Source: Mesorhizobium xinjiangense (lineage in GTDB: Bacteria; Pseudomonadota; Alphaproteobacteria; Rhizobiales; Rhizobiaceae). From it: 64,000 nucleotides of DNA. Shown here one piece after another: positions 1-64,000 of this stretch. The DNA lies in assembly GCF_009749525.1 (NCBI RefSeq), contig NZ_WOAC01000011.1, positions 97,487 to 161,486 on the forward strand, given 5' to 3'. The notes under the pieces were generated by a model, which made no database searches, was not told the DNA's origin, and worked only from the letters and a program-made list of their open reading frames with translations. Both the position numbers and the translations under genes were made by a program. Every line of letters begins with the position of its first letter. The stretch's first letter is position 1.

Positions 1-377
1 CCAGCCGCATCGACGGCGTGAACATCGGAGTGCGGAAGAGCCGTGCCATCGATCGTGACGCTACCGGCGATATCGACGCTCTGGCCGGAGAGCGCTACCA
101 CGGTCTTGATGAGTGGGCTCATGCCCCCTTCGCACGTTCCCGGCCTCACATAACCGCGCTCGACGCCAAGTGCGAACGCCGGGGTGCGGGGCGGACAGAT
201 GAAGATCACATCGCCGACCGCGACCGGACGGGTCAAAGCCTCGATTCGCCAGAGTCCAAGCGGATAGCTAGGTGTCAAATTAAGTCGAAAGCCCGCGCCG
301 TAGGCGACGACCGACGTCACCGGCGGGATAAGGACGATTGCGGCGATGACGGCCGTTCGGATCCTCCTGATGGTCAC
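1..377 (-). CDS. traF: TraF conjugative-transfer signal peptidase (partial, 3' end outside window)
   Basis: About 125 residues of a peptidase S26C-type protein read leftward from a GTG start that overlaps the traA stop by four bases (GTGA). It has an N-terminal hydrophobic segment, then the TraF signature SYPLGLW at about residues 42-48 carrying the catalytic serine, and a PLIKTVVAL segment near residue 93 carrying the general-base lysine. In Ti-type transfer systems TraF cleaves and cyclises the pilin and lies directly after traA, as here. The C-terminus and any traB lie beyond the window edge. Family assignment is firm; function is inferred from the family. Confidence 0.85.
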   Translation of the reverse strand, partial: MTIRRIRTAVIAAIVLIPPVTSVVAYGAGFRLNLTPSYPLGLWRIEALTRPVAVGDVIFICPPRTPAFALGVERGYVRPGTCEGGMSPLIKTVVALSGQSVDIAGSVTIDGTALPHSDVHAVDAA

Positions 378-3300
378 TTCAGTGCCTCGGATTGGCGCTG
401 CGACTGGCGAAGGGCCTCGGTGTCCTTGAGAGCCTGCGTCGTGCGCTCATGCGCGGCAAGTTGCTGACCGGCGCGCATTGTCGGCCATGCCGACGCCAGC
501 CTTTCCCGCTCACCCGGCGCCATGCCGAATGCCTGTTTTTCGAATGTCGAACCAGTCGCATCTTTGGCGGAGTTGGAAAGCAGGGTGCGTTCGCCGAACC
601 GTTCAGACACAGCTTTGTTGAAGGCATCGATCTCCGCTTTGACCATCTTGTCTGCCAATGCGAAGCCGAGCGCGGCGGGCAGATCATTGCGATCGATCGC
701 ATCGCGCACGCGTTCGAACACCTGTCGGGCATTCGAGGAAAGCGCCGGAATATCGACGGAGATCTTGAGGCGACGCGCGCGTTCCTCGGCCTGGTGCTTA
801 TGTTCGGCTTCGGCCCGCTGGCGGAGGTAGCTGTCAAGGTTTCGGGCAAGCGCCGATGTGTTAAGCTTCGCGGTCTCGCGATCCTGCTTATCGGCACGGC
901 TCGCGAGCAAGCCAGTCTTGCCCTTCAACGCGCCGAAGCTCTCTGGATCATTTGCGATCTTCGCGGTCGTGGACTTGGCAAGCGCCGCATCCTTTACCAT
1001 TGCGTCGACATTGACGGCGGCGAAGGCAGCTTCCGGTTGGGCGTAGACCAGATGGAAGCGGGTGGAGACCTCTTCCCATTGCGTCTTGAGGGCAGGATCG
1101 GCGGCGAGCCTATCCTCCACCGCCTGCTCAATGGATTTCGGGAAGATGGTGACGCCAGCTACCATGGGTCTAGCCTCCTTGATTTCGCTGGATTGGGATT
1201 GTTGGTGCGCGCCGGAAAACAGCCCGAGCCGCCCGGCAATCGCGCGCAGGCGGGTCCCGAATTCGGCTAGCTTCTGTTTTTGGCGAATGGTCCAGGCGAG
1301 CCGGTCGCGCGCCATAGTACGCGCAACGGCCATGAGATTGAGCCCGCGGATTTCGGCAAAGCGAAGAGCGGCGCGATAGAGGGACGTCTTCTCGTAATCG
1401 AGCGTGGTTTCTTTTGAGCCGTCACGCGACAGACGTTCGGCAACCCGCGACAGAGCCAGCTCGCGGATGTCGACGACCTCCCAGGAATGGCGCTGTACCG
1501 TCTGTCCGCCTGGAAGCACGACCGGCTCCGAACCTTTATGCTCGAGACCGATGCGATCACCGATACTGGGCGCGGCCTTTGTCATTGCGCGCTCGAGATC
1601 GACGCCCCAGATCGTGTTTTGCTGGCCCTCGCCGTTTTCGAGGGTCACAAAATAGCTGTCGCGGTTTTGCGGCTTGTTCTCATAGGGTGCTACACCGTGA
1701 CCGACGAGAATGCCGCCCGTTCTGGTGAAGTCGTTGAGAGCGACATAGAGCCGGGCATCGTGCCGATGGCGGGTCAGTGCCACATAGGTGAGATGACGGT
1801 CGAGCGAGCGCGAGGCGAGGACCTTTACGCTGTCGACTGTAGCGCCCTGTGATTTGTGAATTGTTGTGGCGTAGCCATGATCGACATTGCTGTAGAAGCG
1901 CTGCTCGACCGTGATCTCACGACGATCATCGCCGACGCCGATCTGCGCTATGATGCGGCCCAGCGAAGCGTCGACCACTTTCGCCAGCATGCCATTCTTG
2001 ACGCCGAGCGATCCCTCGTTCTTGAGGAACATGATCTGGTCGCCGACTGCAAAGTTGCGGACTCCGTCCTCGGTCCGGAAGGCAAAGCCTTCGCCGACAA
2101 CACCGCGCTCGACCAGCTTCTCGCGTGCCATCTCGTTGAGTGCTCGCACGTCGCGACGCATATGCGCAAGGATGAGCGCGGTCCGCTCCGGGTCGTAATC
2201 GCGGTTCCAGTCCGCGATGAGGGATTGGACGGCTTCATCCCGCGTCCATTCTCCCCGCACCATGCCGGCATTGTCGTAGGAATCGAGTGCTGCGCCGATA
2301 TTGCCGCGGGCGAGATCGGTCGACGCCTTGCGCATCCATCCTTCCCGCTGGCGGTAGATAATCCCGAGTTCGGCGTAGCCGATGCGATCGGCAATGGCGC
2401 GGAAAGCCGCACCTGCATCGATCGGCTGGAGCTGGTCGGGATCACCAACGAGGACGAGCTTGGCGCGTGCCTTCGTCACCGCCTCGACGAATAGCGCCAT
2501 CTGCCGCGAAGACACCATGCCGGCTTCATCGAGCACGAACACGGTCTTGTCGTCGAGCAGGTCCCGATCCTGTTGCCACCGCAGCTCCCACGACGAGAGC
2601 GTGTGGGAGGCAATTCCCGCTTCCTTCTCCAACCCTTCGGCCGCCTTGCCAGCCAGTGCGCCACCGACAACCCGATAGCCGGAGGCTTCCCATGCCTCGC
2701 GGGCGGCTTTCATCATGGTCGTCTTTCCGGCGCCTGCTCGGCCAACGATCGCGGCGATGCGAGCGCCTCTGGTGGCATGCTCGATGGCCGAACGCTGCTC
2801 TTCCGACAGGCGCTCATGGCGCGCAAAGGTCTTTTCCAGCACGGCGTTGGGTACGCCATGCGACGAACGTCGGGAGAGCCAGACCGCTCTTGCCGCCATT
2901 CCGGCTTCAAGCTGGATCAGCTCGCGCGTCGTGAACTTCGCCGGCGCCCGCTGTCCGCTGGCGAACGAGATGTGCTCTCGCTCCAACCGCAGCAATTCGG
3001 GGCTTTGTAGGACGCGCGCAAGCAGGCTCTGGAAGAAACCCGCATCGTCGACATAACGGTGCAGGATCTTCGCCACGTCGCGCTCATCGAACACGCTCTT
3101 CTCTCGCGTGATGAGATCCAGAACCAGTTCCGGATTCTGCCGAATGCGGCGGGCATTCTCCGCGCGTCGCTCCTCCAGAAGCTCGATCCGTTCAAGCTCG
3201 AGCCTCCCGCCGCCGGATTGCGCCTTGCGCTCCATCGCCTTGGCGCCAACACCAAGATGGATAGTCGGGACGAGGTCGATGCCCTGCTTCTCATATGAGC

Positions 3301-3952
3301 GGCCATCGACGCGCAGAGCGATTCCGTTGATCGCAAGATGATGGTTCAGCCGTTCGAACCACGCGTCTCGAAAGGTGTTGAAATCCTTTGTGCCACCAGC
3401 CCAGAGTTCATATTGGATTTTGCCGGCTTTCGTTCGGAGCAGCTGGCCGTCAGGACCGATCACCCCAATCTTCTTTGGCCCGAACCCATCTTCCGTCAGT
3501 GGGCGCAGGGTCATCATCAAATGGACATGCGGGTTGCCGGGATTGTCATGATAGACCCAATCCGCGACCATGCCCCTCGCAAGAATCTGGTTCGCCACGA
3601 AATCCCGCACCAAAGCGATGTTCTGCTCGACCGAGAGTTCGAGCGGCAGGGCGATGGTCACGTCCTTGGCGAGCTGGGAATCGGCGCGTTTCTCGAAGGC
3701 CTCAACCTTGTTCCAGAACGCCTCGGATGCTCCGGCGACCGACCTGTCGTCGATCATCGTCCTGATCCAGTCGGGGGCGTCCGACGGGATCACAAACTCT
3801 TCGTGCAGCAGACCCGCTTTACGCGAGTAGTCGATTGTCCGCGCTTCGCGCTCGTACTCCATGCGCGCACAATGCCGGTAGGCCGCCGACAGCACAGCGC
3901 TGCGCCCGTCGCCGCGGCTGACGATGCTGGCGGAGAAATGCGCAATGGCCAC
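374..3952 (-). CDS. traA: TraA relaxase-helicase (Ti-type, MobA/MobL N-terminus)
   Basis: Protein of 1192 residues that nicks oriT and unwinds the transferred strand. The relaxase domain has the likely nucleophile Tyr25 (AAYRHC) and the metal-binding His cluster in PHVHLMM near residues 140-146. An SF1 helicase follows: Walker A GRAGAGKTTMM near 403-413, Walker B FVLDEAGM near 472, GDPDQLQP, and TTIHKSQGAT. I chose the GTG at 3952 (VAIAHFSAS) because a GAGGG ribosome site lies about 10 bases upstream and the relaxase family starts with this sequence. The open frame continues upstream to 4552 but would run through oriT, traC and part of traD on the other strand. It is transcribed divergently from traC-traD-traG. 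Confidence 0.93.
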   Translation of the reverse strand: MAIAHFSASIVSRGDGRSAVLSAAYRHCARMEYEREARTIDYSRKAGLLHEEFVIPSDAPDWIRTMIDDRSVAGASEAFWNKVEAFEKRADSQLAKDVTIALPLELSVEQNIALVRDFVANQILARGMVADWVYHDNPGNPHVHLMMTLRPLTEDGFGPKKIGVIGPDGQLLRTKAGKIQYELWAGGTKDFNTFRDAWFERLNHHLAINGIALRVDGRSYEKQGIDLVPTIHLGVGAKAMERKAQSGGGRLELERIELLEERRAENARRIRQNPELVLDLITREKSVFDERDVAKILHRYVDDAGFFQSLLARVLQSPELLRLEREHISFASGQRAPAKFTTRELIQLEAGMAARAVWLSRRSSHGVPNAVLEKTFARHERLSEEQRSAIEHATRGARIAAIVGRAGAGKTTMMKAAREAWEASGYRVVGGALAGKAAEGLEKEAGIASHTLSSWELRWQQDRDLLDDKTVFVLDEAGMVSSRQMALFVEAVTKARAKLVLVGDPDQLQPIDAGAAFRAIADRIGYAELGIIYRQREGWMRKASTDLARGNIGAALDSYDNAGMVRGEWTRDEAVQSLIADWNRDYDPERTALILAHMRRDVRALNEMAREKLVERGVVGEGFAFRTEDGVRNFAVGDQIMFLKNEGSLGVKNGMLAKVVDASLGRIIAQIGVGDDRREITVEQRFYSNVDHGYATTIHKSQGATVDSVKVLASRSLDRHLTYVALTRHRHDARLYVALNDFTRTGGILVGHGVAPYENKPQNRDSYFVTLENGEGQQNTIWGVDLERAMTKAAPSIGDRIGLEHKGSEPVVLPGGQTVQRHSWEVVDIRELALSRVAERLSRDGSKETTLDYEKTSLYRAALRFAEIRGLNLMAVARTMARDRLAWTIRQKQKLAEFGTRLRAIAGRLGLFSGAHQQSQSSEIKEARPMVAGVTIFPKSIEQAVEDRLAADPALKTQWEEVSTRFHLVYAQPEAAFAAVNVDAMVKDAALAKSTTAKIANDPESFGALKGKTGLLASRADKQDRETAKLNTSALARNLDSYLRQRAEAEHKHQAEERARRLKISVDIPALSSNARQVFERVRDAIDRNDLPAALGFALADKMVKAEIDAFNKAVSERFGERTLLSNSAKDATGSTFEKQAFGMAPGERERLASAWPTMRAGQQLAAHERTTQALKDTEALRQSQRQSEALK

Positions 3953-4031
3953 GGCAGTACCGCTCCCTCTTCCGGTTGAAACCAATTGTTCCGAAGGGAT
4001 CTGACGGTCGTTCCAGGGCCGCAACGCAAAC

Positions 4032-4065
4032 ACGTCGCGCCAGCGACGTATAATTGCGCCCTTGG
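4032..4065 (+). other. oriT core with nick site (Ti/IncQ type)
   Basis: The intergenic gap between divergent traA and traC is where Ti-type plasmids keep oriT. It contains a perfect 7-bp inverted repeat, ACGTCGC-GCCA-GCGACGT (4032-4049), followed directly by ATAATTGCGCCCTTGG. The GCGCCCT part matches the nick region of Ti and IncQ/RSF1010 origins, where cleavage falls between GCG and CCC (here after 4058). This is established for the family and inferred here. The transferred strand cannot be proven from sequence alone. Confidence 0.85.
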
Positions 4066-4103
4066 AGGCATTCCTTCGGAACGCCGGGATCATCTCAAGA
4101 AGC

Positions 4104-4118
4104 GTCGGCTTCGCCGAC
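4104..4118. repeat. Inverted repeat beside oriT
   Basis: GTCGGC-TTC-GCCGAC, a perfect 6-bp hairpin 40 bases from the nick region. It could be an accessory-protein site or part of the oriT structure. Confidence 0.6.
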
Positions 4119-4130
4119 CCCGCATATATG

Positions 4131-4156
4131 CCGGGTCGCGCTACGCGCGATCCCGG
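4131..4156. repeat. Second inverted repeat in the traA-traC gap
   Basis: CCGGG-TCGCG pairs with CGCGA-(T)-CCCGG around a CTACG loop, with one bulged base. It lies between oriT and the traC start and could be an operator or a binding site for TraC/TraD accessory proteins. Confidence 0.5.
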
Positions 4157-4207
4157 GCAATTCTTGTTTCTGCCAACAGGCAGTCGAACGGAAAGGGAGC
4201 CACCGGA

Positions 4208-4471
4208 ATGAAAAAACCGTCCTCGAAAATCCGCGAGGAAATCGCCCGCCTGCAGGAGCAGCTCAAAGCCGCCGAGACACGCGAGGCCGAGCGCATCGGA
4301 CGTCTGGCCCTCAAGGCCGGTCTCGGCGACATCGACGTGGAGGAGGGTGATCTGATATCCGCGCTCGAGGAGATTGCCGGCAAATTTCGCAAGGGCAGCG
4401 CCCGGCAGGGAAAGCCGGCGGCCTCGCCGGTCGCGTCTGGCGCGACTGCGCGGTCGCCTGGGGAAGCTTGA
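4208..4471 (+). CDS. traC: TraC-like conjugal transfer accessory protein
   Basis: An 87-residue protein beginning [19 protein letters not shown], with a charged coiled coil at about residues 6-30 and the family segment [17 protein letters not shown] in the middle. TraC of Ti plasmids is about this size and helps TraA process oriT. The start follows GGGAG by 8 bases. The frame is open further upstream but has no ribosome site there. First gene of the traC-traD-traG operon; traD starts 4 bases after its stop. Confidence 0.85.
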
Positions 4472-4475
4472 GCGC

Positions 4476-4691
4476 ATGCGACAAGCCAGCCAGACCGAAG
4501 CGCGCCGGAAGGATGCCAGGGAGAAAATCCAGCTCGGCGGCCTGATTGCCAAGGCGGGTTTGCGATATGAGAAGCGTGCGCTGCTGCTCGGGCTTCTGAT
4601 CGACGGCGCCAGCCGGATCAGAGCCGACGAACGCGAGCGGGCGCGACTGCTGACAATCGGCGAAAAGGCGTTCGCGCATGACCCCGACTAG
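4476..4691 (+). CDS. traD: TraD conjugal transfer protein
   Basis: A 71-residue basic protein, [17 protein letters not shown] at the N-terminus and [20 protein letters not shown] in the middle, matching the small TraD family of Ti-type systems. It sits between traC and traG, and its last 14 bases overlap traG, so translation is probably coupled. TraD is a relaxosome accessory protein of poorly known biochemistry. Identity rests on the motif, size and gene order. Confidence 0.85.
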
Positions 4692-6603
4692 GATCGCCCT
4701 GCTTGCCTCGCCGTGTATCATCATGGTCTGCGTGGTCATTTCGCTCACTGGCATCGAGCAATGGATGGCGAGCCTGGGGAAGTCGCCGCAGGCGCAGATC
4801 ATGCTCGGCCGGATCGGGATTGCTCTGCCCTACGTGTCGGCGGCAGGAACCGGGATTATCTTCCTCTTTGCTGCAAAAGGCGCGGCCGCAATTCGCTATG
4901 CGGGTGTTGGAGTTCTGATCGGCACGCTCGCGGTCGTGATAGTCGCCGTGGTCCAGGAAGCGCTTCGGTTGAGCTCGTTCGCCGGCGCGTTGCCGGTAGG
5001 TAGCACCATTGCATCCTATATCGATCCGGCGACAGCCATGGGCGCGACAATCGCGTCAGTCGCCGGCGTCTTTGCACTGCGGGTCGCGCTTCGCGGCAAT
5101 GCCGCCTTTGCCCCATCGAGCCCGCGCCGCGTGCGCGGCAAGCGTGCGGTTCACGGCGAAGCTGAATGGATGGAGCTCAACGCCGCCAAACACCTCTTCC
5201 CCGACGTTGGCGGCATCGTCGTCGGGGAGGCTTATCGCGTCGACAAGGATGTCGTCGCCGATCGCGGGTTTCGCGCGGACGATCCTGATACGTGGGGCGC
5301 GGGTGGCAGATCTCCGCTGCTTTGCTTCGACGCGTCGTTCGGTTCCACGCATGGGTTGGCGTTCGCCGGTTCGGGCGGTTTCAAGACGACATCCGTAACG
5401 GTTCCGACTGCGCTCAAATGGGGCGGCGGCCTGGTCGCCCTCGATCCCTCCAATGAGGTCGCGCCTATGGTCATCGAGCATCGGCGCAAAGCCGGACGAG
5501 ACGTGTTCGTCCTCGATCCGAAGAACCCGACGACCGGGGTGAACGTCCTCGACTGGATCGGCCGCTTCGGCGGCACCAAGGAAGAGGATGTGGTGGCGGT
5601 CGCCAACTGGGTGGTTACCGACACGGGCCGGTCGACATCAATCCGAGACGACTTCTTTCGGGCGTCGGCGCTTCAGCTCATCACCGCGCTGATCGCCGAT
5701 GTCTGCCTGTCCGGCCATACGGAAAAAGAAAACCAGCATCTGCGTCAGATGCGCGCCAACCTGTCGGAACCCGAGCCGAAGCTGCGCGAGCGATTGCAGC
5801 AGATCTACGACAATTCAGCATCGGGTTTCGTGAAGGAGAACGTCGCGCCGTTCATCGCCATGACCCCGGAAACCTTCTCCGGCGTCTATGCCAATGCGGT
5901 CAAGGAAACCCACTGGTTGAGCTATCCGAACTATGCCGCGCTGGTGTCGGGCTCGAGCTTTTCGACCGACGACATCGCCGAGGGCAAGACCGACATCTTC
6001 GTCCAGCTCGACCTCAAGACGCTTGAGACCCATCCGGGTCTCGCACGCACCATTGTCGGGGCGCTGCTCAATGCGATCTACAATCGGAACGGAGAGGTGA
6101 ATGGCCGAACTCTGTTCCTTCTCGATGAGGTGGCGCGGCTAGGCTATCTGCGCATTCTCGAAACCGCACGGGACGCCGGACGAAAGTACGGTATCAGCCT
6201 TGTGCTGTTGTTCCAGTCGATTGGCCAGATGCGCGAAACCTATGGCGGCCGAGACGCCACCTCCAAATGGTTCGAAAGCGCATCATGGGTGTCGTTCGCG
6301 GCCATCAACGACCCGGAAACGGCGGACTATATCTCGCGCCGTTGCGGCAACACCACGGTTGAGGTCGACCAGCTCAGTCGATCGTCGCAGATGTCGGGGT
6401 CATCGCGGACACGGTCGAAGCAACTGGTATCCCGGCCTCTGATCCTGCCCGAGGAGGTGCTGCGAATGCGCGGTGACGAACAGATCGTGTTCACAGCCGG
6501 CAATGCGCCGCTGCGCTGCGGACGCGCGATCTGGTTCCGACGCGACGATATGAAGGCAGTCACCGGCAAGAACCGATTCCACCGGGAGAAAGAGGAGTCA
6601 TGA
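4678..6603 (+). CDS. traG: TraG type IV coupling protein (VirD4 family ATPase)
   Basis: A 641-residue inner-membrane ATPase that delivers the relaxosome to the mating channel. The N-terminus has three or four hydrophobic segments (about residues 6-28, 45-65, 72-92, 115-135). The Walker A motif GSGGFKTTS is at about 230-238 and Walker [13 protein letters not shown] at about 479-490. Length and order match Ti TraG. It overlaps traD by 14 bases and the next gene by 4, so this is a tight operon. Confidence 0.95.
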
Positions 6604-7133
6604 GCGCGAGAACGCTTGTGCTGTCCGCCCTTGGCCTTTGCCTTGTTGGTGTCGGATTTGTGCTGACCAGCGATCAGTTCGGCAGACGGGCTGTGCCCGC
6701 ACAGCTGGAAGCGCACATACCGGTATCCTTCGAGCCGCCAATGCGTGATCAGCACCGGGCGGAGTTTACAATCTGCTCTGGTCCGGTTCGCGCCAATTGC
6801 GTCGTCGATGGCGACACCTTTTGGTTCAAGGGCACGAAGATCCGCGTTGCGGATATCGACGCGCCCGAGATTTCCGAGCCGGACTGTGCGGGGGAGGCAC
6901 AGGCCGGGGAAATGGCGAAGACGCGCCTGCTCGATCTGCTCAATGCCGGCAGGTTCCGATTGATCAGCAGCTGGCGAGACCAGGACAGCTACGGCCGCAA
7001 GCTGCGGATCGTGGCGCGCGAAGACATCTCGCTCGGCGAGATGTTGGTGCGCGAGGGTCTGGCCCGTCCCTGGGGCGGGCCAGACTTCGGCTGGTGCAAC
7101 GGACCGGCATCGACCGCCGGAGTTCGGCAATGA
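6600..7133 (+). CDS. Membrane-anchored or exported staphylococcal-nuclease-like protein
   Basis: A 177-residue protein with an N-terminal hydrophobic segment (about residues 4-24, possibly a signal anchor) and a thermonuclease fold. CVVDGDTFWFKG and IRVADIDAPEI at about 65-85 are the SNase signature, followed by SYGRKLRIV and MLVREGLARPW. It starts by ATGA overlap with traG. SNase-like proteins of this kind are common beside traG in alphaproteobacterial elements. The role is unproven; DNA clearance at the envelope during mating is one guess. Confidence 0.85.
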   Translation: MSARTLVLSALGLCLVGVGFVLTSDQFGRRAVPAQLEAHIPVSFEPPMRDQHRAEFTICSGPVRANCVVDGDTFWFKGTKIRVADIDAPEISEPDCAGEAQAGEMAKTRLLDLLNAGRFRLISSWRDQDSYGRKLRIVAREDISLGEMLVREGLARPWGGPDFGWCNGPASTAGVRQ

Positions 7134-8329
7134 GCCGTCGCATCCGCATAGGCGCCACCGATATCGCATTCGACCCCGCGGCGCCCGAGGAGTTGCTCGC
7201 CGGCGCATTCGCGCGCCACGAGCACCCGCTTTGCCTGTGCTCTCCAGGAGGCGTGGCGATGTATATCGCGCGTTCGGGCGATCGGCATATCCTGAAGCGA
7301 ATGCCAGGGACCGGGCCGCAGCACGATGTCGATTGCGATTCCTATGAGCCGCCTTCCGAATTGTCCGGACTGGTGTCGGTGGAAGGTGAGGCGATCATCG
7401 AGAATGTCGAGGATGGCACGACTGCGCTGAAGCTCGGCTTCAGCCTATCGAAGCTATCCGGCCGCGCAGCGCCTGGTGTCGGCGAAGGCTCCCAGCCGAG
7501 CGAAGCAAAGACCGACGGCGTGAAGCTGTCGCTGAAGGCAATGCTGCATTACCTTTGGGATCGCGCGGGCTTCAATCGCTGGCGCCCGGCAATGTCCGGA
7601 CGGCGCAACTGGGCGGTGCTGCGAAAGTTCCTTCTCGATGCCGCGGCTACGTCGATAGCGAAGGGACAGCCGCTTGCCCACTCTCTTTATATACCGGAGA
7701 TGTTCGACGCGAAACGCGAGGATGCGATCATGCGTCGCCGCGCCGAGTTCCTGAGCAAGGCGATCCATTCAAACCGCAACCGCCGTTCGCTGGCGATCCT
7801 GATCGGCGAAGTGAAGGAGATCGCACCGTCGCGCATTGGTGCGAAGCTCGTGGTGAAGCACGCGCCGCGGTTCCCCTTCATGCTCGCCGAAGACATCAAG
7901 CACCGCATGAGGAAAGCATTCGCCAACGAGCTGGCGCTGTGGGACGCCAATCAGGACTCGCATCTGGTCGCCGTCGCCACCTTCGGCGTCGGCGCGGCCG
8001 GTGTCGCGACGGTCGAAGCGATCGCCCTGATGGCGGTCAACGAGAACTGGATTCCGATCGAGACCAGCTATGAGGCGATGTTGATCGAGCGGCTAACAAA
8101 GAGCGGCGCGGGTTTCGTGAAGTCGCTGCGCTACAACCTGCCACCGGCCCAGCCGATGGCGAGCCTCGTCGTGACGCAAGCCGGCGGGGACACGACGGCC
8201 CTCTATCTGATGCCGGACGATGCCGATGCCGCGTTTCGCGAGAGGCTCGACGAGCTGATCGGCGAAAGCGACATGCCAGCGTGGGTGTGGGATATCGCGA
8301 ACGGCCCGATGCCGAACCTGCCGTCCTGA
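7130..8329 (+). CDS. DUF1173 family protein
   Basis: A 399-residue protein matching the DUF1173 family by memory of its sequence pattern: an N-terminal CLCSPGGVAMYI segment, then a KRMPGTGPQHDVDCDSY cysteine/histidine stretch, and a central LHYLWDRAGFNRWRPAM. The CxC plus HDxDC pattern suggests a metal site. The start overlaps the nuclease stop (ATGA), making it the last gene of the traC-to-DUF1173 operon. No biochemical function is known to me; its constant position after traG suggests a transfer-related role. Confidence 0.75.
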   Translation: MSRRIRIGATDIAFDPAAPEELLAGAFARHEHPLCLCSPGGVAMYIARSGDRHILKRMPGTGPQHDVDCDSYEPPSELSGLVSVEGEAIIENVEDGTTALKLGFSLSKLSGRAAPGVGEGSQPSEAKTDGVKLSLKAMLHYLWDRAGFNRWRPAMSGRRNWAVLRKFLLDAAATSIAKGQPLAHSLYIPEMFDAKREDAIMRRRAEFLSKAIHSNRNRRSLAILIGEVKEIAPSRIGAKLVVKHAPRFPFMLAEDIKHRMRKAFANELALWDANQDSHLVAVATFGVGAAGVATVEAIALMAVNENWIPIETSYEAMLIERLTKSGAGFVKSLRYNLPPAQPMASLVVTQAGGDTTALYLMPDDADAAFRERLDELIGESDMPAWVWDIANGPMPNLPS

Positions 8330-8344
8330 GTGGTGGCCGAAGGC

Positions 8345-8490
8345 CTTCCGGGAGAGGGATAGGGGTTTGGGGAAAGGGTGGAGGGAACCGTCCCCTTTCC
8401 CCATTGGGAGGGGGTTTGAGGGAGGGGCTTGCCCTTCCCTCATGGGGCGAGTTTGAGAGGGGCGGCTTGCCCCCCTTTCACAGCCAGGCC
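8345..8490. repeat. Purine-rich intergenic repeat, copy 1
   Basis: G/A-rich on the plus strand with internal hairpins such as GGGAGGGGC-TTG-CCCTTCCC and GAGAGGGGCGGCTTGCC. It resembles 9170-9300 in composition, motif order and hairpin position. It lies between the DUF1173 stop and the terminator of the next minus-strand gene. Confidence 0.55.
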
Positions 8491-8527
8491 GGCCGGTCGA
8501 ACCGGCTGGTCTGGCTCCCAACGTCAG

Positions 8528-8562
8528 GCAAAGGCGAGAAGCGGCATCCGCCGCCTCTCGCC
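8528..8562 (-). terminator. Probable Rho-independent terminator
   Basis: On the minus strand GGCGAGA...TCTCGCC forms a hairpin just after the stop of the 8569-8949 gene and is followed by TTTGCC. The T-run is short. Confidence 0.55.
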
Positions 8563-8568
8563 TGAACC

Positions 8569-8949
8569 TCAGTCGCCGTCAGGTCCCCACAGCGGATTGA
8601 AGGCCGGATCCTCGATGCGGCTGTCGTTCGGCAGGCCCAGCTCGCGGATGACCGCCATGATCGGAGAGTTGCCGATGTGGGTGCGACGTTGCGCGACAAG
8701 GATGCTGACCGCCGTTTCGTTGGCCTCGATGGCCCGGATGGCATCCTCCATGTCGTCGAGAGGGCCGAGATTTTCAACAGGCTCGTAATCGCCATAGTCC
8801 TCGTCCCACTTGCCTGCGATATACATCGGCGCATTTTCCAGTCGCTTCGCGGCCTGCTCCGCCTCGCGGATCATCCGGAAGCCCAGTTTGCGCTGCCTCC
8901 AGTATTCCGCGCTGCCTCCATCGATTGAGATGATTTTCCGGTGGGTCAT
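8569..8949 (-). CDS. Hypothetical protein, 126 residues (accessory backbone)
   Basis: Starts MTHRKIISIDGGSAEYW and ends DPAFNPLWGPDGD; acidic, with no motif I recognise. The ATG at 8949 follows AAAGGAG by 7 bases. A longer open frame to 9507 is only the leader read through. It is monocistronic, preceded by the structured leader repeat (copy A) and followed by a hairpin terminator, the same layout as the two genes to its right. Confidence 0.75.
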   Translation of the reverse strand: MTHRKIISIDGGSAEYWRQRKLGFRMIREAEQAAKRLENAPMYIAGKWDEDYGDYEPVENLGPLDDMEDAIRAIEANETAVSILVAQRRTHIGNSPIMAVIRELGLPNDSRIEDPAFNPLWGPDGD

Positions 8950-9128
8950 ATGAAGTCTCCTTTCGTCTTTCTGACGGAAGGGGCCCGCACCGTAGCCGCG
9001 AGGGGTCAGGGATCGCAAAGCGACCGCCAGCGGCGGCGAGCGGGGGAGCCGAAATGCGACAGCATTTTGGGGGGACCGCTCGTCCTTGACGCCGGAGTGG
9101 CGGGTGCAAAATGCCATGTCAGAGAGAG
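8950..9128 (-). promoter_or_regulatory. Structured leader repeat, copy A
   Basis: Untranslated region directly upstream of the 8569-8949 gene. Plus-strand arms GTCAGGGAT (9005-9013) and GTCCTTGAC (9082-9090) can pair. They enclose a hairpin CCGAAATGC-GACA-GCATTTTGG (9049-9070). The same architecture recurs at copies B, C and D upstream of other small minus-strand genes. Confidence 0.7.
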
Positions 9129-9169
9129 ATAGCCCGCGGCCCCGACCAGGGGCCGCGTCCGTATAGATG

Positions 9170-9300
9170 GGGAAGGTCTGGAAGGGGGTGGACCACCCCT
9201 TTCCAGGGGTGGGGGAGTTGGAGGGGGCGGGGCTTGCCCTGCCCCTTCCGGGGAGAGTTTGAGAGGGCGGCTTCCCCCTCTCATAGAGGACTGCGGGCCG
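9170..9300. repeat. Purine-rich intergenic repeat, copy 2
   Basis: Same order of motifs as 8345-8490: a GGGGAAGG opening, a hairpin GGGGCGGGGC-TTG-CCCTGCCCC, then GAGAGGG-CGGCTT-CCCCCTCTC. The hairpin arms differ from copy 1 but still pair. Confidence 0.55.
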
Positions 9301-9354
9301 GTCGATCCGGTTCGATGTCCTGCACACCGTATCCGCCAGAGCAGAAGCATCGGG

Positions 9355-9387
9355 AAAGAAAAGGGAAGGCGACAGCGCCGCCTCCCC
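9355..9387 (-). terminator. Rho-independent terminator
   Basis: Minus strand: GGGGAGGCG, a loop, CGCCTTCCC, then TTTTCTTT, directly after the stop of the 9396-9941 gene. A near-identical stem ends the next gene to the right (10205-10233). Confidence 0.7.
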
Positions 9388-9395
9388 GGTAGCCG

Positions 9396-9941
9396 TTACC
9401 ACGGGATTTCGGCGTCTGGGTCGAAAGCCGGCATCGTCTTCGTCGCCTCGGGATTGCGCGGCCTTGGCTTGTAGATGACCATGTCGTAGGTGAACGCTAT
9501 TCCGCACTCGATCTCGATGTCATCGAGAATGGCGGGCAGACCGCACAAGCGTTCTCGGGGGATATCGATGACGCGCGGAATTTCGTCAGCGAACTCGGTT
9601 TTCCCAGTGACGGGATGTCGAAACGAACCATCGGGTTCCGAGCGATTCCATCCACCTACCTCGAGAGGTTGGCAATCGTACCAGTTGCGCTCCGTTGCAT
9701 TCTGGCGTTGAAGCAGATGGTAGATGAGGTCATCCTGCTCATCTGGATCGGTTTCGCATGTGGCTTGGCATGCGAGGTGGATCAATTCGGCCAGCTCCGC
9801 GCGGAAACCGTCGAGGACGGCGATGACGTAATCATGGGTCTCCCGTGCGAAATCGCTGTCGCAACCGAAGCGGTTGGCCCGCACGAGGAGCTTGAAGCCA
9901 GCGAGCTTCACAATGAGGTTGAGCGCTTGCGAGGAATTCAT
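9396..9941 (-). CDS. Hypothetical protein, 181 residues (accessory backbone)
   Basis: Begins MNSSQALNLIVKLAGFKLL and carries an acidic C-terminal half with VIDIPRERLCGLPAILDD. I recognise no catalytic motif. The ATG at 9941 follows AAAGGAG by 9 bases. It is a single-gene unit with structured leader copy B upstream and a strong terminator downstream. Confidence 0.75.
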   Translation of the reverse strand: MNSSQALNLIVKLAGFKLLVRANRFGCDSDFARETHDYVIAVLDGFRAELAELIHLACQATCETDPDEQDDLIYHLLQRQNATERNWYDCQPLEVGGWNRSEPDGSFRHPVTGKTEFADEIPRVIDIPRERLCGLPAILDDIEIECGIAFTYDMVIYKPRPRNPEATKTMPAFDPDAEIPW

Positions 9942-10140
9942 AGGAAAGTCTCCTTTCGTTTCTAATGGAAGGTGCCCGCACCGTAGGCGCGAGGGGTCAG
10001 GGATCGCGTGAGCGACCGGCGGAGCCGGCGAGTGGGGGAGCCGAAATGCGCAAGAATTTTGGGGGGGACCGCGATGTCCTTGACGCCGCAGTGGCGGGTG
10101 CACACTGGGACGTCAGAGGTAGATCAGCCCGCGGCCCGCC
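9942..10140 (-). promoter_or_regulatory. Structured leader repeat, copy B
   Basis: Outer arms GTCAGGGAT (9996-10004) and GTCCTTGAC (10076-10084). The inner hairpin CCGAAAT...ATTTTGG (10041-10062) has a larger loop than copy A. It directly precedes the 9396-9941 gene. Confidence 0.7.
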
Positions 10141-10204
10141 AGGGGACGCGACCGCATCCGGCGACTAGCCGGCAATAGCGCTGCCCGATATGCGAGATCG
10201 AATT

Positions 10205-10233
10205 CAGGAAGGCGACCAAAGCCGCCTCCCCGA
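10205..10233 (-). terminator. Terminator-like hairpin
   Basis: Minus strand GGGGAGGCG, a loop, CGCCTTCC, then TGAATTC, after the 10254-10724 gene. The stem matches that at 9363-9387; the T-run is weak. Confidence 0.5.
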
Positions 10234-10253
10234 GCGTCGGACAGGGGGGTCTC

Positions 10254-10724
10254 CTACGCCGCAGCGTTGCGCTTGACCCGCGCGGCAATGAAACGCACGC
10301 CGATCTCGCGCTCGATTTCGGCGAAGATTTCATCAAGGCCGTCGAGCTCGGACGCCGGGACCAGAGTGTGATCCAGCGTCACGCCGCAGACGATGCCAGG
10401 CTCGTCTCCGTGAACAAGGACGCTGATCTCTTCGAGAACGGAGAACGGCCCTTCGTTGATCCAGCGCTGATCGCAGCACGGGCGCTCGAAGTAGAGGTCG
10501 AACAGGAATGCGTCCGACTCCGACTTGTGCCGGTTTGCGTCCAGCTCGATCCACATCGGAAGCTCGCTCTCTATATCGATACGCATTTCATCGAGCATCT
10601 CCAGAAGCCTGACATGCATGGCCCGGGAAAACTCCGTCCTGCACTGATCGAGTCGGACAAGGACTTCGTGGCGGATCGCTTCGACGCTGCCGAGACGCGA
10701 GTATGGATTGAAGATGTTTGTCAT
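10254..10724 (-). CDS. Hypothetical protein, 156 residues (accessory backbone)
   Basis: Begins MTNIFNPYSRLGSVEAIRHEVL; rich in Glu, Leu and Ile, with a C-terminal LDEIFAEIEREIGVRFIAARV helix. No recognised family. Two adjacent ATG codons (10727 and 10724) follow AAAGGAG; the second gives the better 6-base spacing. It is the third consecutive single-gene unit with a structured leader (copy C) and terminator hairpin. Confidence 0.7.
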   Translation of the reverse strand: MTNIFNPYSRLGSVEAIRHEVLVRLDQCRTEFSRAMHVRLLEMLDEMRIDIESELPMWIELDANRHKSESDAFLFDLYFERPCCDQRWINEGPFSVLEEISVLVHGDEPGIVCGVTLDHTLVPASELDGLDEIFAEIEREIGVRFIAARVKRNAAA

Positions 10725-10727
10725 CAT

Positions 10728-10945
10728 GAACTCCTTTCGTCTTTCTGACGGCAAGGAGCCCACGCTGTAGACCAGAGGGGTCAATGACCGCGGAACGCGG
10801 CCGTCCCGCGGCAAGCGGAGGTGCCCATTTTCTGGAGGCGCCCGCCAGGGTGTCGGCAGAAAATTGGAGGTGCCGCGCCGTCATTGACGCCGGATGGGCT
10901 GGCGTACACTAGGACGTTCAGAGGAAGACCCGCGCCCAAAGGGCG
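10728..10945 (-). promoter_or_regulatory. Structured leader repeat, copy C (divergent)
   Basis: Outer arms GTCAATGAC (10780-10788) and GTCATTGAC (10880-10888) pair perfectly. The inner hairpin CCATTTTCT (10825-10833) with AGAAAATTGG (10858-10867) has a different sequence from copies A, B and D but the same place and size. A further CGCGCCC-AAA-GGGCGCG hairpin follows near 10931-10947. Confidence 0.7.
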
Positions 10946-11288
10946 CGGTCCGTATCCGGTGACCAGCCGGCTCTGTACCATCCCATACGCCACGCGGACC
11001 TTGCCCGTTTTTCTGTGCCCTCGAGGCGCTGCGCGAGGATCGTCACCGAATGGCAGAGACCGCTTGCGGGCTTCGTAAGCGCCGCCTTGCGTCGCGAGTA
11101 GAGCCGTTCGCTCCCCGAGCGGCGGCGCCCAATCCCTCCGGTCGAAAATCATCGTACTGGCACGACACCACCATGCTGTAGGGAACAGCAACTGCCCCCA
11201 AGGGGCCATCACTGAAATGAATCGGTCATGCCCGAGCGATTCACGAAATGCGTTGGACGCCGCTTCCAAAGGAAGCGAGACTCCAGCC
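10946..11288. other. Intergenic stretch, no gene seen
   Basis: About 340 bases between leader copy C and the WGR gene. No credible coding frame; it probably holds the WGR promoter, which I cannot place. Confidence 0.4.
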
Positions 11289-11531
11289 ATGGAGAACGAA
11301 GAGACAGGTCCGGTTCATCTTCGCCGCATCGATCCGTCGCAGAATATGCGCCGATTCTATACGCTGGCCATCCAGCCGACATTGTTCGGTGGCGCGTCCG
11401 TCATCCGCAACTGGGGCCGGATCGGCACGAACGGCCAGTCCATGATGGAAACCTTCGATCAGGCCGAAGAGGCGGGGGCGACTATGGCTAAGCTGGAACG
11501 AACCAAGCGGCGGCGCGGCTATCGGGATTGA
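11289..11531 (+). CDS. WGR domain protein
   Basis: An 80-residue protein that is essentially one WGR domain: HLRRIDPSQNMRRFYTL, then VIRNWGRIGTNGQSM with the diagnostic W-G-R, and a C-terminal KLERTKRRRGYRD. WGR domains bind DNA ends or breaks in PARP-type and molybdate-regulator proteins. Free-standing small WGR proteins are common on alphaproteobacterial mobile elements. ATG at 11289; upstream in-frame codons lack a ribosome site. Confidence 0.85.
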   Translation: MENEETGPVHLRRIDPSQNMRRFYTLAIQPTLFGGASVIRNWGRIGTNGQSMMETFDQAEEAGATMAKLERTKRRRGYRD

Positions 11532-11687
11532 GCCGGCTCAGGAAGAGCAGATGCCGAAACCGCCTTGAACCCATGAATTCCGGCCGTTTTCGGTGGATTT
11601 TCGCAGATGATGAGCTGGCCGGCCTCTTCCGAAGGGAGGCATTCGTTGTCATAGGTGGTTGGGGCTTTCCAACACAAAGGTATTTCA

Positions 11688-11966
11688 ATGACAACAACGA
11701 ATGAGATTGCCGACAAGATCGCATCCGAGCAGAGCCTGACCAAAGCTCAGGCCAAGTCGATCGTTGAGAGCGTGTTCCACCAGATTGTGGACGCGGCCAA
11801 GACCAACGCTGAAACCAGCGTGCCCGGATTTGGCAAATTCAAAATCAAAAATACCCCGGAACGCGAAGGCCGGAACCCTTCGACTGGTGCGACGATCAAG
11901 ATTGCGGCCTCGAAAAAGCTGACCTTCACACCGGCGAAGGCGATCAAGGATGCCCTCAACGGCTGA
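11688..11966 (+). CDS. HU family DNA-bending protein
   Basis: A 92-residue histone-like protein. The hallmark GRNPSTGATIKIAA arm begins near residue 60 and is followed by KKLTFTPAKAIKDALNG; VPGFGKFKI lies before it. Full length for HU. It may organise element DNA or assist recombination and transfer. Free-standing, with a hairpin region downstream. Confidence 0.93.
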   Translation: MTTTNEIADKIASEQSLTKAQAKSIVESVFHQIVDAAKTNAETSVPGFGKFKIKNTPEREGRNPSTGATIKIAASKKLTFTPAKAIKDALNG

Positions 11967-12009
11967 GCCGGGACGGGCAGATGCGCACTCGCTCGCATCC
12001 GAAAGTCGT

Positions 12010-12067
12010 CAGCGCCGCACGTAAGCGATGCGGCGCTGATCAAAGCCTCCCTAAAAGGGAGGCTCGG
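12010..12067. terminator. Convergent terminator region with two hairpins
   Basis: AGCGCCGCA...TGCGGCGCT (12011-12037) and GCCTCCCT-AAA-AGGGAGGC (12045-12063) lie between the HU gene and a convergent small minus-strand gene, whose stop codon falls in the second loop. GGCGCTGATCA also occurs twice here, 34 bases apart. Confidence 0.5.
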
Positions 12068-12215
12068 CGCTGATCAGGCCCTCCATCTCGGCCCAGATCT
12101 CCTCACGCTCGGCAAGTGCCTTCTCCAGTTCGGTCTCGATCCAGCGACGCTCGTCCTGATAGACGGCATTTCGCAGCTCGGCACGCAGCTCCTCGATGTG
12201 CTGATCGATCAACAT
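12051..12215 (-). CDS. Small coiled-coil protein, 54 residues
   Basis: Encodes MLIDQHIEELRAELRNAVYQ then a helix of alternating charged and hydrophobic residues ending ISAEPPF. AAGGAG lies 7 bases before the ATG, and structured leader copy D precedes it, as for the genes at 8.6-10.7 kb. It is too short to judge by statistics alone, but the ribosome site and leader support it. Function unknown; the heptad pattern suggests self-association. Confidence 0.65.
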   Translation of the reverse strand: MLIDQHIEELRAELRNAVYQDERRWIETELEKALAEREEIWAEMEGLISAEPPF

Positions 12216-12361
12216 TGGTCATCTCCTTGATGTTGGTGAAAGATGACATCGGCGGTCATGGTGGGCCGGAGGGGTCAGGGATCGCGTAGCGACCGGCGGA
12301 GCCGGCGAGTGGGGGAGCCGAAATGCGTCAGCATTTTGGGGGGACCGCTCGTCCTTGAGGC
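12216..12361 (-). promoter_or_regulatory. Structured leader repeat, copy D
   Basis: Outer arms GTCAGGGAT (12274-12282) and GTCCTTGAG (12351-12359), and inner hairpin CCGAAATGC-GTCA-GCATTTTGG (12318-12339). Nearly identical to copies A and B, and upstream of the 54-residue gene. Confidence 0.7.
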
Positions 12362-12480
12362 CTTCGGGTCGCCATGGCATCCTCGGATGATCTGAGCAGA
12401 CACCCCGGTCCCGGTTGCACGCCCGACAACCCGCCAGCAGGCTCGATGCCTGCTTGCGGGTTCATCACGCGCGTAGGGAA

Positions 12481-12499
12481 CCCCGCCTTGGCGGCGGGG
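12481..12499 (-). terminator. Terminator-like hairpin after DUF736
   Basis: CCCCGCC and GGCGGGG around a short loop, followed by TTCCC on the minus strand, just past the DUF736 stop. Confidence 0.45.
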
Positions 12500-12516
12500 C
12501 TCCATCTTGGCGGGGA

Positions 12517-12834
12517 TCAGCTCTCCCGCTTCGGGCGGTTCCAGATGAGGGCGTATGCTCCCTCCTGCTCGCTCGGCCAAAGCGCCGCCGTGATCGGGGC
12601 GTTGAAGCTCGGATCGTCCAGCTTGACGGAGACGTATTCCTCGCCGTCATTGGAGACCTGCTTCCAGCCGGCGCCGACCTCGACGTTGTTTCCGGCGGTA
12701 ACGCGGAAGTCCGGGGCGTCGCGCGAGACACGCTCGATCGGGTTCAGGCGAGCCTTGAAGCTGACGCTAAGGGTGCGGACGAAGCCGACGATGCTGTTGT
12801 TGCCGTTGGTGGTGAATTCGCCGATGACAGCCAT
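12517..12834 (-). CDS. DUF736 family protein
   Basis: A 105-residue protein starting MAVIGEFTTNGNNSIVGFVRTL, with GAGWKQVS and YVSVKLDDPSFNAPITAAL in the second half. This is the conserved DUF736 pattern found on most alphaproteobacterial plasmids and integrative elements. No function is known. It is monocistronic, and its long leader shares motifs with that of ardC. Confidence 0.92.
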   Translation of the reverse strand: MAVIGEFTTNGNNSIVGFVRTLSVSFKARLNPIERVSRDAPDFRVTAGNNVEVGAGWKQVSNDGEEYVSVKLDDPSFNAPITAALWPSEQEGAYALIWNRPKRES

Positions 12835-13100
12835 GACTGTTTCCTTTCGGGTTTGCTCGGGCCGCGCCTATCGCGACCTCGATGGCGGTGTAAGGACCGG
12901 CGGCGAGCGGCTCCGCACCCACCGGGCCGGAACGAAGTGGAGGGCGGACGGGGACGGTCTTTTTGCTTCGCGATGCAAAGCCCGGCCTGCCGGGCGGCGG
13001 AAAAAGATCGGAAACGACCGTTGCGGAAAGGCGATCGAGACGAAGTCGGCCTCCGGTCACACCAGATCCATTGAGGTCTGCGTGGGTGCGCCATGACCCA
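12835..13100 (-). promoter_or_regulatory. Leader of DUF736, shares motifs with the ardC leader
   Basis: Contains GCCGCGCC-ATCGCG-CC (from 12861) and an 18-base stretch GCCGGAACGAAGTGGAGG (12926-12943) that is identical in the ardC leader (15139-15156). No open frame of its own is convincing. Confidence 0.55.
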
Positions 13101-13533
13101 ACCGGAAGGAGGCGGTGGTAGCCTACGATCATCGGTGTTCTGCGGTCCTCGTCAACGGCAACAACAACATCGTCGACTATATTGCCAGGATCGAACGCCG
13201 GCCGTGGCCGCCAGGTCGATCGTCGCGCGCCTCCCTCAATGCTCCGCCGCGTCCTGGTTTTGACGACAACGTTGGTCACGGAGCCCTGGAGAAAGTTTCA
13301 AATTCCATCGGGAGGCCCGCATCTACGCGCGTGTCGGAGTCTGAGCGGCACTCCACAACGGCCGGGGCTGACCGTGCGATGATGAGTGACCGTGCGCTCC
13401 GCTGCTTGGCCAGAAGCGCGAGCGCGCTTGCGACATCAAGCCTGCCAGAAAGGTGGGTTTCCTCTCGCGGAGGGCCGCGCGCCGGAACAAAAAGGTTCCG
13501 CACCTTTCCCGGTTAACGATGGAGGGTGGAGCA
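13101..13533. other. Unassigned stretch
   Basis: About 430 bases with overlapping frames on both strands but no recognised product. On the minus strand a 75-codon frame (13276-13503) ends in a GTGA overlap with another frame starting at 13279. This could be a coupled pair or chance; I do not call either. Confidence 0.3.
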
Positions 13534-14082
13534 TCAGCGTGCTTCCGCATCGTATTGCTCGAGCCACAGTCGCAGCTCCTGGCGCATACGGCCGATCGGG
13601 CCGTTGATCTCAGTGATCCGAGCATCGGCGGCGACATAGCCACCGTCGCGGAACAGTCCGACGAAATGGCGCATGATGTCGAGATAGAGATGACCGCCCA
13701 CGAGAGCGACTTCGGCAAACGGACATCGCCTAAAGGCGGTCATGCTGCCGATGTGCATTCCTGGATGTTCGCCGGACGGCATCACGCGCCGCTGCGTTTT
13801 TGGACGTGGCCAGCGCGTCACCAGGCCGCCCGCCTTCATGGCGATGGCGGTCTCTTCGGTCATGCGCTTGTCGTAAGTTTCGATCGGCGTGCGAGCGTCA
13901 CGAAACCCGTAGTGGGCGGAGAGGACGGCGACGCGGGCCTTCGTTCCATCCGGATCGACGTGGCGCAATGTCTGCCAGAGCGGGCCATCATAGCGCTTGA
14001 TGGCCGGCATGTAGGCCGGCCCTTCGCGCTTGGTCGCCGAGCAGGCGAGGATCAGCAACCGGAAAGAAGGAAGTGGCGCCAT
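13534..14082 (-). CDS. DUF6884-like protein
   Basis: A 182-residue protein. LLILACSATKR at residues 9-19, PAIKRYDGPLWQTLR at 26-40 and VAVLSAHYGFRDARTPIETYDKRM at 51-74 match the DUF6884 pattern, a fold related to nucleoside or tRNA-base handling proteins. The ATG overlaps the ardC stop by one base (TAATG), so translation is probably coupled and it belongs to the ardC operon. Function unknown. Confidence 0.75.
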   Translation of the reverse strand: MAPLPSFRLLILACSATKREGPAYMPAIKRYDGPLWQTLRHVDPDGTKARVAVLSAHYGFRDARTPIETYDKRMTEETAIAMKAGGLVTRWPRPKTQRRVMPSGEHPGMHIGSMTAFRRCPFAEVALVGGHLYLDIMRHFVGLFRDGGYVAADARITEINGPIGRMRQELRLWLEQYDAEAR

Positions 14083-15008
14083 TACGCCGCCTCCCTTTCA
14101 GTCTTCACCTGCGGCTGGAGCTGATGAAGGAAAGCGACCGCTCGCTGCGCGTGCGCCGCCGCCTGAAAAATCGCACGCTTGTCCCCCTGAAGAACGCGCA
14201 ACCACGATTGAACGTAACTGGCGTGATCGGGGCGCGGCTCCAGCTCCGGCACGATGCCGAGATCGGCGCAAAGGAGTGCGGAGCCGATCTCCGCGACCAG
14301 CTCCTCCCTCGCGCGTTCGCTCCGATCTTTGGAATAGCGGCTGAGGTCTCGGCCGACGCGACGAGGGTCCGCCGTCCAGTGGACATGCTCATGTCCGAGG
14401 ACGGCAGCGTAAGACGCGGCGTCACGGAAAGTCTCGAACGGCGGCATCTGGATGTGGCCCGAGGACGGCGAATAGAACGCCTGCGAACCGCCATGCCGGA
14501 TCTCGGACCCGGTGTTGGTAAAGAAGCGATCGGCATGTTCGATTCGTTCGATCGGATCTTCGACCGGCTCGGGCTTGTGATAATAGTGGTCCGGCAGGCC
14601 TTCGATCTGCTCGACGTTGAACACCCCATACGCTTTCAGGAAGGGGATTTCCCTGTCGACCTCGCTGCCTTGCGCATCGGTCTCTGTCTTGGTGAACCGG
14701 CTGGCATAGATGACAGTCGAGCTGGTCTCGCCCTTGCGGACGTGCGCCCCAAGCTCGCCGGCCTGGCGGAACGTCATCCAGATCGGAGTAGCGTAACCGT
14801 TCGCCATCGCTTCCGACCAGAGAAGCAGAACATTCATGCCAGTGTATGGTTCGCCGTTGTGGCGCAATGGGCGCGTGATGCGGCCCTTCGCGTGGCTCGC
14901 CCGCCAGGGTTGCACCCACGGCCGAACGCCCTTTTCCAGCTCCTCGACGATCTTTTCGGTGATCCTTACATAGATGTCGGCGCGCGATCCGTTTTCTTTC
15001 CTACTCAT
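14082..15008 (-). CDS. ardC: ArdC-type anti-restriction protein (ssDNA-binding domain plus metalloprotease domain)
   Basis: A 308-residue protein. The N-terminal half (about 10-130) is the ArdC N domain: YVRITEKIVEELEKGVRPW, then GMNVLLLW and WMTFRQAGELGAHVRKGE. The C-terminal half is a zincin-like domain with the HExxH zinc motif in GHEHVHWT near residue 203 and EELVAEIGSALLC as the third ligand region. ArdC of IncW plasmids protects incoming single-stranded DNA from host restriction. Full length. First gene of a two-gene operon with the DUF6884 protein. Confidence 0.92.
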   Translation of the reverse strand: MSRKENGSRADIYVRITEKIVEELEKGVRPWVQPWRASHAKGRITRPLRHNGEPYTGMNVLLLWSEAMANGYATPIWMTFRQAGELGAHVRKGETSSTVIYASRFTKTETDAQGSEVDREIPFLKAYGVFNVEQIEGLPDHYYHKPEPVEDPIERIEHADRFFTNTGSEIRHGGSQAFYSPSSGHIQMPPFETFRDAASYAAVLGHEHVHWTADPRRVGRDLSRYSKDRSERAREELVAEIGSALLCADLGIVPELEPRPDHASYVQSWLRVLQGDKRAIFQAAAHAQRAVAFLHQLQPQVKTEREAA

Positions 15009-15175
15009 TTTCTTCGAACCTCCGTTGAGGAGGCCGCGCCGATCGCGGCCCCGTTACGGGGTCCGTCGGCCGGGGAGGCGGAAGGGCGCGCACCCGACCG
15101 GGGTCCCCGTCGCGCCTGCGCGATGGGGTGGTCACGAGGCCGGAACGAAGTGGAGGACGGCGAAGCCGTTGCGCG
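15009..15175 (-). promoter_or_regulatory. Leader of ardC, shares motifs with the DUF736 leader
   Basis: GCCGCGCCGATCGCGGCC (15033-15050, itself an inverted repeat) and the 18-base stretch at 15139-15156 match the DUF736 leader in order and orientation, with different spacing (106 against 65 bases). The rest of the gap to 15281 shows no gene. Confidence 0.55.
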
Positions 15176-15281
15176 AACCGCCGATCCCCGGCAGGACCAG
15201 CGTCCGGAACGGGGCCGCGAGCGGCATTTCTCCGACCCTTGCCTATCCTTGGTCTTTAATTTCAGCGCCGGACGCGCTATG

Positions 15282-15297
15282 TATCTGACTATCTGAC
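15282..15297. repeat. Tandem 8-mer upstream of the antitoxin gene
   Basis: TATCTGAC occurs twice head to tail, ending 15 bases before the antitoxin ATG. It is a candidate operator for autoregulation by the Phd-type antitoxin. Confidence 0.4.
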
Positions 15298-15311
15298 TAG
15301 GTGTAGGACCG

Positions 15312-15614
15312 ATGGGTAAGCAGGCAGAACTGATCAGGGGCAAAAAGCCCGCCAGCCGAACGGCCACCGGACGCTGGAAGCTGGAAGAAGCCAAGGCGCG
15401 TTTCAGCGAGGTGGTCCGTCACGCGCGCGAGGAAGGGCCTCAGCGCGTGACCGTGCGTGGCCGCGATGCGGTCGTCGTCATGAGTGTCGAAGAGTTCGAC
15501 AGGCTGGCGCCACAAAAGCCCCGCGCGCCGTTTGTCGCGTTCATGGAAAGCCTGCATCTCGAGGAACTCGATCTGGAGCGCGAGATGGATCGCGGCCGGG
15601 ACGTCGAACTTTGA
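15312..15614 (+). CDS. Phd/YefM-type antitoxin
   Basis: A 100-residue protein. WKLEEAKARFSEVVRHAREEGPQRVTVRGRDAVVVMSVEEFDRL (residues 23-66) is the Phd/YefM fold, which binds operator DNA; the C-terminal tail (about 70-100) should wrap the toxin. The stop overlaps the toxin start (TTGA), the usual coupled toxin-antitoxin arrangement. Probably autorepressing. Confidence 0.9.
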   Translation: MGKQAELIRGKKPASRTATGRWKLEEAKARFSEVVRHAREEGPQRVTVRGRDAVVVMSVEEFDRLAPQKPRAPFVAFMESLHLEELDLEREMDRGRDVEL

Positions 15615-16084
15615 AGGGCTGGCTGCTCGACACAAACGTCGTGGCCGCCCTGATCAATCCGCGCGGCGCGCCCTCTGTAAAGACCTGGGCCGCAGGTCAG
15701 GACGAGGAAACCTTCCACATCAGCGTGCTGACGCTGGCGGAGTACGACAAGGGCATCCACAACCTTCCACCCGATCACGAGGACCGGCCGCGCTACATTG
15801 CGGCGCGCGACGCGCTTGCCGAGCGGTTCGGTCGACGGGTCGTGTCGCTCGATGACGACATCGTGCGAAAATGGGGAAGGATATCGGGGAAGGTGAAGCG
15901 GGAAAGCGGTCACGCGCCGCCAGTCATCGACACGATGCTTGCCGCAACAGCGATCAATCTCGATCTCTATCTGGTCACGCGCAATGTGAAGGACGCACGG
16001 CCGTCCGGGGCGTTTGTCTTCGACCCTTGGAATGACGATGCGGAAAAATTTCCGTTGAGCCCACGCGGGCGCGCCACCTCATAG
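15611..16084 (+). CDS. vapC: VapC-type PIN-domain toxin RNase
   Basis: A 157-residue PIN-domain ribonuclease starting at TTG inside the antitoxin stop (TTGA). Acidic metal ligands are visible: LLDTNVV (Asp7), LTLAEYDKGI (Glu near 44), PVIDTMLAATA (Asp near 111) and VTRNVKD. The family cleaves tRNA or rRNA when the antitoxin is degraded. The C-terminal tail after FDPW is about 15 residues longer than usual. A stability module of the mobile element. Confidence 0.9.
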   Translation: MKGWLLDTNVVAALINPRGAPSVKTWAAGQDEETFHISVLTLAEYDKGIHNLPPDHEDRPRYIAARDALAERFGRRVVSLDDDIVRKWGRISGKVKRESGHAPPVIDTMLAATAINLDLYLVTRNVKDARPSGAFVFDPWNDDAEKFPLSPRGRATS

Positions 16085-16128
16085 CAACATGAAAAAGGGC
16101 CAGCCTCGCTTGAGACCGGCCCGATTAC

Positions 16129-16160
16129 AACGGCAAAAGGGGCGAGGCCGAAGCCTCGCC
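16129..16160 (-). terminator. Rho-independent terminator
   Basis: Minus strand GGCGAGGC-TTCG-GCCTCGCC, a perfect 8-bp stem with TTCG loop, followed by CCCCTTTT. It ends the 16169-16756 gene. Confidence 0.75.
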
Positions 16161-16168
16161 GGGGCGGC

Positions 16169-16756
16169 TTAGCCGAAAGCCGCCATCTGGAGTTCGACGG
16201 CCTTGCGATCAACTGCCTGGCCGGGATGCTCGACGGCGCGCTCGAACGGCTTCCACTTCTCGCCGACGACCTGCTCGTAGGCGGCAACGACACCCTCGGC
16301 CGCCATGCGTAGCGCATGGGACTGAAGGCACATATCGGCAGCGAACTCGCGCTTGCGCTGGGCGACGCTGTCGAAACCGACCGGGCCGTCGAGGTCTTCG
16401 TCGCGGATGTCGTTGGCGAGCCTGCTTGTCGCGTCCTTGGCCTCGGTGACCGCGCGGGAGTAGAACTGGCCGGCGCCGTGGGCGGACCCGACATAGGAGC
16501 CGACGATCCGCTGCAGATGGATCTGCATCGCCCGCTCGCCCAGGCCCTCGCTGAGCGCATCGGCGGTCTCGACGATCATGCGCTCGTGCAGGTCACGGAT
16601 GCCATCACTGTCTAGGACCGCAAGGCCAAACGCCTCGGCGATCTGCTCGGCCATAGCCGCGTCCGGGCAGCAGAGCCTGACCATTTCGAGGGTGGTGGCC
16701 TTGCGTAGCGGGAGAACCTTGGCTGTCTTGCGGGAAGCGCGAGCGGTCTTGGTCAT
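16169..16756 (-). CDS. Hypothetical protein, 195 residues (accessory backbone)
   Basis: Basic N-terminus (MTKTARASRKTAKVLPLRK), then a largely helical protein: FGLAVLDSDGIRDLHERMI, AMQIHLQRIVGSYVGSAHGAGQFYSRAV and EKWKPFERAVEHPG. No motif I can assign. It is a single-gene unit with a strong terminator. Its leader carries a 40-50 base element also found upstream of the parB-like gene, which suggests shared regulation. Confidence 0.75.
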   Translation of the reverse strand: MTKTARASRKTAKVLPLRKATTLEMVRLCCPDAAMAEQIAEAFGLAVLDSDGIRDLHERMIVETADALSEGLGERAMQIHLQRIVGSYVGSAHGAGQFYSRAVTEAKDATSRLANDIRDEDLDGPVGFDSVAQRKREFAADMCLQSHALRMAAEGVVAAYEQVVGEKWKPFERAVEHPGQAVDRKAVELQMAAFG

Positions 16757-17087
16757 GGGAAAGTCCTTTCCTTCGGTTCGCCGAAGGCTCGGATCGGCCC
16801 TTGCCGGTCTTCCCTTCGGGTGCGGTCAGGAAAAACCGGCGTCAGACGGGGGCTTCAGGGTCCGGGAGCGCCAGCGGCGAGCAAGACAGGTTTGCGGACA
16901 AGCAGGGCTTTCAGCCCTTGCGCAGGACGCGGGCCTGGCTTGGCGAGACCGGCGATATCCGGCCGCCTCGCGGCGCGGAACGCGACCTTGAAGCCAACGG
17001 CAGCCGGTTTAAGACCGCAGCAAAACCCGAGGGGATGAGCCGGCAAGGAACAGTCTGGACCGACCGTCGACAGGAAAGAGATCTCCC
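16757..17087 (-). promoter_or_regulatory. Leader with element shared with the parB-like gene
   Basis: 16896-16946 carries GGACAAGC-A-GGGCT, a hairpin AGGGCT-TTC-AGCCCT (16904-16918), GCGCAGGACG and GGGCCTGG. The same series occurs at 22542-22592. The remaining leader to about 17223 holds only a 53-codon frame (17088-17249) that I cannot support. Confidence 0.55.
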
Positions 17088-17223
17088 ATGCCCATGGCCA
17101 GCGTGCCTGCCGAGCCACCGGGATCAACAGCCGCCGCCACCATCGAAGATCAGTTGCTTCGCTCCCCGAAGCGGCCTGCGAGAGCCATTCGGTGGGATTG
17201 GCAAATGCGTTCCGCCCTGCGAT

Positions 17224-17538
17224 ATGGCCGCCAAGGACCAGAGCGATGAAGACTACGTCTACGACGATGTGACCCGGGAATGGGTGCCGGCTTGGCAGAT
17301 CGCTGCAGCCTCTGGTGCCCCGGTGTTAGAAGCTTGGGACGCCTCCGGAAATGTGCTGGCAGACGGAGATTCGGTCGTGCTGGTCAAGGACCTGAAAGTG
17401 AAAGGCGCTGGCCAGACGCTCAAGCAGGGCACGGTTATCAAGCCGATCCGGCTGACGGACAAACCGCAAGAAATCGACTGCCGGCACGACACGATCAAGG
17501 GGCTGGAGCTGCGCACCGAGCTCGTGCGCAAACGTTGA
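17224..17538 (+). CDS. PhnA/YjdM-like protein lacking the zinc ribbon
   Basis: A 104-residue protein. Its C-terminal half, GNVLADGDSVVLVKDLKVKG then GTVIKPIRLTD and EIDCRHD-IKGLELRTE, is the SH3-like YjdM/PhnA domain. The N-terminus DEDYVYDDVTREWVPA occupies the place of the zinc ribbon, but the CxxC pairs of YjdM are missing. Despite the old name, the family is not required for phosphonate use and its role is unclear. The start at 17224 lacks a strong ribosome site, so I am less sure of the N-terminus. Confidence 0.8.
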   Translation: MAAKDQSDEDYVYDDVTREWVPAWQIAAASGAPVLEAWDASGNVLADGDSVVLVKDLKVKGAGQTLKQGTVIKPIRLTDKPQEIDCRHDTIKGLELRTELVRKR

Positions 17539-17550
17539 GCTCGGCCGATA

Positions 17551-17880
17551 TCAGGCCGGCTCGTTCGACCGGGCCCAGACCTCCGGACGCCATTCGGCGA
17601 TAATTGCTTCGATTTCGGCGCGATGCTCCGTCGCATAGACCGCGTCGTCCTGCCGGGCGAGCCAGGAAAAGACCACGGCCATGTCCGCCGCAATCTTTCG
17701 ATCGACCGCGAATAGATCCGCAATATCGAACCCGCCGAGACTCTCCGCGTTCCACCATGCGAGAATGAAATTCGCGACCCGCCGGGCTTGGCCGGTATCG
17801 CTCCTAGCAATTTTGAGAAGCCGCTGGAAAGCGGCCCAGGTCGGTTCGTCCATTTCCAGTCCCTCGCGCGTTTTGGCCAA
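17551..17880 (-). CDS. DUF7673-like protein
   Basis: A 109-residue protein with TGQARRVANFILAWWNAESLGGFDIADL in the middle and VDRKIAADMAVVFSWLARQ after it, a pattern I recall from the DUF7673 family of alphaproteobacterial mobile elements. No catalytic motif. It converges on the PhnA-like gene with 12 bases between stops. Confidence 0.7.
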   Translation of the reverse strand: MAKTREGLEMDEPTWAAFQRLLKIARSDTGQARRVANFILAWWNAESLGGFDIADLFAVDRKIAADMAVVFSWLARQDDAVYATEHRAEIEAIIAEWRPEVWARSNEPA

Positions 17881-18046
17881 GGTAGCTCATAAATGTACCG
17901 AATGCACCGGGTCCGTATCCGCAGATCCCTTGCACATCTGAAGCACGCCAGCAGCAAGTGCGCGCGCTCGCGTCCGACATGACGATCGGCGACGCGGTGT
18001 CCGGACGGACGCCGGCACCATCGACCGGGTGACGCTCGGCATGAGC

Positions 18047-18259
18047 TTACGGTCGATTCGCACCGTCTCGTTGCCGCCTGGCAAGCTCCCGAATGGCGCT
18101 CAGCGCGTCCTTCACCGCATCGAAACCCATGACGCCACAATCGTCATAGAAGAAGTGACCTAGCCGAAGGGTCACGATGATCCCGTTGCCCAATTCGCGC
18201 TCGTCGTCCCAATGCTCGACAAGCGGGTGAGTCGGGGCTTCCCGAAATCCTCGGCTCAT
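18047..18259 (-). CDS. Hypothetical protein, 70 residues
   Basis: Starts MSRGFREAPTHPLVEHW with an ATGA overlap with the gene before it, the main reason to accept it. Contains GIIVTLRLGHFFYDDCGVMGF. No recognised family. Last gene of the six-gene operon running from 20633 to here. Confidence 0.6.
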   Translation of the reverse strand: MSRGFREAPTHPLVEHWDDERELGNGIIVTLRLGHFFYDDCGVMGFDAVKDALSAIRELARRQRDGANRP

Positions 18260-18510
18260 GGGGCGCCCTCCCCGTCATCAACGGTTCGGCCGCCCCCAAC
18301 CGCGGCAGCTGCTGTATCGTAGAGATCGAGTGCACGCACGATCCGCTCGCAATCGTCATCGAACCGGTCGATCTGCGACCGGGAACCCGCGACAAGCGTG
18401 CCGATGTGGCGTTCCTTTCCCGGCGCAAAGTAAAAAAGGTTGCGCCGATTTCCGTAGACAGTTGCCGTCGCTACATAGTGTCCGGCGTGCAGGTCATCTG
18501 GCTTGCTCAT
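18256..18510 (-). CDS. Hypothetical protein, 84 residues
   Basis: Starts MSKPDDLHAGHYVATATVYG, one base after the stop of the gene upstream. It contains NRRNLFYFAPGKERHIGTLV and a C-terminal helix RFDDDCERIVRALDLYDTA. An upstream ATG at 18597 would overlap the neighbour. Unknown function; position implies co-transcription. Confidence 0.65.
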   Translation of the reverse strand: MSKPDDLHAGHYVATATVYGNRRNLFYFAPGKERHIGTLVAGSRSQIDRFDDDCERIVRALDLYDTAAAAVGGGRTVDDGEGAP

Positions 18511-18511
18511 C

Positions 18512-18907
18512 TCAGCGTCCTCTCGCCGCGTCGGCAACGATGGCGTCTGCCTTCGCGATCGTCGCCATTGCTCGCGGAAGCCAATGCTCAAACTCATGCC
18601 GCGATAATCCCATTGGCCGGGCGGGTTCCTTCAACAGAGCGAGGAGATCATCAAAGAAATCGGCCTTGCGCTGAATGGTTTCATCGAACCGATCGGGCAC
18701 GGCAATGGTCGTTCCAGCATAGGCCGTTCGGCCCTTCCAGATGCCGGTCACATAGGTTTCGCCGGAGGTCTCGACATCCTCCTTGCCGTCTCCCCAGCCT
18801 TCGTCCGCGATCGCCAACTCGCAGGCGGCCTCGGACGTCGTCGCTTCATAGGTGCGCTGCCGATAAACGGGCAGGCGATAGGTGGCCTCGATCGTATAGA
18901 GCGGCAT
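18512..18907 (-). CDS. Hypothetical protein, 131 residues
   Basis: MPLYTIEATYRLPVYRQRTYEA begins a probable small beta-rich domain; the second half is helical (FDDLLALLKEPARPMGLSRHEF). AAAGGAGG lies 8 bases before the ATG. Fourth gene of the unknown operon, with 39 bases from the previous stop. No family recognised. Confidence 0.7.
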   Translation of the reverse strand: MPLYTIEATYRLPVYRQRTYEATTSEAACELAIADEGWGDGKEDVETSGETYVTGIWKGRTAYAGTTIAVPDRFDETIQRKADFFDDLLALLKEPARPMGLSRHEFEHWLPRAMATIAKADAIVADAARGR

Positions 18908-18946
18908 TGTGGTCCTCCTTTCTTGATGCTGATTGGTGTGTCGTGA

Positions 18947-19276
18947 TCACGCAGCCTGGGCATTGGCTGGCAACAGCCGCTCCCGCAAGGCGGCGATGGC
19001 CTTGTCCTGTCGCGCGAGCTTGCGTGACAATGCGTCGATCTCGGGCTGCCGCTCGGCGGTGATGGCCGCCAGATTGGCGCGATAGCGTTCAAGGAACGCG
19101 CTCGCATCGGGCGGCTTTCCCCCGCGATACGCCGTGCGTTTTGGTTTCAGGCCTGGGATCAGCGCCGTCATGCGGCGCGTGATCTGGCGCTCGATGATGT
19201 CGAGCTGGTGCTGGGTCTGCCGGCGAGCCTCCTCCATACGAAGTAGCTGCGCGCGGCGGTCGCATGACACGATCAT
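18947..19276 (-). CDS. Hypothetical coiled-coil protein, 109 residues
   Basis: Basic protein with heptad-rich helices at about 10-40 (LLRMEEARRQTQHQLDIIE) and 62-100 (YRANLAAITAERQPEIDAL). The start overlaps the DUF7007 stop by ATGA. No motif beyond the coiled coils. Confidence 0.7.
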   Translation of the reverse strand: MIVSCDRRAQLLRMEEARRQTQHQLDIIERQITRRMTALIPGLKPKRTAYRGGKPPDASAFLERYRANLAAITAERQPEIDALSRKLARQDKAIAALRERLLPANAQAA

Positions 19277-20160
19277 GCCACTCTCCCGCGCTGCCAGCCG
19301 ATGAAGTCGGATGGCCCGCCATAGACACGGTGCCGACCGGGATCGATCACGAAACCGAACTGACCGACGTCATATTCTGACGAGGGGACAAGAAAGCGCC
19401 GTTCCTCGGTTCCGGCGCCGCGTTTGCCGCCAGGGGTCGCGACGCATTCGACGAAACCCTTTTCGTGGCTGGACGTGATCGCCGAGATCACGATCCAGTC
19501 GTTGGCGTGTTCAAGCTCGAAGGCTCGTTGGTCCTTCGTGCGGGATTCGCCCGGCTGCAGGACGGTGCCGAAGATCGTCTCCCAGGCATCCGGCCAGGAA
19601 TCCTTGATCGTTCGTTCCGCGCAGCGCCGCTCAAAGGCAGTGAAGAGATGCGGGTAGGTGAGCGCAACAATTGCCCAGCACTCATCCTCTTCGTACCATC
19701 CGCCCGGTGCCCGAAGCTTGGGGTGAACCCTGCGGTTCCGTTCGCTTGAAAGGTGGAAGCCGCCGTGCCCTGCCGTGGAGTGGCAGGTGACGCCCTCGGC
19801 AAAGACGGTCGCACCCTGCGATGCGCCCCAGGGCGTGTTGGCACGGGAATGGATTTCCGTGCGGCCCAGCGCACGTTTTTCGCGTTGATGCTCAGCGTTT
19901 TCCAGCACGCGGGCTCGAAATGCCGCCTCGTCGGCAAGATCCCCGGAATGACCGTAGAAATCCTCGCGGGTCCATTCGTCCATCGGCTTGCGGAGTCGCC
20001 ATGCCGCGACAAGGAAAGGCCGGCCATCACGGGCCGGCGCCATGGCGAAAGCCGTATCGCCGACGAGCGCGACGGTCATGCCGTCGGCGCTGCGGCCAAA
20101 TGAAACCCCCGGAGATCCGGGGGTCGCATCCGGCTGGGCCGGAAGATCGATGGCGTTCAT
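19273..20160 (-). CDS. DUF7007-like protein
   Basis: A 295-residue protein. The central segment (about 95-175) has TPWGASQGATVFAEGVTCH, GHGGFHLSSERNRRVHP and GGWYEEDECWAIVALTYP, which I recognise as the DUF7007 domain. The conserved His, Ser, Glu and Asp there would suit an enzymatic or metal site, but none is established. Overlaps both neighbours by four bases, so it is in the middle of a translationally coupled operon. Confidence 0.75.
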   Translation of the reverse strand: MNAIDLPAQPDATPGSPGVSFGRSADGMTVALVGDTAFAMAPARDGRPFLVAAWRLRKPMDEWTREDFYGHSGDLADEAAFRARVLENAEHQREKRALGRTEIHSRANTPWGASQGATVFAEGVTCHSTAGHGGFHLSSERNRRVHPKLRAPGGWYEEDECWAIVALTYPHLFTAFERRCAERTIKDSWPDAWETIFGTVLQPGESRTKDQRAFELEHANDWIVISAITSSHEKGFVECVATPGGKRGAGTEERRFLVPSSEYDVGQFGFVIDPGRHRVYGGPSDFIGWQRGRVA

Positions 20161-20633
20161 GCTGCCGTCCTCCCCTCGACAACATCGGCCGCGGCCTCGT
20201 CGGCGGTGACCTCCTTAAGGACTGCATTCGGATAGCCATGCCGCGTCAGCCATTCCTCTGCGTCCTGCCCGTTGTCGCCGACATGGACCAACTCTGCGTC
20301 AGGACCTGGTCGCTCCAGAACCAACACCGATCCCGCCGCCGGACGCTCAACGATCGAGAAGCTGAGATCGGTATTGACCGAAAAGCTGCGCAAGACGCGC
20401 ATAACGATAACGGAGCGGCTCCCGATATCCTGCATGTGCAGAGTGATCTCGGCCGGGATGTCGGTATAGCCGACCATCGTTTTTCCGCGTTTGCGGATGA
20501 GCCGACCGCGGTTGTTGCGCTCAAGCCAGGCCTGAAGCTTCTTGCGGTGGCGTTCGGGAGGACGTGGAGTGCCATCGTTGAATTCTATGATCGAACCCAA
20601 CGGGGCGTGCTCAAAAACCAAATGTGCGGACAT
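20157..20633 (-). CDS. Hypothetical protein, 158 residues
   Basis: First gene of the six-gene operon. Begins MSAHLVFEHAPLGSIIEF, with a basic linker RHRKKLQAWLERNNRGRLIRK and an acidic end. No recognised family. ATGA coupling to DUF7007. Confidence 0.7.
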   Translation of the reverse strand: MSAHLVFEHAPLGSIIEFNDGTPRPPERHRKKLQAWLERNNRGRLIRKRGKTMVGYTDIPAEITLHMQDIGSRSVIVMRVLRSFSVNTDLSFSIVERPAAGSVLVLERPGPDAELVHVGDNGQDAEEWLTRHGYPNAVLKEVTADEAAADVVEGRTAA

Positions 20634-20649
20634 GGGTTTCTCCAGTTTT

Positions 20650-20692
20650 TACGGTGTGAAAATAGAACCGCCGCCGGTGGTGCCGGCGGCGG
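20650..20692 (-). terminator. Rho-independent terminator of the parB-like gene
   Basis: Minus strand CCGCCGCCGG-CACCA-CCGGCGGCGG followed by TTCTATTTT, 30 bases after the stop at 20722. Confidence 0.8.
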
Positions 20693-20721
20693 GGTGACGT
20701 CGGAAGGCAGTGGGAGGCCTG

Positions 20722-22410
20722 TTACTCGGCCGCCTCGCGGAAGCCTTCGGAGTATTCGTCATTGAGATCGCCGTCCGCTGGGGCCGAATCTTCAGTGAGT
20801 TCGTCCTGATGCTCCGGCGCATCGTCGTCTTCAGACTCTTCGACGGTCTCATTCTTCTTGAGCCACGCGGCGAGGCCTTCTGCATCCGGCGCGAACAAGG
20901 CCGCGGGATGCACGAAATGCCCCTCCTTGAAGTGCTCGACCAAGGCAGCGCGGGTGTCCTTGACTCGCTGACGCGGCAGGACCGGCGTGTCGACGCACGA
21001 GGCTTCGAGCGCCGGACGGGAGAGGCAGGACAGGAACTCTTCCGTGCCCATGTTCGGCAAGAACCCATCGGCGCCAAGCACCTCGCCCGCAACGAGCGCC
21101 AGAATGCCGGATTTGCTGATGTTCTCCCGGCACGAGAGAACATCGATAAGCACGTTGCGCATGGCGACGCGCAACGTGTCCGCGTCGAAGGCGAACTTGC
21201 CCTGGGCATCGAACAGCATGGCGGCATGACGCCCGAAGCGATTGCCGAAGCGGAAGTCGCCACCAGCGCCAGAGTCGACGCGGACGTTCTGGCCGGCGAA
21301 TGCCAGAATCAGTAGCGCCATCAGCGTATCGTCTTCGATCGGCGCCCGAGCGAGCGCCTCATGCAGCGCATCCGTACGCAGATCGCCGATCATGTCGATG
21401 CCCTTGCGCGTGACATCAGGGCGAGGTTTCGAGACCACAACCGGCTCCTCGGCCGCGCCATTGCCCTTGGCCTTCTTCTTGTCCTCAGGCATGCGGTAGT
21501 GGACTGACTGCACCTTGCCGTCGCGGTCGAGATACATGGCAACGTGATCGGACTTCGACGGCTTGCCATAGACGCGCTCTGCCTTCTTCGGCAGTTCGGG
21601 CTGGCCCCAGGTGTTCGCCTCGGTGATGACGCCCTTCTTGGGAAGATTGTTCGTCATCCATTCCTGTTGGGCGCCCAGGAAGGCTTCCACATTGGTGGTA
21701 TAGCGGCTGTCCTCATCCGCTGGCGCGAACAGATCCTCGACCCACGCGATGCCATATGCCTGCGCAAGGTCATCGCCGAAGCTGGCATCGCGCGCATACA
21801 TGCGGGTCTTCGCCAGGCCGTTTGCGACGCTCCACCACGAAACCTGCGGATCGCCCTTGGACGGCTTGTGCGCCTTCCATACTTCCTTCTGCTCGTCGAG
21901 CGAGGCGGCCGCGATGATGCGGAGCTGACGCTCGTCGGGCATGTCGCCCTTGGCCATATGGTCGAGCATAGCCGGCAGCACGTGGGCGAGCAGGCGAAGC
22001 TTCTTGATCTGACGTACCGGCAGGGCGAGAGCGACGGCAATCGCCTCCTCGGTCCAACCGAGTGCAACCAGCCGCTCGATCGCGCGCCACTGATCGACAG
22101 GATTGAGGTTTTCGCGGGCGATGTTCTCGACCATCGAGCGCATCGCACCGCCATCTTCGGCCGCTTCGCCGACCAGAACGGCGATCTCCTCAATTCCCGC
22201 GGCGATTGCCTGTTTCACGCGGCGGTGACCGAACTGGATGACGAAGCCGTTGCCGCCATCAGTCTGTGGGGCAACGACGGGCGGTTGTACGACGCCGACG
22301 GCCTTGATGGTCGCCAGCAGCAATGCGTCTGCCTGCGGGCTGGATTTGCTCCGGCGGGCCCGGTCAGGATTTTCTATCAGCGAACGCGGATCGACAATCT
22401 TGATTTCCAT
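20722..22410 (-). CDS. ParB/Spo0J-like nuclease-domain protein (long, accessory type)
   Basis: A 562-residue protein. The ParB N domain spans about residues 1-115: VDPRSLIENPDRARR, VVQPPVVAP, IQFGHRRVKQAIAAG (GHRR box) and MRSMVENIARENLNPVDQW. A helix-turn-helix follows near 116-150 (GWTEEAIAVALALPVRQIKKL). The remaining 400 residues have no family I know and end in a very acidic tail (EESEDDDAPEH). Single-element ParB-like proteins of this length are frequent on alphaproteobacterial elements without a ParA partner, so a regulatory or nuclease role is as likely as partition. ATG at 22410 follows AGGAG by 8 bases. Confidence 0.85.
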   Translation of the reverse strand: MEIKIVDPRSLIENPDRARRSKSSPQADALLLATIKAVGVVQPPVVAPQTDGGNGFVIQFGHRRVKQAIAAGIEEIAVLVGEAAEDGGAMRSMVENIARENLNPVDQWRAIERLVALGWTEEAIAVALALPVRQIKKLRLLAHVLPAMLDHMAKGDMPDERQLRIIAAASLDEQKEVWKAHKPSKGDPQVSWWSVANGLAKTRMYARDASFGDDLAQAYGIAWVEDLFAPADEDSRYTTNVEAFLGAQQEWMTNNLPKKGVITEANTWGQPELPKKAERVYGKPSKSDHVAMYLDRDGKVQSVHYRMPEDKKKAKGNGAAEEPVVVSKPRPDVTRKGIDMIGDLRTDALHEALARAPIEDDTLMALLILAFAGQNVRVDSGAGGDFRFGNRFGRHAAMLFDAQGKFAFDADTLRVAMRNVLIDVLSCRENISKSGILALVAGEVLGADGFLPNMGTEEFLSCLSRPALEASCVDTPVLPRQRVKDTRAALVEHFKEGHFVHPAALFAPDAEGLAAWLKKNETVEESEDDDAPEHQDELTEDSAPADGDLNDEYSEGFREAAE

Positions 22411-22700
22411 GGGGATGCTCCTTCTCAGGGTTTCGGGACGCGGCGACTTACCGGTCCTTCTGCGTCTTCTTCCCGAAGACATCCCCCGGCCCGCGGAGCG
22501 GGCGGGCCGGTGCAACTGCGGCCGAGCATCCCTGTCCGGCCGGACAAGCGGGGCTGACAGCCCTGCGCAGGACGACGGGCCGGGATTGCGAGCGGCGCGG
22601 TTGAGCGCCAGCGGCACCGGTCAGACCGATCTGCGAGCGGAGTTTTCCCCTCACATTTCCTCTTTTCCTTTCCTTGGACCGAAAGGGCAGCAATGCCGTC
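22411..22700 (-). promoter_or_regulatory. Leader with element shared with the 16169-16756 gene
   Basis: 22542-22592 carries GGACAAGC-G-GGGCT, the palindrome GGGCTGACAGCCC (22551-22563), GCGCAGGACG and GGGCCGGG, matching 16896-16946 in order and spacing. The neighbouring CCCGCGGAGCGGGC is another hairpin. Confidence 0.55.
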
Positions 22701-22718
22701 GACGTAACCATCGACATG

Positions 22719-22754
22719 AAAAGAGCCAGCCAAGCCTGTCGGCGCGGCTGGCTC
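22719..22754 (-). terminator. Rho-independent terminator of the methylase-helicase gene
   Basis: Minus strand GAGCCAGCC, a loop, GGCTGGCTC, then TTTT, 11 bases past the stop. Confidence 0.8.
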
Positions 22755-22764
22755 GAAGGTCGGG

Positions 22765-25700
22765 TCAGGCAGCCATCTGAGCAGCGTCATCAGGACGCTC
22801 GATATCCATGGCGAGCGCCTCCTCGATTTCGGCAAGCTGTCGACGTTTTTCCGCGAGCTCGCCGGCGAAGGCGAACTCGCCCTCCTCGTCGCGTGACTGG
22901 TACGACGCCAGCCTGCGGCGGGCGTCGGCTAGACGCTGACGATAGCGTTCCCGCTCCCCCTCGAAATCGCCAAGAGCGTGTTCAAGCCGTGAGACCGCTC
23001 CAAGCGGAGTGGTCGTCACCGGAAGATCGATCTCATAGTCCGCATTGGTGCGTAAGAGCATGGTGGAGTAGCGATAGCCGTCCTTGCCAAAGCGCTGTCC
23101 CTCATATTCGAGATCGAAACCGCCGATGGAGGCTATGACGCTCGCACCCTCGTGCTGAAGCTGGATAAACGTGAGGATTTCCTTCATGAGCGCCCTACCC
23201 GCCTCTTTTCGCTCGGTGTAGGCTTTGCCGACGACCATCATCGCGAACGCATCCCCATCGGTCGGAATGTAGCGCTCCGTGTCCTGGCCGATTTCTGCAA
23301 TGCGTCGGTTCGAAAGCTCGATGTCGCGTTCCGCATCGCGTATCTGCCGGCGGACGGCGTGCTGGTCATCGATATGGGCGGCGCGCAGACGTTCAAGCCG
23401 TGCGACGTCAGCCTCGAGCCCAGCCTTCTGCATCAGGCGTTGATCGCCGGATGCGATCGCCTTTGCCATGGCGAACTGGTTTGCCTGCCCCTCGCCGAGG
23501 TCTTCGAGACGGCGGATCGAAGTGTCGCCGGAGAGTGCCGCTGCGATAAATCTCGCCTTGCGCTCATTGTTCTGCCACATGGTCGCGTCGAGACTACCCT
23601 CGGTAGCGTAGGCGTAGATATCCACCTCGTCATGCTGGTTGCCCTGTCGAACGATGCGGCCCTCGCGTTGCTCGATCTGGGACGGCAGCCACGGCACGTC
23701 GAGATGGTGCAGGGCCTTGAGACGGAGCTGCGCATTGACACCGGTGCCCATCGTCTCCGACGAGCCAATGAGGAAACGGACTTTACCGGCACGAACATCG
23801 CCGAACAGGCGCTGCTTGGCCTCCGACTTCTTGAAGTCCTGCATATAGGCGATTTCTTCTGGAGGCACGCCGAGCCGCACTAACTCGTCACGTATCCAGC
23901 GATAGGCTGAGAACCCGCGTGATTTCTCCACGCTGATCGTGCCGAGATCGGAAAAGATCATCTGCGCGGCGCCGGGTAGCTCGAACGGCTTGCCGTCCGG
24001 TCGGACATAGGTGTGCCCAGACGTCTCCCTCCAGATCCGGAAGGCGTTGGAGATGAGATTGTTGAGCTTGTTGTCGGGCTCATTGTCGTTGTCGGGGTCG
24101 ACCAAGCGTAGATCGATGGCGGCATGGCGGCCATCGGTGATGACCGAGAGGAGGATGTCATCCCCGGGCTCCGGCGGGCGGTCGCGCTCCTCGATGGCCT
24201 TGATGCGTGCGTCGAGTACCATCTGGTAGTGCTTGAATGCTGTGGTTGGCTTCGACGTGAGGATCTGGCGCTTGCCGGTCGAGACCGAGGGAACCTTCAC
24301 ATATTGGCGCAAATCCTCCGGCATCACGACGTCCGCAAACGCGCGGAACATCGCAATCAGCTCGGGCACGTTGACGAAACTGGCGAAGCGTGAGACCGGC
24401 TTGTATTTGCCAGACGGCTGAAGCTCCAGCTCGGTGGTTGTATCGCCGAAGGTCGATGCCCACGCGTCGAACTCGTGCAGGCCGCGCTCCATCAAGGCAG
24501 CAAAGCCCATCAGACGCTGGACAGAGAACATCTCGCCCAGTGTATTGGTGATCGGCGTGCCGGAGGCGAGCACGAGCGCCCTACCCGGATTCTTCGTCTC
24601 CACGAAGCGAGACTTCACATAGAGGTCCCATGCCCGCTGCGATCCGTTCGGATCGACGCCCTTGAGCGTCGACATGTTCGTGGCGAAGCTGAGTTTACGG
24701 AACTCCTGGGCCTCATCGACGACAATCTGGTCGACACCGATTTCGCCAATGGTGAGCAGGTCGTCCTTGCGGGTGGAGAGTGCCTCCAGCCGTTCCTGCA
24801 AACCCTCTTTCAGGCGCTCGAGCCGCTTTCGCGATACGCGGTCATCGCTGTCGACCTTGGTGAGCAGCGTTTCGTAGAGTTCCAACTCGTCATGGATCAT
24901 TCGCTGCTCGAAGGCCGACGGCACGCCGATGAACTTGAATGCCGAATGGGTGATAATGATCGCGTCCCAATTCGCCGTGGCCGCCCGGCTGAGAAACCGG
25001 GCGCGCTTGTCCTTGGTGAAGTTGGTCTCATCGGCAACAAGGATACGAGCGGTCGGATAGAGTGCCAGGAACTCACGGGCAACCTGCGCCAGGCAATGGC
25101 CAGGCACGGTGAGCATCGCCTTGTTGATGAGGCCGAGGCGACGTTGCTCCATGATGGCGGCGGCCATTGTCATGGTCTTGCCGGCGCCGACGGCGTGGGC
25201 GAGATAGGTTGCGCCGGCCGAAATAATCCGCCAGATGCCACGTTTCTGGTGCCCATAAAGAACGAAGGCGCCCGAGGCGCCGGGAAGTTGGAGATGGGCG
25301 CCGTCAAAGGCTCGAGGGGCTATATTGTTGAAGCGGTCATTATAAACTCGCGCCAGCCTGTCGGTGCGATCCGGGTCGGACCAGATCCAGCGCTGGAAAG
25401 TCTCCTTGATCTTGTGCAGCTTTTCCTTTGCAGCCTCGGTGTCGACGACATTGAGGACGCGTCGCTCACTGTCGCCGTCCTTCACCGTATCGAAGATCTG
25501 CGGCACGCGGCTGTTCAGCGCGTCGGCAAGCAATTCACCGGCATGGCGGCGTTCGGTGCCCCACACTGACGTCCCATCCGCTGACCAGCCAAGCTGGCGG
25601 GCCTCGACCGTCCATGAGGCCAGTTCGGGCATGTGGTGGATCTTGATCTCGGCGTTCATCGTCTCCTTGACAAAGGCGACGACATCGGCGGCTGGTATCC

Positions 25701-27870
25701 ACGGAGCGCCGAGGCGCGCGGTGATGTCCGAGGGTCGAAGATCGGCCGGCTGCACGCCCTGCAGGACCGCGACATTGCGTTCATAGGCTGGATCGAGTGC
25801 TGCGGCGGCTTCGGCCGCTTTGAGCTTGTCGCGCACATGCCCGGAGAGGTAGGCGTCGGCCATCTGCCAGGAACCATCGGCCGGATCGCGGAAGATGGCG
25901 CTGCCGAGTTCCGCGGCGACATCGTCCAGATCGCGATGGAGGAGTTCAGCGATGTGTTCAAGATCGACGCGACCGCGTTCGTTGAGCACGACGGCCAGCG
26001 CATCGGCGGCACTGGTGATGACAGGGGGGGCAGGCGGAGAAATGACACGCTCGGTGAAGATGGGACCAGGCTTCGCCGTATCGTTTTCGAGGTCGTAGTC
26101 CTCGATCGACGCCACCAGCCAGCAATCGGGATCATCGAGGAAGGGCTGGAGGTTGGGGCGGCGATGGCTTTCGCGCGTCTCGCCGGTTTCGGTGTCCTCC
26201 GTCACGAAAACCCTGGTATGGTTGATGGGCCCGAAGTCACGCACGAAGCTCGACCATGCGATGCGAAGCCTGACCTGCAGGTCCTTCCATGGCCGATCGA
26301 GCTCCTGGGCTTTCAGCACTTCCCGAACGGCATCGCGAACCGGGATCAGCTTCTGAATGATCCGGACGTGCTTTTCCGGTATGCCGTCGGCGCTCCGCCC
26401 CTTACGCACCTTCACCTTGAGCGGCTCGCCGTCGATCACCTGCATCAGCCCGTGCGCCTTGTCGAAATAGAAGCTGCCCTCACGGACATGGCGGTTGGAC
26501 GGCAGATCGATGATTGCCGCATCGTCTGCGTCTTCCAGATCGAAATCGATCTCGGTTGGTTCGCCGTCATAAAGCGCTTCCGGAAGAAGAAGCATGGAAG
26601 CGGCGAGCGCCTCGCCCAGCGCGACGTCCGGCCTTGGCCGACATGTGTAGGTTTCGCCAAAGGGACCTGAGGTGAGGGCGTGCGTGCCAAGCACGAAATT
26701 CGGATGATGTGCGAACCAGCGATTGACGCGGATGGTACCCTCGTCCTCGGTCGCGGGCCGCACTTCCTCAGTATCGAGCCATGATTGATCGCCGTCCGGC
26801 TCCCCGGCCTTGCGCTTCCGAAAAAACAGGATGTCGACGACGACGTCCGTGCCAGCGTCAGCGCGGAAGCTACCTTCGGGCAGACGGATGGCGGCAAGCA
26901 GGTCCGCGGATTTCGCGACATGCTCGCGGGCAGAACAATCCGCCTTATCCATTGTGCCGGAGCCGGTGACGAACGCGGCGAAGGCGCCAGGCTTCAAGAG
27001 GTCGATCGACCGCGCGATGAAATAGTCATGCAGGCGCAGGCCCATAGACCTGTAGGCGCGATCCGACCGCACTGTCCGGTCCGAGAACGGCGGATTGCCG
27101 ATGGCGAGATCGAAACTCGCCGGCAACTCGGTGCGGGCAAAATCGCCTGTGACGATACGCGCCCTCGGCTGCAATAGCCTTGCGATGCGTGCCGTGACCG
27201 GATCGAGCTCGATCCCGGTGACGTGTGACACGTCACGCAGCGGCTCCGGCATCAGCGCTGGGAACATGCTTGTGCCGATGCCGGGTTCGAGCACACGGCC
27301 GCCGCGCCATCCGAGTCTTTGCAGGCCCGCCCAAATAGCTCGGATGATGAACTCCGGCGTGAAATGGGCATACTGGGTGCAACGGGCCAGCGAGGCATAG
27401 TCGGCCTCGCAGATGGCATCCTCCAGGTCGGAACCGATCTTGTCCCAGCCCTTGCGGAACTCAATCTCTCCCGGACGGCGGAAAACGCCATTGGCAAGAT
27501 CGGATGCGCCGAAGCCGATAAACCTGATCAGCTTCTCCTGCTCCTCCGGTGTTGCGGCACGCTCCTGATCCTCGATCTCGGCGGCAAGCCGGATCGCGGC
27601 GATATTGTCACGAGCACGCTCTTTCCAGCCTCTGGCCAGATTCCGGTCGGAGGCGAGATAGAAGTTTGCTCCCCGCGTTTCGGCGTGAGCTGGTGGGACC
27701 GTCACGCTGGCGATCGGCATGGCAGGCGCCGGTGAAGACGGAACCGGGTCATGATCGTCATCGGAAACATCGTCGAAAATGTTGCCGAAGGCTGTGACGC
27801 CGAGACCGAGCCCAGAAGACAGGGCGGTGTTGCCGAACAGGTCGATGGTGAATGGGTCGTCATGTGACAT
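22765..27870 (-). CDS. Giant adenine-methyltransferase/SNF2-type helicase (DarB-like)
   Basis: A 1701-residue fusion. The N-terminal N6-adenine methylase has VLEPGIGTSMFPALM as the SAM site and the catalytic NPPF (AIGNPPFSD) at about 258-261. The SF2 helicase has HAVGAGKTMTM (Walker A, about 891-901), VVDEAQEF (about 1049), a motif V SSETMGTGVN and a motif VI QREGRIVRQGN (about 1398). The C-terminus is coiled-coil. This matches COG4646-type proteins and the domain plan of phage P1 DarB, which protects incoming DNA from type I restriction. Start at 27870 (MSHDDPFTIDLFGN); an upstream frame to 27912 is unlikely. Confidence 0.9.
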   Translation of the reverse strand: MSHDDPFTIDLFGNTALSSGLGLGVTAFGNIFDDVSDDDHDPVPSSPAPAMPIASVTVPPAHAETRGANFYLASDRNLARGWKERARDNIAAIRLAAEIEDQERAATPEEQEKLIRFIGFGASDLANGVFRRPGEIEFRKGWDKIGSDLEDAICEADYASLARCTQYAHFTPEFIIRAIWAGLQRLGWRGGRVLEPGIGTSMFPALMPEPLRDVSHVTGIELDPVTARIARLLQPRARIVTGDFARTELPASFDLAIGNPPFSDRTVRSDRAYRSMGLRLHDYFIARSIDLLKPGAFAAFVTGSGTMDKADCSAREHVAKSADLLAAIRLPEGSFRADAGTDVVVDILFFRKRKAGEPDGDQSWLDTEEVRPATEDEGTIRVNRWFAHHPNFVLGTHALTSGPFGETYTCRPRPDVALGEALAASMLLLPEALYDGEPTEIDFDLEDADDAAIIDLPSNRHVREGSFYFDKAHGLMQVIDGEPLKVKVRKGRSADGIPEKHVRIIQKLIPVRDAVREVLKAQELDRPWKDLQVRLRIAWSSFVRDFGPINHTRVFVTEDTETGETRESHRRPNLQPFLDDPDCWLVASIEDYDLENDTAKPGPIFTERVISPPAPPVITSAADALAVVLNERGRVDLEHIAELLHRDLDDVAAELGSAIFRDPADGSWQMADAYLSGHVRDKLKAAEAAAALDPAYERNVAVLQGVQPADLRPSDITARLGAPWIPAADVVAFVKETMNAEIKIHHMPELASWTVEARQLGWSADGTSVWGTERRHAGELLADALNSRVPQIFDTVKDGDSERRVLNVVDTEAAKEKLHKIKETFQRWIWSDPDRTDRLARVYNDRFNNIAPRAFDGAHLQLPGASGAFVLYGHQKRGIWRIISAGATYLAHAVGAGKTMTMAAAIMEQRRLGLINKAMLTVPGHCLAQVAREFLALYPTARILVADETNFTKDKRARFLSRAATANWDAIIITHSAFKFIGVPSAFEQRMIHDELELYETLLTKVDSDDRVSRKRLERLKEGLQERLEALSTRKDDLLTIGEIGVDQIVVDEAQEFRKLSFATNMSTLKGVDPNGSQRAWDLYVKSRFVETKNPGRALVLASGTPITNTLGEMFSVQRLMGFAALMERGLHEFDAWASTFGDTTTELELQPSGKYKPVSRFASFVNVPELIAMFRAFADVVMPEDLRQYVKVPSVSTGKRQILTSKPTTAFKHYQMVLDARIKAIEERDRPPEPGDDILLSVITDGRHAAIDLRLVDPDNDNEPDNKLNNLISNAFRIWRETSGHTYVRPDGKPFELPGAAQMIFSDLGTISVEKSRGFSAYRWIRDELVRLGVPPEEIAYMQDFKKSEAKQRLFGDVRAGKVRFLIGSSETMGTGVNAQLRLKALHHLDVPWLPSQIEQREGRIVRQGNQHDEVDIYAYATEGSLDATMWQNNERKARFIAAALSGDTSIRRLEDLGEGQANQFAMAKAIASGDQRLMQKAGLEADVARLERLRAAHIDDQHAVRRQIRDAERDIELSNRRIAEIGQDTERYIPTDGDAFAMMVVGKAYTERKEAGRALMKEILTFIQLQHEGASVIASIGGFDLEYEGQRFGKDGYRYSTMLLRTNADYEIDLPVTTTPLGAVSRLEHALGDFEGERERYRQRLADARRRLASYQSRDEEGEFAFAGELAEKRRQLAEIEEALAMDIERPDDAAQMAA

Positions 27871-27953
27871 GGAAACTCTCCGTGAATGTCGGGCGAGCGC
27901 GAGCGCGCGCACGGCTATGCCGGTCGCGGAAGGGCTCGCGGATGGTGAGGCGA

Positions 27954-28352
27954 CTAGCGGGTGATGAGGGTCAGTGAGATCTCGGTCTCGCTGAGCTGTA
28001 CGCGCAGATGCGTCGAGCGATGGTTTCGGTCGAACAGCGGAATCAGCCGTTCGGCCGCTATGAACTCAATACCGTCGTCGCCGCCGAACCAGCGCCGTTT
28101 GTAGTCCCACCAGTTGGGGTTTCCGACGGGGTGGCACTCTTCCGAATAGATGACCAGGGCGTGTTGGGACTCGGCAAGCTTGCCGTTGGAGAGAATGTAG
28201 ACCCCCTGATCTCCGACCAGCCAGAGGCCGGGCTTTTCGCCCTCGCCCGGTCGTGTGCCGTAGTAGGGGTTGCGATGGCCACCATTAGCGGCGGCATCGG
28301 CGATTCCACGATCGATGACCTTGCGCACAGCCATGATTGGAAATGTGAACAT
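27954..28352 (-). CDS. DUF3085 family protein
   Basis: A 132-residue protein. NPYYGTRPGEGEKPGLWLVGD then GVYILSNGKL and YSEECHP-GNPNWWDYKR form the DUF3085 pattern. No function known. It lies in a minus-strand run between DUF1419 (10 bases upstream) and the methylase-helicase, likely one transcript. Confidence 0.82.
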   Translation of the reverse strand: MFTFPIMAVRKVIDRGIADAAANGGHRNPYYGTRPGEGEKPGLWLVGDQGVYILSNGKLAESQHALVIYSEECHPVGNPNWWDYKRRWFGGDDGIEFIAAERLIPLFDRNHRSTHLRVQLSETEISLTLITR

Positions 28353-28362
28353 GGCTGCCTCC

Positions 28363-28965
28363 TCACGCCGCGATCGCGAGGGGCAGATGCCGCAGATGCA
28401 CCGGAAGCTTTGCTGCGATTTCGTCGTCCGTCAGTGCATCGAGGAGTTTGAGAGTCGTCCCGCGGCTCCATCCATAGAAGAGGACTGTGCGTTTGCCGCG
28501 ATGTTCGGGCATCCACAGTTCGCCGGCATAACCACGGTACTCATCATGGGTGCTCGACCAGATATGCTCGATGCGTTCCTCGCGCGTCATGGCGCGGATC
28601 GGGCGAGATTCGCGTTCGACGATCACGTCGCGTATCTCGACGGCCGAGCGTGCTTGCGACAGGTCGCAATAGGCGTGGAAGTAGCGCATCTTGCCGTCTA
28701 TGTGCAGCGTGTAGAAGACGCTGGTGACCGAGCCGGTGAGAAATTCGCGCAGGGCGAACATTTCACCGCGAATCCACAGCGGCGGCAGGATCTCGAACAT
28801 ATAGTCGTGGTCTGCCCGAGCCACTTCAAACCACTCGCCAGCATAGAGCGGGCCGGAATCGCCTTGGAAGCGGTTCGGGCGCTGCGCGTGGCGGTCGAAC
28901 ATGCGAAACATCTGCCTGCGGTCGGCGATGCCCTGATAAACTTTGCGGATGGAAGAAAGGGTCAT
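28363..28965 (-). CDS. DUF1419 family protein
   Basis: A 200-residue protein. IRKVYQGIADRRQMFRMFDRH and GPLYAGEWFEVARADHDYMFEILPP near the N-terminus are typical of DUF1419 in alphaproteobacterial elements. The start at 28965 (MTLSSIRKV) has AGGAG 9 bases upstream; the frame extends to 29007 without a ribosome site. Function unknown. Followed after 10 bases by DUF3085. Confidence 0.85.
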   Translation of the reverse strand: MTLSSIRKVYQGIADRRQMFRMFDRHAQRPNRFQGDSGPLYAGEWFEVARADHDYMFEILPPLWIRGEMFALREFLTGSVTSVFYTLHIDGKMRYFHAYCDLSQARSAVEIRDVIVERESRPIRAMTREERIEHIWSSTHDEYRGYAGELWMPEHRGKRTVLFYGWSRGTTLKLLDALTDDEIAAKLPVHLRHLPLAIAA

Positions 28966-29114
28966 GAACGGGCTCCTATGGCCTTGTCGGGCCGGAGCGC
29001 GGTTCATCCTTCCGATCTCACCGTCATCTTCAACCCTTCTGACCCCTCCCCCGCTGCCGCCTCTCCGCCCGGCCGGGTCAAGGGCCGCGTAGCGGGCGAA
29101 GCTTTACCCTTGAC
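28966..29114 (-). promoter_or_regulatory. Leader of DUF1419, possible fifth, reduced copy of the structured leader
   Basis: Plus-strand arms GTCAAGGG (29077-29084) and CCCTTGAC (29107-29114) pair perfectly around GCCGCGTAGCGGGC, recalling the outer stem of copies A-D. The right arm lies in the last codons of the TOPRIM gene, so this may instead be that gene's terminator. Confidence 0.35.
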
Positions 29115-30063
29115 GCGACCGGCGGGCATGCGGCAGGCCCCGTCTCCATTCCCTTCTCGCCTGCTCCTCCCTCACTCTTGCTTTCCACGCCTCGTTCCAG
29201 TCCTCGGCTGGGGGCTTGTGCCGTATCCAGTCGCAGCCGGCCGTTTCGGCAATCTCGCGCAGGCGGCCCGCGAAAATTTCCCCTTGCGGATTGTCGTCCG
29301 TAGCAGCCACGAGCTGCACATCGGGACGGTTTGCAAGTGCTCGGACCGCCGCCTCGGTTGCTGGAGACCAGCCTCCGCCTGTGCTCAGATAGAGGCTGCC
29401 CTCCCGTATACCCTCGAAGGCGGCGAGGCTCATGGCGTCGATAGCTGCTTCGGTAATGCACACCCGCACGGCCGCAGTGGATCCAAAGCGAAAGAGTATT
29501 TTGGTGCCGCCCGATGAAAATCCTCGCCACTCGGGGCCTCGTTCTTCCCAACCAACCAACGAACCACTGGCATCAACATGAGCGGCCCACATGCTGCCAT
29601 GTGGGCCTTCACGCAGGCAGTCCGCCGCAATTGCAGCACGAAGGACCGTTTCCGGCAGAAACCGTTCGCCGCGCAGATAGCGCCAGGTTGCCGACCCACG
29701 CCATGGCTTACGCCGGCCGCGCCAGCGCGCATGAACGGATGGTTCCAGGTCAGGATCGCGAGCGGGTCTTCGCCAGGTTGGCTCGCGCGGTATGTAACCG
29801 ACCAGCTCGGCCGCGAGTCCGAGCGCCTCACCGAAGTTGACGTTGTCTATGTGCTGAATGAGGGAGAAAACGTCGCCCTTGGCATCGCTGAGCGGATCGA
29901 ACCAGCCCTTTCCCTCATGGATCACGATGATGATGTCGTCGCCGCGTCGATGTTTGACGGCGCGTCGCGTGCTTTCCTTTTCGTCGATCCCGAAACCCGC
30001 CAGTTCCAGCACCGCCGCACAAGGAACACGGTCTCTGAGTTCGTCAACCTCATTTCTTTCCAT
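29104..30063 (-). CDS. TOPRIM-domain protein (DUF3991/DUF7146-type)
   Basis: A 319-residue primase-like protein without a helicase. The N-terminal part (about 25-75) has IHEGKGWFDPLSDAKGDVFSLI, as in DnaG-related DUF3991 proteins. The TOPRIM core has CITEAAIDAMSLAAFEG (metal-binding Glu) and VAATDDNPQGE (Asp-x-Asp position). Such proteins occur on most elements of this type and may prime plasmid or transferred-strand synthesis. Two adjacent ATGs (30066, 30063) follow GGAGG; the second has better spacing. The frame runs to 30255 upstream, but that part is low-complexity leader. Confidence 0.82.
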   Translation of the reverse strand: MERNEVDELRDRVPCAAVLELAGFGIDEKESTRRAVKHRRGDDIIIVIHEGKGWFDPLSDAKGDVFSLIQHIDNVNFGEALGLAAELVGYIPREPTWRRPARDPDLEPSVHARWRGRRKPWRGSATWRYLRGERFLPETVLRAAIAADCLREGPHGSMWAAHVDASGSLVGWEERGPEWRGFSSGGTKILFRFGSTAAVRVCITEAAIDAMSLAAFEGIREGSLYLSTGGGWSPATEAAVRALANRPDVQLVAATDDNPQGEIFAGRLREIAETAGCDWIRHKPPAEDWNEAWKARVREEQARREWRRGLPHARRSRQG

Positions 30064-30338
30064 CATTGCCTCCAGCAACCCTCTCGGCGCCAGCCTCTTC
30101 ATTTCTTGTGCCCATTCCCGCAGGCCTGCGGGACCGCTTCCCCAACGCCGCGAAGAGCGGCGAGGGCAAGGGCGCGGCCACAGGCAAAAGGCGACCGGTA
30201 GGTCGCCCGGGCCGCGGCGCAGCCTCCCTTGCGGTCGCCGGCTCGCCAGCGGCACATCTCCGCGTCAGCCAAGGGCGGGAGGCGTCCACTGGCAACCCGG
30301 CATTTCTGCTGGGTTGCGAACTTGGTGGCGGAGCCGGC
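30064..30338 (-). other. Leader of the TOPRIM gene, no gene seen
   Basis: About 275 bases, G/C-rich, with inverted repeats such as GGGAAGCGG/CCGCTTCCC-like arms near 30130. No convincing gene. Probably holds the TOPRIM promoter or the end of the 30339 transcript. Confidence 0.35.
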
Positions 30339-30521
30339 TCAATGAGCCGACCCGACCTGGTAAGGGTCGTATTCGTGGATCACCTCGACGTCCGCGTCGT
30401 CGAGCTCGTCGCTCGGCATTACGCCGAACTCGCCGTTGACCGCGAAGAGCGTGACCGGGACCATCAGAGTGCGGGAGAGATTGAAGGCGTGGTTCTGGGC
30501 GAGGGAAAGATCGTGTGACAT
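30339..30521 (-). CDS. Small hypothetical protein, 60 residues
   Basis: MSHDLSLAQNHAFNLSRTLM, then PVTLFAVNGEFGVMPSDELDDADVEVIHEYDP. I recall similar short proteins beside TOPRIM genes on related elements. The ATG at 30521 has GGAG 8 bases before it; an alternative start at 30575 adds 18 residues. Acidic C-terminus; no known function. Confidence 0.6.
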   Translation of the reverse strand: MSHDLSLAQNHAFNLSRTLMVPVTLFAVNGEFGVMPSDELDDADVEVIHEYDPYQVGSAH

Positions 30522-30845
30522 CTGAAGGGCTCCACCGTTGAGCAAGGCCGATCCCCGCTCGATGGCGTCCGTCAATGTCCGGTTCAGGTCGCGATCACCG
30601 CGCCGGCGAAGCCAAGCGGCCGCAGCTTGCTAGCGGACCCCTTGTGGGTTGATCGGGAAGATCCGGAACCGGACTAGGAAAGCCATCCACAGAGAGCGGG
30701 GGTCGGATTTGCCCAAAGTGAACCAGCCCGGTGGCTCTCGATTTCCCGAACCGCCCGCCCAATCACAATACCGGTCGACCACTGTCCTCGAGTTGGTTCG
30801 TAGTCGACGACAAGCGTGGGGCGGAGGGTTGGGGCCTGACGTTGC
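30522..30845. other. Intergenic stretch, no gene seen
   Basis: About 320 bases with no coding frame I can support. Confidence 0.4.
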
Positions 30846-31118
30846 TTAACGGTTGCGACGTTCTTCGTCGTCGACGATATGCGTCAGCACCGTGATGTTC
30901 ATTTCTACCTGAGGTGAGAGTCGGGCTACCTCGGCCGCCACCTTGGCCCAATGGTAGATTTCACTTTTCTCACGCCGCACCCGAGCACGGGTGGCCCGGC
31001 GTTGCGCCTCATAATAGGCGTTCGTCTGCTCTGCAGCGAGAAGTCGCTTCGCATCATACTGCCAGCGTGCGCGAAGGGCACGGCGATAGTCGATCCAGTG
31101 TCGAAGCCTACCTAGCAT
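30846..31118 (-). CDS. Hypothetical basic protein, 90 residues
   Basis: Arg-rich helical protein, MLGRLRHWIDYRRALRARWQ then YYEAQRRATRARVRREKSEIYHW, ending in a beta segment VEMNITVLTHIVDDE. No recognised family. It is the last backbone-type gene before the repeat and the cargo. Confidence 0.6.
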   Translation of the reverse strand: MLGRLRHWIDYRRALRARWQYDAKRLLAAEQTNAYYEAQRRATRARVRREKSEIYHWAKVAAEVARLSPQVEMNITVLTHIVDDEERRNR

Positions 31119-31137
31119 CTCCCCCGTTTCTCTTCAG

Positions 31138-31217
31138 CGTCAGGGATGGCCGTCCGAAGGATGAAGACCAGCATGGGCTTCAGCTCCGCCAACAGCCCGG
31201 CCCCCTGGGCGACGCCA
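31138..31217 (+). repeat. Structured dispersed repeat, left copy
   Basis: CGTCAGGGATGGCCG-CCGAA, a GAAGAC, GGGCTTCAGC, GCCAACAGCCCG series that matches 52254-52335 in order, spacing and orientation. The tail forms a GCCC-CCT-GGGC hairpin where the right copy has GTCCC-GAAG-GGGAC. Confidence 0.65.
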
Positions 31218-31548
31218 TGTTAAACCAGGAGACGGCAAAATGTCCGAGATGAGGTGGGAAGCGGAATGACAGGTTGTAGGCGGCCGCGCGAGGATAGCTG
31301 CCTTTCACATGGTCGATGATTTTCGACCGGAAGCGCCTCCTTCGCGGACATTGAAGCAAACATTCAGGCAACATCGCTTTAGTCGGGAAACTGACACTGC
31401 AGCCGCGACGCCTAACAGCAGTAAAGTTGATCGTTGCTCCGTAACCGGCGGCGAACACGCGCGCTCGTCGCTGGGAGCGAGCGCACTTCAATCTTCGCGC
31501 TTCGCCGGCGCTTCCTCAAATGCTATTGTTCTCGTGGGGGCAGGAACA

Positions 31549-33378
31549 ATGAAGATAGTTCGACTGGACATAGACGGCTTTCGCGGCATCCAGAACGGAA
31601 CGGTTCTGTTCGACGATTTCACTATTCTCATTGGCGCAAACAATTCGGGAAAGACAACTGTGGTCGAGGCGCTTGCGCTGCTTCTCGGGCGCGAACGTCT
31701 GGTACGCCATCTCACGGAACATGATTTCTTCGGCTCCGATCCCGTCGCGGCAACAAGAATAAAGATCGTCGCCACAATTTCGGGTTTCGCTCACAACGAC
31801 CCCGACCACCACCATGACTGGTTCCGGCAGGGACGCGGCGTCGAGAAATGGTTTGACCCCGTCAGCGGCGACCTACATCCGGCGGCTACAGCGCAGGCGA
31901 CCGAGCTTGCCTGCCAGATCGCGTTCTGTGCGCACTTCGATCGCACGACGCTCGAAACGGATACGGTGCGCTACTTCTATGACGATGCACATGACGACGA
32001 TCCGTTCGCGGATGACTCGCCGGTCGTGCCGCTCCCTATCAGCCTCATCAAAGAGCTTGGCCTCTTTCTTGTGCCCGCCAACCGGACTTGGGACCGGATG
32101 ATGTCCTTTGGCTCCGATCTGTTCCGGAAGACGGTCGCTTACGTGGGGGGTAACCCAGCGGAGGCGGTGCTGGCCGAGCGGGACAGGCTCCGCAATCCCG
32201 AACAGCCGCTCGAAGAAGACGAGAAGCTTGCCGCGCTCGTCGGTGAGGTGAATGACGATCTCGAAACGCTCTTCGGCCGCCAGATCGATCTTAGTCTTAG
32301 ATTGACCACGACCGACAGCGACGGCGTACTCGATGCCGTGATGCCGCACTTTCAGGAAGCGGGACGCCCGCCGTTGCCTGGCCGTAGGCATGGCAACGGA
32401 ATCATCTCGCTTCAGACTCTCGTGCTGCTCATGCGGTTTGGCAGTCTGCGCAAAGCGCGCGGCGATAACTTTATCATGCTGATCGAAGAGCCCGAACTGC
32501 ATGTGCCGCCGCCGCAGCAGAGAAAGCTGCTCCACTATTTGAAGAAGATGGCGACGCAGACGATCATCACAAGCCATTCGCCGACCGTCTCATCGGTGGC
32601 CGATCCTCATCAACTCGTGTTGATGGTCAACCGCGCGGGCGCGCTATCCGCCAATCCGTTGCTAAAGTCGCCGATCGACCAGAACGCGACGGCAGTGCGG
32701 CGCTCGCTCTTTCTGACCGAGCGCGCGGCGACGGTTTCCGCAGTCATGCATCCCGCCGTCCTCGTTCCCGAAGGAAAGTTCGACGCGTCATGGTTGCGCT
32801 TGTTCGGCCGCATCGCCGATTTGACGGAGCTTCCCGCAGACCCACAAGGGGCAACTTTCACGCACGAAGTCGGCGTCATTCCAACCAAAGATGCGCGCAT
32901 TGCGGAGACCTACCGCGACCTTGCGATCGTGCATCCTTCAATCACCTGCCTTGTCGACGGAGACGGGGCGGGCAATGACTACAAGGCCGCTTTGTCGGCA
33001 GGCGCATCACCTTGTCACCGGGTCATCCAGTGGCCGAACGGCTGGATAATAGAAGATGTTGTCGCGTGGGTGTGCAGCGCCGATGCAACCATGATCGCGC
33101 ACGCCGACCTCGCGGCCTTCGGTTTACCCGCAAACATCGGCGGGCTTGCAGACCATCTGAAAGCCGACGGAGCCAAGCGCGACGAAATTCTCCACAGCAC
33201 ACTGGCCGATGTCATAGTCGGCAAGCCCGCGTGCAGCCGCCGCGTGCGGCACGTTCTTTCCGTTCTGGCAGCAATAGCGACCGGCAAACAACCCCTTGCG
33301 AACTCGGCCCAAACCGCAGCCCACGCGAATGGGATAACCACGCATTGGACGTTCAACGATGCCTTTCCGGGGATTTGA
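31549..33378 (+). CDS. OLD-family ATP-dependent endonuclease (GajA-like)
   Basis: A 609-residue protein. The ABC/SMC-type ATPase has Walker A GANNSGKTT at residues 29-37, signature-like GNGIISLQTLVLL near 286, Walker B MLIEEPELHVPP near 309-320 and a SHSP switch. A TOPRIM nuclease follows, with VPEGKFDAS (Glu near 407) and VDGDGAGNDY (near 469). This is the plan of GajA (about 580 residues). The start at 31549 gives the canonical MKIVRLDIDGFRGI opening; the frame is open to 31309 but without family sequence. It overlaps the helicase gene by 20 bases. Expected to nick phage DNA when nucleotides fall, with the helicase. Confidence 0.87.
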   Translation: MKIVRLDIDGFRGIQNGTVLFDDFTILIGANNSGKTTVVEALALLLGRERLVRHLTEHDFFGSDPVAATRIKIVATISGFAHNDPDHHHDWFRQGRGVEKWFDPVSGDLHPAATAQATELACQIAFCAHFDRTTLETDTVRYFYDDAHDDDPFADDSPVVPLPISLIKELGLFLVPANRTWDRMMSFGSDLFRKTVAYVGGNPAEAVLAERDRLRNPEQPLEEDEKLAALVGEVNDDLETLFGRQIDLSLRLTTTDSDGVLDAVMPHFQEAGRPPLPGRRHGNGIISLQTLVLLMRFGSLRKARGDNFIMLIEEPELHVPPPQQRKLLHYLKKMATQTIITSHSPTVSSVADPHQLVLMVNRAGALSANPLLKSPIDQNATAVRRSLFLTERAATVSAVMHPAVLVPEGKFDASWLRLFGRIADLTELPADPQGATFTHEVGVIPTKDARIAETYRDLAIVHPSITCLVDGDGAGNDYKAALSAGASPCHRVIQWPNGWIIEDVVAWVCSADATMIAHADLAAFGLPANIGGLADHLKADGAKRDEILHSTLADVIVGKPACSRRVRHVLSVLAAIATGKQPLANSAQTAAHANGITTHWTFNDAFPGI

Positions 33379-34624
33379 GGGACCGGCAGGTTCTGGCAAG
33401 ACCCACAGGCTCATGGAGTCCGTGGGAGAGCGGCTGGCGCAAGAAGCGATGCTGCCACACCAGAAGGTGCTCGCGCTGACTTTCATGCATGGCTCGCGCC
33501 GCCGCCTCGACGAGGAGCTACGCTTAAATCCGCTGTTGCGCGGGAAGTCGGTCGCCATGACGATCGACAGCTTCGCATTGCAGGTGTTGACGCGCTGGCG
33601 TTCGCTTGCGGCGGCGCTGGGTCTCGAAACCGGAGATTTTAACGCAAACTGCAATTCCTGCGGACAGCTTCTGGAGAATCCGCAAGTCGCGAGATGGGTC
33701 GCACGCTCCTATCCAGTCATTCTGGTGGATGAGGCGCAGGAACTCGCACCGCCACGATTGCGCATCGTAAGCGCGCTCGCGCCGCATGCGTCCGTTTTTG
33801 TCGCTGCGGACGAATTCCAATGCCTCAACGAGGAGATAGACACCGGCCCGTTCATGGAGTGGTTTCAGGGCGGGGATACCACCCAACTCAACCACATCCA
33901 TCGAACAGCGGTTGCTGGCTTGCTAAACGCCGGAGCGAACTTACGCCAGCTCGTGGCGCCTGCCGCAGGTCCGGGGCTGACTATCAATTACTATTACAAG
34001 AACTACGCGCCATTCCGCATCGGCGCGGCGATACATTATGCGCAAGGAACGCGTGCCGTGCTCTTTCCACCGGCAGGGCGCGACTGGGCTGAAGCGATCG
34101 CCCAAAGGCTCAGTCAAGGATTGCACTCCGCCACCTACAATATACCTCCGATACGATTGATCTTGGAGCCGCATGCCTCGGACGAGATCGCAGCCGTGAT
34201 GGCGGTCGTAGGAGATGGAGACGTACTAACGCCCGCACAGGTTGCCGAGCGATTTGCTCAGTTAGAAAACCCGCCACGCTGGGTGTCGCAAGTTACGGCG
34301 GCCGCTTTTCAATCGATGATCCGGCAGGGCAAGACGCTTTGGACCGCACCAGAACTTGGCGCCCTAGTGGATCGGAAGGCTGCAAGTTTCCGCGCTCATG
34401 CGAGTGATCGCGTGCGCGGCATTCCGCTTCTTGGTATCCATCAGGCGAAGAACCGGCAGTTCGATCACGTCGTTATTCTTTGGCCGCACGGCGTGCCAGG
34501 GAGCGATGAGCTAAGAGCCAGACTGCTCTACAACGGCATCACCCGCGCACGTAGAACCTGCAAGGTGTTCGTCCGCGGGCAAAACCTGCTCCAGCAAGCA
34601 CCGTTCGTCTTCAACGCTGCCTGA
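33359..34624 (+). CDS. UvrD/Rep-like SF1 helicase (GajB-like)
   Basis: A 421-residue helicase: GPAGSGKTHR (Walker A, 8-17), LALTFMHGSRRRLDEEL (motif Ia), ILVDEAQEL (motif II, about 121-129), VAADEFQCL (motif III), IHQAKNRQFDHVVIL (motif V) and YNGITRARRTCKVFV (motif VI). A CNSCGQLLEN segment near 98 is unusual. Somewhat shorter than typical GajB (about 490). Its start lies inside the nuclease gene, so the two are translated together, the hallmark of Gabija-type defence. Other OLD+UvrD pairs exist, so the exact type is not certain. Confidence 0.85.
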   Translation: MPFRGFEGPAGSGKTHRLMESVGERLAQEAMLPHQKVLALTFMHGSRRRLDEELRLNPLLRGKSVAMTIDSFALQVLTRWRSLAAALGLETGDFNANCNSCGQLLENPQVARWVARSYPVILVDEAQELAPPRLRIVSALAPHASVFVAADEFQCLNEEIDTGPFMEWFQGGDTTQLNHIHRTAVAGLLNAGANLRQLVAPAAGPGLTINYYYKNYAPFRIGAAIHYAQGTRAVLFPPAGRDWAEAIAQRLSQGLHSATYNIPPIRLILEPHASDEIAAVMAVVGDGDVLTPAQVAERFAQLENPPRWVSQVTAAAFQSMIRQGKTLWTAPELGALVDRKAASFRAHASDRVRGIPLLGIHQAKNRQFDHVVILWPHGVPGSDELRARLLYNGITRARRTCKVFVRGQNLLQQAPFVFNAA

Positions 34625-35271
34625 CGCGAAAACGGACGGCGGCTTCTCACTAACCGAGCCAGCCCTGTGAACGACCGCAAAGGGGTCGAGAACTGCCGCG
34701 CGAAGATTCTCGTTCTGGTAGCAAACATCACCGGAAATCCCGCGTTTTCACCCTGATCTCGTCAACTGTGACGTACGAGGCTGCAAGATCGCTGTCCTTC
34801 TCCCACTCGCGCGGCTCCGGCACGGCCGATGGGTCAGGGGTTTCAATAGCCCGATCATCGGGCGTTGTGTCGGTCGCACTCCGCGCGCCAACGACGTGAA
34901 CGACCATCCAAGCACCGATGAAAGGAAGGCATGGGCAGGGACGCCGATCATCTTGGCGAGCGTGCCGAGATCCTGCGCTTCGAAGAAGATGTCGGGCCTG
35001 TTGCGGCGGAAGTCGTCCGCGCGCTCGGCATGGTCAGTGTCTGATAACGTTGGGCGCGACCCTCAAGAGCGGAATGAAAACGATAACGAGCCGGCATTTC
35101 TAACAAGGCGCAGACGGGAATACGCTCCTTATACACCTCATCGGGATAACTCGGTGGCAGCACGGGTGACCCATCGATCACAACACGGTCGAATCGTTTT
35201 TCGTGCGAGGCGCCCCTCATCTCGGTGTCGCAAGAGCTCGATTGAGCTGCCGAGCGCACAGGAGTTACACC
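34625..35271. other. Intergenic stretch, possibly decayed sequence
   Basis: About 650 bases after the helicase. Open frames exist on both strands but none shows a full domain. A minus-strand segment near 35085-35210 reads like a protein fragment (FDRVVIDGSPVLPPSYPDE), perhaps a relic. I call no gene here. Confidence 0.35.
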
Positions 35272-35673
35272 ATGCCTTTCCGCTTCATCACAAAATCCAT
35301 GCACGCTTACCTGATCGACTATCCTGTCGCCATCTTGTTGATTGTTGCGCCATTCTTGCTGAAGCTCGGCGAGAGCAGCCCTGTCGCACTGTGGCTTTCG
35401 GTGGTGGCCGGTGTCGCGGCACTGGTGCTGCCGGCTCTCACGGACCACCAGACGGGGCTCGTCAGGGTTATCCCCTACCGGCTGCATCTTTGGGTGGACC
35501 GCGCCTTGGGTGTAGTTTTCATCATTGCCCCCTTCGCCTTCAATTTTACCGGGCTTGACGCGTGGTATTACTGGGTTCTCGCCGCTGCGGTCCTGCTCAC
35601 GACCTCGGTTCTCAACGCACCAGAGGAGAGCGCCGTCGAACGAGCGCACCCCGGCACGCGGACCGCTATCTAG
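35272..35673 (+). CDS. SPW-repeat-like membrane protein
   Basis: A 133-residue protein with four predicted membrane helices in two similar halves: YLIDYPVAILLIVAPFLLKL and WLSVVAGVAALVLPALTDH, then LHLWVDRALGVVFIIAPFAF and WYYWVLAAAVLLTTSVL. The internal duplication and the D-x-x-x-G-x-x-x-I-x-A-P-F pattern fit the SPW-repeat family of small inner-membrane proteins. Function unknown; related genes often sit in stress or envelope islands. Confidence 0.75.
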   Translation: MPFRFITKSMHAYLIDYPVAILLIVAPFLLKLGESSPVALWLSVVAGVAALVLPALTDHQTGLVRVIPYRLHLWVDRALGVVFIIAPFAFNFTGLDAWYYWVLAAAVLLTTSVLNAPEESAVERAHPGTRTAI

Positions 35674-36079
35674 GATCGCTTCGATTTTTGCGCAGGATCC
35701 CGTTGCGGACTGATTGCAAGGAACAGCGTGCGGCGCAGATCGGAGTTGACTGTACCGTGGCCGGCGACGCCCCCCATCGAGTCGACGTATGGTCGCCTAC
35801 CTCTTCGAGCAGCACGAGACCCGTGACGCGAGTCTGGATGGGATGGGCGACAGCACCTACGTCGTGCGCGGCGGGACCTTTCCAAAGAGGCCGAGCAACC
35901 CGCTTGTCTCCAGCCTGTGATCCCGCACTCGGAGCAGAGATGAATGGTCGCGCCCGGAGACTAGGCCATGTTGGTGTCGATGTCGGCTCGCAAGGCCGTC
36001 GGTTGGGTGGACTTTGTACTCGCCGCCGCCGTTTCACCAGTTGGCTTCCCTGCACCGAATACCATGAAGGGAGGAGCAA
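35674..36079. other. Intergenic stretch, no supported gene
   Basis: About 400 bases. A 43-codon frame (35789-35920) has no ribosome site, so I leave it out. Confidence 0.35.
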
Positions 36080-36688
36080 ATGAATGAAATGGCAGAGGCG
36101 GCAACCAACCTGGCGTTAATCTCGCTTCTATGGATTTGGTGGGCCCTTTTTTCAATCTTGAGTACGGCCACGCGGAAACGCGAAGCCGACGACACGGAAC
36201 AACTCGGTCACTCGATACGAACGGCAGACGCCACCCCAAGCACGGATGACGAGCGCTTTGTCGATGTTCTCCAACTCGACCCTGCATTTAGCCTCAACGC
36301 ATTCCTCGATGGCGCAAGCCAGGCCTATGAAACCATCGCCGTGGCATATGCTGCCGCGGACATCGAACCCCTGAAGCCGCTTCTGTCGCATGACGTGCTA
36401 GCGGCATTCGAGGAAGCCATTGCCGAGCGCAAAGAGCGAGGAGAGACCGCGGAATTCATCCTAATCGCTATCGACCGCGTTGATGTCGTCGACGTGGAGG
36501 TGACCCGCGACGCGATCGAGGTAACGCTTCGCTTCCATACCCAGGTGGTTTGGGCGGAACGCTCTACAGACGGCACGGTTGTCGCCGGCGATCCGATCAA
36601 TGTGGTTAAAATGAGGGAGATGTGGACATTCGCCCGGCCCATCCCGATCACAAGTGATGCGTGGACCATCGTCGCGACCGGCGTCTGA
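36080..36688 (+). CDS. Tim44-like domain protein
   Basis: A 202-residue protein with an N-terminal membrane segment (about residues 9-29) and a Tim44-like domain from about 70: FLDGASQAYETIAVAYAAAD, LKPLLSHDVLAAFEEAIAERKERGE and MREMWTFARPI. Alphaproteobacteria carry TimA/Tim44 relatives of the mitochondrial import motor protein. This one is shorter than chromosomal TimA-like proteins and lies in cargo. GGGAGGAG precedes the ATG by 5 bases. Likely a membrane-anchored adaptor; the partner is unknown. Confidence 0.8.
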   Translation: MNEMAEAATNLALISLLWIWWALFSILSTATRKREADDTEQLGHSIRTADATPSTDDERFVDVLQLDPAFSLNAFLDGASQAYETIAVAYAAADIEPLKPLLSHDVLAAFEEAIAERKERGETAEFILIAIDRVDVVDVEVTRDAIEVTLRFHTQVVWAERSTDGTVVAGDPINVVKMREMWTFARPIPITSDAWTIVATGV

Positions 36689-36697
36689 AATCACCGT

Positions 36698-37051
36698 TCA
36701 CGATCCATCCTTCTTCAGAAACTCCATGAGCACCACGGCCTGGTTATGCTGTTCGTCCTTTGCGCCATAGAGAAGCGTCACATGGCCTGTGCCGCCGCGC
36801 TCACGTAACATGTCCAAGTCCTCGCAGCGCTCTTCTAATTCGTCGCGGTAGCGGCGGCGGAATTCGGGCCATTTTTTCGGGTCGTGTCCAAACCACTCGC
36901 GCAGAACAGACGACGGGGCAATTTCCTTCAGCCACAGATCGATCGCGGCATCCGCTTTCTTCAGGCCTCGCGGCCACAAACGGTCGACGAGCACACGCAG
37001 ACCATCGCTTTCCGCCGGGGGCTCATAGACACGCTTGAGACAGAGCTTCAT
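36698..37051 (-). CDS. DUF488 (YeaO-like) family protein
   Basis: A 117-residue protein: LKRVYEPPAESDGLRVLVDRLWPRGLKK at the N-terminus, APSSVLREWFGHDPKKWPEFRRRY in the middle and VTLLYGAKDEQHNQAVVL at the end. These are the DUF488/YeaO signatures. The biochemical role is unknown. Convergent with the Tim44 gene. Confidence 0.9.
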   Translation of the reverse strand: MKLCLKRVYEPPAESDGLRVLVDRLWPRGLKKADAAIDLWLKEIAPSSVLREWFGHDPKKWPEFRRRYRDELEERCEDLDMLRERGGTGHVTLLYGAKDEQHNQAVVLMEFLKKDGS

Positions 37052-37782
37052 TGCAACCTCGTTGTCTTATCTCGACATGGGATAATGGTGCCATCGGACC
37101 GCTGTTCGCTGTCGCGCCCTTGGAGAGAAGCCACGACAATCTCTACGAGTATGGAAGGCATAATCTTGTTGGCGCCGCGCGCACGAGAAACCACATCTGC
37201 ACGACCATGAATACAATCCAGTTCTGACTGTCCGAAGCCTTCTCACTTGAGCCGCCAGGGCGCGCAATTGCGGCGTCTGACTTAACATTTCACCAATAAA
37301 GAAGGTTTCGTTTTAAAGTGCTACGGGTAGCAACGCTTCTTCCCGGTCATGGTCATGGAAGACGAAAACAATCGTGAAACAATTGTCGATCCCGCTGATG
37401 CGCTGCGGACGCCGGCATGATCGTCCCGGGTCAGCGCATGCCGATCGTGATCGCGGTCCAGCCGGTCGACTGTGAAATTTCACCGAAGCCGGACCCCGTC
37501 AGCTATTTGTATAACTAACTGATTCCAAATGAGCTACTCGAATCTATTGTGGTTTGAATTTTTGTGCGCGGGACTCTCATACTTTTCGAAGTCATTGCAG
37601 AAACAGACACTTGGTGAAACATCTGACAGGGATCTCTTCGTTGAAAATCACACATGTTCTGGTTGTGAGTCCTGACCCCATGGAGTTGCGTCCAACCAGC
37701 TCATCCCCCAAATTCGCGGCCAATGAACAAGGCGCGTATGGTCGAGGCGCTGCGGCACGGATTCGTAGCGAAGGAGGGCTTC
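37052..37782. other. Intergenic stretch, lower GC
   Basis: About 730 bases between DUF488 and the IclR gene, visibly richer in A/T than its flanks from 37280 to 37700. No gene recognised. Likely holds the IclR promoter and the junction between two cargo segments. Confidence 0.4.
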
Positions 37783-38538
37783 TTGACAACTAATAGCGAG
37801 AACATCGCTGGGCTCGCGAAGGGGCTGAGCATCATCGAGGTCTTCTCTACCGACCGGAAGCCCTTGACTATCTCCGCAGCGGCCAGAGCGACCAACACCA
37901 CGCGTGCCAGCGCGCGCCGATGTCTGCTGACGCTGCTCAATCTCGGCTATGTCGTTCAGGTCGGCTCGGCCTTCCATCCAGCGCCACGGCTCTTGCGGCT
38001 TGGAGATGCCTATTTCCAGAATACCTCACTGCCGCAATTGGCCCAGACGCATCTCGATAACGCTCGCGACCGGCTCCGCGAGTCGGTCTCTCTCGCCGTG
38101 CTTGACAACTACGAACCGGTTTTCGTGGCGCGCGCCGAGGCCGAAAAAATTGTTTCGTCCTTGGCCCGGATCGGCCGCCGGCTGCTTGGCTATTGTTCCG
38201 CTACCGGACGGGTACTGCTTGCCGATCTTCCCGACGAGGAACTTGATGCCTACCTCGCCGCTCTGGAGCCGAAGGCGCTGACCCGGCACACGATCACCGA
38301 CAAGAAGAAGCTTCGCGAGATGATCCTGAGGGCCCGGGACGAGAGGGTCGCCATCACCGACGAAGAGTTGGAAGACGGGATGGCGGCGATGGCGGTGCCG
38401 GTCGTCGACCACACCGGCAAGACTGTCGCCGCCATGAGCGTTTCGGCCTCCCGCGCCCGGATCTCGGCCGCGCGGATGAAGAGCGAGCTGCTGCCCGTGC
38501 TGCGGGAATACGCCGAGGCGCTATCCCGCAACTTCTGA
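37783..38538 (+). CDS. IclR-family transcriptional regulator (PcaR/TphR-like)
   Basis: A 251-residue regulator. The winged helix spans about residues 8-70 (LAKGLSIIEVFSTDRKPLTIS, ATNTTRASARRCLLTLLNLGYV); the effector domain begins near 75 and has SLAVLDNYEPVFVARAEAE, RRLLGYCSATGRVLLA and MAAMAVPVVDHTGKTVAAMSVSA. I prefer the TTG at 37783 because AGGAGG lies 6 bases upstream; an ATG at 37723 without a ribosome site would add 20 residues. Convergent with the TRAP permease gene (18-base overlap). It most likely controls the 47.0-38.5 kb operon, as IclR activators do for tph and pca genes. Confidence 0.9.
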   Translation: MTTNSENIAGLAKGLSIIEVFSTDRKPLTISAAARATNTTRASARRCLLTLLNLGYVVQVGSAFHPAPRLLRLGDAYFQNTSLPQLAQTHLDNARDRLRESVSLAVLDNYEPVFVARAEAEKIVSSLARIGRRLLGYCSATGRVLLADLPDEELDAYLAALEPKALTRHTITDKKKLREMILRARDERVAITDEELEDGMAAMAVPVVDHTGKTVAAMSVSASRARISAARMKSELLPVLREYAEALSRNF

Positions 38539-40452
38539 GTTGGCGACGTCAGTCCTGCCGCTGGTGTCGAGGTGCTGTGAAACCCGCTTCTGGAAGGCGT
38601 AGAAGCCGACGAGCAGCGCCACTGCCGCCGGCGCGACGGCCCAGTAATGGCCGACGAGGAATATCGCGACCAGACCAGCAACGAGGGCCAGCCCGCGCAG
38701 CCAGAGGGCCACCGGCCCCACGAAGAATCCGACCAGGGCGAATGAGATCATGAACACACCTGCCGCGCCGGACACCATGGTCGCCGCGATGCTCTGCCAG
38801 CCGCCAATCAGCAGGTAGCTGCCATTCAGCACGAAGGCGAAGGGGATGATGTAGGCCACGACGGCGAATTTGAGCGCCTGCAGCGCGGTGCGCATCGGGG
38901 CCGAACCGGCGATGGCCGCGGCGACAAATACCGAGAGGCATACCGGCGGGGTGAGGAACGAGAGCGTACCGAAATAGAAGATGAACATATGAGCCGCCAG
39001 GCGGTCGACGCCAAGTTGCTCCATGGCCGGACCGATCAAAATAATGAGGATGATGTAGGTTGCCGTCACTGGCACGCCCATGCCGAGCACGATGCAGCCG
39101 AAGGCGGAGAACATGAGCAGCATCCAGACGCTGTCGCCCGAAATCTCCACAAGGTTCTGCGATAGGTTGGACCCAAGGCCGGTGAGCCCCAGGGACCCCA
39201 CCACAATCCCGGCGACCGCGCACATGATTGCGATAAAAACCGCCGCCTCCCCTGCGGCCGCAATGGTGCGGAGATAGCCAAGAAGCGACCGACGCCACTT
39301 GGGCAGGAAAAGGGACAGCAGCACTGTCGACAGCGCCCCCGAGAAGGCCGCCGCGGCGGGGTTCCAGTTGAGTCCGAAAAGCGCATAGAGCAGCACCGCG
39401 AAGGGCACCGCCACAGGTATGATCCGCAGGCTGGCGTCGCGCAGGTCCGGCAGCTCCTCGCCGCGCACCCCGGTGAGGCCTTCCTTGCCTGCCTCCATGT
39501 CGACCTGCAGATACAGGCAGAAGTAGAACAGCAGCGCCGGGACGGCCGCGGCAAGGGCAATCGTAGCATAGGGCACACCGAGGAACTCGGCCATCAGGAA
39601 GCCCGTCGCCGCCATGACCGGGGGCAGCACGAGCCCACCGGTCGATGCGACGGCCTCGACCGCGGCGGCCTTCTCGGCGCTGTAGCCCACCCGCCGCATC
39701 AGAGGAATGGTGAGGATGCCTGTCGTCGCCACGTTTGCCGAGGCGCTGCCCGAGAGCGAGCCAAAGAAGGCGCTGGAGACGATGGCGACTTTTGCGGGCC
39801 CGCCGCGACGGCGGCCCATGAGGGCCAGCGCGAAATCCGAGATTGCATCGCCGCCCCCCACGAGGAACAACACCTGCCCGAAGATCACAAAGCTGGTGAC
39901 GATTGTGGCGGCCACGTAAAGCGGTATGCCAAAGACGGCGCCGGCGTTGAGGTAGTTGTAGGTCACGAGACGGTCCCAGCGGATCACGCGGGTCTCGAAC
40001 ATGCCCGAGAGGTAGTGACCGAAAAAGGCGTAGGCGAGGGCCAGCAGCCCCACGCTGACCATCGCCCAGCCGGCGTGACGACGGGCCGCCTCGAGCAGCA
40101 GCGCGAGGCCTATGACGCTGACGATTATCTTGTCGGTGGTGATTAGCCCGAGATTGCGAACGATGGTTTCGTATTCGATAAAAATGTAGCCGCCGACGCC
40201 CAGCGCCAGCAGCGCACACACCAGGTCGATCCATTGCATGCCTGCAAGATCCTTGGCGACGGGCGGTTTGGTAAAGAAGGTGATCGCCACGCAAAATGCG
40301 AGAAAGAGGGCGAGGAATTGCTCCTTGTAGATGACGATTCCGAACCGCGGCAACAACTGCAACGCGTAGATCACTGAGGCCACTGGGATCAGGATGGCGA
40401 GCACGCAGACGGCCAGTTTCCAGCCTCCGGTCAGTTGTCTTCTGTTATTCAT
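38521..40452 (-). CDS. TRAP transporter fused permease (4TM/12TM)
   Basis: A 643-residue inner-membrane protein with about 16-18 hydrophobic helices, fusing the small DctQ-type and large DctM-type subunits. FFGSLSGSASANVATTGILTIPLM and GGLVLPPVMAATGFLMAEFLG are the large-subunit signature loops, with a repeat near GMGVPVTATYII and LSFLTPPVC. Fused permeases work with TAXI-type binding proteins; one is encoded immediately upstream. Start at 40452 (MNNRRQLTGGW). Last gene of the catabolic operon; probably imports its aromatic acid. Confidence 0.95.
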   Translation of the reverse strand: MNNRRQLTGGWKLAVCVLAILIPVASVIYALQLLPRFGIVIYKEQFLALFLAFCVAITFFTKPPVAKDLAGMQWIDLVCALLALGVGGYIFIEYETIVRNLGLITTDKIIVSVIGLALLLEAARRHAGWAMVSVGLLALAYAFFGHYLSGMFETRVIRWDRLVTYNYLNAGAVFGIPLYVAATIVTSFVIFGQVLFLVGGGDAISDFALALMGRRRGGPAKVAIVSSAFFGSLSGSASANVATTGILTIPLMRRVGYSAEKAAAVEAVASTGGLVLPPVMAATGFLMAEFLGVPYATIALAAAVPALLFYFCLYLQVDMEAGKEGLTGVRGEELPDLRDASLRIIPVAVPFAVLLYALFGLNWNPAAAAFSGALSTVLLSLFLPKWRRSLLGYLRTIAAAGEAAVFIAIMCAVAGIVVGSLGLTGLGSNLSQNLVEISGDSVWMLLMFSAFGCIVLGMGVPVTATYIILIILIGPAMEQLGVDRLAAHMFIFYFGTLSFLTPPVCLSVFVAAAIAGSAPMRTALQALKFAVVAYIIPFAFVLNGSYLLIGGWQSIAATMVSGAAGVFMISFALVGFFVGPVALWLRGLALVAGLVAIFLVGHYWAVAPAAVALLVGFYAFQKRVSQHLDTSGRTDVANSEVAG

Positions 40453-40558
40453 GAAACTCTCGCTTTCCTCCCTTGCCGAGCGCCCTTCAGCTAGGCCGGT
40501 CGGATGGCTCGCTTGGATGCGGCCCTCCCGCGGCTTGCGGAAGGGCCGCAACAGATCG

Positions 40559-41572
40559 TTACTCGCCTGCAACCTCGTTGTTGCGGGCCTCAACCTCGTC
40601 GGTCCAAGCGTCCTGGTCTTTGTAGAAGGTCACCGCTGCCGGGTGGTAGGGCACCACGGTCTGTTCGCTGGCGAAGCGGTCGGGCGTCCAGGTCGCAAGC
40701 GAGGGGTGGATCGCCTCCAGCTCCTCGTGGTGATCCCAAATCGCCTGAAGGATCGTCGTGACCGTCTCATCCTCGAGATCGGACCGCGCATAGAGCGTAG
40801 TGGCATAGCTCAGAACGTGGATGTCTTCGTCGACCCCGACCGGGCCCGCCTTCACCTTAAGCGGCACGAAGGCGGAGCCGATCTCGCGGGATCGGGCCAT
40901 CGCCTCTTCGGATGGATCGACGGAAAGCAGCTTGGCCCCTTCCGCCGCGTTGAGCTGCTGCAGGATCCCGCTGCCCATGGATCCCACGGCGGCATCGGCC
41001 CGTCCCTCGATCACGGCGCTGACGCCTTCGGGATAGCTGGACGCACTGACGAGCTCTACATCATCGGTAGTCAGCCCACCATTGGCCAGAACCGCCTCGG
41101 CGGTGATGGATGAGCCGGCGAAAGCGCCGTAATTCGCTACCACGCGCTTGCCCTTGAGATCGGAGATGGTATCGATGCCGGCATTGGCCCGGACCACCAG
41201 CGAAAGCCGGATGGGCGAGCCGAGCATCAGGGTCGTGATCGGGTAGCCTTCGCCGTCGTTCACTCCTTCGTAGGGCCCTTTGGCGCGTACCGCGAAATCG
41301 GCTTCGATTGGGCTGGAAAGGCCGATCGAGGCCTCCTGGGTCATGAACATCGGGAAGTAGACGGTGGGCGACTGCGGCAGCACGTCGACACGGATGTCGG
41401 TGTGTTGACCGATGATAGCCCCGAGGGCCTGCGACTGGGCGTAGAAGAGGCTGCCCTCCGGGTTGCCGCCCATTACAACGATCTCCGCATCCGCCTTCGA
41501 CACGGTGCCGATCAGAGCCGCGACGAGGGCAAGGCCCATAGTGGACGGTTTGAGCTTGAAAAAGTTGAACAT
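40559..41572 (-). CDS. TAXI-family TRAP transporter substrate-binding protein
   Basis: A 337-residue periplasmic protein with a Sec signal peptide (about residues 1-29, cleavage after SKADA). IVVMGGNPEGSLFYAQSQALGAII is the TAXI opening (usually with a G-x-Y/F motif), then ISDLKGKRVVANYGAFAGSS and SYPEGVSAVIEGRADAAVG. GGGAGGAAAT precedes the ATG at 41572. It delivers substrate to the fused permease 106 bases downstream. Confidence 0.93.
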   Translation of the reverse strand: MFNFFKLKPSTMGLALVAALIGTVSKADAEIVVMGGNPEGSLFYAQSQALGAIIGQHTDIRVDVLPQSPTVYFPMFMTQEASIGLSSPIEADFAVRAKGPYEGVNDGEGYPITTLMLGSPIRLSLVVRANAGIDTISDLKGKRVVANYGAFAGSSITAEAVLANGGLTTDDVELVSASSYPEGVSAVIEGRADAAVGSMGSGILQQLNAAEGAKLLSVDPSEEAMARSREIGSAFVPLKVKAGPVGVDEDIHVLSYATTLYARSDLEDETVTTILQAIWDHHEELEAIHPSLATWTPDRFASEQTVVPYHPAAVTFYKDQDAWTDEVEARNNEVAGE

Positions 41573-41699
41573 GATTTCCTCCCTGGCTTGAATGTTCAAT
41601 TCATTGATGGGCTGGGTAATGCAGAAAGTATCTGCGCGAACCGGGCACAGGCGGCACCTGAGCCACGGCAAGGTGAGAAATTGGGTGCGGGCGCAAGGG

Positions 41700-43253
41700 T
41701 CATGGCAGCACTGCTTCAACTAGGAAGGGTCCTTTCCGTGTCGCGCACCCCTTGACCATGTCGATCAAGGGCCCGATCTCGGTGACACGTGCCGCCTCGA
41801 CACCGAAGCCTCGCGCAAGGTCGACCCAGCTGATGTCGGGTCTGTCGAGCGAGAGCATGCGCCGTGCCCTTTGTCCCGCCTTTTCCGAGATTCCAACGCC
41901 TTTCATCTCGGCATCAAGAATGTTGTAGCGCCGGTTGGAAAAGATGATGGTCAATACGTTCGCTTTCTCACGGGCCTGGGTCCACAGCCCCTGCAAGGTA
42001 TACATAGCGCTGCCGTCGCCCTCGAGATTGATGACCGGCCTGTCCGGGCAGGCAATCGAGGCTCCGAGAGCGGAAGGAATACCATTGCCGAGCGCGCCAG
42101 CCGGCAATTGCAAATAGTCATGCGGCACCGCGCCCCTCGACAGCGGGAAGAAGTTGCGACCTGCCGAAATCGATTCATCGACGATGATCGCGTTGTCGGG
42201 CATGGCGAATGTAACGGCCTGCAACACTGCATCGGGTGTGAGGTGGCCCGTTGGAGCCAGTGGAGCTTCGCGCGGCTCCAGCGCGGGATCGATCGCATTT
42301 GCGCCAATCGCGCCGCAGAGCGCGCGAAGAGCTTCGGGGGCGCAGGCAGAGTCTTCGGCCAGCGACATGAATCGTGCGCCCGGATCTTCCATCGCGCGCG
42401 GCTTGTCTGGATACGCGAACATCGCTGCGGGGTGTTCGGCTCCGGCAAGGATCACGTTGCGGATGCCCGCAAAAGCCTTTCGCGCCGGGTCGATCAACGC
42501 CGGAAGGCGTTCCACCGGAACCCGCCCTGCCCCGCGCTCAAGCCGGCCTATGCCATAGGGCGTGGCCAGTCGCGCACCAGTGGCCGCGGCGATCCGACCC
42601 GCCATCTCCAGAGCGCCTTGCCGCAGCGCACGTCCCCCGAGCAGCAGGAGGGCTGGCTCACCGCTTCGCAAGGCATTCACCGCAGCACCGACGGCCCCTG
42701 GGTCAACGGTTTGCAAAGCGGGCGGCGGCGCCGGGGCGTCCGGCGGCTGCCCGCCCGCGGACCACGCCGTGTCGGCGGGCAGGATAAGCGTCGCCACCTG
42801 GCCGCCACGTGCCCGTGCTGCCGTGATTGCCGCGCTGGCGTCACGCGCCACGCTACTGGCATCTCTGCTGGTGTGCACCCAGTCAGACATTGGCACTGCA
42901 AGGCCCTCAATGTCGCTGACAAGCGCCGAGCCGGACTCCAGGTGCCAGGACGCGTGTTCGCCAACGATGTTAACCACCGGGGATCGCGCCTTGCGGGCAT
43001 TGTGCAGGTTGGCCAATCCTCCGGAGAGACCGAACCCGAGGTGCATTAGCGTGGCTGCGGGCTTGTCGGCCATGCGGCCATAGCCATCGGCCGCTCCGGT
43101 CGCCACGCCTTCGAACAGACAGAGCACTGGGCGCATTTCCTCGAATCGGTCGAGGGCCGCCACGAAATGCATTTCCGAGGTGCCGGGGTTGGCGAAGCAG
43201 GTGTTCACCCCGCCCGCCAGAAGCGCCCTGGTCAATGCCTCCGCTCCGTTCAT
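41700..43253 (-). CDS. Thiamine-diphosphate-dependent enzyme (acetolactate synthase/benzoylformate decarboxylase-like)
   Basis: A 517-residue ThDP enzyme. The PYR domain has FANPGTSEMHF and the catalytic-cofactor Glu in CLFEGVATGAADGYGRM (about residue 46). The PP domain has the metal/ThDP motif EGDGSAMYTLQGLWTQARE ending in NVLTIIFSNRRYNIL. The middle domain lacks a clear FAD-binding signature. The start at 43253 (MNGAEALTRALL) has GGAGG 10 bases upstream. Relatives decarboxylate aromatic 2-oxo acids or join 2-oxo acids; its job beside a terephthalate-type dioxygenase is not known. It is not part of the classical tph set. Confidence 0.88.
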   Translation of the reverse strand: MNGAEALTRALLAGGVNTCFANPGTSEMHFVAALDRFEEMRPVLCLFEGVATGAADGYGRMADKPAATLMHLGFGLSGGLANLHNARKARSPVVNIVGEHASWHLESGSALVSDIEGLAVPMSDWVHTSRDASSVARDASAAITAARARGGQVATLILPADTAWSAGGQPPDAPAPPPALQTVDPGAVGAAVNALRSGEPALLLLGGRALRQGALEMAGRIAAATGARLATPYGIGRLERGAGRVPVERLPALIDPARKAFAGIRNVILAGAEHPAAMFAYPDKPRAMEDPGARFMSLAEDSACAPEALRALCGAIGANAIDPALEPREAPLAPTGHLTPDAVLQAVTFAMPDNAIIVDESISAGRNFFPLSRGAVPHDYLQLPAGALGNGIPSALGASIACPDRPVINLEGDGSAMYTLQGLWTQAREKANVLTIIFSNRRYNILDAEMKGVGISEKAGQRARRMLSLDRPDISWVDLARGFGVEAARVTEIGPLIDMVKGCATRKGPFLVEAVLP

Positions 43254-43278
43254 TTTTCGCACGCCTCCGGGATCCGTT

Positions 43279-44289
43279 TCATGCGGGCACGGCCTCGGCA
43301 TCTCCCGAAGGCACGAATGCATCGGAGAAGAAGAGGTCGGGGTCGAGCCCAGCTTTGGCGCAAAAATCCCGGCGCGCCGCTTCGATCATCACGGGGGCGC
43401 CACAGGCATAGACCTCAAGCCCTGCCATGTCCGGATAATCCTCCAGCACCGCCTCGTGGACAAAGCCCCTGCGGCCCTGCCAGCCTGCATCTGCACCCGA
43501 GACAACTGGCGTGAAGGTGAACCAAACATGCCGCTCCGCCAGCGCCTCCATGGCGGCGCGCATGTAGATGTCGTCACTTCCATTGCCGCCCCAGTAAAGA
43601 TGCAGCGGGCGCGCGGCGCCGGAGCGGACCTGGTTCTCGATAATCGACCGGATCGGTGCGAAACCGGTGCCGGTGGCCACCAGGAGGGCCGGGATGACGG
43701 CCTCGGTCAGTGTGAACTCGCCATAGGGCAGTTCAACCTCCAGAACGTCATTCGGCGCCAGTCGGGCGAGGATGGACTCGGAAAACTTGCCGCCCGGAAC
43801 GTGGCGGATATGCAGCTCAAGGGCATCGTTCTTTTGCGGCGGGTTGGCCATGGAATAATTGCGGCTGTCGCCGTCAGGCAGCATGACGCGCAGGTATTGT
43901 CCCGCGCGGAACGGCGCACGGTTCCCGATTGGAAAGCGCAGATGAATCGCGGCCACGTCCTCGGCAAGGCGCTGGATCTTGCGGACCTTGCCGGGTAGCA
44001 CCTTGCGCTCCACCGGGTCGACCTTGCGGATTCGCGCTGGGGCGATCTCGATGTCGGTCAACGGCCGCGCCTGGCAAAGCTTAACGCCCTCCTGCGGCCC
44101 GGTGAGGTGCCCCTGTCCGCGCACTTGCGCTTCGCCGCCGCACAGCCCGCCCTCGCAAGAGGCGCACACTCCCTTGCGGCAGGAGTAGGGAATTGCAAAA
44201 CCCGCACGCTCCATCGCGTCCAGCACAGTCTCTCCGGCTTCGCACTCCACGACGATGTCCTTGTCCCGCACGGTGATGGTGTGACTCAT
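43279..44289 (-). CDS. tphA1: Dioxygenase reductase, ferredoxin-FNR fusion (TphA1-like)
   Basis: A 336-residue electron-transfer protein. The plant-type 2Fe-2S domain at the N-terminus has ligands Cys37, Cys42, Cys45 and Cys72 (SCRKGVCASC and KLCQA). FAD binding is shown by RNYSMANPP (about 143-151) and NAD binding by ATGTGFAPI. TphA1 of Comamonas is the same length with the same fused order. It passes electrons from NAD(P)H to the Rieske oxygenase encoded upstream. Its ATG overlaps the tphB-like stop (ATGA). Confidence 0.9.
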   Translation of the reverse strand: MSHTITVRDKDIVVECEAGETVLDAMERAGFAIPYSCRKGVCASCEGGLCGGEAQVRGQGHLTGPQEGVKLCQARPLTDIEIAPARIRKVDPVERKVLPGKVRKIQRLAEDVAAIHLRFPIGNRAPFRAGQYLRVMLPDGDSRNYSMANPPQKNDALELHIRHVPGGKFSESILARLAPNDVLEVELPYGEFTLTEAVIPALLVATGTGFAPIRSIIENQVRSGAARPLHLYWGGNGSDDIYMRAAMEALAERHVWFTFTPVVSGADAGWQGRRGFVHEAVLEDYPDMAGLEVYACGAPVMIEAARRDFCAKAGLDPDLFFSDAFVPSGDAEAVPA

Positions 44290-45260
44290 TGAACGCCTCC
44301 AATCAGTCTTATGGTGCGCACGGTGGCATCCGGGTCGGCCTGGTTCTGCCCCGCGATGTCAAACGCCGCGCCGTGCCCGACGCTGGAAAACAACACGCCC
44401 CCGCCCACCGCAAGGGCGGAGGCGGTGCGCCCCGCGAGCAGTTTCACCGGGATATGCCCCTGGTCGTGATACATGCAGACGAAGGCGTCGAATCCTTCCA
44501 TAGCCAGCATCGTGTCAGCCCCTGTCGGCCCCTCCACGTCAAGCCCCCGCGCCCGTAGGCGCTCGCGCGCGGGTGTCACGATCGCCAGGTCTTCCGGGCC
44601 AAAGAGGCCGCCCTCGCTGGCATGTGGGTTGAACCCGAAGAGTCCGATGCGCGGGGCGGCGATGCCGAGGGCCGTTAGCGCATCGACGCCCGCGAGGGTG
44701 GCGCGCTCGATCAGCTCAGGGGAAATCCGATCGAGAGCCGCTTTCAGCCCCTCGTGGAGCGTGACGTGTATGATCCTCAGGCCGCCGCCTACGAGCATCA
44801 TGAAGACACTGTCCGGCCCGGTGCCGCGCAGCTCGGCCAGGAGTGGCGGGTATCCCGCAAAGTTACGACCGCTTGCATTGACGGCAGTTTCTGAATGCGG
44901 GCAGCCCACGAGGGCGCGGCCCGTGCCGCCGTCGATCAGCGCCAGCGCCGCCTCGATATAGGCCACCGTCGCCCGCCCGGCCTCGGCACTCACTGTGCCC
45001 GGCGCGTTGGCTCCGAGCGCAAGTGCCTCGACCGGCGCCACGTCCACCGTTCCCGCTGTTCCCCAGACCTCCGGCGCCTCGGCGAGGCTCAGTCCCTCGG
45101 CCTTTGCCAGTGGATCGATTACATGGGCATCCCCCACCAGCACTGGCCGCAACCGGGGAGCGTCAGCCAGCGCGGCGGCCGCCTTCACGGCCACCTCCGG
45201 CCCGATGCCATTCGGGTCGCCGATCGACACCAGGATGCGGTCGCGGGTGAAATCCATCAT
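44286..45260 (-). CDS. tphB: PdxA-family dihydrodiol dehydrogenase (TphB-like)
   Basis: A 324-residue protein of the 4-hydroxythreonine-4-phosphate dehydrogenase family: SIGDPNGIGPEVAVKA at the N-terminus, metal-binding His in GCPHSETAVNASG and VTLHEGLKAAL, and MYHDQGHIPVKLL near the C-terminus. The gene order alpha-beta-PdxA-reductase is that of tphA2A3BA1, where TphB oxidises and decarboxylates the cis-dihydrodiol to protocatechuate. A vitamin B6 role is unlikely in this context. Start at 45260 overlaps the beta-subunit stop (ATGA). Confidence 0.87.
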   Translation of the reverse strand: MMDFTRDRILVSIGDPNGIGPEVAVKAAAALADAPRLRPVLVGDAHVIDPLAKAEGLSLAEAPEVWGTAGTVDVAPVEALALGANAPGTVSAEAGRATVAYIEAALALIDGGTGRALVGCPHSETAVNASGRNFAGYPPLLAELRGTGPDSVFMMLVGGGLRIIHVTLHEGLKAALDRISPELIERATLAGVDALTALGIAAPRIGLFGFNPHASEGGLFGPEDLAIVTPARERLRARGLDVEGPTGADTMLAMEGFDAFVCMYHDQGHIPVKLLAGRTASALAVGGGVLFSSVGHGAAFDIAGQNQADPDATVRTIRLIGGVQ

Positions 45261-45742
45261 AGCGGGAAGCCCAGCAACGTGTCGATATGGCCGCTGTCGA
45301 GCACGACGATCCGCTTCATGATCAGCACCTCGTCGTCGGTCACCCGCCAGCGGTCTATATAGCGCCCTGTGGCAAACAGCATCGTCGGCCCCTCGCGGGT
45401 AATGCGCGCCACCATGAAGGAGGACTCGCACTCCACCTCCTCGCCCTCGATGGCGGTGATGAAGGGCTGCCCGATCAGGTGCCGGTAGGAATGTCGCTCG
45501 TAGACGTTGGCCTCGAAAAGCGACAGGATGCGGTCATGCAGCATTGCCTTGCTGTCGAGCCAGATGATCCCGGCCTCGAGGTTCTGGGCAAAGTTGTCGG
45601 CCGTCGTGACCATGTAGAAGCAGTCGTCGACGAAGAACTCCGGCCAGTCCACGCAGTTGCCATCGTCAATGGTGTGCACGTAGCGGGCCTGCGCGTCGGC
45701 GATGCGGGCGGCGGTGGCGGCGGTCTGCACGTAATCCCTCAC
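45257..45742 (-). CDS. tphA3: Ring-hydroxylating dioxygenase beta subunit (TphA3-like)
   Basis: A 161-residue SnoaL/NTF2-fold subunit: ARYVHTIDDGNCVDWPEFF, then IIWLDSKAMLHDRILSLFEANVYERHSYRH and the C-terminal VVLDSGHIDTLLGFPL. It stabilises the alpha3-beta3 oxygenase and has no cofactor. The sequence strongly resembles TphA3 as I remember it. Overlaps the alpha stop by ATGA. Confidence 0.92.
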   Translation of the reverse strand: MRDYVQTAATAARIADAQARYVHTIDDGNCVDWPEFFVDDCFYMVTTADNFAQNLEAGIIWLDSKAMLHDRILSLFEANVYERHSYRHLIGQPFITAIEGEEVECESSFMVARITREGPTMLFATGRYIDRWRVTDDEVLIMKRIVVLDSGHIDTLLGFPL

Positions 45743-47007
45743 AGCCCAGTCCTCGCGCGATACTCAACCCAAAAGCCGCGGATCGAGGCCTCGGTGATCC
45801 GATCGTTGCCGGAGGCGATATCGTAACCGCCCATCGCCAGCACGGCGCGTTCGTTCGGCGACGTTGCGGTGGCACGCTGCACGAAACCGCCAATGCAACC
45901 ATCCTCCATCGAGACATAGCCGCCCGGGCCGACGAGATTGGCCTGTTTAAGCCGGATCTTTCGCTGCTCCGGCGTGTCTTCTTCGAACCCCAGATACGTC
46001 CAGTGCAGTTGCGTGCTGCCGATACCGTTAGGTTGCACCCGCCGCACGGCAAGGCTGTTTTGGATTTGCTGAAGGACGAAATTGGGGAAGACGGTTAGGA
46101 TCTGCAGGGTGATGTCGTCGGGGAATTCCTTGAACCCCTGCAGCATCGAGGTGTCCTGAAGCGAGATGTCGCGGTCCGACCGGATTTTCTGGTCGGAGTA
46201 GAGGCTCGCGTTCTTCTTCGCCTCCTCCGCATCCCGGTCGATCATCGAGTAGCTGACATGGCAGCCGCCTCCCTCGCTCACGATGATCCCACCCTTTTGA
46301 GACAACCGATTGAGCTCAAAGGTGGTGAAGAAGGTGTGCAGGATGCTGGCGTGGTAGCTGTCCTTGGTGTTCTCGACGTAGAGCTTCCAGTTGTTCGGCA
46401 GGATCTGAGTGAAGCGGCCCAGCACCACCGGGGTACGGCCGTTGAACACCCGGGCGATGCGCCCGATCAGCTCGTCGCCGAGGTAATCCTCGAGATCGTC
46501 CACGGCATCGTCGAAACTGCCGAACAGCATCCCCTCGATCGAGTCCACGCGCAACTTGCGGGGCCCGTAATTCGTCATGTCGAAACCTTCGGCGATGCCG
46601 CCACAGCCCTTTATGCCGTCTTTGAAGGCGATCCCTTTGAGGTCACCCTGAAGGCTATGGGTCCAGGCGTGATAGACGCAGGTGAAATCCTTGACATTGC
46701 CCCGGTCTTCCAGGGCCAGCAGGGCGCCGCGGTGGGCGCAGCGGTTCTCAAATGCGTAGAACTGGCCATCGGAATCGCGAGTCACGATGACAGGCGTCTC
46801 GCCGACATGGACGGCCACGAAGTCACCCGGTTCCGCGAGTTCGCACTCAAGGCAAAGGTAATTCCAGCTGTTGCCGTGGAAGATCTTGTCGTTTTCGAGG
46901 GCGCGTACGTCCTCGCGCTGAAAGATCCAGTAGGGAACGCGCGTTCCCCCGTCCTCTTCAGCCCAAACGGGCATACCTCCGGAAGTCGGCTGCGAGCCAT
47001 CCATCAT
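45739..47007 (-). CDS. tphA2: Ring-hydroxylating dioxygenase alpha subunit (terephthalate 1,2-dioxygenase type)
   Basis: A 422-residue Rieske oxygenase. Rieske ligands are Cys90, His92, Cys110 and His113 (CAHRG...CVYH). The mononuclear iron site is in NTKDSYHASILH (Asp216, His219, His224), with a distal Asp in SMEDGCIGG. TFFTTFELNRLSQKGG and FVLQQIQNSLAVR match Comamonas TphA2 closely from memory. It adds O2 across the ring of an aromatic acid. The start at 47007 follows AGGAGGG. First gene of the operon. The true substrate (terephthalate or another para-substituted benzoate) cannot be fixed from sequence. Confidence 0.9.
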   Translation of the reverse strand: MMDGSQPTSGGMPVWAEEDGGTRVPYWIFQREDVRALENDKIFHGNSWNYLCLECELAEPGDFVAVHVGETPVIVTRDSDGQFYAFENRCAHRGALLALEDRGNVKDFTCVYHAWTHSLQGDLKGIAFKDGIKGCGGIAEGFDMTNYGPRKLRVDSIEGMLFGSFDDAVDDLEDYLGDELIGRIARVFNGRTPVVLGRFTQILPNNWKLYVENTKDSYHASILHTFFTTFELNRLSQKGGIIVSEGGGCHVSYSMIDRDAEEAKKNASLYSDQKIRSDRDISLQDTSMLQGFKEFPDDITLQILTVFPNFVLQQIQNSLAVRRVQPNGIGSTQLHWTYLGFEEDTPEQRKIRLKQANLVGPGGYVSMEDGCIGGFVQRATATSPNERAVLAMGGYDIASGNDRITEASIRGFWVEYRARTGL

Positions 47008-47028
47008 CGCGTTCCCTCCTTCGACTCT

Positions 47029-47043
47029 GTTCGCTATTCGAAC
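47029..47043. promoter_or_regulatory. Candidate IclR-type operator
   Basis: GTTCG-CTATT-CGAAC, a perfect 15-base palindrome 22 bases upstream of the dioxygenase start. Its form is close to known PcaR/PobR-type IclR sites (GTTCG-ATAAT-CGCAC). A second half-like ATTCGCAC follows at about 47056. Confidence 0.55.
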
Positions 47044-47140
47044 ATTGTCCTTTATTCGCACTTTTGTATTTACGGAGAGTGGCTTTAGGTGTCAAGACAA
47101 GTCCGGGCCTTGCCCGACCACCTCGAAAAATGGGGACTCC

Positions 47141-47713
47141 ATGCGAACCTTACTCTTTCTTGCAGGCAGCACCCTGCGCAGTTCCGTAAACAACCGGCTC
47201 TCCACTGCTGCCGCTGAGCTGGCCAGGGAAAGATTCTTGGGCAGATTGGCCGTCGAGAGCGTGGACCTGATGGAATACGATTTGCCACCTATCGACCTCG
47301 GTGTGGTGAACGATCAATCCCTCCAGGCAATGATAGAGGTATTCGCCCGGGCAGATGGTTTCTTCGTAAGTGCCGATGAATATACCGGCGCCTTCTCCAC
47401 GCAGATCCGCCTCGCCGTGAACTGGCTGATGCTCACAGAAACGGAACAACGCGCGCTCATTGCCGGGAAACCAGCCGCTCTCGTGGGCGCGGCACCGATG
47501 GGCGTCGGCGGAATGCGCGGCTTTCCGGCTCTGCGGCACCTCTTGGCCGCTGCAGGAATGGAGGTGCTTCCACAACAGCTTCGACCCGGCACACAAGGCA
47601 GCCCGCTCGACCGTTCAGGCCGACTGCTGGCAACAAGCGAGGAGCAGCTCATGTCCGGCGCCTTGGGCGAACTTGTCGACAGGATCGCGGAGTTGGAAAA
47701 ATGCAGTGGTTGA
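47141..47713 (+). CDS. NADPH-dependent FMN reductase family protein
   Basis: A 190-residue flavodoxin-like protein: LLFLAGSTLRSSVNNRLSTAA (phosphate-binding loop of the S-x-R-x-x-S/N type), then ARADGFFVSADEYTGAFSTQIRLAVNWL (E-Y motif) and AALVGAAPMGVGGMRG. Reduces FMN or quinones with NADPH. Divergent from the dioxygenase operon across 133 bases that contain the candidate operator, so it may share the IclR regulator. Confidence 0.88.
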   Translation: MRTLLFLAGSTLRSSVNNRLSTAAAELARERFLGRLAVESVDLMEYDLPPIDLGVVNDQSLQAMIEVFARADGFFVSADEYTGAFSTQIRLAVNWLMLTETEQRALIAGKPAALVGAAPMGVGGMRGFPALRHLLAAAGMEVLPQQLRPGTQGSPLDRSGRLLATSEEQLMSGALGELVDRIAELEKCSG

Positions 47714-47833
47714 GGCCACGAACCTCTAGCGGACGAGAGGAAGCCCTGCACCTCCCCGATCTTCCGACGCCAGATCTCTGACCGAAAGTAGGAATTTCGG
47801 TCTTGTCACAGTGGGCGCGCGTTAGGGTGACCT

Positions 47834-48014
47834 ATGGCGCAGCAACGATATGATCTAAGGCGAGAGGCGGACGGCACGTGGCGAAGTCCAGATCGACGGG
47901 GTTGTCCGAGCGACTGGGTTCAAGCTGGAGGAAGCGGACGATCTAGTCAATCTCATGAACCTTCAGGATATCCGACGTCGGAGGCACCAAGATCCATCTA
48001 ACGCCCCGATATGA
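47834..48014 (+). pseudogene. Frameshifted remnant of a small backbone-type protein
   Basis: The reading frame starts MAQQRYDLRREADGTW and continues, after a one-base shift near 47881, as EVQIDGVVRATGFKLEEADD then LVNLMNLQDIRRRRH. The combined sequence resembles a short family (RYDLRREADGTW...EEADDLVDLLN) I recall from alphaproteobacterial elements. An AGGGTGA ribosome site precedes the ATG. Either a pseudogene or a sequencing error. Confidence 0.4.
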
Positions 48015-48439
48015 ACCGGCCATTCGCTTGAGCCACTCTTCCCGACCGGGAAAGGGATCCGCTTGATCGGCGTGACGATCTCGTCATTCAGCGACGATCA
48101 GCGATTTGGTCATGGTCAGCTCAGCCTCATGATTTAGCGCGTCGCCCAATGACGATGATCCGACCAATGAAATGAGCCGGGCGGCGGCCCGTTGCACGAC
48201 GATCTGAACGCCATGCTCCGCCGATGGTTTGGTGGAGGGACTCGCCGGCACGCATTGGTGTGAGCTTTGATATCCGACATTACCTGCCCATGACATACGG
48301 GGGCCTTTGGCGCCTACAATTCCCGCCGGGCATGAAATCCATACAACGTTTTCATTGGCTGAGCTTGGAAGCTTTGGCCAAGTTTTGCCATCCGACCGGA
48401 CAGGGTCGGATTGCGGACCGCACGATGAGGAGACGTTGA
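48015..48439. other. Intergenic stretch, no gene seen
   Basis: About 425 bases before the amine oxidase gene; presumably its promoter region. No clear motif. Confidence 0.35.
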
Positions 48440-50041
48440 ATGCTTAGCGACGAACCGAACGCCGGCATGCGCCGGCGGGATCTGCTCAAATTGATCGGCA
48501 TGACGGCCGGCAGTGCCGCCATGTATCAGGCCATGACCAGCATGGGCCTCGCGGCTACGTCCGACTACACCGGCCCGATCAAGCTTGAGGGAGATCCCAA
48601 GGGTGCGTCCGTGCTGATCCTCGGCGCCGGACTTGCCGGCATGGCCGCGGCACTGGAACTGCGGCAGGCCGGCTACAAGGTCAAGATACTGGAGTTCAAC
48701 AATCGCGCCGGCGGCCGCAATTGGACGCTACGGGGCGGCGACACCTATACCGAGCTTGGCGGTGCCACCCAAAAATGCGAGTTCGACGAAGGTCTCTATC
48801 TCAATCCTGGCCCGTGGCGCATCCCCTTTCACCACCACGGGCTGCTTGACTACTGCAAGCGTTTCGGCGTCCAGCTCGAGCCATTCCAGCAGTTCAATCA
48901 CAACGCCTACCTGCATTCGACAAAGGCGTTCGGCGGGAAGCCACAGCGGGTGCGCGAGATCAAGACCGACTTCCAGGGTCACACGTCGGAACTGCTAGCA
49001 AAGGTGACCCAGAAGGGCCACCTCGAAGGTATGGTCACCGAGGAAGACCAGGAAATCCTTCTCGAAGCGCTGCGCTCGTGGGGCGCGCTGGACAAGGACT
49101 ACGGCTACAAGGCTAGCCTGCATTCGTCCGAATTCCGCGGTTACAAGAAGGATCCGGGCGGCGGTATCGGGGCCGAGCCGGTGCCCAGCGACATCATCGG
49201 CCTGTCCGATATTCTCAGCTCGCGGCTGTGGGGCTCGCTGGCCAACTTCGCGCTCTACGAGTTCCAGACCACCATGTTTCAGCCTGTCGGCGGCATGGAC
49301 CGCATCGGCCAAGCCTTCGCCAAGGAGGTCGGCGATCTCATCACCTTCAACGCAAAGGTCACCAAGATCGACCAGAATGAGAACGGCGTGACCGTGACCT
49401 ACGAGGACGCGGAGAACCCCGGCGCGATGAATGAAGAAAGCGCCGACTGGTGTGTTTGCACCATTCCGCTCACCATCCTCAGCCAGATCGACATCCAGGT
49501 CGGCGGGCCGATGCAAGCTGCCATCGCCGCCGTTCCTTATGTCTCGGCGGTCAAGGTCGGCCTGCAGATGAAGCGGCGCTTCTGGGAGGAGGACGAGAAA
49601 ATCTTCGGTGGTATCTCCTACACCGATCAGCCGATCTCGCAGATCTCCTATCCAAGCACCGACTACAACTCGAAGGGCAAAGGCGTCCTCCTCGGTTGCT
49701 ATACGTGGAACGGGCCGAATTCTTACGAGTTCACCGCCATGTCGCCTGAGGAGCGCGTGAGGAACGCCGTGGAGCAGGGCGCGCTCATCCATCCGCAATA
49801 CAAGGATGAGTTCGAGAACGGCATTGCCGTGGCCTGGCACCGTTCGCCCTTCACGCTGGGGTGCTCCGGCGACTGGACCGAAGAAGCGCGCAAGGAGCAC
49901 TACAACAATCTGTGCCAGATCGACGGCCGTATTGTGCTGGCTGGCGAGCATGCCTCCTACATCCCCGCCTGGCAGGAGGGGGCGATCCTATCCTCCCTCG
50001 ATGCGATCACGCGCCTGCATCAACGCGTGCTCCAGGGGTGA
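48440..50041 (+). CDS. Exported flavin amine oxidase/dehydrogenase
   Basis: A 533-residue flavoenzyme with a twin-arginine-like start (GMRRRDLLKLIGMTAGSAAM), so probably folded before export to the periplasm. FAD-binding GAGLAGMAAALELRQAGY at about 62-79, then LEFNNRAGGRNWTLRGG, and the C-terminal flavin contact LAGEHASYIPAWQEGAILS. This is the monoamine-oxidase fold of NicA2-type enzymes. With a c-type cytochrome and an exported RidA directly downstream, it is more likely a dehydrogenase donating electrons to cytochrome c than an H2O2-forming oxidase. Substrate amine unknown. Confidence 0.88.
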   Translation: MLSDEPNAGMRRRDLLKLIGMTAGSAAMYQAMTSMGLAATSDYTGPIKLEGDPKGASVLILGAGLAGMAAALELRQAGYKVKILEFNNRAGGRNWTLRGGDTYTELGGATQKCEFDEGLYLNPGPWRIPFHHHGLLDYCKRFGVQLEPFQQFNHNAYLHSTKAFGGKPQRVREIKTDFQGHTSELLAKVTQKGHLEGMVTEEDQEILLEALRSWGALDKDYGYKASLHSSEFRGYKKDPGGGIGAEPVPSDIIGLSDILSSRLWGSLANFALYEFQTTMFQPVGGMDRIGQAFAKEVGDLITFNAKVTKIDQNENGVTVTYEDAENPGAMNEESADWCVCTIPLTILSQIDIQVGGPMQAAIAAVPYVSAVKVGLQMKRRFWEEDEKIFGGISYTDQPISQISYPSTDYNSKGKGVLLGCYTWNGPNSYEFTAMSPEERVRNAVEQGALIHPQYKDEFENGIAVAWHRSPFTLGCSGDWTEEARKEHYNNLCQIDGRIVLAGEHASYIPAWQEGAILSSLDAITRLHQRVLQG

Positions 50042-50046
50042 GAGCC

Positions 50047-50490
50047 ATGATCCAAACCCAACTCAATTCAGCAGGGCTTACGACCATGAAAAATCACATC
50101 GTCCGCGGCCTCGCCGCCTTCCCGCTCATGGCCCTGCTCGGCGCGTCCGCGGCCTTCGCCGACTCGGCCGGCGTCACGTTCAGCGAGGGTCGAACCTTCT
50201 CCGAACAATCGGGCGAGGAAATCTACACCCATGTCTGTGCCGCCTGTCACATGGACAAGGGTCAGGGCGCGGTCGGCGCGGGACACTACCCGGCGCTCGC
50301 CAAGAACGAAAATCTCGTGTCGGCGGGCTATCCGATCTACATCGTCCTTCACGGCCAGAAGGGAATGCCGCCGTTCGGCGACATGATGAGCGATGACCAG
50401 GTGGCGGCTGTCGTGAACTATGTGCGTACCCATTTCGGCAACGATTACCAGGATGCTGCGACAGCGCAGGATGTGAAGGACTCGCGCTGA
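50047..50490 (+). CDS. Periplasmic c-type cytochrome
   Basis: 147 residues from the ATG at 50047; a second ATG at 50086 (MKNHIVRGLAAFPLMALLG) would give a cleaner signal peptide and 134 residues. Mature protein starts near DSAGVTF. One haem site CAACH and a distal Met in GQKGMPPFGDMM. It sits 5 bases after the amine oxidase stop, so it is the probable electron acceptor of that enzyme. Confidence 0.87.
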   Translation: MIQTQLNSAGLTTMKNHIVRGLAAFPLMALLGASAAFADSAGVTFSEGRTFSEQSGEEIYTHVCAACHMDKGQGAVGAGHYPALAKNENLVSAGYPIYIVLHGQKGMPPFGDMMSDDQVAAVVNYVRTHFGNDYQDAATAQDVKDSR

Positions 50491-50567
50491 TCACCAGCGC
50501 ATGTGACGGCGCAACGGCGGGAGCACATGAACCCGCCGCTTGCCACAGTCCGTTAAGGAGACCAGCG

Positions 50568-51065
50568 ATGAAAGCACCGATCTGCGTTGCCATGTTGATT
50601 GCGACCGCTGCCATGATGGGCAGCGCAATTGCCGATGAAGTGGTGCGCCACAAGATCCCGAATTCGGACTTCCCCATCGCCCGGGCGGTGGAGGTGCCGA
50701 CAGGCAAGACGACGGTCTATCTGAGCGGGGCCGTCCCTGCCGTCATCGACCCGAATGCCGAAGAGGGAACGATCGCGGCTTATGGCGATACTCAAGCGCA
50801 GACCGAATCCGTCCTGAAGTCGATCGAGGCGACGTTGGACGGACTTGGCCTGAAAATGGGCGACGTCATCAAGATGCAGGCTTTCCTGGTCGGCGATCCG
50901 GCGCAGGGCGGCGAGATGGATTTCGCAGGCTTCATGGATGGCTACACCAAATTCTTCGGCACGACCGAACAGCCAAATCTCCCCGTTCGTTCGGTGGTCA
51001 AGGTAGCAGGTCTCGCCAGCCCTGGTTTTCTGGTCGAGATCGAAGTTACCGCCGTACGACCCTGA
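50568..51065 (+). CDS. Exported RidA-family protein
   Basis: A 165-residue YjgF/RidA fold with a Sec signal peptide (about 1-22, cleavage near SAIA-DE). The conserved Arg in NLPVRSVVKVAGLASPG and the Glu in VEIEVTAV match the imine-hydrolysing active site. A periplasmic RidA next to an exported amine dehydrogenase would hydrolyse its imine product to a carbonyl and ammonia. Most RidA proteins are cytosolic, so the signal peptide is notable. Confidence 0.88.
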   Translation: MKAPICVAMLIATAAMMGSAIADEVVRHKIPNSDFPIARAVEVPTGKTTVYLSGAVPAVIDPNAEEGTIAAYGDTQAQTESVLKSIEATLDGLGLKMGDVIKMQAFLVGDPAQGGEMDFAGFMDGYTKFFGTTEQPNLPVRSVVKVAGLASPGFLVEIEVTAVRP

Positions 51066-51416
51066 CATGTTTCGGGCCGCTTAGCGGGAATCTGGTTGAG
51101 TTCACCCGACCGAGCGGCCGCCATCCTCGCAAGCAGTGGTGTTCGTGGCGCAATGGCCGCGCCACACAGAGTCGAACCGTCGGCATGTCACTGCGTGCGG
51201 TATGCGCGCATCACCAATAACGGCCGGCTATCGATTCAATGGCCAGAAGCGATTTCATTTCCAGTCCTCCTGAATCCAATCTTCCGGACATCCGGGCGTT
51301 CACGCGCTTGCGCACAGGTCACGATGGCCTACGGCCTGAGAGATCAGCACGTGGTGAGCCTTTGTCCGGCCGCGAACTCGCCTATCGAAATGCAAACATA
51401 CCAAAAGGACACCACC
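51066..51416. other. Intergenic stretch, no gene seen
   Basis: About 350 bases between the RidA gene and the spondin-domain gene. The open frame continuing upstream of 51417 to 51096 has no signal sequence or ribosome site. Confidence 0.4.
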
Positions 51417-52112
51417 GTGAAGTTTCAATCGACCAGCTTGACAAAGACTGCCCTGTTCATCGCGCTGCCACTGGCCGCAGCCATAGCCATTCCCTCCTTT
51501 GCTCAGGATGCAACGCCTTCGAATGGCGACAGCAAACTCATCATGATCACGGTCGAGAACGTTCTGACCGGTCAGCCGTTTTCGCCGACGGTGGTCGAAA
51601 GCCACACGGCGGATGCCCCCGCCTTGTTCAAGCTCGGTGACAAAGCGGGCGTGGAGCTCGTGGCGGTCGCAGAAGGCGGCAACACCGCGATGTACGCGCT
51701 CGCTGCGGCCATGAACAAAGACTCCACGATCGGCGATGCGCAACTGGCCATTTACACCTTGCCTGGTCAGAAGCGGACCTTCTTCGTCCGGGTCGATGAG
51801 GCACACCCGCTGCTGGACGGCGTCTGGATGCTTGGCAACACCAATGACGGCTTTTCCGGCTTTACCGGCGTCGATGCTTTCAGCCTGACCGAACCAATGA
51901 CAATTGATGTCCGCGGTTACGATGCCGGATCGGAGAACAACAACGAAAAGACGGGCCTGCTGGGCTCCCTGGGCGCCGGCAACGATCGCGATCCGGAAAA
52001 TGGCGTCATTGCCTACCACACCGGTATTCGGGGCGATGCGGATGCACCCAAGGACTGGAACTGGGACGTCAATGCTTCTGTCGCCCACGTGACCTTCACC
52101 CCCGTCAACTAG
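51417..52112 (+). CDS. Exported spondin-domain protein
   Basis: A 231-residue protein from a GTG start, chosen because AAAGGA lies 7 bases upstream and a good signal peptide follows (SLTKTALFIALPLAAAIA, cleavage after SFA). Mature part: ITVENVLTGQPFSPTVVESH, FKLGDKAGVELVAVAEGGN and VRGYDAGSENNNEKTG, the Spondin_N pattern of bacterial secreted proteins. Predicted to be periplasmic or secreted; the role is unknown. A strong terminator follows. An ATG at 51390 is the alternative start. Confidence 0.8.
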   Translation: MKFQSTSLTKTALFIALPLAAAIAIPSFAQDATPSNGDSKLIMITVENVLTGQPFSPTVVESHTADAPALFKLGDKAGVELVAVAEGGNTAMYALAAAMNKDSTIGDAQLAIYTLPGQKRTFFVRVDEAHPLLDGVWMLGNTNDGFSGFTGVDAFSLTEPMTIDVRGYDAGSENNNEKTGLLGSLGAGNDRDPENGVIAYHTGIRGDADAPKDWNWDVNASVAHVTFTPVN

Positions 52113-52130
52113 GCAACACCGCAGCCTGCA

Positions 52131-52167
52131 GGGCGGCGCGTTCCGAGGAACGGTGCCGCCCTTTTTT
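52131..52167 (+). terminator. Rho-independent terminator
   Basis: GGGCGGC...GTTCC-GAG-GAAC...GCCGCCC followed by TTTTTT, 19 bases after the spondin-domain gene. Very strong. Confidence 0.93.
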
Positions 52168-52253
52168 GCGACGATCAAGGGCCGGGCGTGATCAGCCCGG
52201 CCTTCTGATTGGAGGCGTTGCCCCTTGCGATGACGAGTTCCGATATCGGTTCC

Positions 52254-52335
52254 GCGTCAGGGATGGCCGCCCGAATGGGGGAAGACCCGACAGGGGCTTC
52301 AGCGAAGCCAACAGCCCGTCCCGAAGGGGACGCCC
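52254..52335 (+). repeat. Structured dispersed repeat, right copy
   Basis: Matches 31138-31217 in the same orientation. Contains perfect hairpins GGCTTC-AGC-GAAGCC and GTCCC-GAAG-GGGAC. The sequence series resembles a motif I have seen dispersed in alphaproteobacterial genomes. The rest of 52168-52464 holds no gene. Confidence 0.65.
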
Positions 52336-52464
52336 CACCTTTTCCGGAGGAGGCGGCTCGCAACTCCCGAAACCTGCAACGTAGCCGATTTCAGGATCCG
52401 CGCGACAATCCTTCCTGGGCCAGAATGACGCGTCGCCAGCCACGAGTCCGGGCAAGTGCTGGGA

Positions 52465-53505
52465 CTATTTGTTGACGCGTTCCTGGAACTCTCCAATCGC
52501 GGCAAGAATGTCGTCGAATGACAGCGGTGCATCGTCGAACATCATCGGCGCCATTGCGCGATAATCAGCTCTGAGATCCTTGATCCGCATCTCGTCCGGC
52601 ACTAGCCGTAAGGTGCCGGCGCGCGCCCTATCATAGCTGGCCCAGCCCGAGCGAAAGAAAATCGTCTTGTGCTTTGCCACCGTTGCCAGAAGCTCGAGAT
52701 CAACGGCGGCGGCCTTGCCCTCGTCGGAGCCGAGGAGCATGGCGAGATCATAATAGTGGCGCGAGAAATATTGTGGGGTCGCCGACTCCGCTGGACGATG
52801 GGCCTCCGCATGCAAGGCCGTGGCTTTTTCCCAGAAGGTGCGGCGCGCCGACAGAACCGTAACAGTGGTATCCGGATCGCCGAAGAAGTCAGGGAAATCG
52901 TCTGCCGCGTAGGGACGAATGATCTTGTGCTCGGCAGGCCACGGATCGCCGCGAGCACCGAGCTCAAGCTTCACGCGCGGCGTGATGTAGGCCATGCCCT
53001 GATAGTCTGCCGCCGGAAGCGACGGCGGATAGTGGAAGTTCACCGTCTGAGCGTCAGTGTCATCGACCACGAGCGACCACTCGCCATTTTGCGGCTCGCC
53101 CAGCTGCTGAACGATTGCAGCACGCAACGCCGGAAGGAGTTTGTCGGCGATATGCCGCTCGACGTCCGCGACCAGGCCATCGATGAGTTGCCCTGACTTC
53201 TTACGGCTGATGCCTTCGTTTTCAGGATCGCGATCCCCTGAGTAACCGAGATCAGTACGATCAAAGGACATGTCGATGTCCTCGGAGAAGCGACCAATGA
53301 TGCCGTAGGCCTTGGACAGTGACGTTCCGCCCTTGAAGACCAGGCTGGCCGCCGCCTCCTCATGAAGACTGAACAGGCGCTTCAAGGTCCAGCAGACCCA
53401 GAAGTCTTTCTCGATGATGGTATTGGCGACGCCACGGCCGGCGCCGGTCTCTCCGAAGAGAGCCGCCCGATCGCCAGCCGGCAGAAGGGCGACGCTATCC
53501 ATCAA
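52465..53505 (-). CDS. abiEii: AbiEii-type nucleotidyltransferase toxin
   Basis: A 346-residue protein. The nucleotidyltransferase core has LVFKGGTSLSKAYGIIGRFSEDIDMS (about 53-80) with the GGTSLSK and DIDMS motifs, and RHYYDLAMLL plus FFRSGWASYD further on. In type IV AbiE systems the toxin modifies tRNA acceptor ends and is countered by AbiEi. Its first codons overlap the antitoxin by 11 bases (ATG at 53505 or 53502). Confidence 0.92.
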   Translation of the reverse strand: MMDSVALLPAGDRAALFGETGAGRGVANTIIEKDFWVCWTLKRLFSLHEEAAASLVFKGGTSLSKAYGIIGRFSEDIDMSFDRTDLGYSGDRDPENEGISRKKSGQLIDGLVADVERHIADKLLPALRAAIVQQLGEPQNGEWSLVVDDTDAQTVNFHYPPSLPAADYQGMAYITPRVKLELGARGDPWPAEHKIIRPYAADDFPDFFGDPDTTVTVLSARRTFWEKATALHAEAHRPAESATPQYFSRHYYDLAMLLGSDEGKAAAVDLELLATVAKHKTIFFRSGWASYDRARAGTLRLVPDEMRIKDLRADYRAMAPMMFDDAPLSFDDILAAIGEFQERVNK

Positions 53506-54124
53506 CCGAACTCGCGGCTGTGCTGCCGATCGAGATCAGCGTGGGGCGCATCCAGGCCGGAGCCTGGATGGCACTGGAGGCGAGCACCTTCTTGTCATTG
53601 GCCGACAGCCGGCGAGCAGCAACTTGGGCAACGTCTGCAGCTCGCACTGGTCCGACATGGCGAAGCGCCTGGACAACCGTTCCGGCAGGACTGCCCGGCG
53701 CGATGAGGTGCTTGGGCGATGCGTGGCGCAGATCGACCACGCGCTTGCCCAGCACGATCCTGCGCGAGGGTCCGTTGGTCAGATAAAGGCTCTTTGCCGG
53801 AACCTGGGTCGATAGGCCAAGCGCGTTGGCGGCGTGCGCGCCCGCGATCTGTGCTTGCGAACCAGTCTCGCGCGCAAGCGCCCGGGCAACATCATCGGGG
53901 GCCGGGGAAAGTGGACCCAGCTTCGGATGGACTTTCGGGAAATCATAGAGACCACGCGCCAGGCGACGCAGCTTCCCGTTCTTGACCAGTCGGGAAAGGG
54001 CCTGATCGACCGCGGCGCGCCCCGCTACATCGAGGAAGTCACTGGGCGTAAAGACGCCGCCGCGCCCGCCGGCACGGGCGCGCTGCATGATCCGATCGGG
54101 AACCGATGTCTTGGTCGTGTTCAT
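53495..54124 (-). CDS. abiEi: AbiEi-type antitoxin/autorepressor (DUF6088)
   Basis: A 209-residue protein with an N-terminal winged helix (FTPSDFLDVAGRAAVDQALS, LVKNGKLRRLARGLYDFPKV) and an AbiEi C-terminal domain (AQIAGAHAANALGLSTQVPA, RHVGPVRAADVAQVAARRL). AbiEi neutralises the toxin and represses the operon through inverted repeats. The start codon lies directly against a perfect inverted repeat with no ribosome site. Confidence 0.9.
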   Translation of the reverse strand: MNTTKTSVPDRIMQRARAGGRGGVFTPSDFLDVAGRAAVDQALSRLVKNGKLRRLARGLYDFPKVHPKLGPLSPAPDDVARALARETGSQAQIAGAHAANALGLSTQVPAKSLYLTNGPSRRIVLGKRVVDLRHASPKHLIAPGSPAGTVVQALRHVGPVRAADVAQVAARRLSANDKKVLASSAIQAPAWMRPTLISIGSTAASSVDG

Positions 54125-54160
54125 GTGTCAGAAAATAGCATATGTTTTTCTGACATTCAA
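54125..54160 (-). promoter_or_regulatory. AbiE operator-promoter, probably giving a leaderless transcript
   Basis: Inverted repeat TGTCAGAAAA (54126-54135) / TTTTCTGACA (54146-54155). It overlaps a promoter read leftward: -35 TTGAAT (54160-54155), 17-base spacer, -10 TATTTT (54137-54132). Only 7 bases separate the -10 from the abiEi ATG, so transcription would start at or next to the start codon. Confidence 0.7.
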
Positions 54161-54258
54161 GGTGCTCGCAGTTCGCGTGATGCGCCGGGCTATTGCCTGA
54201 TCTCGATCAAGCCGGGTCCCCGCCGTCAGCCCTATCATGGCCACGAGTTACTTGTCGA

Positions 54259-54735
54259 TCAGGCGGAATCGCTGGCTTTAACTGGGGTTGCCCCTTGGGC
54301 GAGCTTGAGCCGCGTCCAGACATTCATATTGATGATCACAGCGGCGATCTCAGCGGTTTCGACTTCGCTGAATTGCTTCGCCACCTCATCATGTGCAGCA
54401 GCGAAGCTCGCCTGTTCGAAGATGGTCAGGGCTTCGCAATAAGCAAGGGCGGCGCGTTCGGCATCGCTATAGAGCGTGCTTTCCCTCCAGCTCGGCAGAT
54501 TTGCGATGCGTTCAGGCGTGATTCCCTGGTCCGCTGCCGCCTGGTTGTGAAGGATGAGGCAGTAGGAGCAAGGGTTGAGTTGCGCCACTCGCAACCGCAG
54601 TAATTGCGCAAGCTGGCCGTCGATACCTAGCTTTGCCGTATAGCCGACCGAACCAGCCATGGCCTTGGCGTGCTGGTGAAACTCCACCAGATCCGGATTG
54701 AAGCGGCGATCCTCGAATCTGATCTTTGCATCCAC
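54259..54735 (-). CDS. AhpD-like carboxymuconolactone decarboxylase family protein
   Basis: A 158-residue all-helical protein with the redox motif PCSYC (CxxC, about 56-60) followed by LILHNQAA, and RESTLYSDAERAALAYCEALT. This is the AhpD/alkylhydroperoxidase subfamily, in which the two cysteines and a His reduce peroxides. The true substrate is unknown. It is separated from the SirB1-like gene by 88 bases. Confidence 0.92.
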   Translation of the reverse strand: MDAKIRFEDRRFNPDLVEFHQHAKAMAGSVGYTAKLGIDGQLAQLLRLRVAQLNPCSYCLILHNQAAADQGITPERIANLPSWRESTLYSDAERAALAYCEALTIFEQASFAAAHDEVAKQFSEVETAEIAAVIINMNVWTRLKLAQGATPVKASDSA

Positions 54736-54823
54736 GACATATTCTCCCGGTTAAATGGCGGTATGGTACATGCCTCCGGCCCACGCCATTCCCACGGCGA
54801 GGCGATCCGTAGGCCGGTGCCCT

Positions 54824-55636
54824 CTACAGTGAGACAGGTTTGGCTGAACCGAGCGCTTCGAATGCACCCATGATCCGATCGCGCGTTTTCTTGTCAGGCG
54901 CGACCTCTGACATGGCGAACAGGCTTTTCCTCGCACCTGCAACATCGTTGAATGTCAATTGCAGACGCGCAAGCTTTTGCCAGGCGTCAAGCACTTCCGG
55001 TGCGACCTGCGTGATCCGCCGATACACCTCCAGGGCCCGGTGAGGATCGTTGTCATTTTCCGCGCGGACAGCCTGGTTGTTCAACAACCGCGCCAGTACG
55101 TCACGATTGCTCATCCGAAAGACGCTGAGTGCGGAAGCGCCGCCTTCCTTGCCAAGGCAAGCCTGGCAGATCGCCGCAATCTTCCGTTCTGACACCGGAC
55201 CCCCACCCGCGAAGGGATCGATCACCACGGGGCTCTTCTCGCCGATCTGGACCATCACATGGCCCGGCAGGTTAAGCACGTAGGCGCTCCATCCAGCCCG
55301 GCGAGCCATTGCGACATAAAGGATCGACAGTGCAATCGGCAGGCCGCGCTTACGGTCGAGCACGCCGCTAAAATCGGCGTTGACCGGCGCATCATAAGTT
55401 TCGGTATCGCCAACAAACCCGAACTCCCCATGCAGCACGCGCGAGAGCACGGCGGCGCGTTCTCTCGAAAGAACCGCGCTCCGCCCTTCATCGCACACCC
55501 TGTCCTCGATCTCTTCGAGCCTTTCGAGATAGGGGCCGATGTCGGTATTCTCGTGATCCAGATGGCTCAGTGCCAGCGATGCCAGGTCGAGCAGGATATC
55601 CCCATCCTCAATCAGGCCGATGGTTCCGACATCCAT
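54824..55636 (-). CDS. SirB1-family transglutaminase-like/TPR protein
   Basis: A 270-residue protein. RKRGLPIALSILYVAMARRAG and YVLNLPGHVMVQIG are the SirB1 transglutaminase-like core with a conserved His (PGHVMVQ) but no Cys in the usual nucleophile place, so it may be inactive. TPR-like helices occupy about 195-260 (DPHRALEVYRRITQVAPEVL). Two bases separate it from the thioredoxin-like gene upstream, so they share a transcript. Chosen start 55636 (MDVGTIGL). Confidence 0.85.
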   Translation of the reverse strand: MDVGTIGLIEDGDILLDLASLALSHLDHENTDIGPYLERLEEIEDRVCDEGRSAVLSRERAAVLSRVLHGEFGFVGDTETYDAPVNADFSGVLDRKRGLPIALSILYVAMARRAGWSAYVLNLPGHVMVQIGEKSPVVIDPFAGGGPVSERKIAAICQACLGKEGGASALSVFRMSNRDVLARLLNNQAVRAENDNDPHRALEVYRRITQVAPEVLDAWQKLARLQLTFNDVAGARKSLFAMSEVAPDKKTRDRIMGAFEALGSAKPVSL

Positions 55637-55638
55637 GA

Positions 55639-56580
55639 TCACTTCTCCTTCCCGACAAGGCCAAGCTGCGCCGCCAGCGCCGGCCAGCTCTTCCGAATGT
55701 CCTGGCGATAGGTTGCTTCCCCGCTCGATCGCTGAAGCCGTGCATCGGCAAGCCATGCCGACTGCTGCGGGCTGAGCAGGTTCGCGAGCCATTCGCGATA
55801 AGGCACGGCCAGGTTGATCCGTGTACGCTGGGCCGGCGTTAGAGGCAGATGACAAGCCGCGTTTTTGTGCAGGTAGTACTGCGGTTCGCCGTCAAGCTCG
55901 AAACCGCCGCTTTCGATTGGGCTGAACCCCTCGGTTCGTGCGTAAGCATCCAGATCGGCTCGCGAGACCTCCCGCGGATCGAAATGCACCTGTACCACCT
56001 CCTCGCCATCGATCCATCCGGCATCAGTCGTGATTACCGCCCGATGCTGGGCGAGGCTCGTTTCGCCAGACCAGAAGCACGGCGTTGTGTAGGTGACGCA
56101 TTTGCTGAGGCCATATTCGACCAGCAGATCGCGCCCCAGCAACTGGAAATAGCCGGGGACATCGTTGCCGAGCATCTCGAGAACCGCGGTGATCTTATCG
56201 TGGAGCCCCAGCGCGTCGTAGCGATCTGCCAGCTTGGGCAGGAGCTGGGCTCCGTCAGGCCCGAGAAATCGCACCACGGGGTTGTTCCACGATGGCTCGT
56301 CGTAGCGGCGCAGGATCTCGGCGTCTGCACCCGGATGGTTGTTGAAGATCGCCACCGGCACGAACCGATCGGCGATCAGCTCCACCATCAACGGATGCGT
56401 CAGGACATCCTGCCCGAAGCGCACGCATGTCGAACACCCAGGCACTTCCTGGAACAGCAGCAGAACAGGTTTGCCCTGCTCGGCGGCGAGCGCCAAGGCG
56501 TAATCGTGATCGCGCAGCCACGCGACCTCGCCGAGCTCACGATGCTCGCGAAAGGAGATTACATTTTTCTGCATGTCCAA
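55639..56580 (-). CDS. Thioredoxin-like protein with MsrA-like C-terminal domain
   Basis: A 313-residue protein. The N-terminal thioredoxin-like domain (about 20-125) has LLLFQEVPGCSTCVRFGQDVL; the VPGC-S-TC site is a cysteine version of the VPGU selenoprotein-type motif. A second domain from about 160 has TTPCFWSGETSLAQHRAVITT and VVQVHFDPREVSRADLDAYA, which resembles MsrA (GCFWG...E, V-x-V-x-F/Y-D-P). A fused reductant and methionine-sulfoxide-reductase-like unit is my inference. Start at 56580; a Met two codons later is possible. Confidence 0.75.
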   Translation of the reverse strand: MDMQKNVISFREHRELGEVAWLRDHDYALALAAEQGKPVLLLFQEVPGCSTCVRFGQDVLTHPLMVELIADRFVPVAIFNNHPGADAEILRRYDEPSWNNPVVRFLGPDGAQLLPKLADRYDALGLHDKITAVLEMLGNDVPGYFQLLGRDLLVEYGLSKCVTYTTPCFWSGETSLAQHRAVITTDAGWIDGEEVVQVHFDPREVSRADLDAYARTEGFSPIESGGFELDGEPQYYLHKNAACHLPLTPAQRTRINLAVPYREWLANLLSPQQSAWLADARLQRSSGEATYRQDIRKSWPALAAQLGLVGKEK

Positions 56581-56698
56581 AATATGGTAAGGTCGGTTTG
56601 CGATAACAATAACGATTGGCGACTACTGCCCTCTCAGCTCGCGGAGCGGATGGGGTAGACCCCGTCTCACTTCAGGTCGTGGGGCTCGACGACCTTCC

Positions 56699-57178
56699 TC
56701 AGCGAGCTGACGGTGGCGGGCGCTTCATGATCAACAGGTCCGTCACATCGCGCAGATCATCTGCCGACGAGATGGCAACTGTCAGCCATTTCCCGTCAAT
56801 GTATGTTTTGGCCTCGTCGTAGAGTTTGACCAATTGCGGGCGCCAGACATATCGCCGCTCCTCAAACTTCTCCCGTTCTGCCCCTCCCATGACCACCACG
56901 GTCGAAAACCGCCGGTATTCGGGCACCAAGGTGGTGAACGCCTTGGTTTTCTTGTAGCGCAGAGACCAACCGCGGTTCTTGCCGCCATAGAGCCAGTCCG
57001 GCGCGAAAACCCCGGGGTAGAATTCATTGATCCAGTTCCGCAGCTCAGCCCAACGCTCGAATGCCTCCGGTCCGATCCAGCCGCGGATGGCGTTGTCGTC
57101 GGGCGGCGCCGATTTGTCGGTGATCCTGTCGCCGATTCTGGGAACCGTCCCCTCGGCAGTACCAATGGATGACATCAT
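56699..57178 (-). CDS. DUF3788 family protein
   Basis: 159 residues from MMSSIGTAEG. FERWAELRNWINEFYPGVF, then YGGKNRGWSLRYKKTKAFTTLVP and VVMGGAEREKFEE are the DUF3788 pattern. Possibly a small-ligand or carbohydrate-linked domain; the function is unknown. The upstream frame to 57322 is not supported by a ribosome site. Confidence 0.82.
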   Translation of the reverse strand: MMSSIGTAEGTVPRIGDRITDKSAPPDDNAIRGWIGPEAFERWAELRNWINEFYPGVFAPDWLYGGKNRGWSLRYKKTKAFTTLVPEYRRFSTVVVMGGAEREKFEERRYVWRPQLVKLYDEAKTYIDGKWLTVAISSADDLRDVTDLLIMKRPPPSAR

Positions 57179-57340
57179 CGAAAAAACCTTGTGCTCATGA
57201 TCCGGGCGGGCGCCCGTGGTTATGATACTGGCGCGCCAACGGCCTGCGGCGTGCGCAAGAAGAGGCGGCACAGATCGAAGCTTGGGGCTATGACGGCGCA
57301 AAGGAAAATCATCTTTGGCCATGGGATTGATAGCCGAGCG

Positions 57341-58120
57341 TTATGAGACCGTGATCGGTCGGGCGGGTCGCATGAGCGAAGGGTCACGGGCCACGCCCGC
57401 TTCTCCAAGCGCGGCCAAGATCTCGACCGACAACGGCCCAGCCTCGGCGCGGCTGGCTCGCCATGGCGCGGATGCTCGATCGCTTGCAGGCCGATCATAA
57501 ACCGAACGAAGGCCTTCCATGACGGTCGGGTCGATAGCGGCGAGAGCGTCGTCCCTCGCCGCCAGCGCCTGGTTCTGGTCGAGGAACGCAGTGGCCTGTA
57601 CGGGCAGGAACTGCAGGGTCTTCAGCCCAATGGAGCTAAATGCCAACGACAGATAGGGCGTGAGGAAATCCGGCTGGTTGGCTCGGTCGCCGGTAAAGAC
57701 GCCACCGGATGTGACACCAATGAATACCGGACGATCCCGCAGCATTCCCACCTTCCCGGCCGGCGTCGACTTCATCGTGCGACCAACCCGCAGGATCTGA
57801 TCGATCCACGACTTGAGAGTCGACGGAATGCTGAAGTTGTACATCGGCGTTCCGATGACAATCACATCGGCAGCCTCGATTTCCCGGATGAGTGCTTCGG
57901 AAAGATCGAAAACGCCCTCCGGCGGAGCCGCTAACGTGGCCGGCGTCGATAGCGCAGCTGCGTAATCAGCCACGGTGTGCGGCAAGGGTTCGCTCCCCAA
58001 ATCACGCCGGCTGATGCTCGCGTCCGGCGCAACCTCAAGAAGCCTTTTGACGATCGCCGCTGAAAGCTCGCGGCTATGCGATTCTTGACGCGGACTGCAG
58101 TCAATATGGAGAATGTTCAT
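57341..58120 (-). CDS. FMN-dependent NADH:quinone/azo oxidoreductase (AzoR-like)
   Basis: A 259-residue flavodoxin-fold enzyme: NILHIDCSPRQESHSRELSAAI (FMN phosphate loop), IGTPMYNFSIPSTLKSWIDQILRVGRTM, and FIGVTSGGVFTGD. Reduces quinones, azo and nitro compounds two electrons at a time. It is about 55 residues longer than typical AzoR; the extra C-terminus (PASDRASAPWRASRA onward) looks non-homologous, possibly read into neighbouring sequence after a lost stop. Same orientation as the CMD and nitroreductase genes. Confidence 0.9.
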   Translation of the reverse strand: MNILHIDCSPRQESHSRELSAAIVKRLLEVAPDASISRRDLGSEPLPHTVADYAAALSTPATLAAPPEGVFDLSEALIREIEAADVIVIGTPMYNFSIPSTLKSWIDQILRVGRTMKSTPAGKVGMLRDRPVFIGVTSGGVFTGDRANQPDFLTPYLSLAFSSIGLKTLQFLPVQATAFLDQNQALAARDDALAAIDPTVMEGLRSVYDRPASDRASAPWRASRAEAGPLSVEILAALGEAGVARDPSLMRPARPITVS

Positions 58121-58164
58121 CTGATCGATTCCAATGGCTTCAAGAGGTTGCGAACGGACAGAGC

Positions 58165-58710
58165 TCAGATTGAGCCGGCCGGCGCAACGGCGGGGAAGTC
58201 CTTGTCGTGATCGAACACGTTGTTGAAGAAATTCGTCAGGGAGTACATGGCCACCAATGCGACGATCTCGATGATGTTCGCATCGGTGTAGCCAACCTCA
58301 CGGACGGGTTGCAGATCTGCGTCACTGACGTGACCACGGGTCTCGATGACCTTGCGCGCGAACTGGACGGCCGCGTCCCGCTTAGGATCACTCGCACGGC
58401 CCTTCCGGGCGAGAATGATGTCATCAGGCGACAACTTGGCCATATGTTCGGCTGTGAAGCTGTGAACCGTCAGGCAGTAGTTGCAGCCGTTCACTTCGGA
58501 GACCGCAAGGCCGATGCTGTCGCGTGTCTTCACGTCGAGCGCCTTGCTCAGGGAGCCGAGCAGGGTGGCCCACGAGTTGAACGCGATCGGGCTCTGCGCG
58601 AAGGCCGCCATCATGTTGGGGGTGAACCCGATGTTCTTCGTGAAGGCATCGAGAGTGGGTTTCGATTCGGCGGGCACGTGTTCCGGCTTCAGGGCAGCAG
58701 TTCTTGCCAT
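58165..58710 (-). CDS. Peroxidase-related carboxymuconolactone decarboxylase family protein
   Basis: A 181-residue AhpD-like protein: GFTPNMMAAFAQSPIAFNSW, the CxxC in GCNYCLTVH (about 78-86), and GYTDANIIEIVALVAMYSLTNFFNNVF. Probably an alkylhydroperoxidase or related thiol-redox enzyme. The second of two adjacent ATGs (58713, 58710) is 6 bases from GGAG. It lies between the azoreductase and nitroreductase genes. Confidence 0.9.
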   Translation of the reverse strand: MARTAALKPEHVPAESKPTLDAFTKNIGFTPNMMAAFAQSPIAFNSWATLLGSLSKALDVKTRDSIGLAVSEVNGCNYCLTVHSFTAEHMAKLSPDDIILARKGRASDPKRDAAVQFARKVIETRGHVSDADLQPVREVGYTDANIIEIVALVAMYSLTNFFNNVFDHDKDFPAVAPAGSI

Positions 58711-58744
58711 CATAGTCTCCATAAGTTTTTGGTTTGGTTGAGAA

Positions 58745-59488
58745 TTATGCGAAGTCCAGCACGTCGGTCACCGGCATGCGGGGCTTCTGCGACCAGTTGC
58801 CGGCTCGCTCCGGCCCGACGGTCAGCAGCATGACTGGGACCTCGTCTTCACGCAGGCCGAACTCACTGTGCACGGCCTCGGCGTCGAAACCGATCATCGG
58901 CGTGGAACCCAGGCCAAGCGAGCGGGCCGCGTAAATGATCGCCGCGGTTCCGAAGGTCGCGGAGCGCACAGCCTCATCGCGCTGGCGCTGCGGTTGATCG
59001 TCATACAATCCGCGAGCGGGGGTTTCCCATTCCGGCACCAGGTGCGCCGGCATGATGCCGGCTTCCACCACCGGCGCCAGGCGCTCGGGGACGGTGCTGG
59101 CATCGGCCAACTGGCCGATGATGATGAAGGTGACGGCGGCATCGAGGATCGCGGGCTGCTTCCAAGCGATCGGATGGAGTCGTGCCTTGGCTTCAGGCGT
59201 GCGAACCGCGATGAAGCGCCAGTTCTGCAGGTGGAACGAAGTCGGCGCGGCGGTGCCAATGCGCACCAGTTCGCGGATCTGGTCGTCGCTCAGGGTGGCG
59301 GTAGCGTCGTAATACTTGGCGGCGCTACGGCTCAGGATAGTTTCGATGACGGCGTTCGTCGGGGTTGGTCGCGCGGTTGAAGGGGAAGTTAGAGGCCCGA
59401 GAGTGCTCCCCCTCTTTTCGGCTTGTGCGTAGATTTCTGCGATGGCGCCGGTTGCGGGCTCGGCGGCGGCTGTGACGATGTAGTTCAT
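58745..59488 (-). CDS. Nitroreductase-family protein with extra N-terminal segment
   Basis: A 247-residue FMN enzyme. SRSAAKYYD at about 53-61, APTSFHLQNWRFIAV at about 80-94 and AARSLGLGSTPMIGFDAEAV near 190 mark the nitroreductase fold. The first 37 residues (EPATGAIAEIYAQAEKRGS) do not belong to that fold and read like the start of a CMD-family protein, so this may be a natural chimera. Member of the redox gene group and probably under the AraC regulator 118 bases upstream. Confidence 0.88.
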   Translation of the reverse strand: MNYIVTAAAEPATGAIAEIYAQAEKRGSTLGPLTSPSTARPTPTNAVIETILSRSAAKYYDATATLSDDQIRELVRIGTAAPTSFHLQNWRFIAVRTPEAKARLHPIAWKQPAILDAAVTFIIIGQLADASTVPERLAPVVEAGIMPAHLVPEWETPARGLYDDQPQRQRDEAVRSATFGTAAIIYAARSLGLGSTPMIGFDAEAVHSEFGLREDEVPVMLLTVGPERAGNWSQKPRMPVTDVLDFA

Positions 59489-59605
59489 TGGGTGGCTCCC
59501 TCAACAAGTGATGACGGAGCCCAACTTACGGCCGAAGGTGAAATTTTCGAGACTGGATTGGCTCAATATTATGCTTGAAAGGATCAATCCGCACGCACAT
59601 GGGTA

Positions 59606-60577
59606 CTAGGCGAGGGCTGGATACTCGCCCTTGTGTGACAGACGGCGCCATTCCCCCGGGGTCATCCCCATCCTTTCGGCGAACACACGCCGGAATGCGG
59701 AAACCGATTGATACCCAACCGTCTCGGCCACAGCCTCGGTGCTGATCGCCGGCTTCTTCAACTCGTTGGCGGCCAGACTCATCCGAAGATCGGTCAACAG
59801 GTCGAGTGCGGAGCAGCCTAGCCTGTCTTGAAAGTGCCGCATGAAGGTCGCGCGTGACATGCCGCACAAGTCCGCCAGATCAGGCAGTTTCCAAGGCTGC
59901 GCAGGATCGGCGAACATCGCGGCGATTGCCGGAGCGAGCCGCGGATGGCCGGCCAGCGCCAACAAGCCTTCGGGCGCCTTCTCGGCTTCGCTGGCCGAGC
60001 GCAATACCAAGGTGAATAGAGCCGAAGAAAGTGCGTTGAGAATTGCGCGTCCCCCCGCTCGGTCGCGAGCGGACTCCATTCGCATCAGCCCCACCAGGCT
60101 CGCAAGCTGGTTGGAAGCGGATCCGATGCCCTCTTCTCCATGACCGTCCATGGCTCGCGCCACGAGATTGGGCGGCATGTAATTGCGGATCAGCCGATCA
60201 TGGGGGGGCGCGACGAAAAAACGCCCGCACAGCAGATCCAGTTGCTCACCCTGGCCGTCGTTCTCGCTCAGCATCCATCCGGCAGAGCCCACGCTTTCGT
60301 GTGTACGGATTGGCGTTTGCCCGCTACCGTCATGCAGCACATGCTCCGCTCCGTGTGGCAGCAGAACGATATCGCCACTCAGCAGCTCTCGTGCTGTTCT
60401 CGTCTCCGGATCCTCGAGAATGGCTCGGCCCTTGACTATCACGTGGTAGGGAATTTCGTTCGCCTCAGCCTGGCTCCAGGCAACGCGCCACGGTGCACCG
60501 TAGGCGCAGCGAACCTCGAGCTGACCGGTAACGGAGATGATTTGGAGGAGATGGCTTAGCCAGTCGACTTCAGACAT
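59606..60577 (-). CDS. AraC-family regulator with cupin-type sensor domain
   Basis: A 323-residue regulator. The N-terminal cupin (about 5-190; YHVIVKGRAILEDPETRTAREL, GDIVLLPHGAEHVLHDG) is the AraC-binding-6 type; the C-terminal double helix-turn-helix has LPDLADLCGMSRATFMRHFQDRLG and VAETVGYQSVSAFRRVFAERMGMTPGEWR. This type often controls adjacent oxidoreductase genes and responds to electrophiles. Same strand as the nitroreductase-CMD-azoreductase series it precedes. Confidence 0.92.
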   Translation of the reverse strand: MSEVDWLSHLLQIISVTGQLEVRCAYGAPWRVAWSQAEANEIPYHVIVKGRAILEDPETRTARELLSGDIVLLPHGAEHVLHDGSGQTPIRTHESVGSAGWMLSENDGQGEQLDLLCGRFFVAPPHDRLIRNYMPPNLVARAMDGHGEEGIGSASNQLASLVGLMRMESARDRAGGRAILNALSSALFTLVLRSASEAEKAPEGLLALAGHPRLAPAIAAMFADPAQPWKLPDLADLCGMSRATFMRHFQDRLGCSALDLLTDLRMSLAANELKKPAISTEAVAETVGYQSVSAFRRVFAERMGMTPGEWRRLSHKGEYPALA

Positions 60578-61225
60578 GGGACCTCGAAACGCAATTGTAT
60601 CTCATCGTATCGCACATTGGTTCACTAAGCTGCTGAACGATTTGCTGACGGCACGGGATAAGGCACTAAGAGTGCTTGTAGGCCGGACGACAGGCATTGC
60701 AATTCTTGCAACACATCACGGGTGAGATTAGGCAAACTGAGTTACTAAAGGGGGTAATGGTGTGACAGCGAGGATATTTCTGGCAGGGCAACCGGTGTCA
60801 TTAGCCGTACTCTGCTCACCGATGACCTGCCTCGTCAGATGAAGGACAAGTTGACCGTAATCGTTTTGGATGTCTCTCGGGAGCAGCCGATGATCGCGGC
60901 AACGAAAAAACGTCGAAAGAAGTCTTGACCTCAGTGCTTGCGAGGCCCGATTGGAGACGCGTACCCGAGCTCTGAGACTACGTCGATGCGGACGCGGCAG
61001 CCCCCCTCAGCCGGCGAACAAGTGGGGCATGCAACCGAAGGTGCAGCGCGCTCGTGACGGGCCACTGTCAACCGGCGCGCAATCGCCCAGCAAACCGGCC
61101 TACCCGGATGGGGAACGATGATCGTGCTTGAGTGGCTCTGAAGCCCCGTGAATTACAATACCAAGCCGACAGCCCTGTAGTCTGCCGAGAGGAAATTCGA
61201 CGTAGTCAAAGCCTTGCTGTCCGCC
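60578..61225. other. Intergenic stretch, no supported gene
   Basis: About 650 bases with only short frames. A tail-like MKDKLTVIVLDVSREQPMIA (60838 onward, plus strand, ending in a basic stretch) could be a gene remnant. A likely junction between the redox group and the protease pair. Confidence 0.35.
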
Positions 61226-62089
61226 TTATCTGCCTTTCCGGGCGTAGTACTCATCCATCGCAAGGTCTTCATCGTACTGCGCTCGTCTCAGGTCCTCGAC
61301 CTTCTGCCTCGTTTCCGTAATGCACTCTGAGCACGCACGCTCCTCCAGTCCGAAATTCTCGATAAGGACCATTCGCCCCTCATCGTAATCCCAATGGAGC
61401 AGATCCGAGGTGTCTATCAACTCGGATTCGAGGGTCTCCTCACCGCATGTCGGACATTCGACGACTTGTTCCTTGTGATGACAAAAGCAGCATTGCTCCT
61501 CCGCCGTGAGGAACGTTGCCTCCTGGCAGGAGGGGCACAGCCAGACATCGCCATCGTCACGGCCACCTACATAAGCCTTCGCTCGCTCTAGCAGTTCGGC
61601 GCGGGTTCTTACCAAGCGAATGACCTTGTTGTGTTGGTCTTCGTCGATGAAATCCGCAGTGGCAAGGCCGAGATAGCTTCGGTAAAAGAAGATCATAAAG
61701 CTGAAAATCTCGGCGAATTTCAACTCGATATGATCGTGCGAATGATTGAACTCGAAATGGGTCAATTCGCTTCGCAGGTCGAACGCCTTGACGATCTTAG
61801 CGGCCTCGGCTTCGGCGATCGGAATATTGCCGATCTGCGGATTTTTCAGCCTCTCGAGTGCACCACGCAGAGTGAGTGTCTTTCCGGGCCTGTCGACCGA
61901 TTCATAAATGAATGCGGGATGGACGCGCCGAAGGTGCTCTTTGAAAGCCAGCTCCATTGCCTGCACGACGTGCAGGATTGCGAACTTCCAGTGATTGGTG
62001 TCATCCGAGTCCCGCTGAGCATAAGACACCGCCTCCCTGAAATAGGAAATGCTATTGTTCAGCAGGTCAAGATGATGGGTTTTACTCAT
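61226..62089 (-). CDS. Putative HEPN-domain protein with zinc ribbons
   Basis: A 287-residue protein. The N-terminal helical part (about 1-150) has HWKFAILHVVQAMELAFKEHL and RSELTHFEFNH; the R-x4-H pattern there is the signature of HEPN RNases. The C-terminal part carries four Cys pairs (CPSC, CCFC, CPTC, CSEC at about 182-260), probably two zinc ribbons. HEPN plus zinc-binding domains are common in toxin and defence proteins. It lies 77 bases after the subtilisin-like protease gene on the same strand. Function not known. Confidence 0.65.
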   Translation of the reverse strand: MSKTHHLDLLNNSISYFREAVSYAQRDSDDTNHWKFAILHVVQAMELAFKEHLRRVHPAFIYESVDRPGKTLTLRGALERLKNPQIGNIPIAEAEAAKIVKAFDLRSELTHFEFNHSHDHIELKFAEIFSFMIFFYRSYLGLATADFIDEDQHNKVIRLVRTRAELLERAKAYVGGRDDGDVWLCPSCQEATFLTAEEQCCFCHHKEQVVECPTCGEETLESELIDTSDLLHWDYDEGRMVLIENFGLEERACSECITETRQKVEDLRRAQYDEDLAMDEYYARKGR

Positions 62090-62166
62090 TTATGGCCCCG
62101 TCCATTTGCCAAACTATCATGCTGCTCTGAAGACCACTACTGCAGCACGCCCGCGGCGCTGCGAGG

Positions 62167-64000
62167 TCAGACGGAAGCGGCAATCACATTAAGGTTCTCG
62201 ATTACGGCCTGGACTTCCGCGTAGAGATCCGCGTTCGTCTCGCCAGCATCGATCTCCACGATCAGAGCAAAGCGGGCAGTACGATTTTCCGGATCGGGGA
62301 TGGTCTTCGTCTTCCACCAGCCGGCGACAGGATGCACCGCGATCAGGTTTCGGCGCGCCAAGTCGGATGCCGGACATACCAACTCGTCGATGTGCAGCGA
62401 CCCGACATCGCGTCGGTTGCGACCGAACATCCAGTTATCATCTTCCTCAAGGATCGGTTCATCAGGTTGTTCGGCGGCCTTGCTGATACGCGCAAGGAAC
62501 GTGGCCTCGCTCTCGTTCGGCCGGTTCAGCTTAAAGCGAAGATTGTGTGAAGCGTATCGGAACTTCGAACCTCTTGCCGGCTCGGACGGGTTCGGTTCAA
62601 TGAATGTACTCAGCGTAACGCGCAGGCTTACAGGCGCATCGACCAATTTGCGCAGTTCCGCGACCGGCCACGGCAACTGGAACACCTTCATCTCGTTATG
62701 AACGTGTTGCGGGGCGGCCTTGTCCGCCTTCCGGTATGGCGTGATTGTGTCCTGCACCACAAGGGTCAGCGCATTGGACGCGCTGCGGCGTGCGCGCTCC
62801 AAGTCCGGAACGCCATAGCCATAGCGCTTGAACAGCGGCGCGTAGTCTCCCTTGACGCGGCTGGCCGGCAAATGGCTTCTCATCTGAGGTGTCCAGCGCG
62901 CGGACGACACGAACAGGGCGCGGACGGTTTCGGGCCAAAGGTCGGGATAGTCAGACCAAAGCTCGGTGACGGCGCGCGCTGCCAGCGCCGTGGCGCCGCT
63001 CGTCTCGCCGGTGGTGGTGAAGGCCCGCTGCGGGAACTGATGATCGGTGGTGAGGAGCGACAGCGCAGGATGCTTCATAGGTGGAGGGGCACCGTCGACC
63101 AGCCAATTGCCACCCTCGAAAACGACGTCGGGTTTGAGCGGCCAATGGGATGACCAGCTTGCCGTCCGCGATGATGGTGCGAGGTCGCCGACCGGCGCTA
63201 GCGGCGCGCCAAACTCGCCCGCCGGCAGTGCATTCTTCTCGGTATAAGCTCCGACACAAATCGCGTTCCAGGCATGGGCCGGCGATTCCACTTCGTGGTC
63301 CGGGTGATCGCAGACAGTCAGATAGTCATCGTTCCCAAATTGGTCCTGGTTGGTATTGCCAGCCGACACCAGGAGCAATCGCTTAATCTTCTTGTCGCCG
63401 GAAACGCCGGAGGTCAGCTGATCGATTTCGCTTGACCAGGATGTGGGGGCGCCATCGTGGGGAGTATCATCCTCGGTGGTGCTCGCCATCGTAAATGTCC
63501 GCCGACGGTCACCGGTGACCTCGGCGGCATTGACGCCATCGCGCGTAACGGCGCCCAGCAGATGGTGCGGATTGTGGCCTGCGTCCGGGATGATCTTGGC
63601 GGACTCCAGCCGATGACGAACATGAATGGGGTTCATCGTCTGCAGCGCGGCCGTCAGATCCCCGAACAGAGCCAGGCCGGCGAGCTGCGTACCGTGACCA
63701 ACGGGATCCTCAAGACCCCACGCCGGATCCGCCGCATGGCGGTCAGCGACGGCGAGCGCCGGAGCGATGAGCGGGTGCGCCCTGCTGACGCCGCGATCGA
63801 GCAATGTGATGTAGTTGGTGTCGGCACCGTCGTGGAACGTTGTTCTGCCCACGACGTCATTCAACCAATCCACCTGCTCCTCGATCTCGAGGGCATCGAA
63901 ATAGTCGGCCGTGACGGTCGGCGCGGCGAGCGCCCGAACGCCACCCAGCCGACGCACGGCCAAGGCGAGTGCCTCGCTGGTCGACGTTCCGATCACAACG
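62167..64000 (-). CDS. Subtilisin-like (S8) serine protease, 5' end outside window
   Basis: About 611 residues, reading in from the right edge; the in-frame GTG at 63996 is preceded by a sense codon and is probably not the start. Catalytic triad: Asp in YITLLDRGVSRAHPL, His in DPVGHGTQLAGLAL, Ser in TGETSGATALAARAV. A beta-rich C-terminal region (about 430-600) follows. This resembles the large cytosolic S8 family often encoded after an AAA ATPase; that gene would lie beyond the window. No signal peptide can be judged. Confidence 0.85.
   Translation of the reverse strand, partial: VVIGTSTSEALALAVRRLGGVRALAAPTVTADYFDALEIEEQVDWLNDVVGRTTFHDGADTNYITLLDRGVSRAHPLIAPALAVADRHAADPAWGLEDPVGHGTQLAGLALFGDLTAALQTMNPIHVRHRLESAKIIPDAGHNPHHLLGAVTRDGVNAAEVTGDRRRTFTMASTTEDDTPHDGAPTSWSSEIDQLTSGVSGDKKIKRLLLVSAGNTNQDQFGNDDYLTVCDHPDHEVESPAHAWNAICVGAYTEKNALPAGEFGAPLAPVGDLAPSSRTASWSSHWPLKPDVVFEGGNWLVDGAPPPMKHPALSLLTTDHQFPQRAFTTTGETSGATALAARAVTELWSDYPDLWPETVRALFVSSARWTPQMRSHLPASRVKGDYAPLFKRYGYGVPDLERARRSASNALTLVVQDTITPYRKADKAAPQHVHNEMKVFQLPWPVAELRKLVDAPVSLRVTLSTFIEPNPSEPARGSKFRYASHNLRFKLNRPNESEATFLARISKAAEQPDEPILEEDDNWMFGRNRRDVGSLHIDELVCPASDLARRNLIAVHPVAGWWKTKTIPDPENRTARFALIVEIDAGETNADLYAEVQAVIENLNVIAASV

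Follow-up and report, generated by a model that had tools for sequence, protein, structure and literature searches.

Why should four small minus-strand genes in the 64-kb window (the whole stretch of DNA analysed here) each be preceded by a copy of one DNA element? The preliminary description had noticed the same architecture upstream of all four, and we recovered every copy in its place. Including the outer arms, element A spans 8977..9136 (core 9001-9094; cmsearch score 104.5 bits), element B 9968..10130 (core 9992-10088; 91.3 bits), element C 10752..10934 (core 10776-10892; 89.2 bits) and element D, a class 2 member, 12246..12405 (core 12270-12363; 99.7 bits). All are placed on the plus strand and are predicted to fold; the fold of B is weak, its inner hairpin being partly decayed, and C carries a long inner hairpin. 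The letters of the outer stem, GTCAGGGAT/GTCCTTGAC in A and B, GTCAGGGAT/GTCCTTGAG in D and GTCAATGAC/GTCATTGAC in C, were as reported, including the sixth pair, which is G-C and becomes T-A in copy C, and the fifth, which is G.T or A-T. As read from the T-strand sequence, a -35-like and a -10-like box occur in A (TTGACG 9086-9091; CAAAAT 9107-9112), B (TTGACG 10080-10085; CACACT 10101-10106), C (TTGACG 10884-10889; TACACT 10905-10910) and D (TTGAGG 12355-12360; CATCCT 12378-12383, after a 17-nt spacer).

The minus-strand genes themselves offer few clues. The one beside element A (8569..8949; 126 aa) has no Pfam or PADLOC match and has homologues in 10 retrieved loci. Those beside B (9396..9941; 181 aa) and C (10254..10727; 157 aa) have no Pfam match, and the one beside D (12051..12215; 54 aa) has none in the Pfam copy scanned, PF27469 being found in 56 of 56 among its relatives listed. 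PADLOC matched 0 of 6 proteins. The four products had been called unrelated, which does not wholly hold for those of B and C, as these are distantly related (22% identity over 134 positions, E 5e-6). Two further minus-strand genes belong to the putative leading region that these four share: a DUF736 gene (12517..12834; Pfam PF05284) and an ArdC-type anti-restriction gene (14082..15008; Pfam PF08401 and PF18818). A regular-expression search of the leaders of these two genes listed no match to the TTG..TAnnnT pattern. The DUF736 leader is foldable and differs from elements A-D.

Merging of nhmmer hits gave 71 candidates, of which 65 elements were kept after five duplicates and one sequence without anchors had been dropped; 35 of these 65 went into the covariance model, R1. 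Two samples of 65 and 58 elements yielded 113 distinct cores, 111 of them with enough flank for the gene test. The elements measure 160-186 nt with their arms and reach seven copies per locus (seven in L005, six in L096). Of 297 genomes sampled from the window's family, 83 contain them. Plasmid records matching copy D numbered 490, and the names Rhizobium, Agrobacterium, Sinorhizobium or Ensifer account for at least 385 of these; we take the named hosts of the family to be Alphaproteobacteria. The covariance-model search found no element in the Ti plasmid region of pTiAg57 (L131). In the whole 5.26-Mb genome there were four model matches (150 of 7,823 first-look candidates scored), all of them A-D at one locus. 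Each copy had its counterpart in the Phyllobacterium locus L013 as its best match (93, 90, 96 and 89% for A to D), and non-counterpart copies were at most 86% alike. Thus, the copies are not recent duplicates, in keeping with the earlier view that simple duplication does not account for them. The suggested comparison with Rfam returned no covariance-model match, either at the gathering score in the 64 kb or at E 1 in 8900-13100, and Rfam families were rejected for A-D.

The predicted fold, its covariation and the strand that folds were computed directly. Elements A-D share a predicted four-way-junction fold, with covariation. Under RNA parameters the plus strand was more stable than its complement in all four copies (A -55.1 vs -41.7, B -42.5 vs -28.3, C -65.2 vs -54.8 and D -46.3 vs -32.7 kcal/mol), as the preliminary description had proposed; copy B compares weakly with shuffles (z -1.69 with RNA parameters, 0.05 with DNA parameters). 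With DNA parameters, 64 of 65 elements were stabler on the T-strand (mean z -4.0 vs -2.0), for which a stable fold is thus predicted, and wobble cells on the plus strand were 82 G.T vs 9 A.C. Compensatory changes, the other sign of a conserved structure in the initial account, were borne out: double compensatory cells numbered 43 vs 8.7 in shuffles (0/500 as high; 35 of 65 elements). Covariation was 0.177 vs 0.084 in shuffles (0/500 as high) and 0.015-0.069 with the partner slid, a control that leans toward the given structure because that structure was drawn from the copy D fold; the shuffle controls keep the relatedness among elements, which inflates shuffle-based significance. Pairing extends outward beyond the outer stem first described. 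An element's own outer arms paired better than swapped ones across all elements (z -12.8, 0/10,000), in class 2 (z -9.8, 0/10,000) and in class 1 (z -2.8, 39/10,000). The fold is predicted to rebuild the -35 and -10 boxes in a stem, a geometry that minimum-energy folds give only partly: the outer stem appeared in 51/65, a clamp stem past the -10 appeared in 24/65, and the -10 was predicted to be only partly unpaired (mean 0.67 and 0.57). In that analysis the -10 offset was picked to fit A/T; the fixed-spacing counts given below were made separately.

The window also holds a Ti-type transfer system, with the relaxase TraA (MOBQ; 374..3949; NCBIfam TIGR02768, 1024.8 bits) on the minus strand and TraC (4208..4471; NCBIfam NF043004) and the coupling protein TraG (4678..6603; NCBIfam TIGR02767) on the plus strand. 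A putative nic site, TAATTGCG/CCCT, lies at 4051..4062 on the plus strand behind an inverted repeat, ACGTCGC..GCGACGT. It resembles the RSF1010 nic substrate, given as TAAGTGCG/CCCT in the pertinent part of the source (PMC4814116). Judged by this similarity and its polarity, the T-strand would begin at 4059 and extend rightward to the elements, and the plus strand would be the one transferred in conjugation, which would explain why it is the plus strand that folds. Of 80 TraG loci, 50 carried a plus-strand match to the nic motif (at most one mismatch) located 624-673 bp upstream of traG, and none carried a minus-strand match at that distance. Matches overall numbered 52 in 1.58 Mb; in locus L056 an extra one-mismatch site lies 7 kb upstream of traG on the minus strand. 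An order-wide nic search of 297 genomes, run without a paired element search, gave a match in 10 genomes.

Side and orientation relative to nic and the transfer genes, likewise computed directly, were fixed. In the 80 TraG loci, all 49 elements (five of them exact duplicates) shared the strand of traG and lay on its 3' side; 48 of the 80, some of which end at contig ends, showed no element of the A-D family. Where a TraG locus had both nic and an element, the element was on the nicked strand and 3' of nic, 3.2-6.5 kb away, in 29/29. For the second sample, 40 loci were collected with the covariance model alone; judged by length, 7 of their 40 contigs were shared with the first sample. Here the predicted strand and side were seen in 17 of the 18 loci that had a nic match (six of the 17 on shared contigs) and wherever a transfer protein was matched: TraG (25/25, three only 22-27% identical), TraA (24/24), TraC (18/18) or a putative relaxase of another type (Pfam Relaxase; 10/10); six of the 40 had none of these markers. 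Exceptions were a weak hit (L108 8992-9086, 39 bits) on the opposite strand and without a gene start, and a one-mismatch nic on the wrong strand in L130. By the RSF1010-like nic polarity, the elements would thus lie 3' of nic on the strand to be transferred, in a leading region.

We then considered the boxes, whose -10 signature and distance from the gene start were also obtained by direct computation. On the 3' arm of the T-strand, A-11/T-7 stood 15-17 nt after the -35-like anchor in 108 of 113 distinct elements, vs a mean of 12.7 and a maximum of 24 in shuffles. On the gene-direction strand, which a duplex promoter would use, the count was 3/113, and spacings from 8 to 29 gave at best 17/113 (at 27). 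Conservation of the -35-like hexamer is not independent evidence, because the hexamer served as search anchor. The -10 of class 2 is weak and degenerate (CAnnnT), and the 15-nt spacer of class 1 is short for a duplex promoter. Of 111 distinct elements, 104 had a Shine-Dalgarno sequence and start codon at 47-57 nt from the core, on the side where the T-strand would be the template of the downstream gene; on the opposite side a gene start was present in only 8/111.

We consider it likely that A-D are single-stranded-DNA promoters that work like Frpo of the F plasmid and belong to an unrelated, alphaproteobacterial sequence family, as their predicted folds and box positions suggest. On arrival in the recipient, the entering T-strand would fold into a branched junction whose stem sets the -35-like and -10-like boxes beside the gene start, and the recipient RNA polymerase could transcribe the gene while the DNA is still single-stranded. 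The 5' arm would serve as template and the 3' arm as non-template. Second-strand synthesis would switch the promoter off, as no suitably placed -10 is present on the gene-direction strand.

It is unlikely that the elements are ssi sites only, at which RNA polymerase or primase would prime the second strand on the folded T-strand without making a gene transcript. Such sites would be predicted at the same place and on the same strand, and the paper on Frpo mentions promoter as well as primer activity in its title; however, up to seven copies per locus weigh against this explanation, and a primer site needs no start codon at a set distance. Binding of a plasmid protein to the folded or duplex DNA is very unlikely: genes for a ParB-like protein and HU are present in the region, but strand-specific wobbles argue against duplex binding, and A-11/T-7 is not predicted. 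Highly improbable, too, is an ordinary promoter in the duplex that points right, away from the gene, and may yield an antisense RNA of the neighbour. It would account for A-11/T-7 behind a TTGA-like box on the plus strand, but gene starts are seldom on that side, and the fold, the outer-arm covariation and the tight distance to the left gene would be left unexplained. The RNA antisense to the genes that the preliminary description proposed meets the same scarcity of gene starts; moreover, the plus-strand promoter signature sits 3' of the fold, so the fold itself would not be transcribed from it. Its other suggestion, a cruciform, would fold both strands and explains neither the excess of G.T over A.C cells nor the fixed orientation to nic, and both proposals were rejected.

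A structured, riboswitch-like 5' leader RNA of the minus-strand genes is scarcely credible. The elements do precede genes and their complement folds somewhat (mean z -1.96), but nearly all fold better on the opposite strand, where the G.T excess implies the reverse ratio for a leader RNA, Rfam offers no match at E 1, and the orientation to nic is unexplained; this reading was rejected. Dispersed REP-like or non-autonomous mobile repeats, suggested by palindromic, multi-copy sequences, were also rejected and are hardly tenable, as all model matches among the genome candidates scored lie at one locus, and the copies are orthologous with those of L013 and in a single orientation except for one weak hit.

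Returning to the reading of A-D as single-stranded-DNA promoters, we compared them with known systems as presented in the portions of the literature concerned with them. The examples given of such promoters come from F and ColIb-P9 of E. coli (PMC9849209, PMC11541004, PMC8708921). Frpo1 and Frpo2 of F and the ssi promoters of ColIb-P9 are described in the leading region, upstream of T-strand-templated genes, with promoter boxes rebuilt when the T-strand folds (PMC9849209, PMC11541004). Elements A-D likewise lie in a putative leading region, and their T-strand fold is predicted to rebuild boxes. Unlike Frpo, the A-D family forms a short branched junction, occurs in up to seven copies per locus and sits 47-57 nt from the start codon; R1 had no match in F 44000-68000 (L090), 24 kb that include the leading region. 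In the F regions taken as Frpo1 and Frpo2, chosen by position before ssb and by mutual similarity, the presumed T-strand likewise outscored its complement (-125.0 vs -113.9 and -119.1 vs -111.6). No good TTGACA/TATAAT pair turned up when these presumed regions were scanned with a simple search, and the element geometry is therefore not calibrated on them.

The EGeRS of pLS20-family plasmids are repeated structured sequences upstream of establishment genes, for which the authors rejected a single-stranded-DNA promoter, partly from the nicked strand (PMC8708921). A-D resemble them, as far as described there, in being repeated structured sequences before genes of a conjugative element; in contrast to EGeRS, the nicked strand fits the promoter reading for A-D. 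Frpo-like candidates of anti-defence islands were found in four islands by similarity to five known sequences or by TTGACA/TATAAT boxes (PMC11541004) and share with A-D, in that account, a leading region with anti-restriction genes. The main text of that article contains 0 occurrences of Alphaproteobacteria, Rhizobi- or Agrobacterium. Among the literature matches listed, in which subscription journals are thinly covered, none was a paper on an alphaproteobacterial single-stranded-DNA promoter.

More broadly, conjugative plasmids and integrated elements of Alphaproteobacteria probably have their own class of promoters active only as single-stranded DNA. These would form a branched junction with the -10 on the far arm, absent from the gene-direction strand of the duplex, would turn establishment genes on at entry and off with the second strand, would be common to elements with different relaxases and would have arisen independently of Frpo. 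If true, this would reveal how plasmids of rhizobia and agrobacteria achieve expression of their first genes after entering a new host. Sequence alone would then flag uncharacterised small genes as candidates for first-expressed establishment or anti-defence functions, and more than 100 distinct natural variants would allow direct structure-function tests.

The four elements, whose cores lie on the plus strand at 9001-9094 (A), 9992-10088 (B), 10776-10892 (C) and 12270-12363 (D), each precede a small minus-strand gene. A search of the 5.26-Mb genome with the covariance model at E 1, in which 150 of 7,823 first-look candidates were scored, matched these four and nothing else. The plus strands of A and D are predicted to form a four-way junction, in which the outer stem meets a pair of short hairpins and a third, long arm, and the predicted fold of C differs from these in detail. 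Element B (9968-10130) is partly decayed and its inner hairpin is partly broken; its Phyllobacterium counterpart (L013, 14057-14217) looks intact. The eight best matches of the gene following element D in other loci each adjoin an element.

Next, we analyzed which strand folds. Across 35 elements, 94.7% of cells were paired in the drawn structure, with 43 double changes versus 8.7 and a covariation of 0.177 versus 0.084 in shuffles that keep relatedness in. The plus-strand cells comprised 1,000 Watson-Crick, 82 G.T, 9 A.C and 52 other combinations. With DNA parameters, the plus strand was the stabler one in 64 of 65 elements; its advantage averaged -10.3 kcal/mol as compared to -4.7 kcal/mol for shuffled sequences, which thus favor the plus strand too. 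The elements fall into two classes, class 1 (A, B and C) with a spacer of mostly 15 nt between the -35-like and -10-like boxes and class 2 (D) with mostly 17 nt. Outer arms paired better with their own partners than with arms taken from different elements, an effect that was strong in class 2 and weak in class 1.

To the left of the elements, NCBIfam identified a Ti-type relaxase TraA on the minus strand and TraC and TraG on the plus strand. A putative nic site, TAATTGCGCCCT, preceded by an inverted repeat, lies between TraA and TraC (4051-4062, plus strand) and was recognized by its similarity to the RSF1010 relaxase substrate. The latter is described as consisting of a hairpin and then TAAGTGCG/CCCT, of which the portion past the slash remains attached to the relaxase (PMC4814116). 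Judged from this resemblance, the transferred strand (T-strand) would be the plus strand; it would start from a 5' end at position 4059 and run right, and 8.5-15 kb would form the leading region. Distances from nic to the starts of the element cores are 4.9-8.2 kb, and the putative leading region also holds ArdC and DUF736 genes. The WGR-domain and HU-like genes (11289-11531 and 11655-11966) run in the opposite direction, pointing away from oriT, and neither is preceded by an element; the Ti plasmid pTiAg57 carries a WGR and an HU gene in the same orientation to traG.

We scanned 84,980 species, one genome per species, and kept the best 80 loci of 434 TraG relatives; the taxa sampled throughout are mostly rhizobial relatives. 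In 32 of the 80 loci we found 49 elements, five of them exact duplicates, and all 49 were on the traG strand and 3' of traG, with similar amounts of sequence searched on either side of the traG start (0.75 and 0.83 Mb). On the plus strand, 50 of 80 loci had a nic match ahead of traG, and no locus had one there on the minus strand; two more matches, each with one mismatch, are on the minus strand of L056 and L057, 7 kb ahead of traG. Strand and side agreed in all 29 loci having both nic and element; three loci (L012, L013, L086) carry elements without a nic match. The element family was absent from 48 of the 80 loci, where other leaders may therefore serve.

For a hairpin promoter whose template continues 5' into the gene, the geometry suggests that the non-template boxes would have to run outward from the junction along the 3' arm. 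The TTGA-like hexamer used as the search anchor was TTGACG, TTGAGG or TTGATG in 96 of 113 distinct elements. Downstream of it, on the 3' arm of the T-strand, nAnnnT occurred at a spacer of 15 (43 elements), 16 (21) or 17 nt (47). Altogether, 108 of 113 elements had the motif at one or more of these spacers; shuffles gave a mean of 12.7 and a maximum of 24. For sigma-70, A-11 and T-7 are the -10 bases that matter most. The same test on the complementary, gene-direction strand, at the place that a duplex promoter of the gene would use for its -10, was positive in 3 of 113. In 104 of 111 distinct elements, a Shine-Dalgarno-preceded start codon opening a frame of at least 50 codons was found 47-57 nt off the core, as compared to 8 of 111 on the other side (per sample, 62/64 and 51/57 versus 5 and 4). 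In copies C and D, the T-strand can form an additional predicted hairpin in the stretch from the element to the start codon, overlapping the ribosome-binding site (10730-10757 and 12216-12250); among the folds listed, it also occurs in L007, L067 and L041.

The simplest account is that the elements are candidate promoters, which would form while the transferred strand is single-stranded and be lost upon second-strand synthesis. Such behavior has been reported in vivo for Frpo1 and Frpo2 of plasmid F (PMC9849209). The elements are predicted to be the same kind of device, although they belong to a different sequence family. In the F plasmid (L090, 12343-12755), the strand taken as the T-strand ahead of an antirestriction gene is predicted to fold into a long branched stem, much like the window elements; the 3' arm of this stem carries TTGCAT-N15-TAAGAT, whose -10 would fall within an internal loop.

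Ahead of the DUF736 and ArdC genes lie GC-rich leaders of another kind (12835-13100 and 15009-15270); the eight listed of each carry variants of a common core such as CGGAACGAAGTGGAGGACGGC. Of the two strands, the T-strand folded better in 44 of 45 DUF736 leaders listed (66 found) and 35 of 40 ArdC leaders listed, both counts lacking a shuffle control. TTG..TAnnnT was not found in the leaders listed. These leaders are possibly a second family of single-stranded-DNA promoters.

Finally, a covariance-model search of 297 genomes of the family detected elements in 83, and 40 regions were picked from its matches with transfer genes disregarded (seven are contigs of the first sample). TraG (25/25, three matches at 22-27% identity and thus VirD4-like), TraA (24/24) and TraC (18/18) all lay on the predicted strand and side, as did nic in 17 of the 18 loci having a match; in L130, the exception, the match is on the other strand and has one mismatch. 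One weak 39-bit match (L108, 8992-9086) is on the strand opposite to its neighbor 1.2 kb off and adjoins no gene start. Among the matches listed, five plasmids with oriT and element (OZ000536, OZ012602, CP049221, KY000050 and KY000049) all showed the predicted arrangement by eye. A different relaxase (Pfam Relaxase, PF03432), first met on the MOBP-typed plasmid L009, likewise lay on the predicted strand and side in all 10 loci with a match, counted row by row (L091, L094, L097, L107, L109, L112, L115, L121, L126 and L129). Because the same element adjoins a different relaxase, different transfer systems may have swapped the leading-region module.
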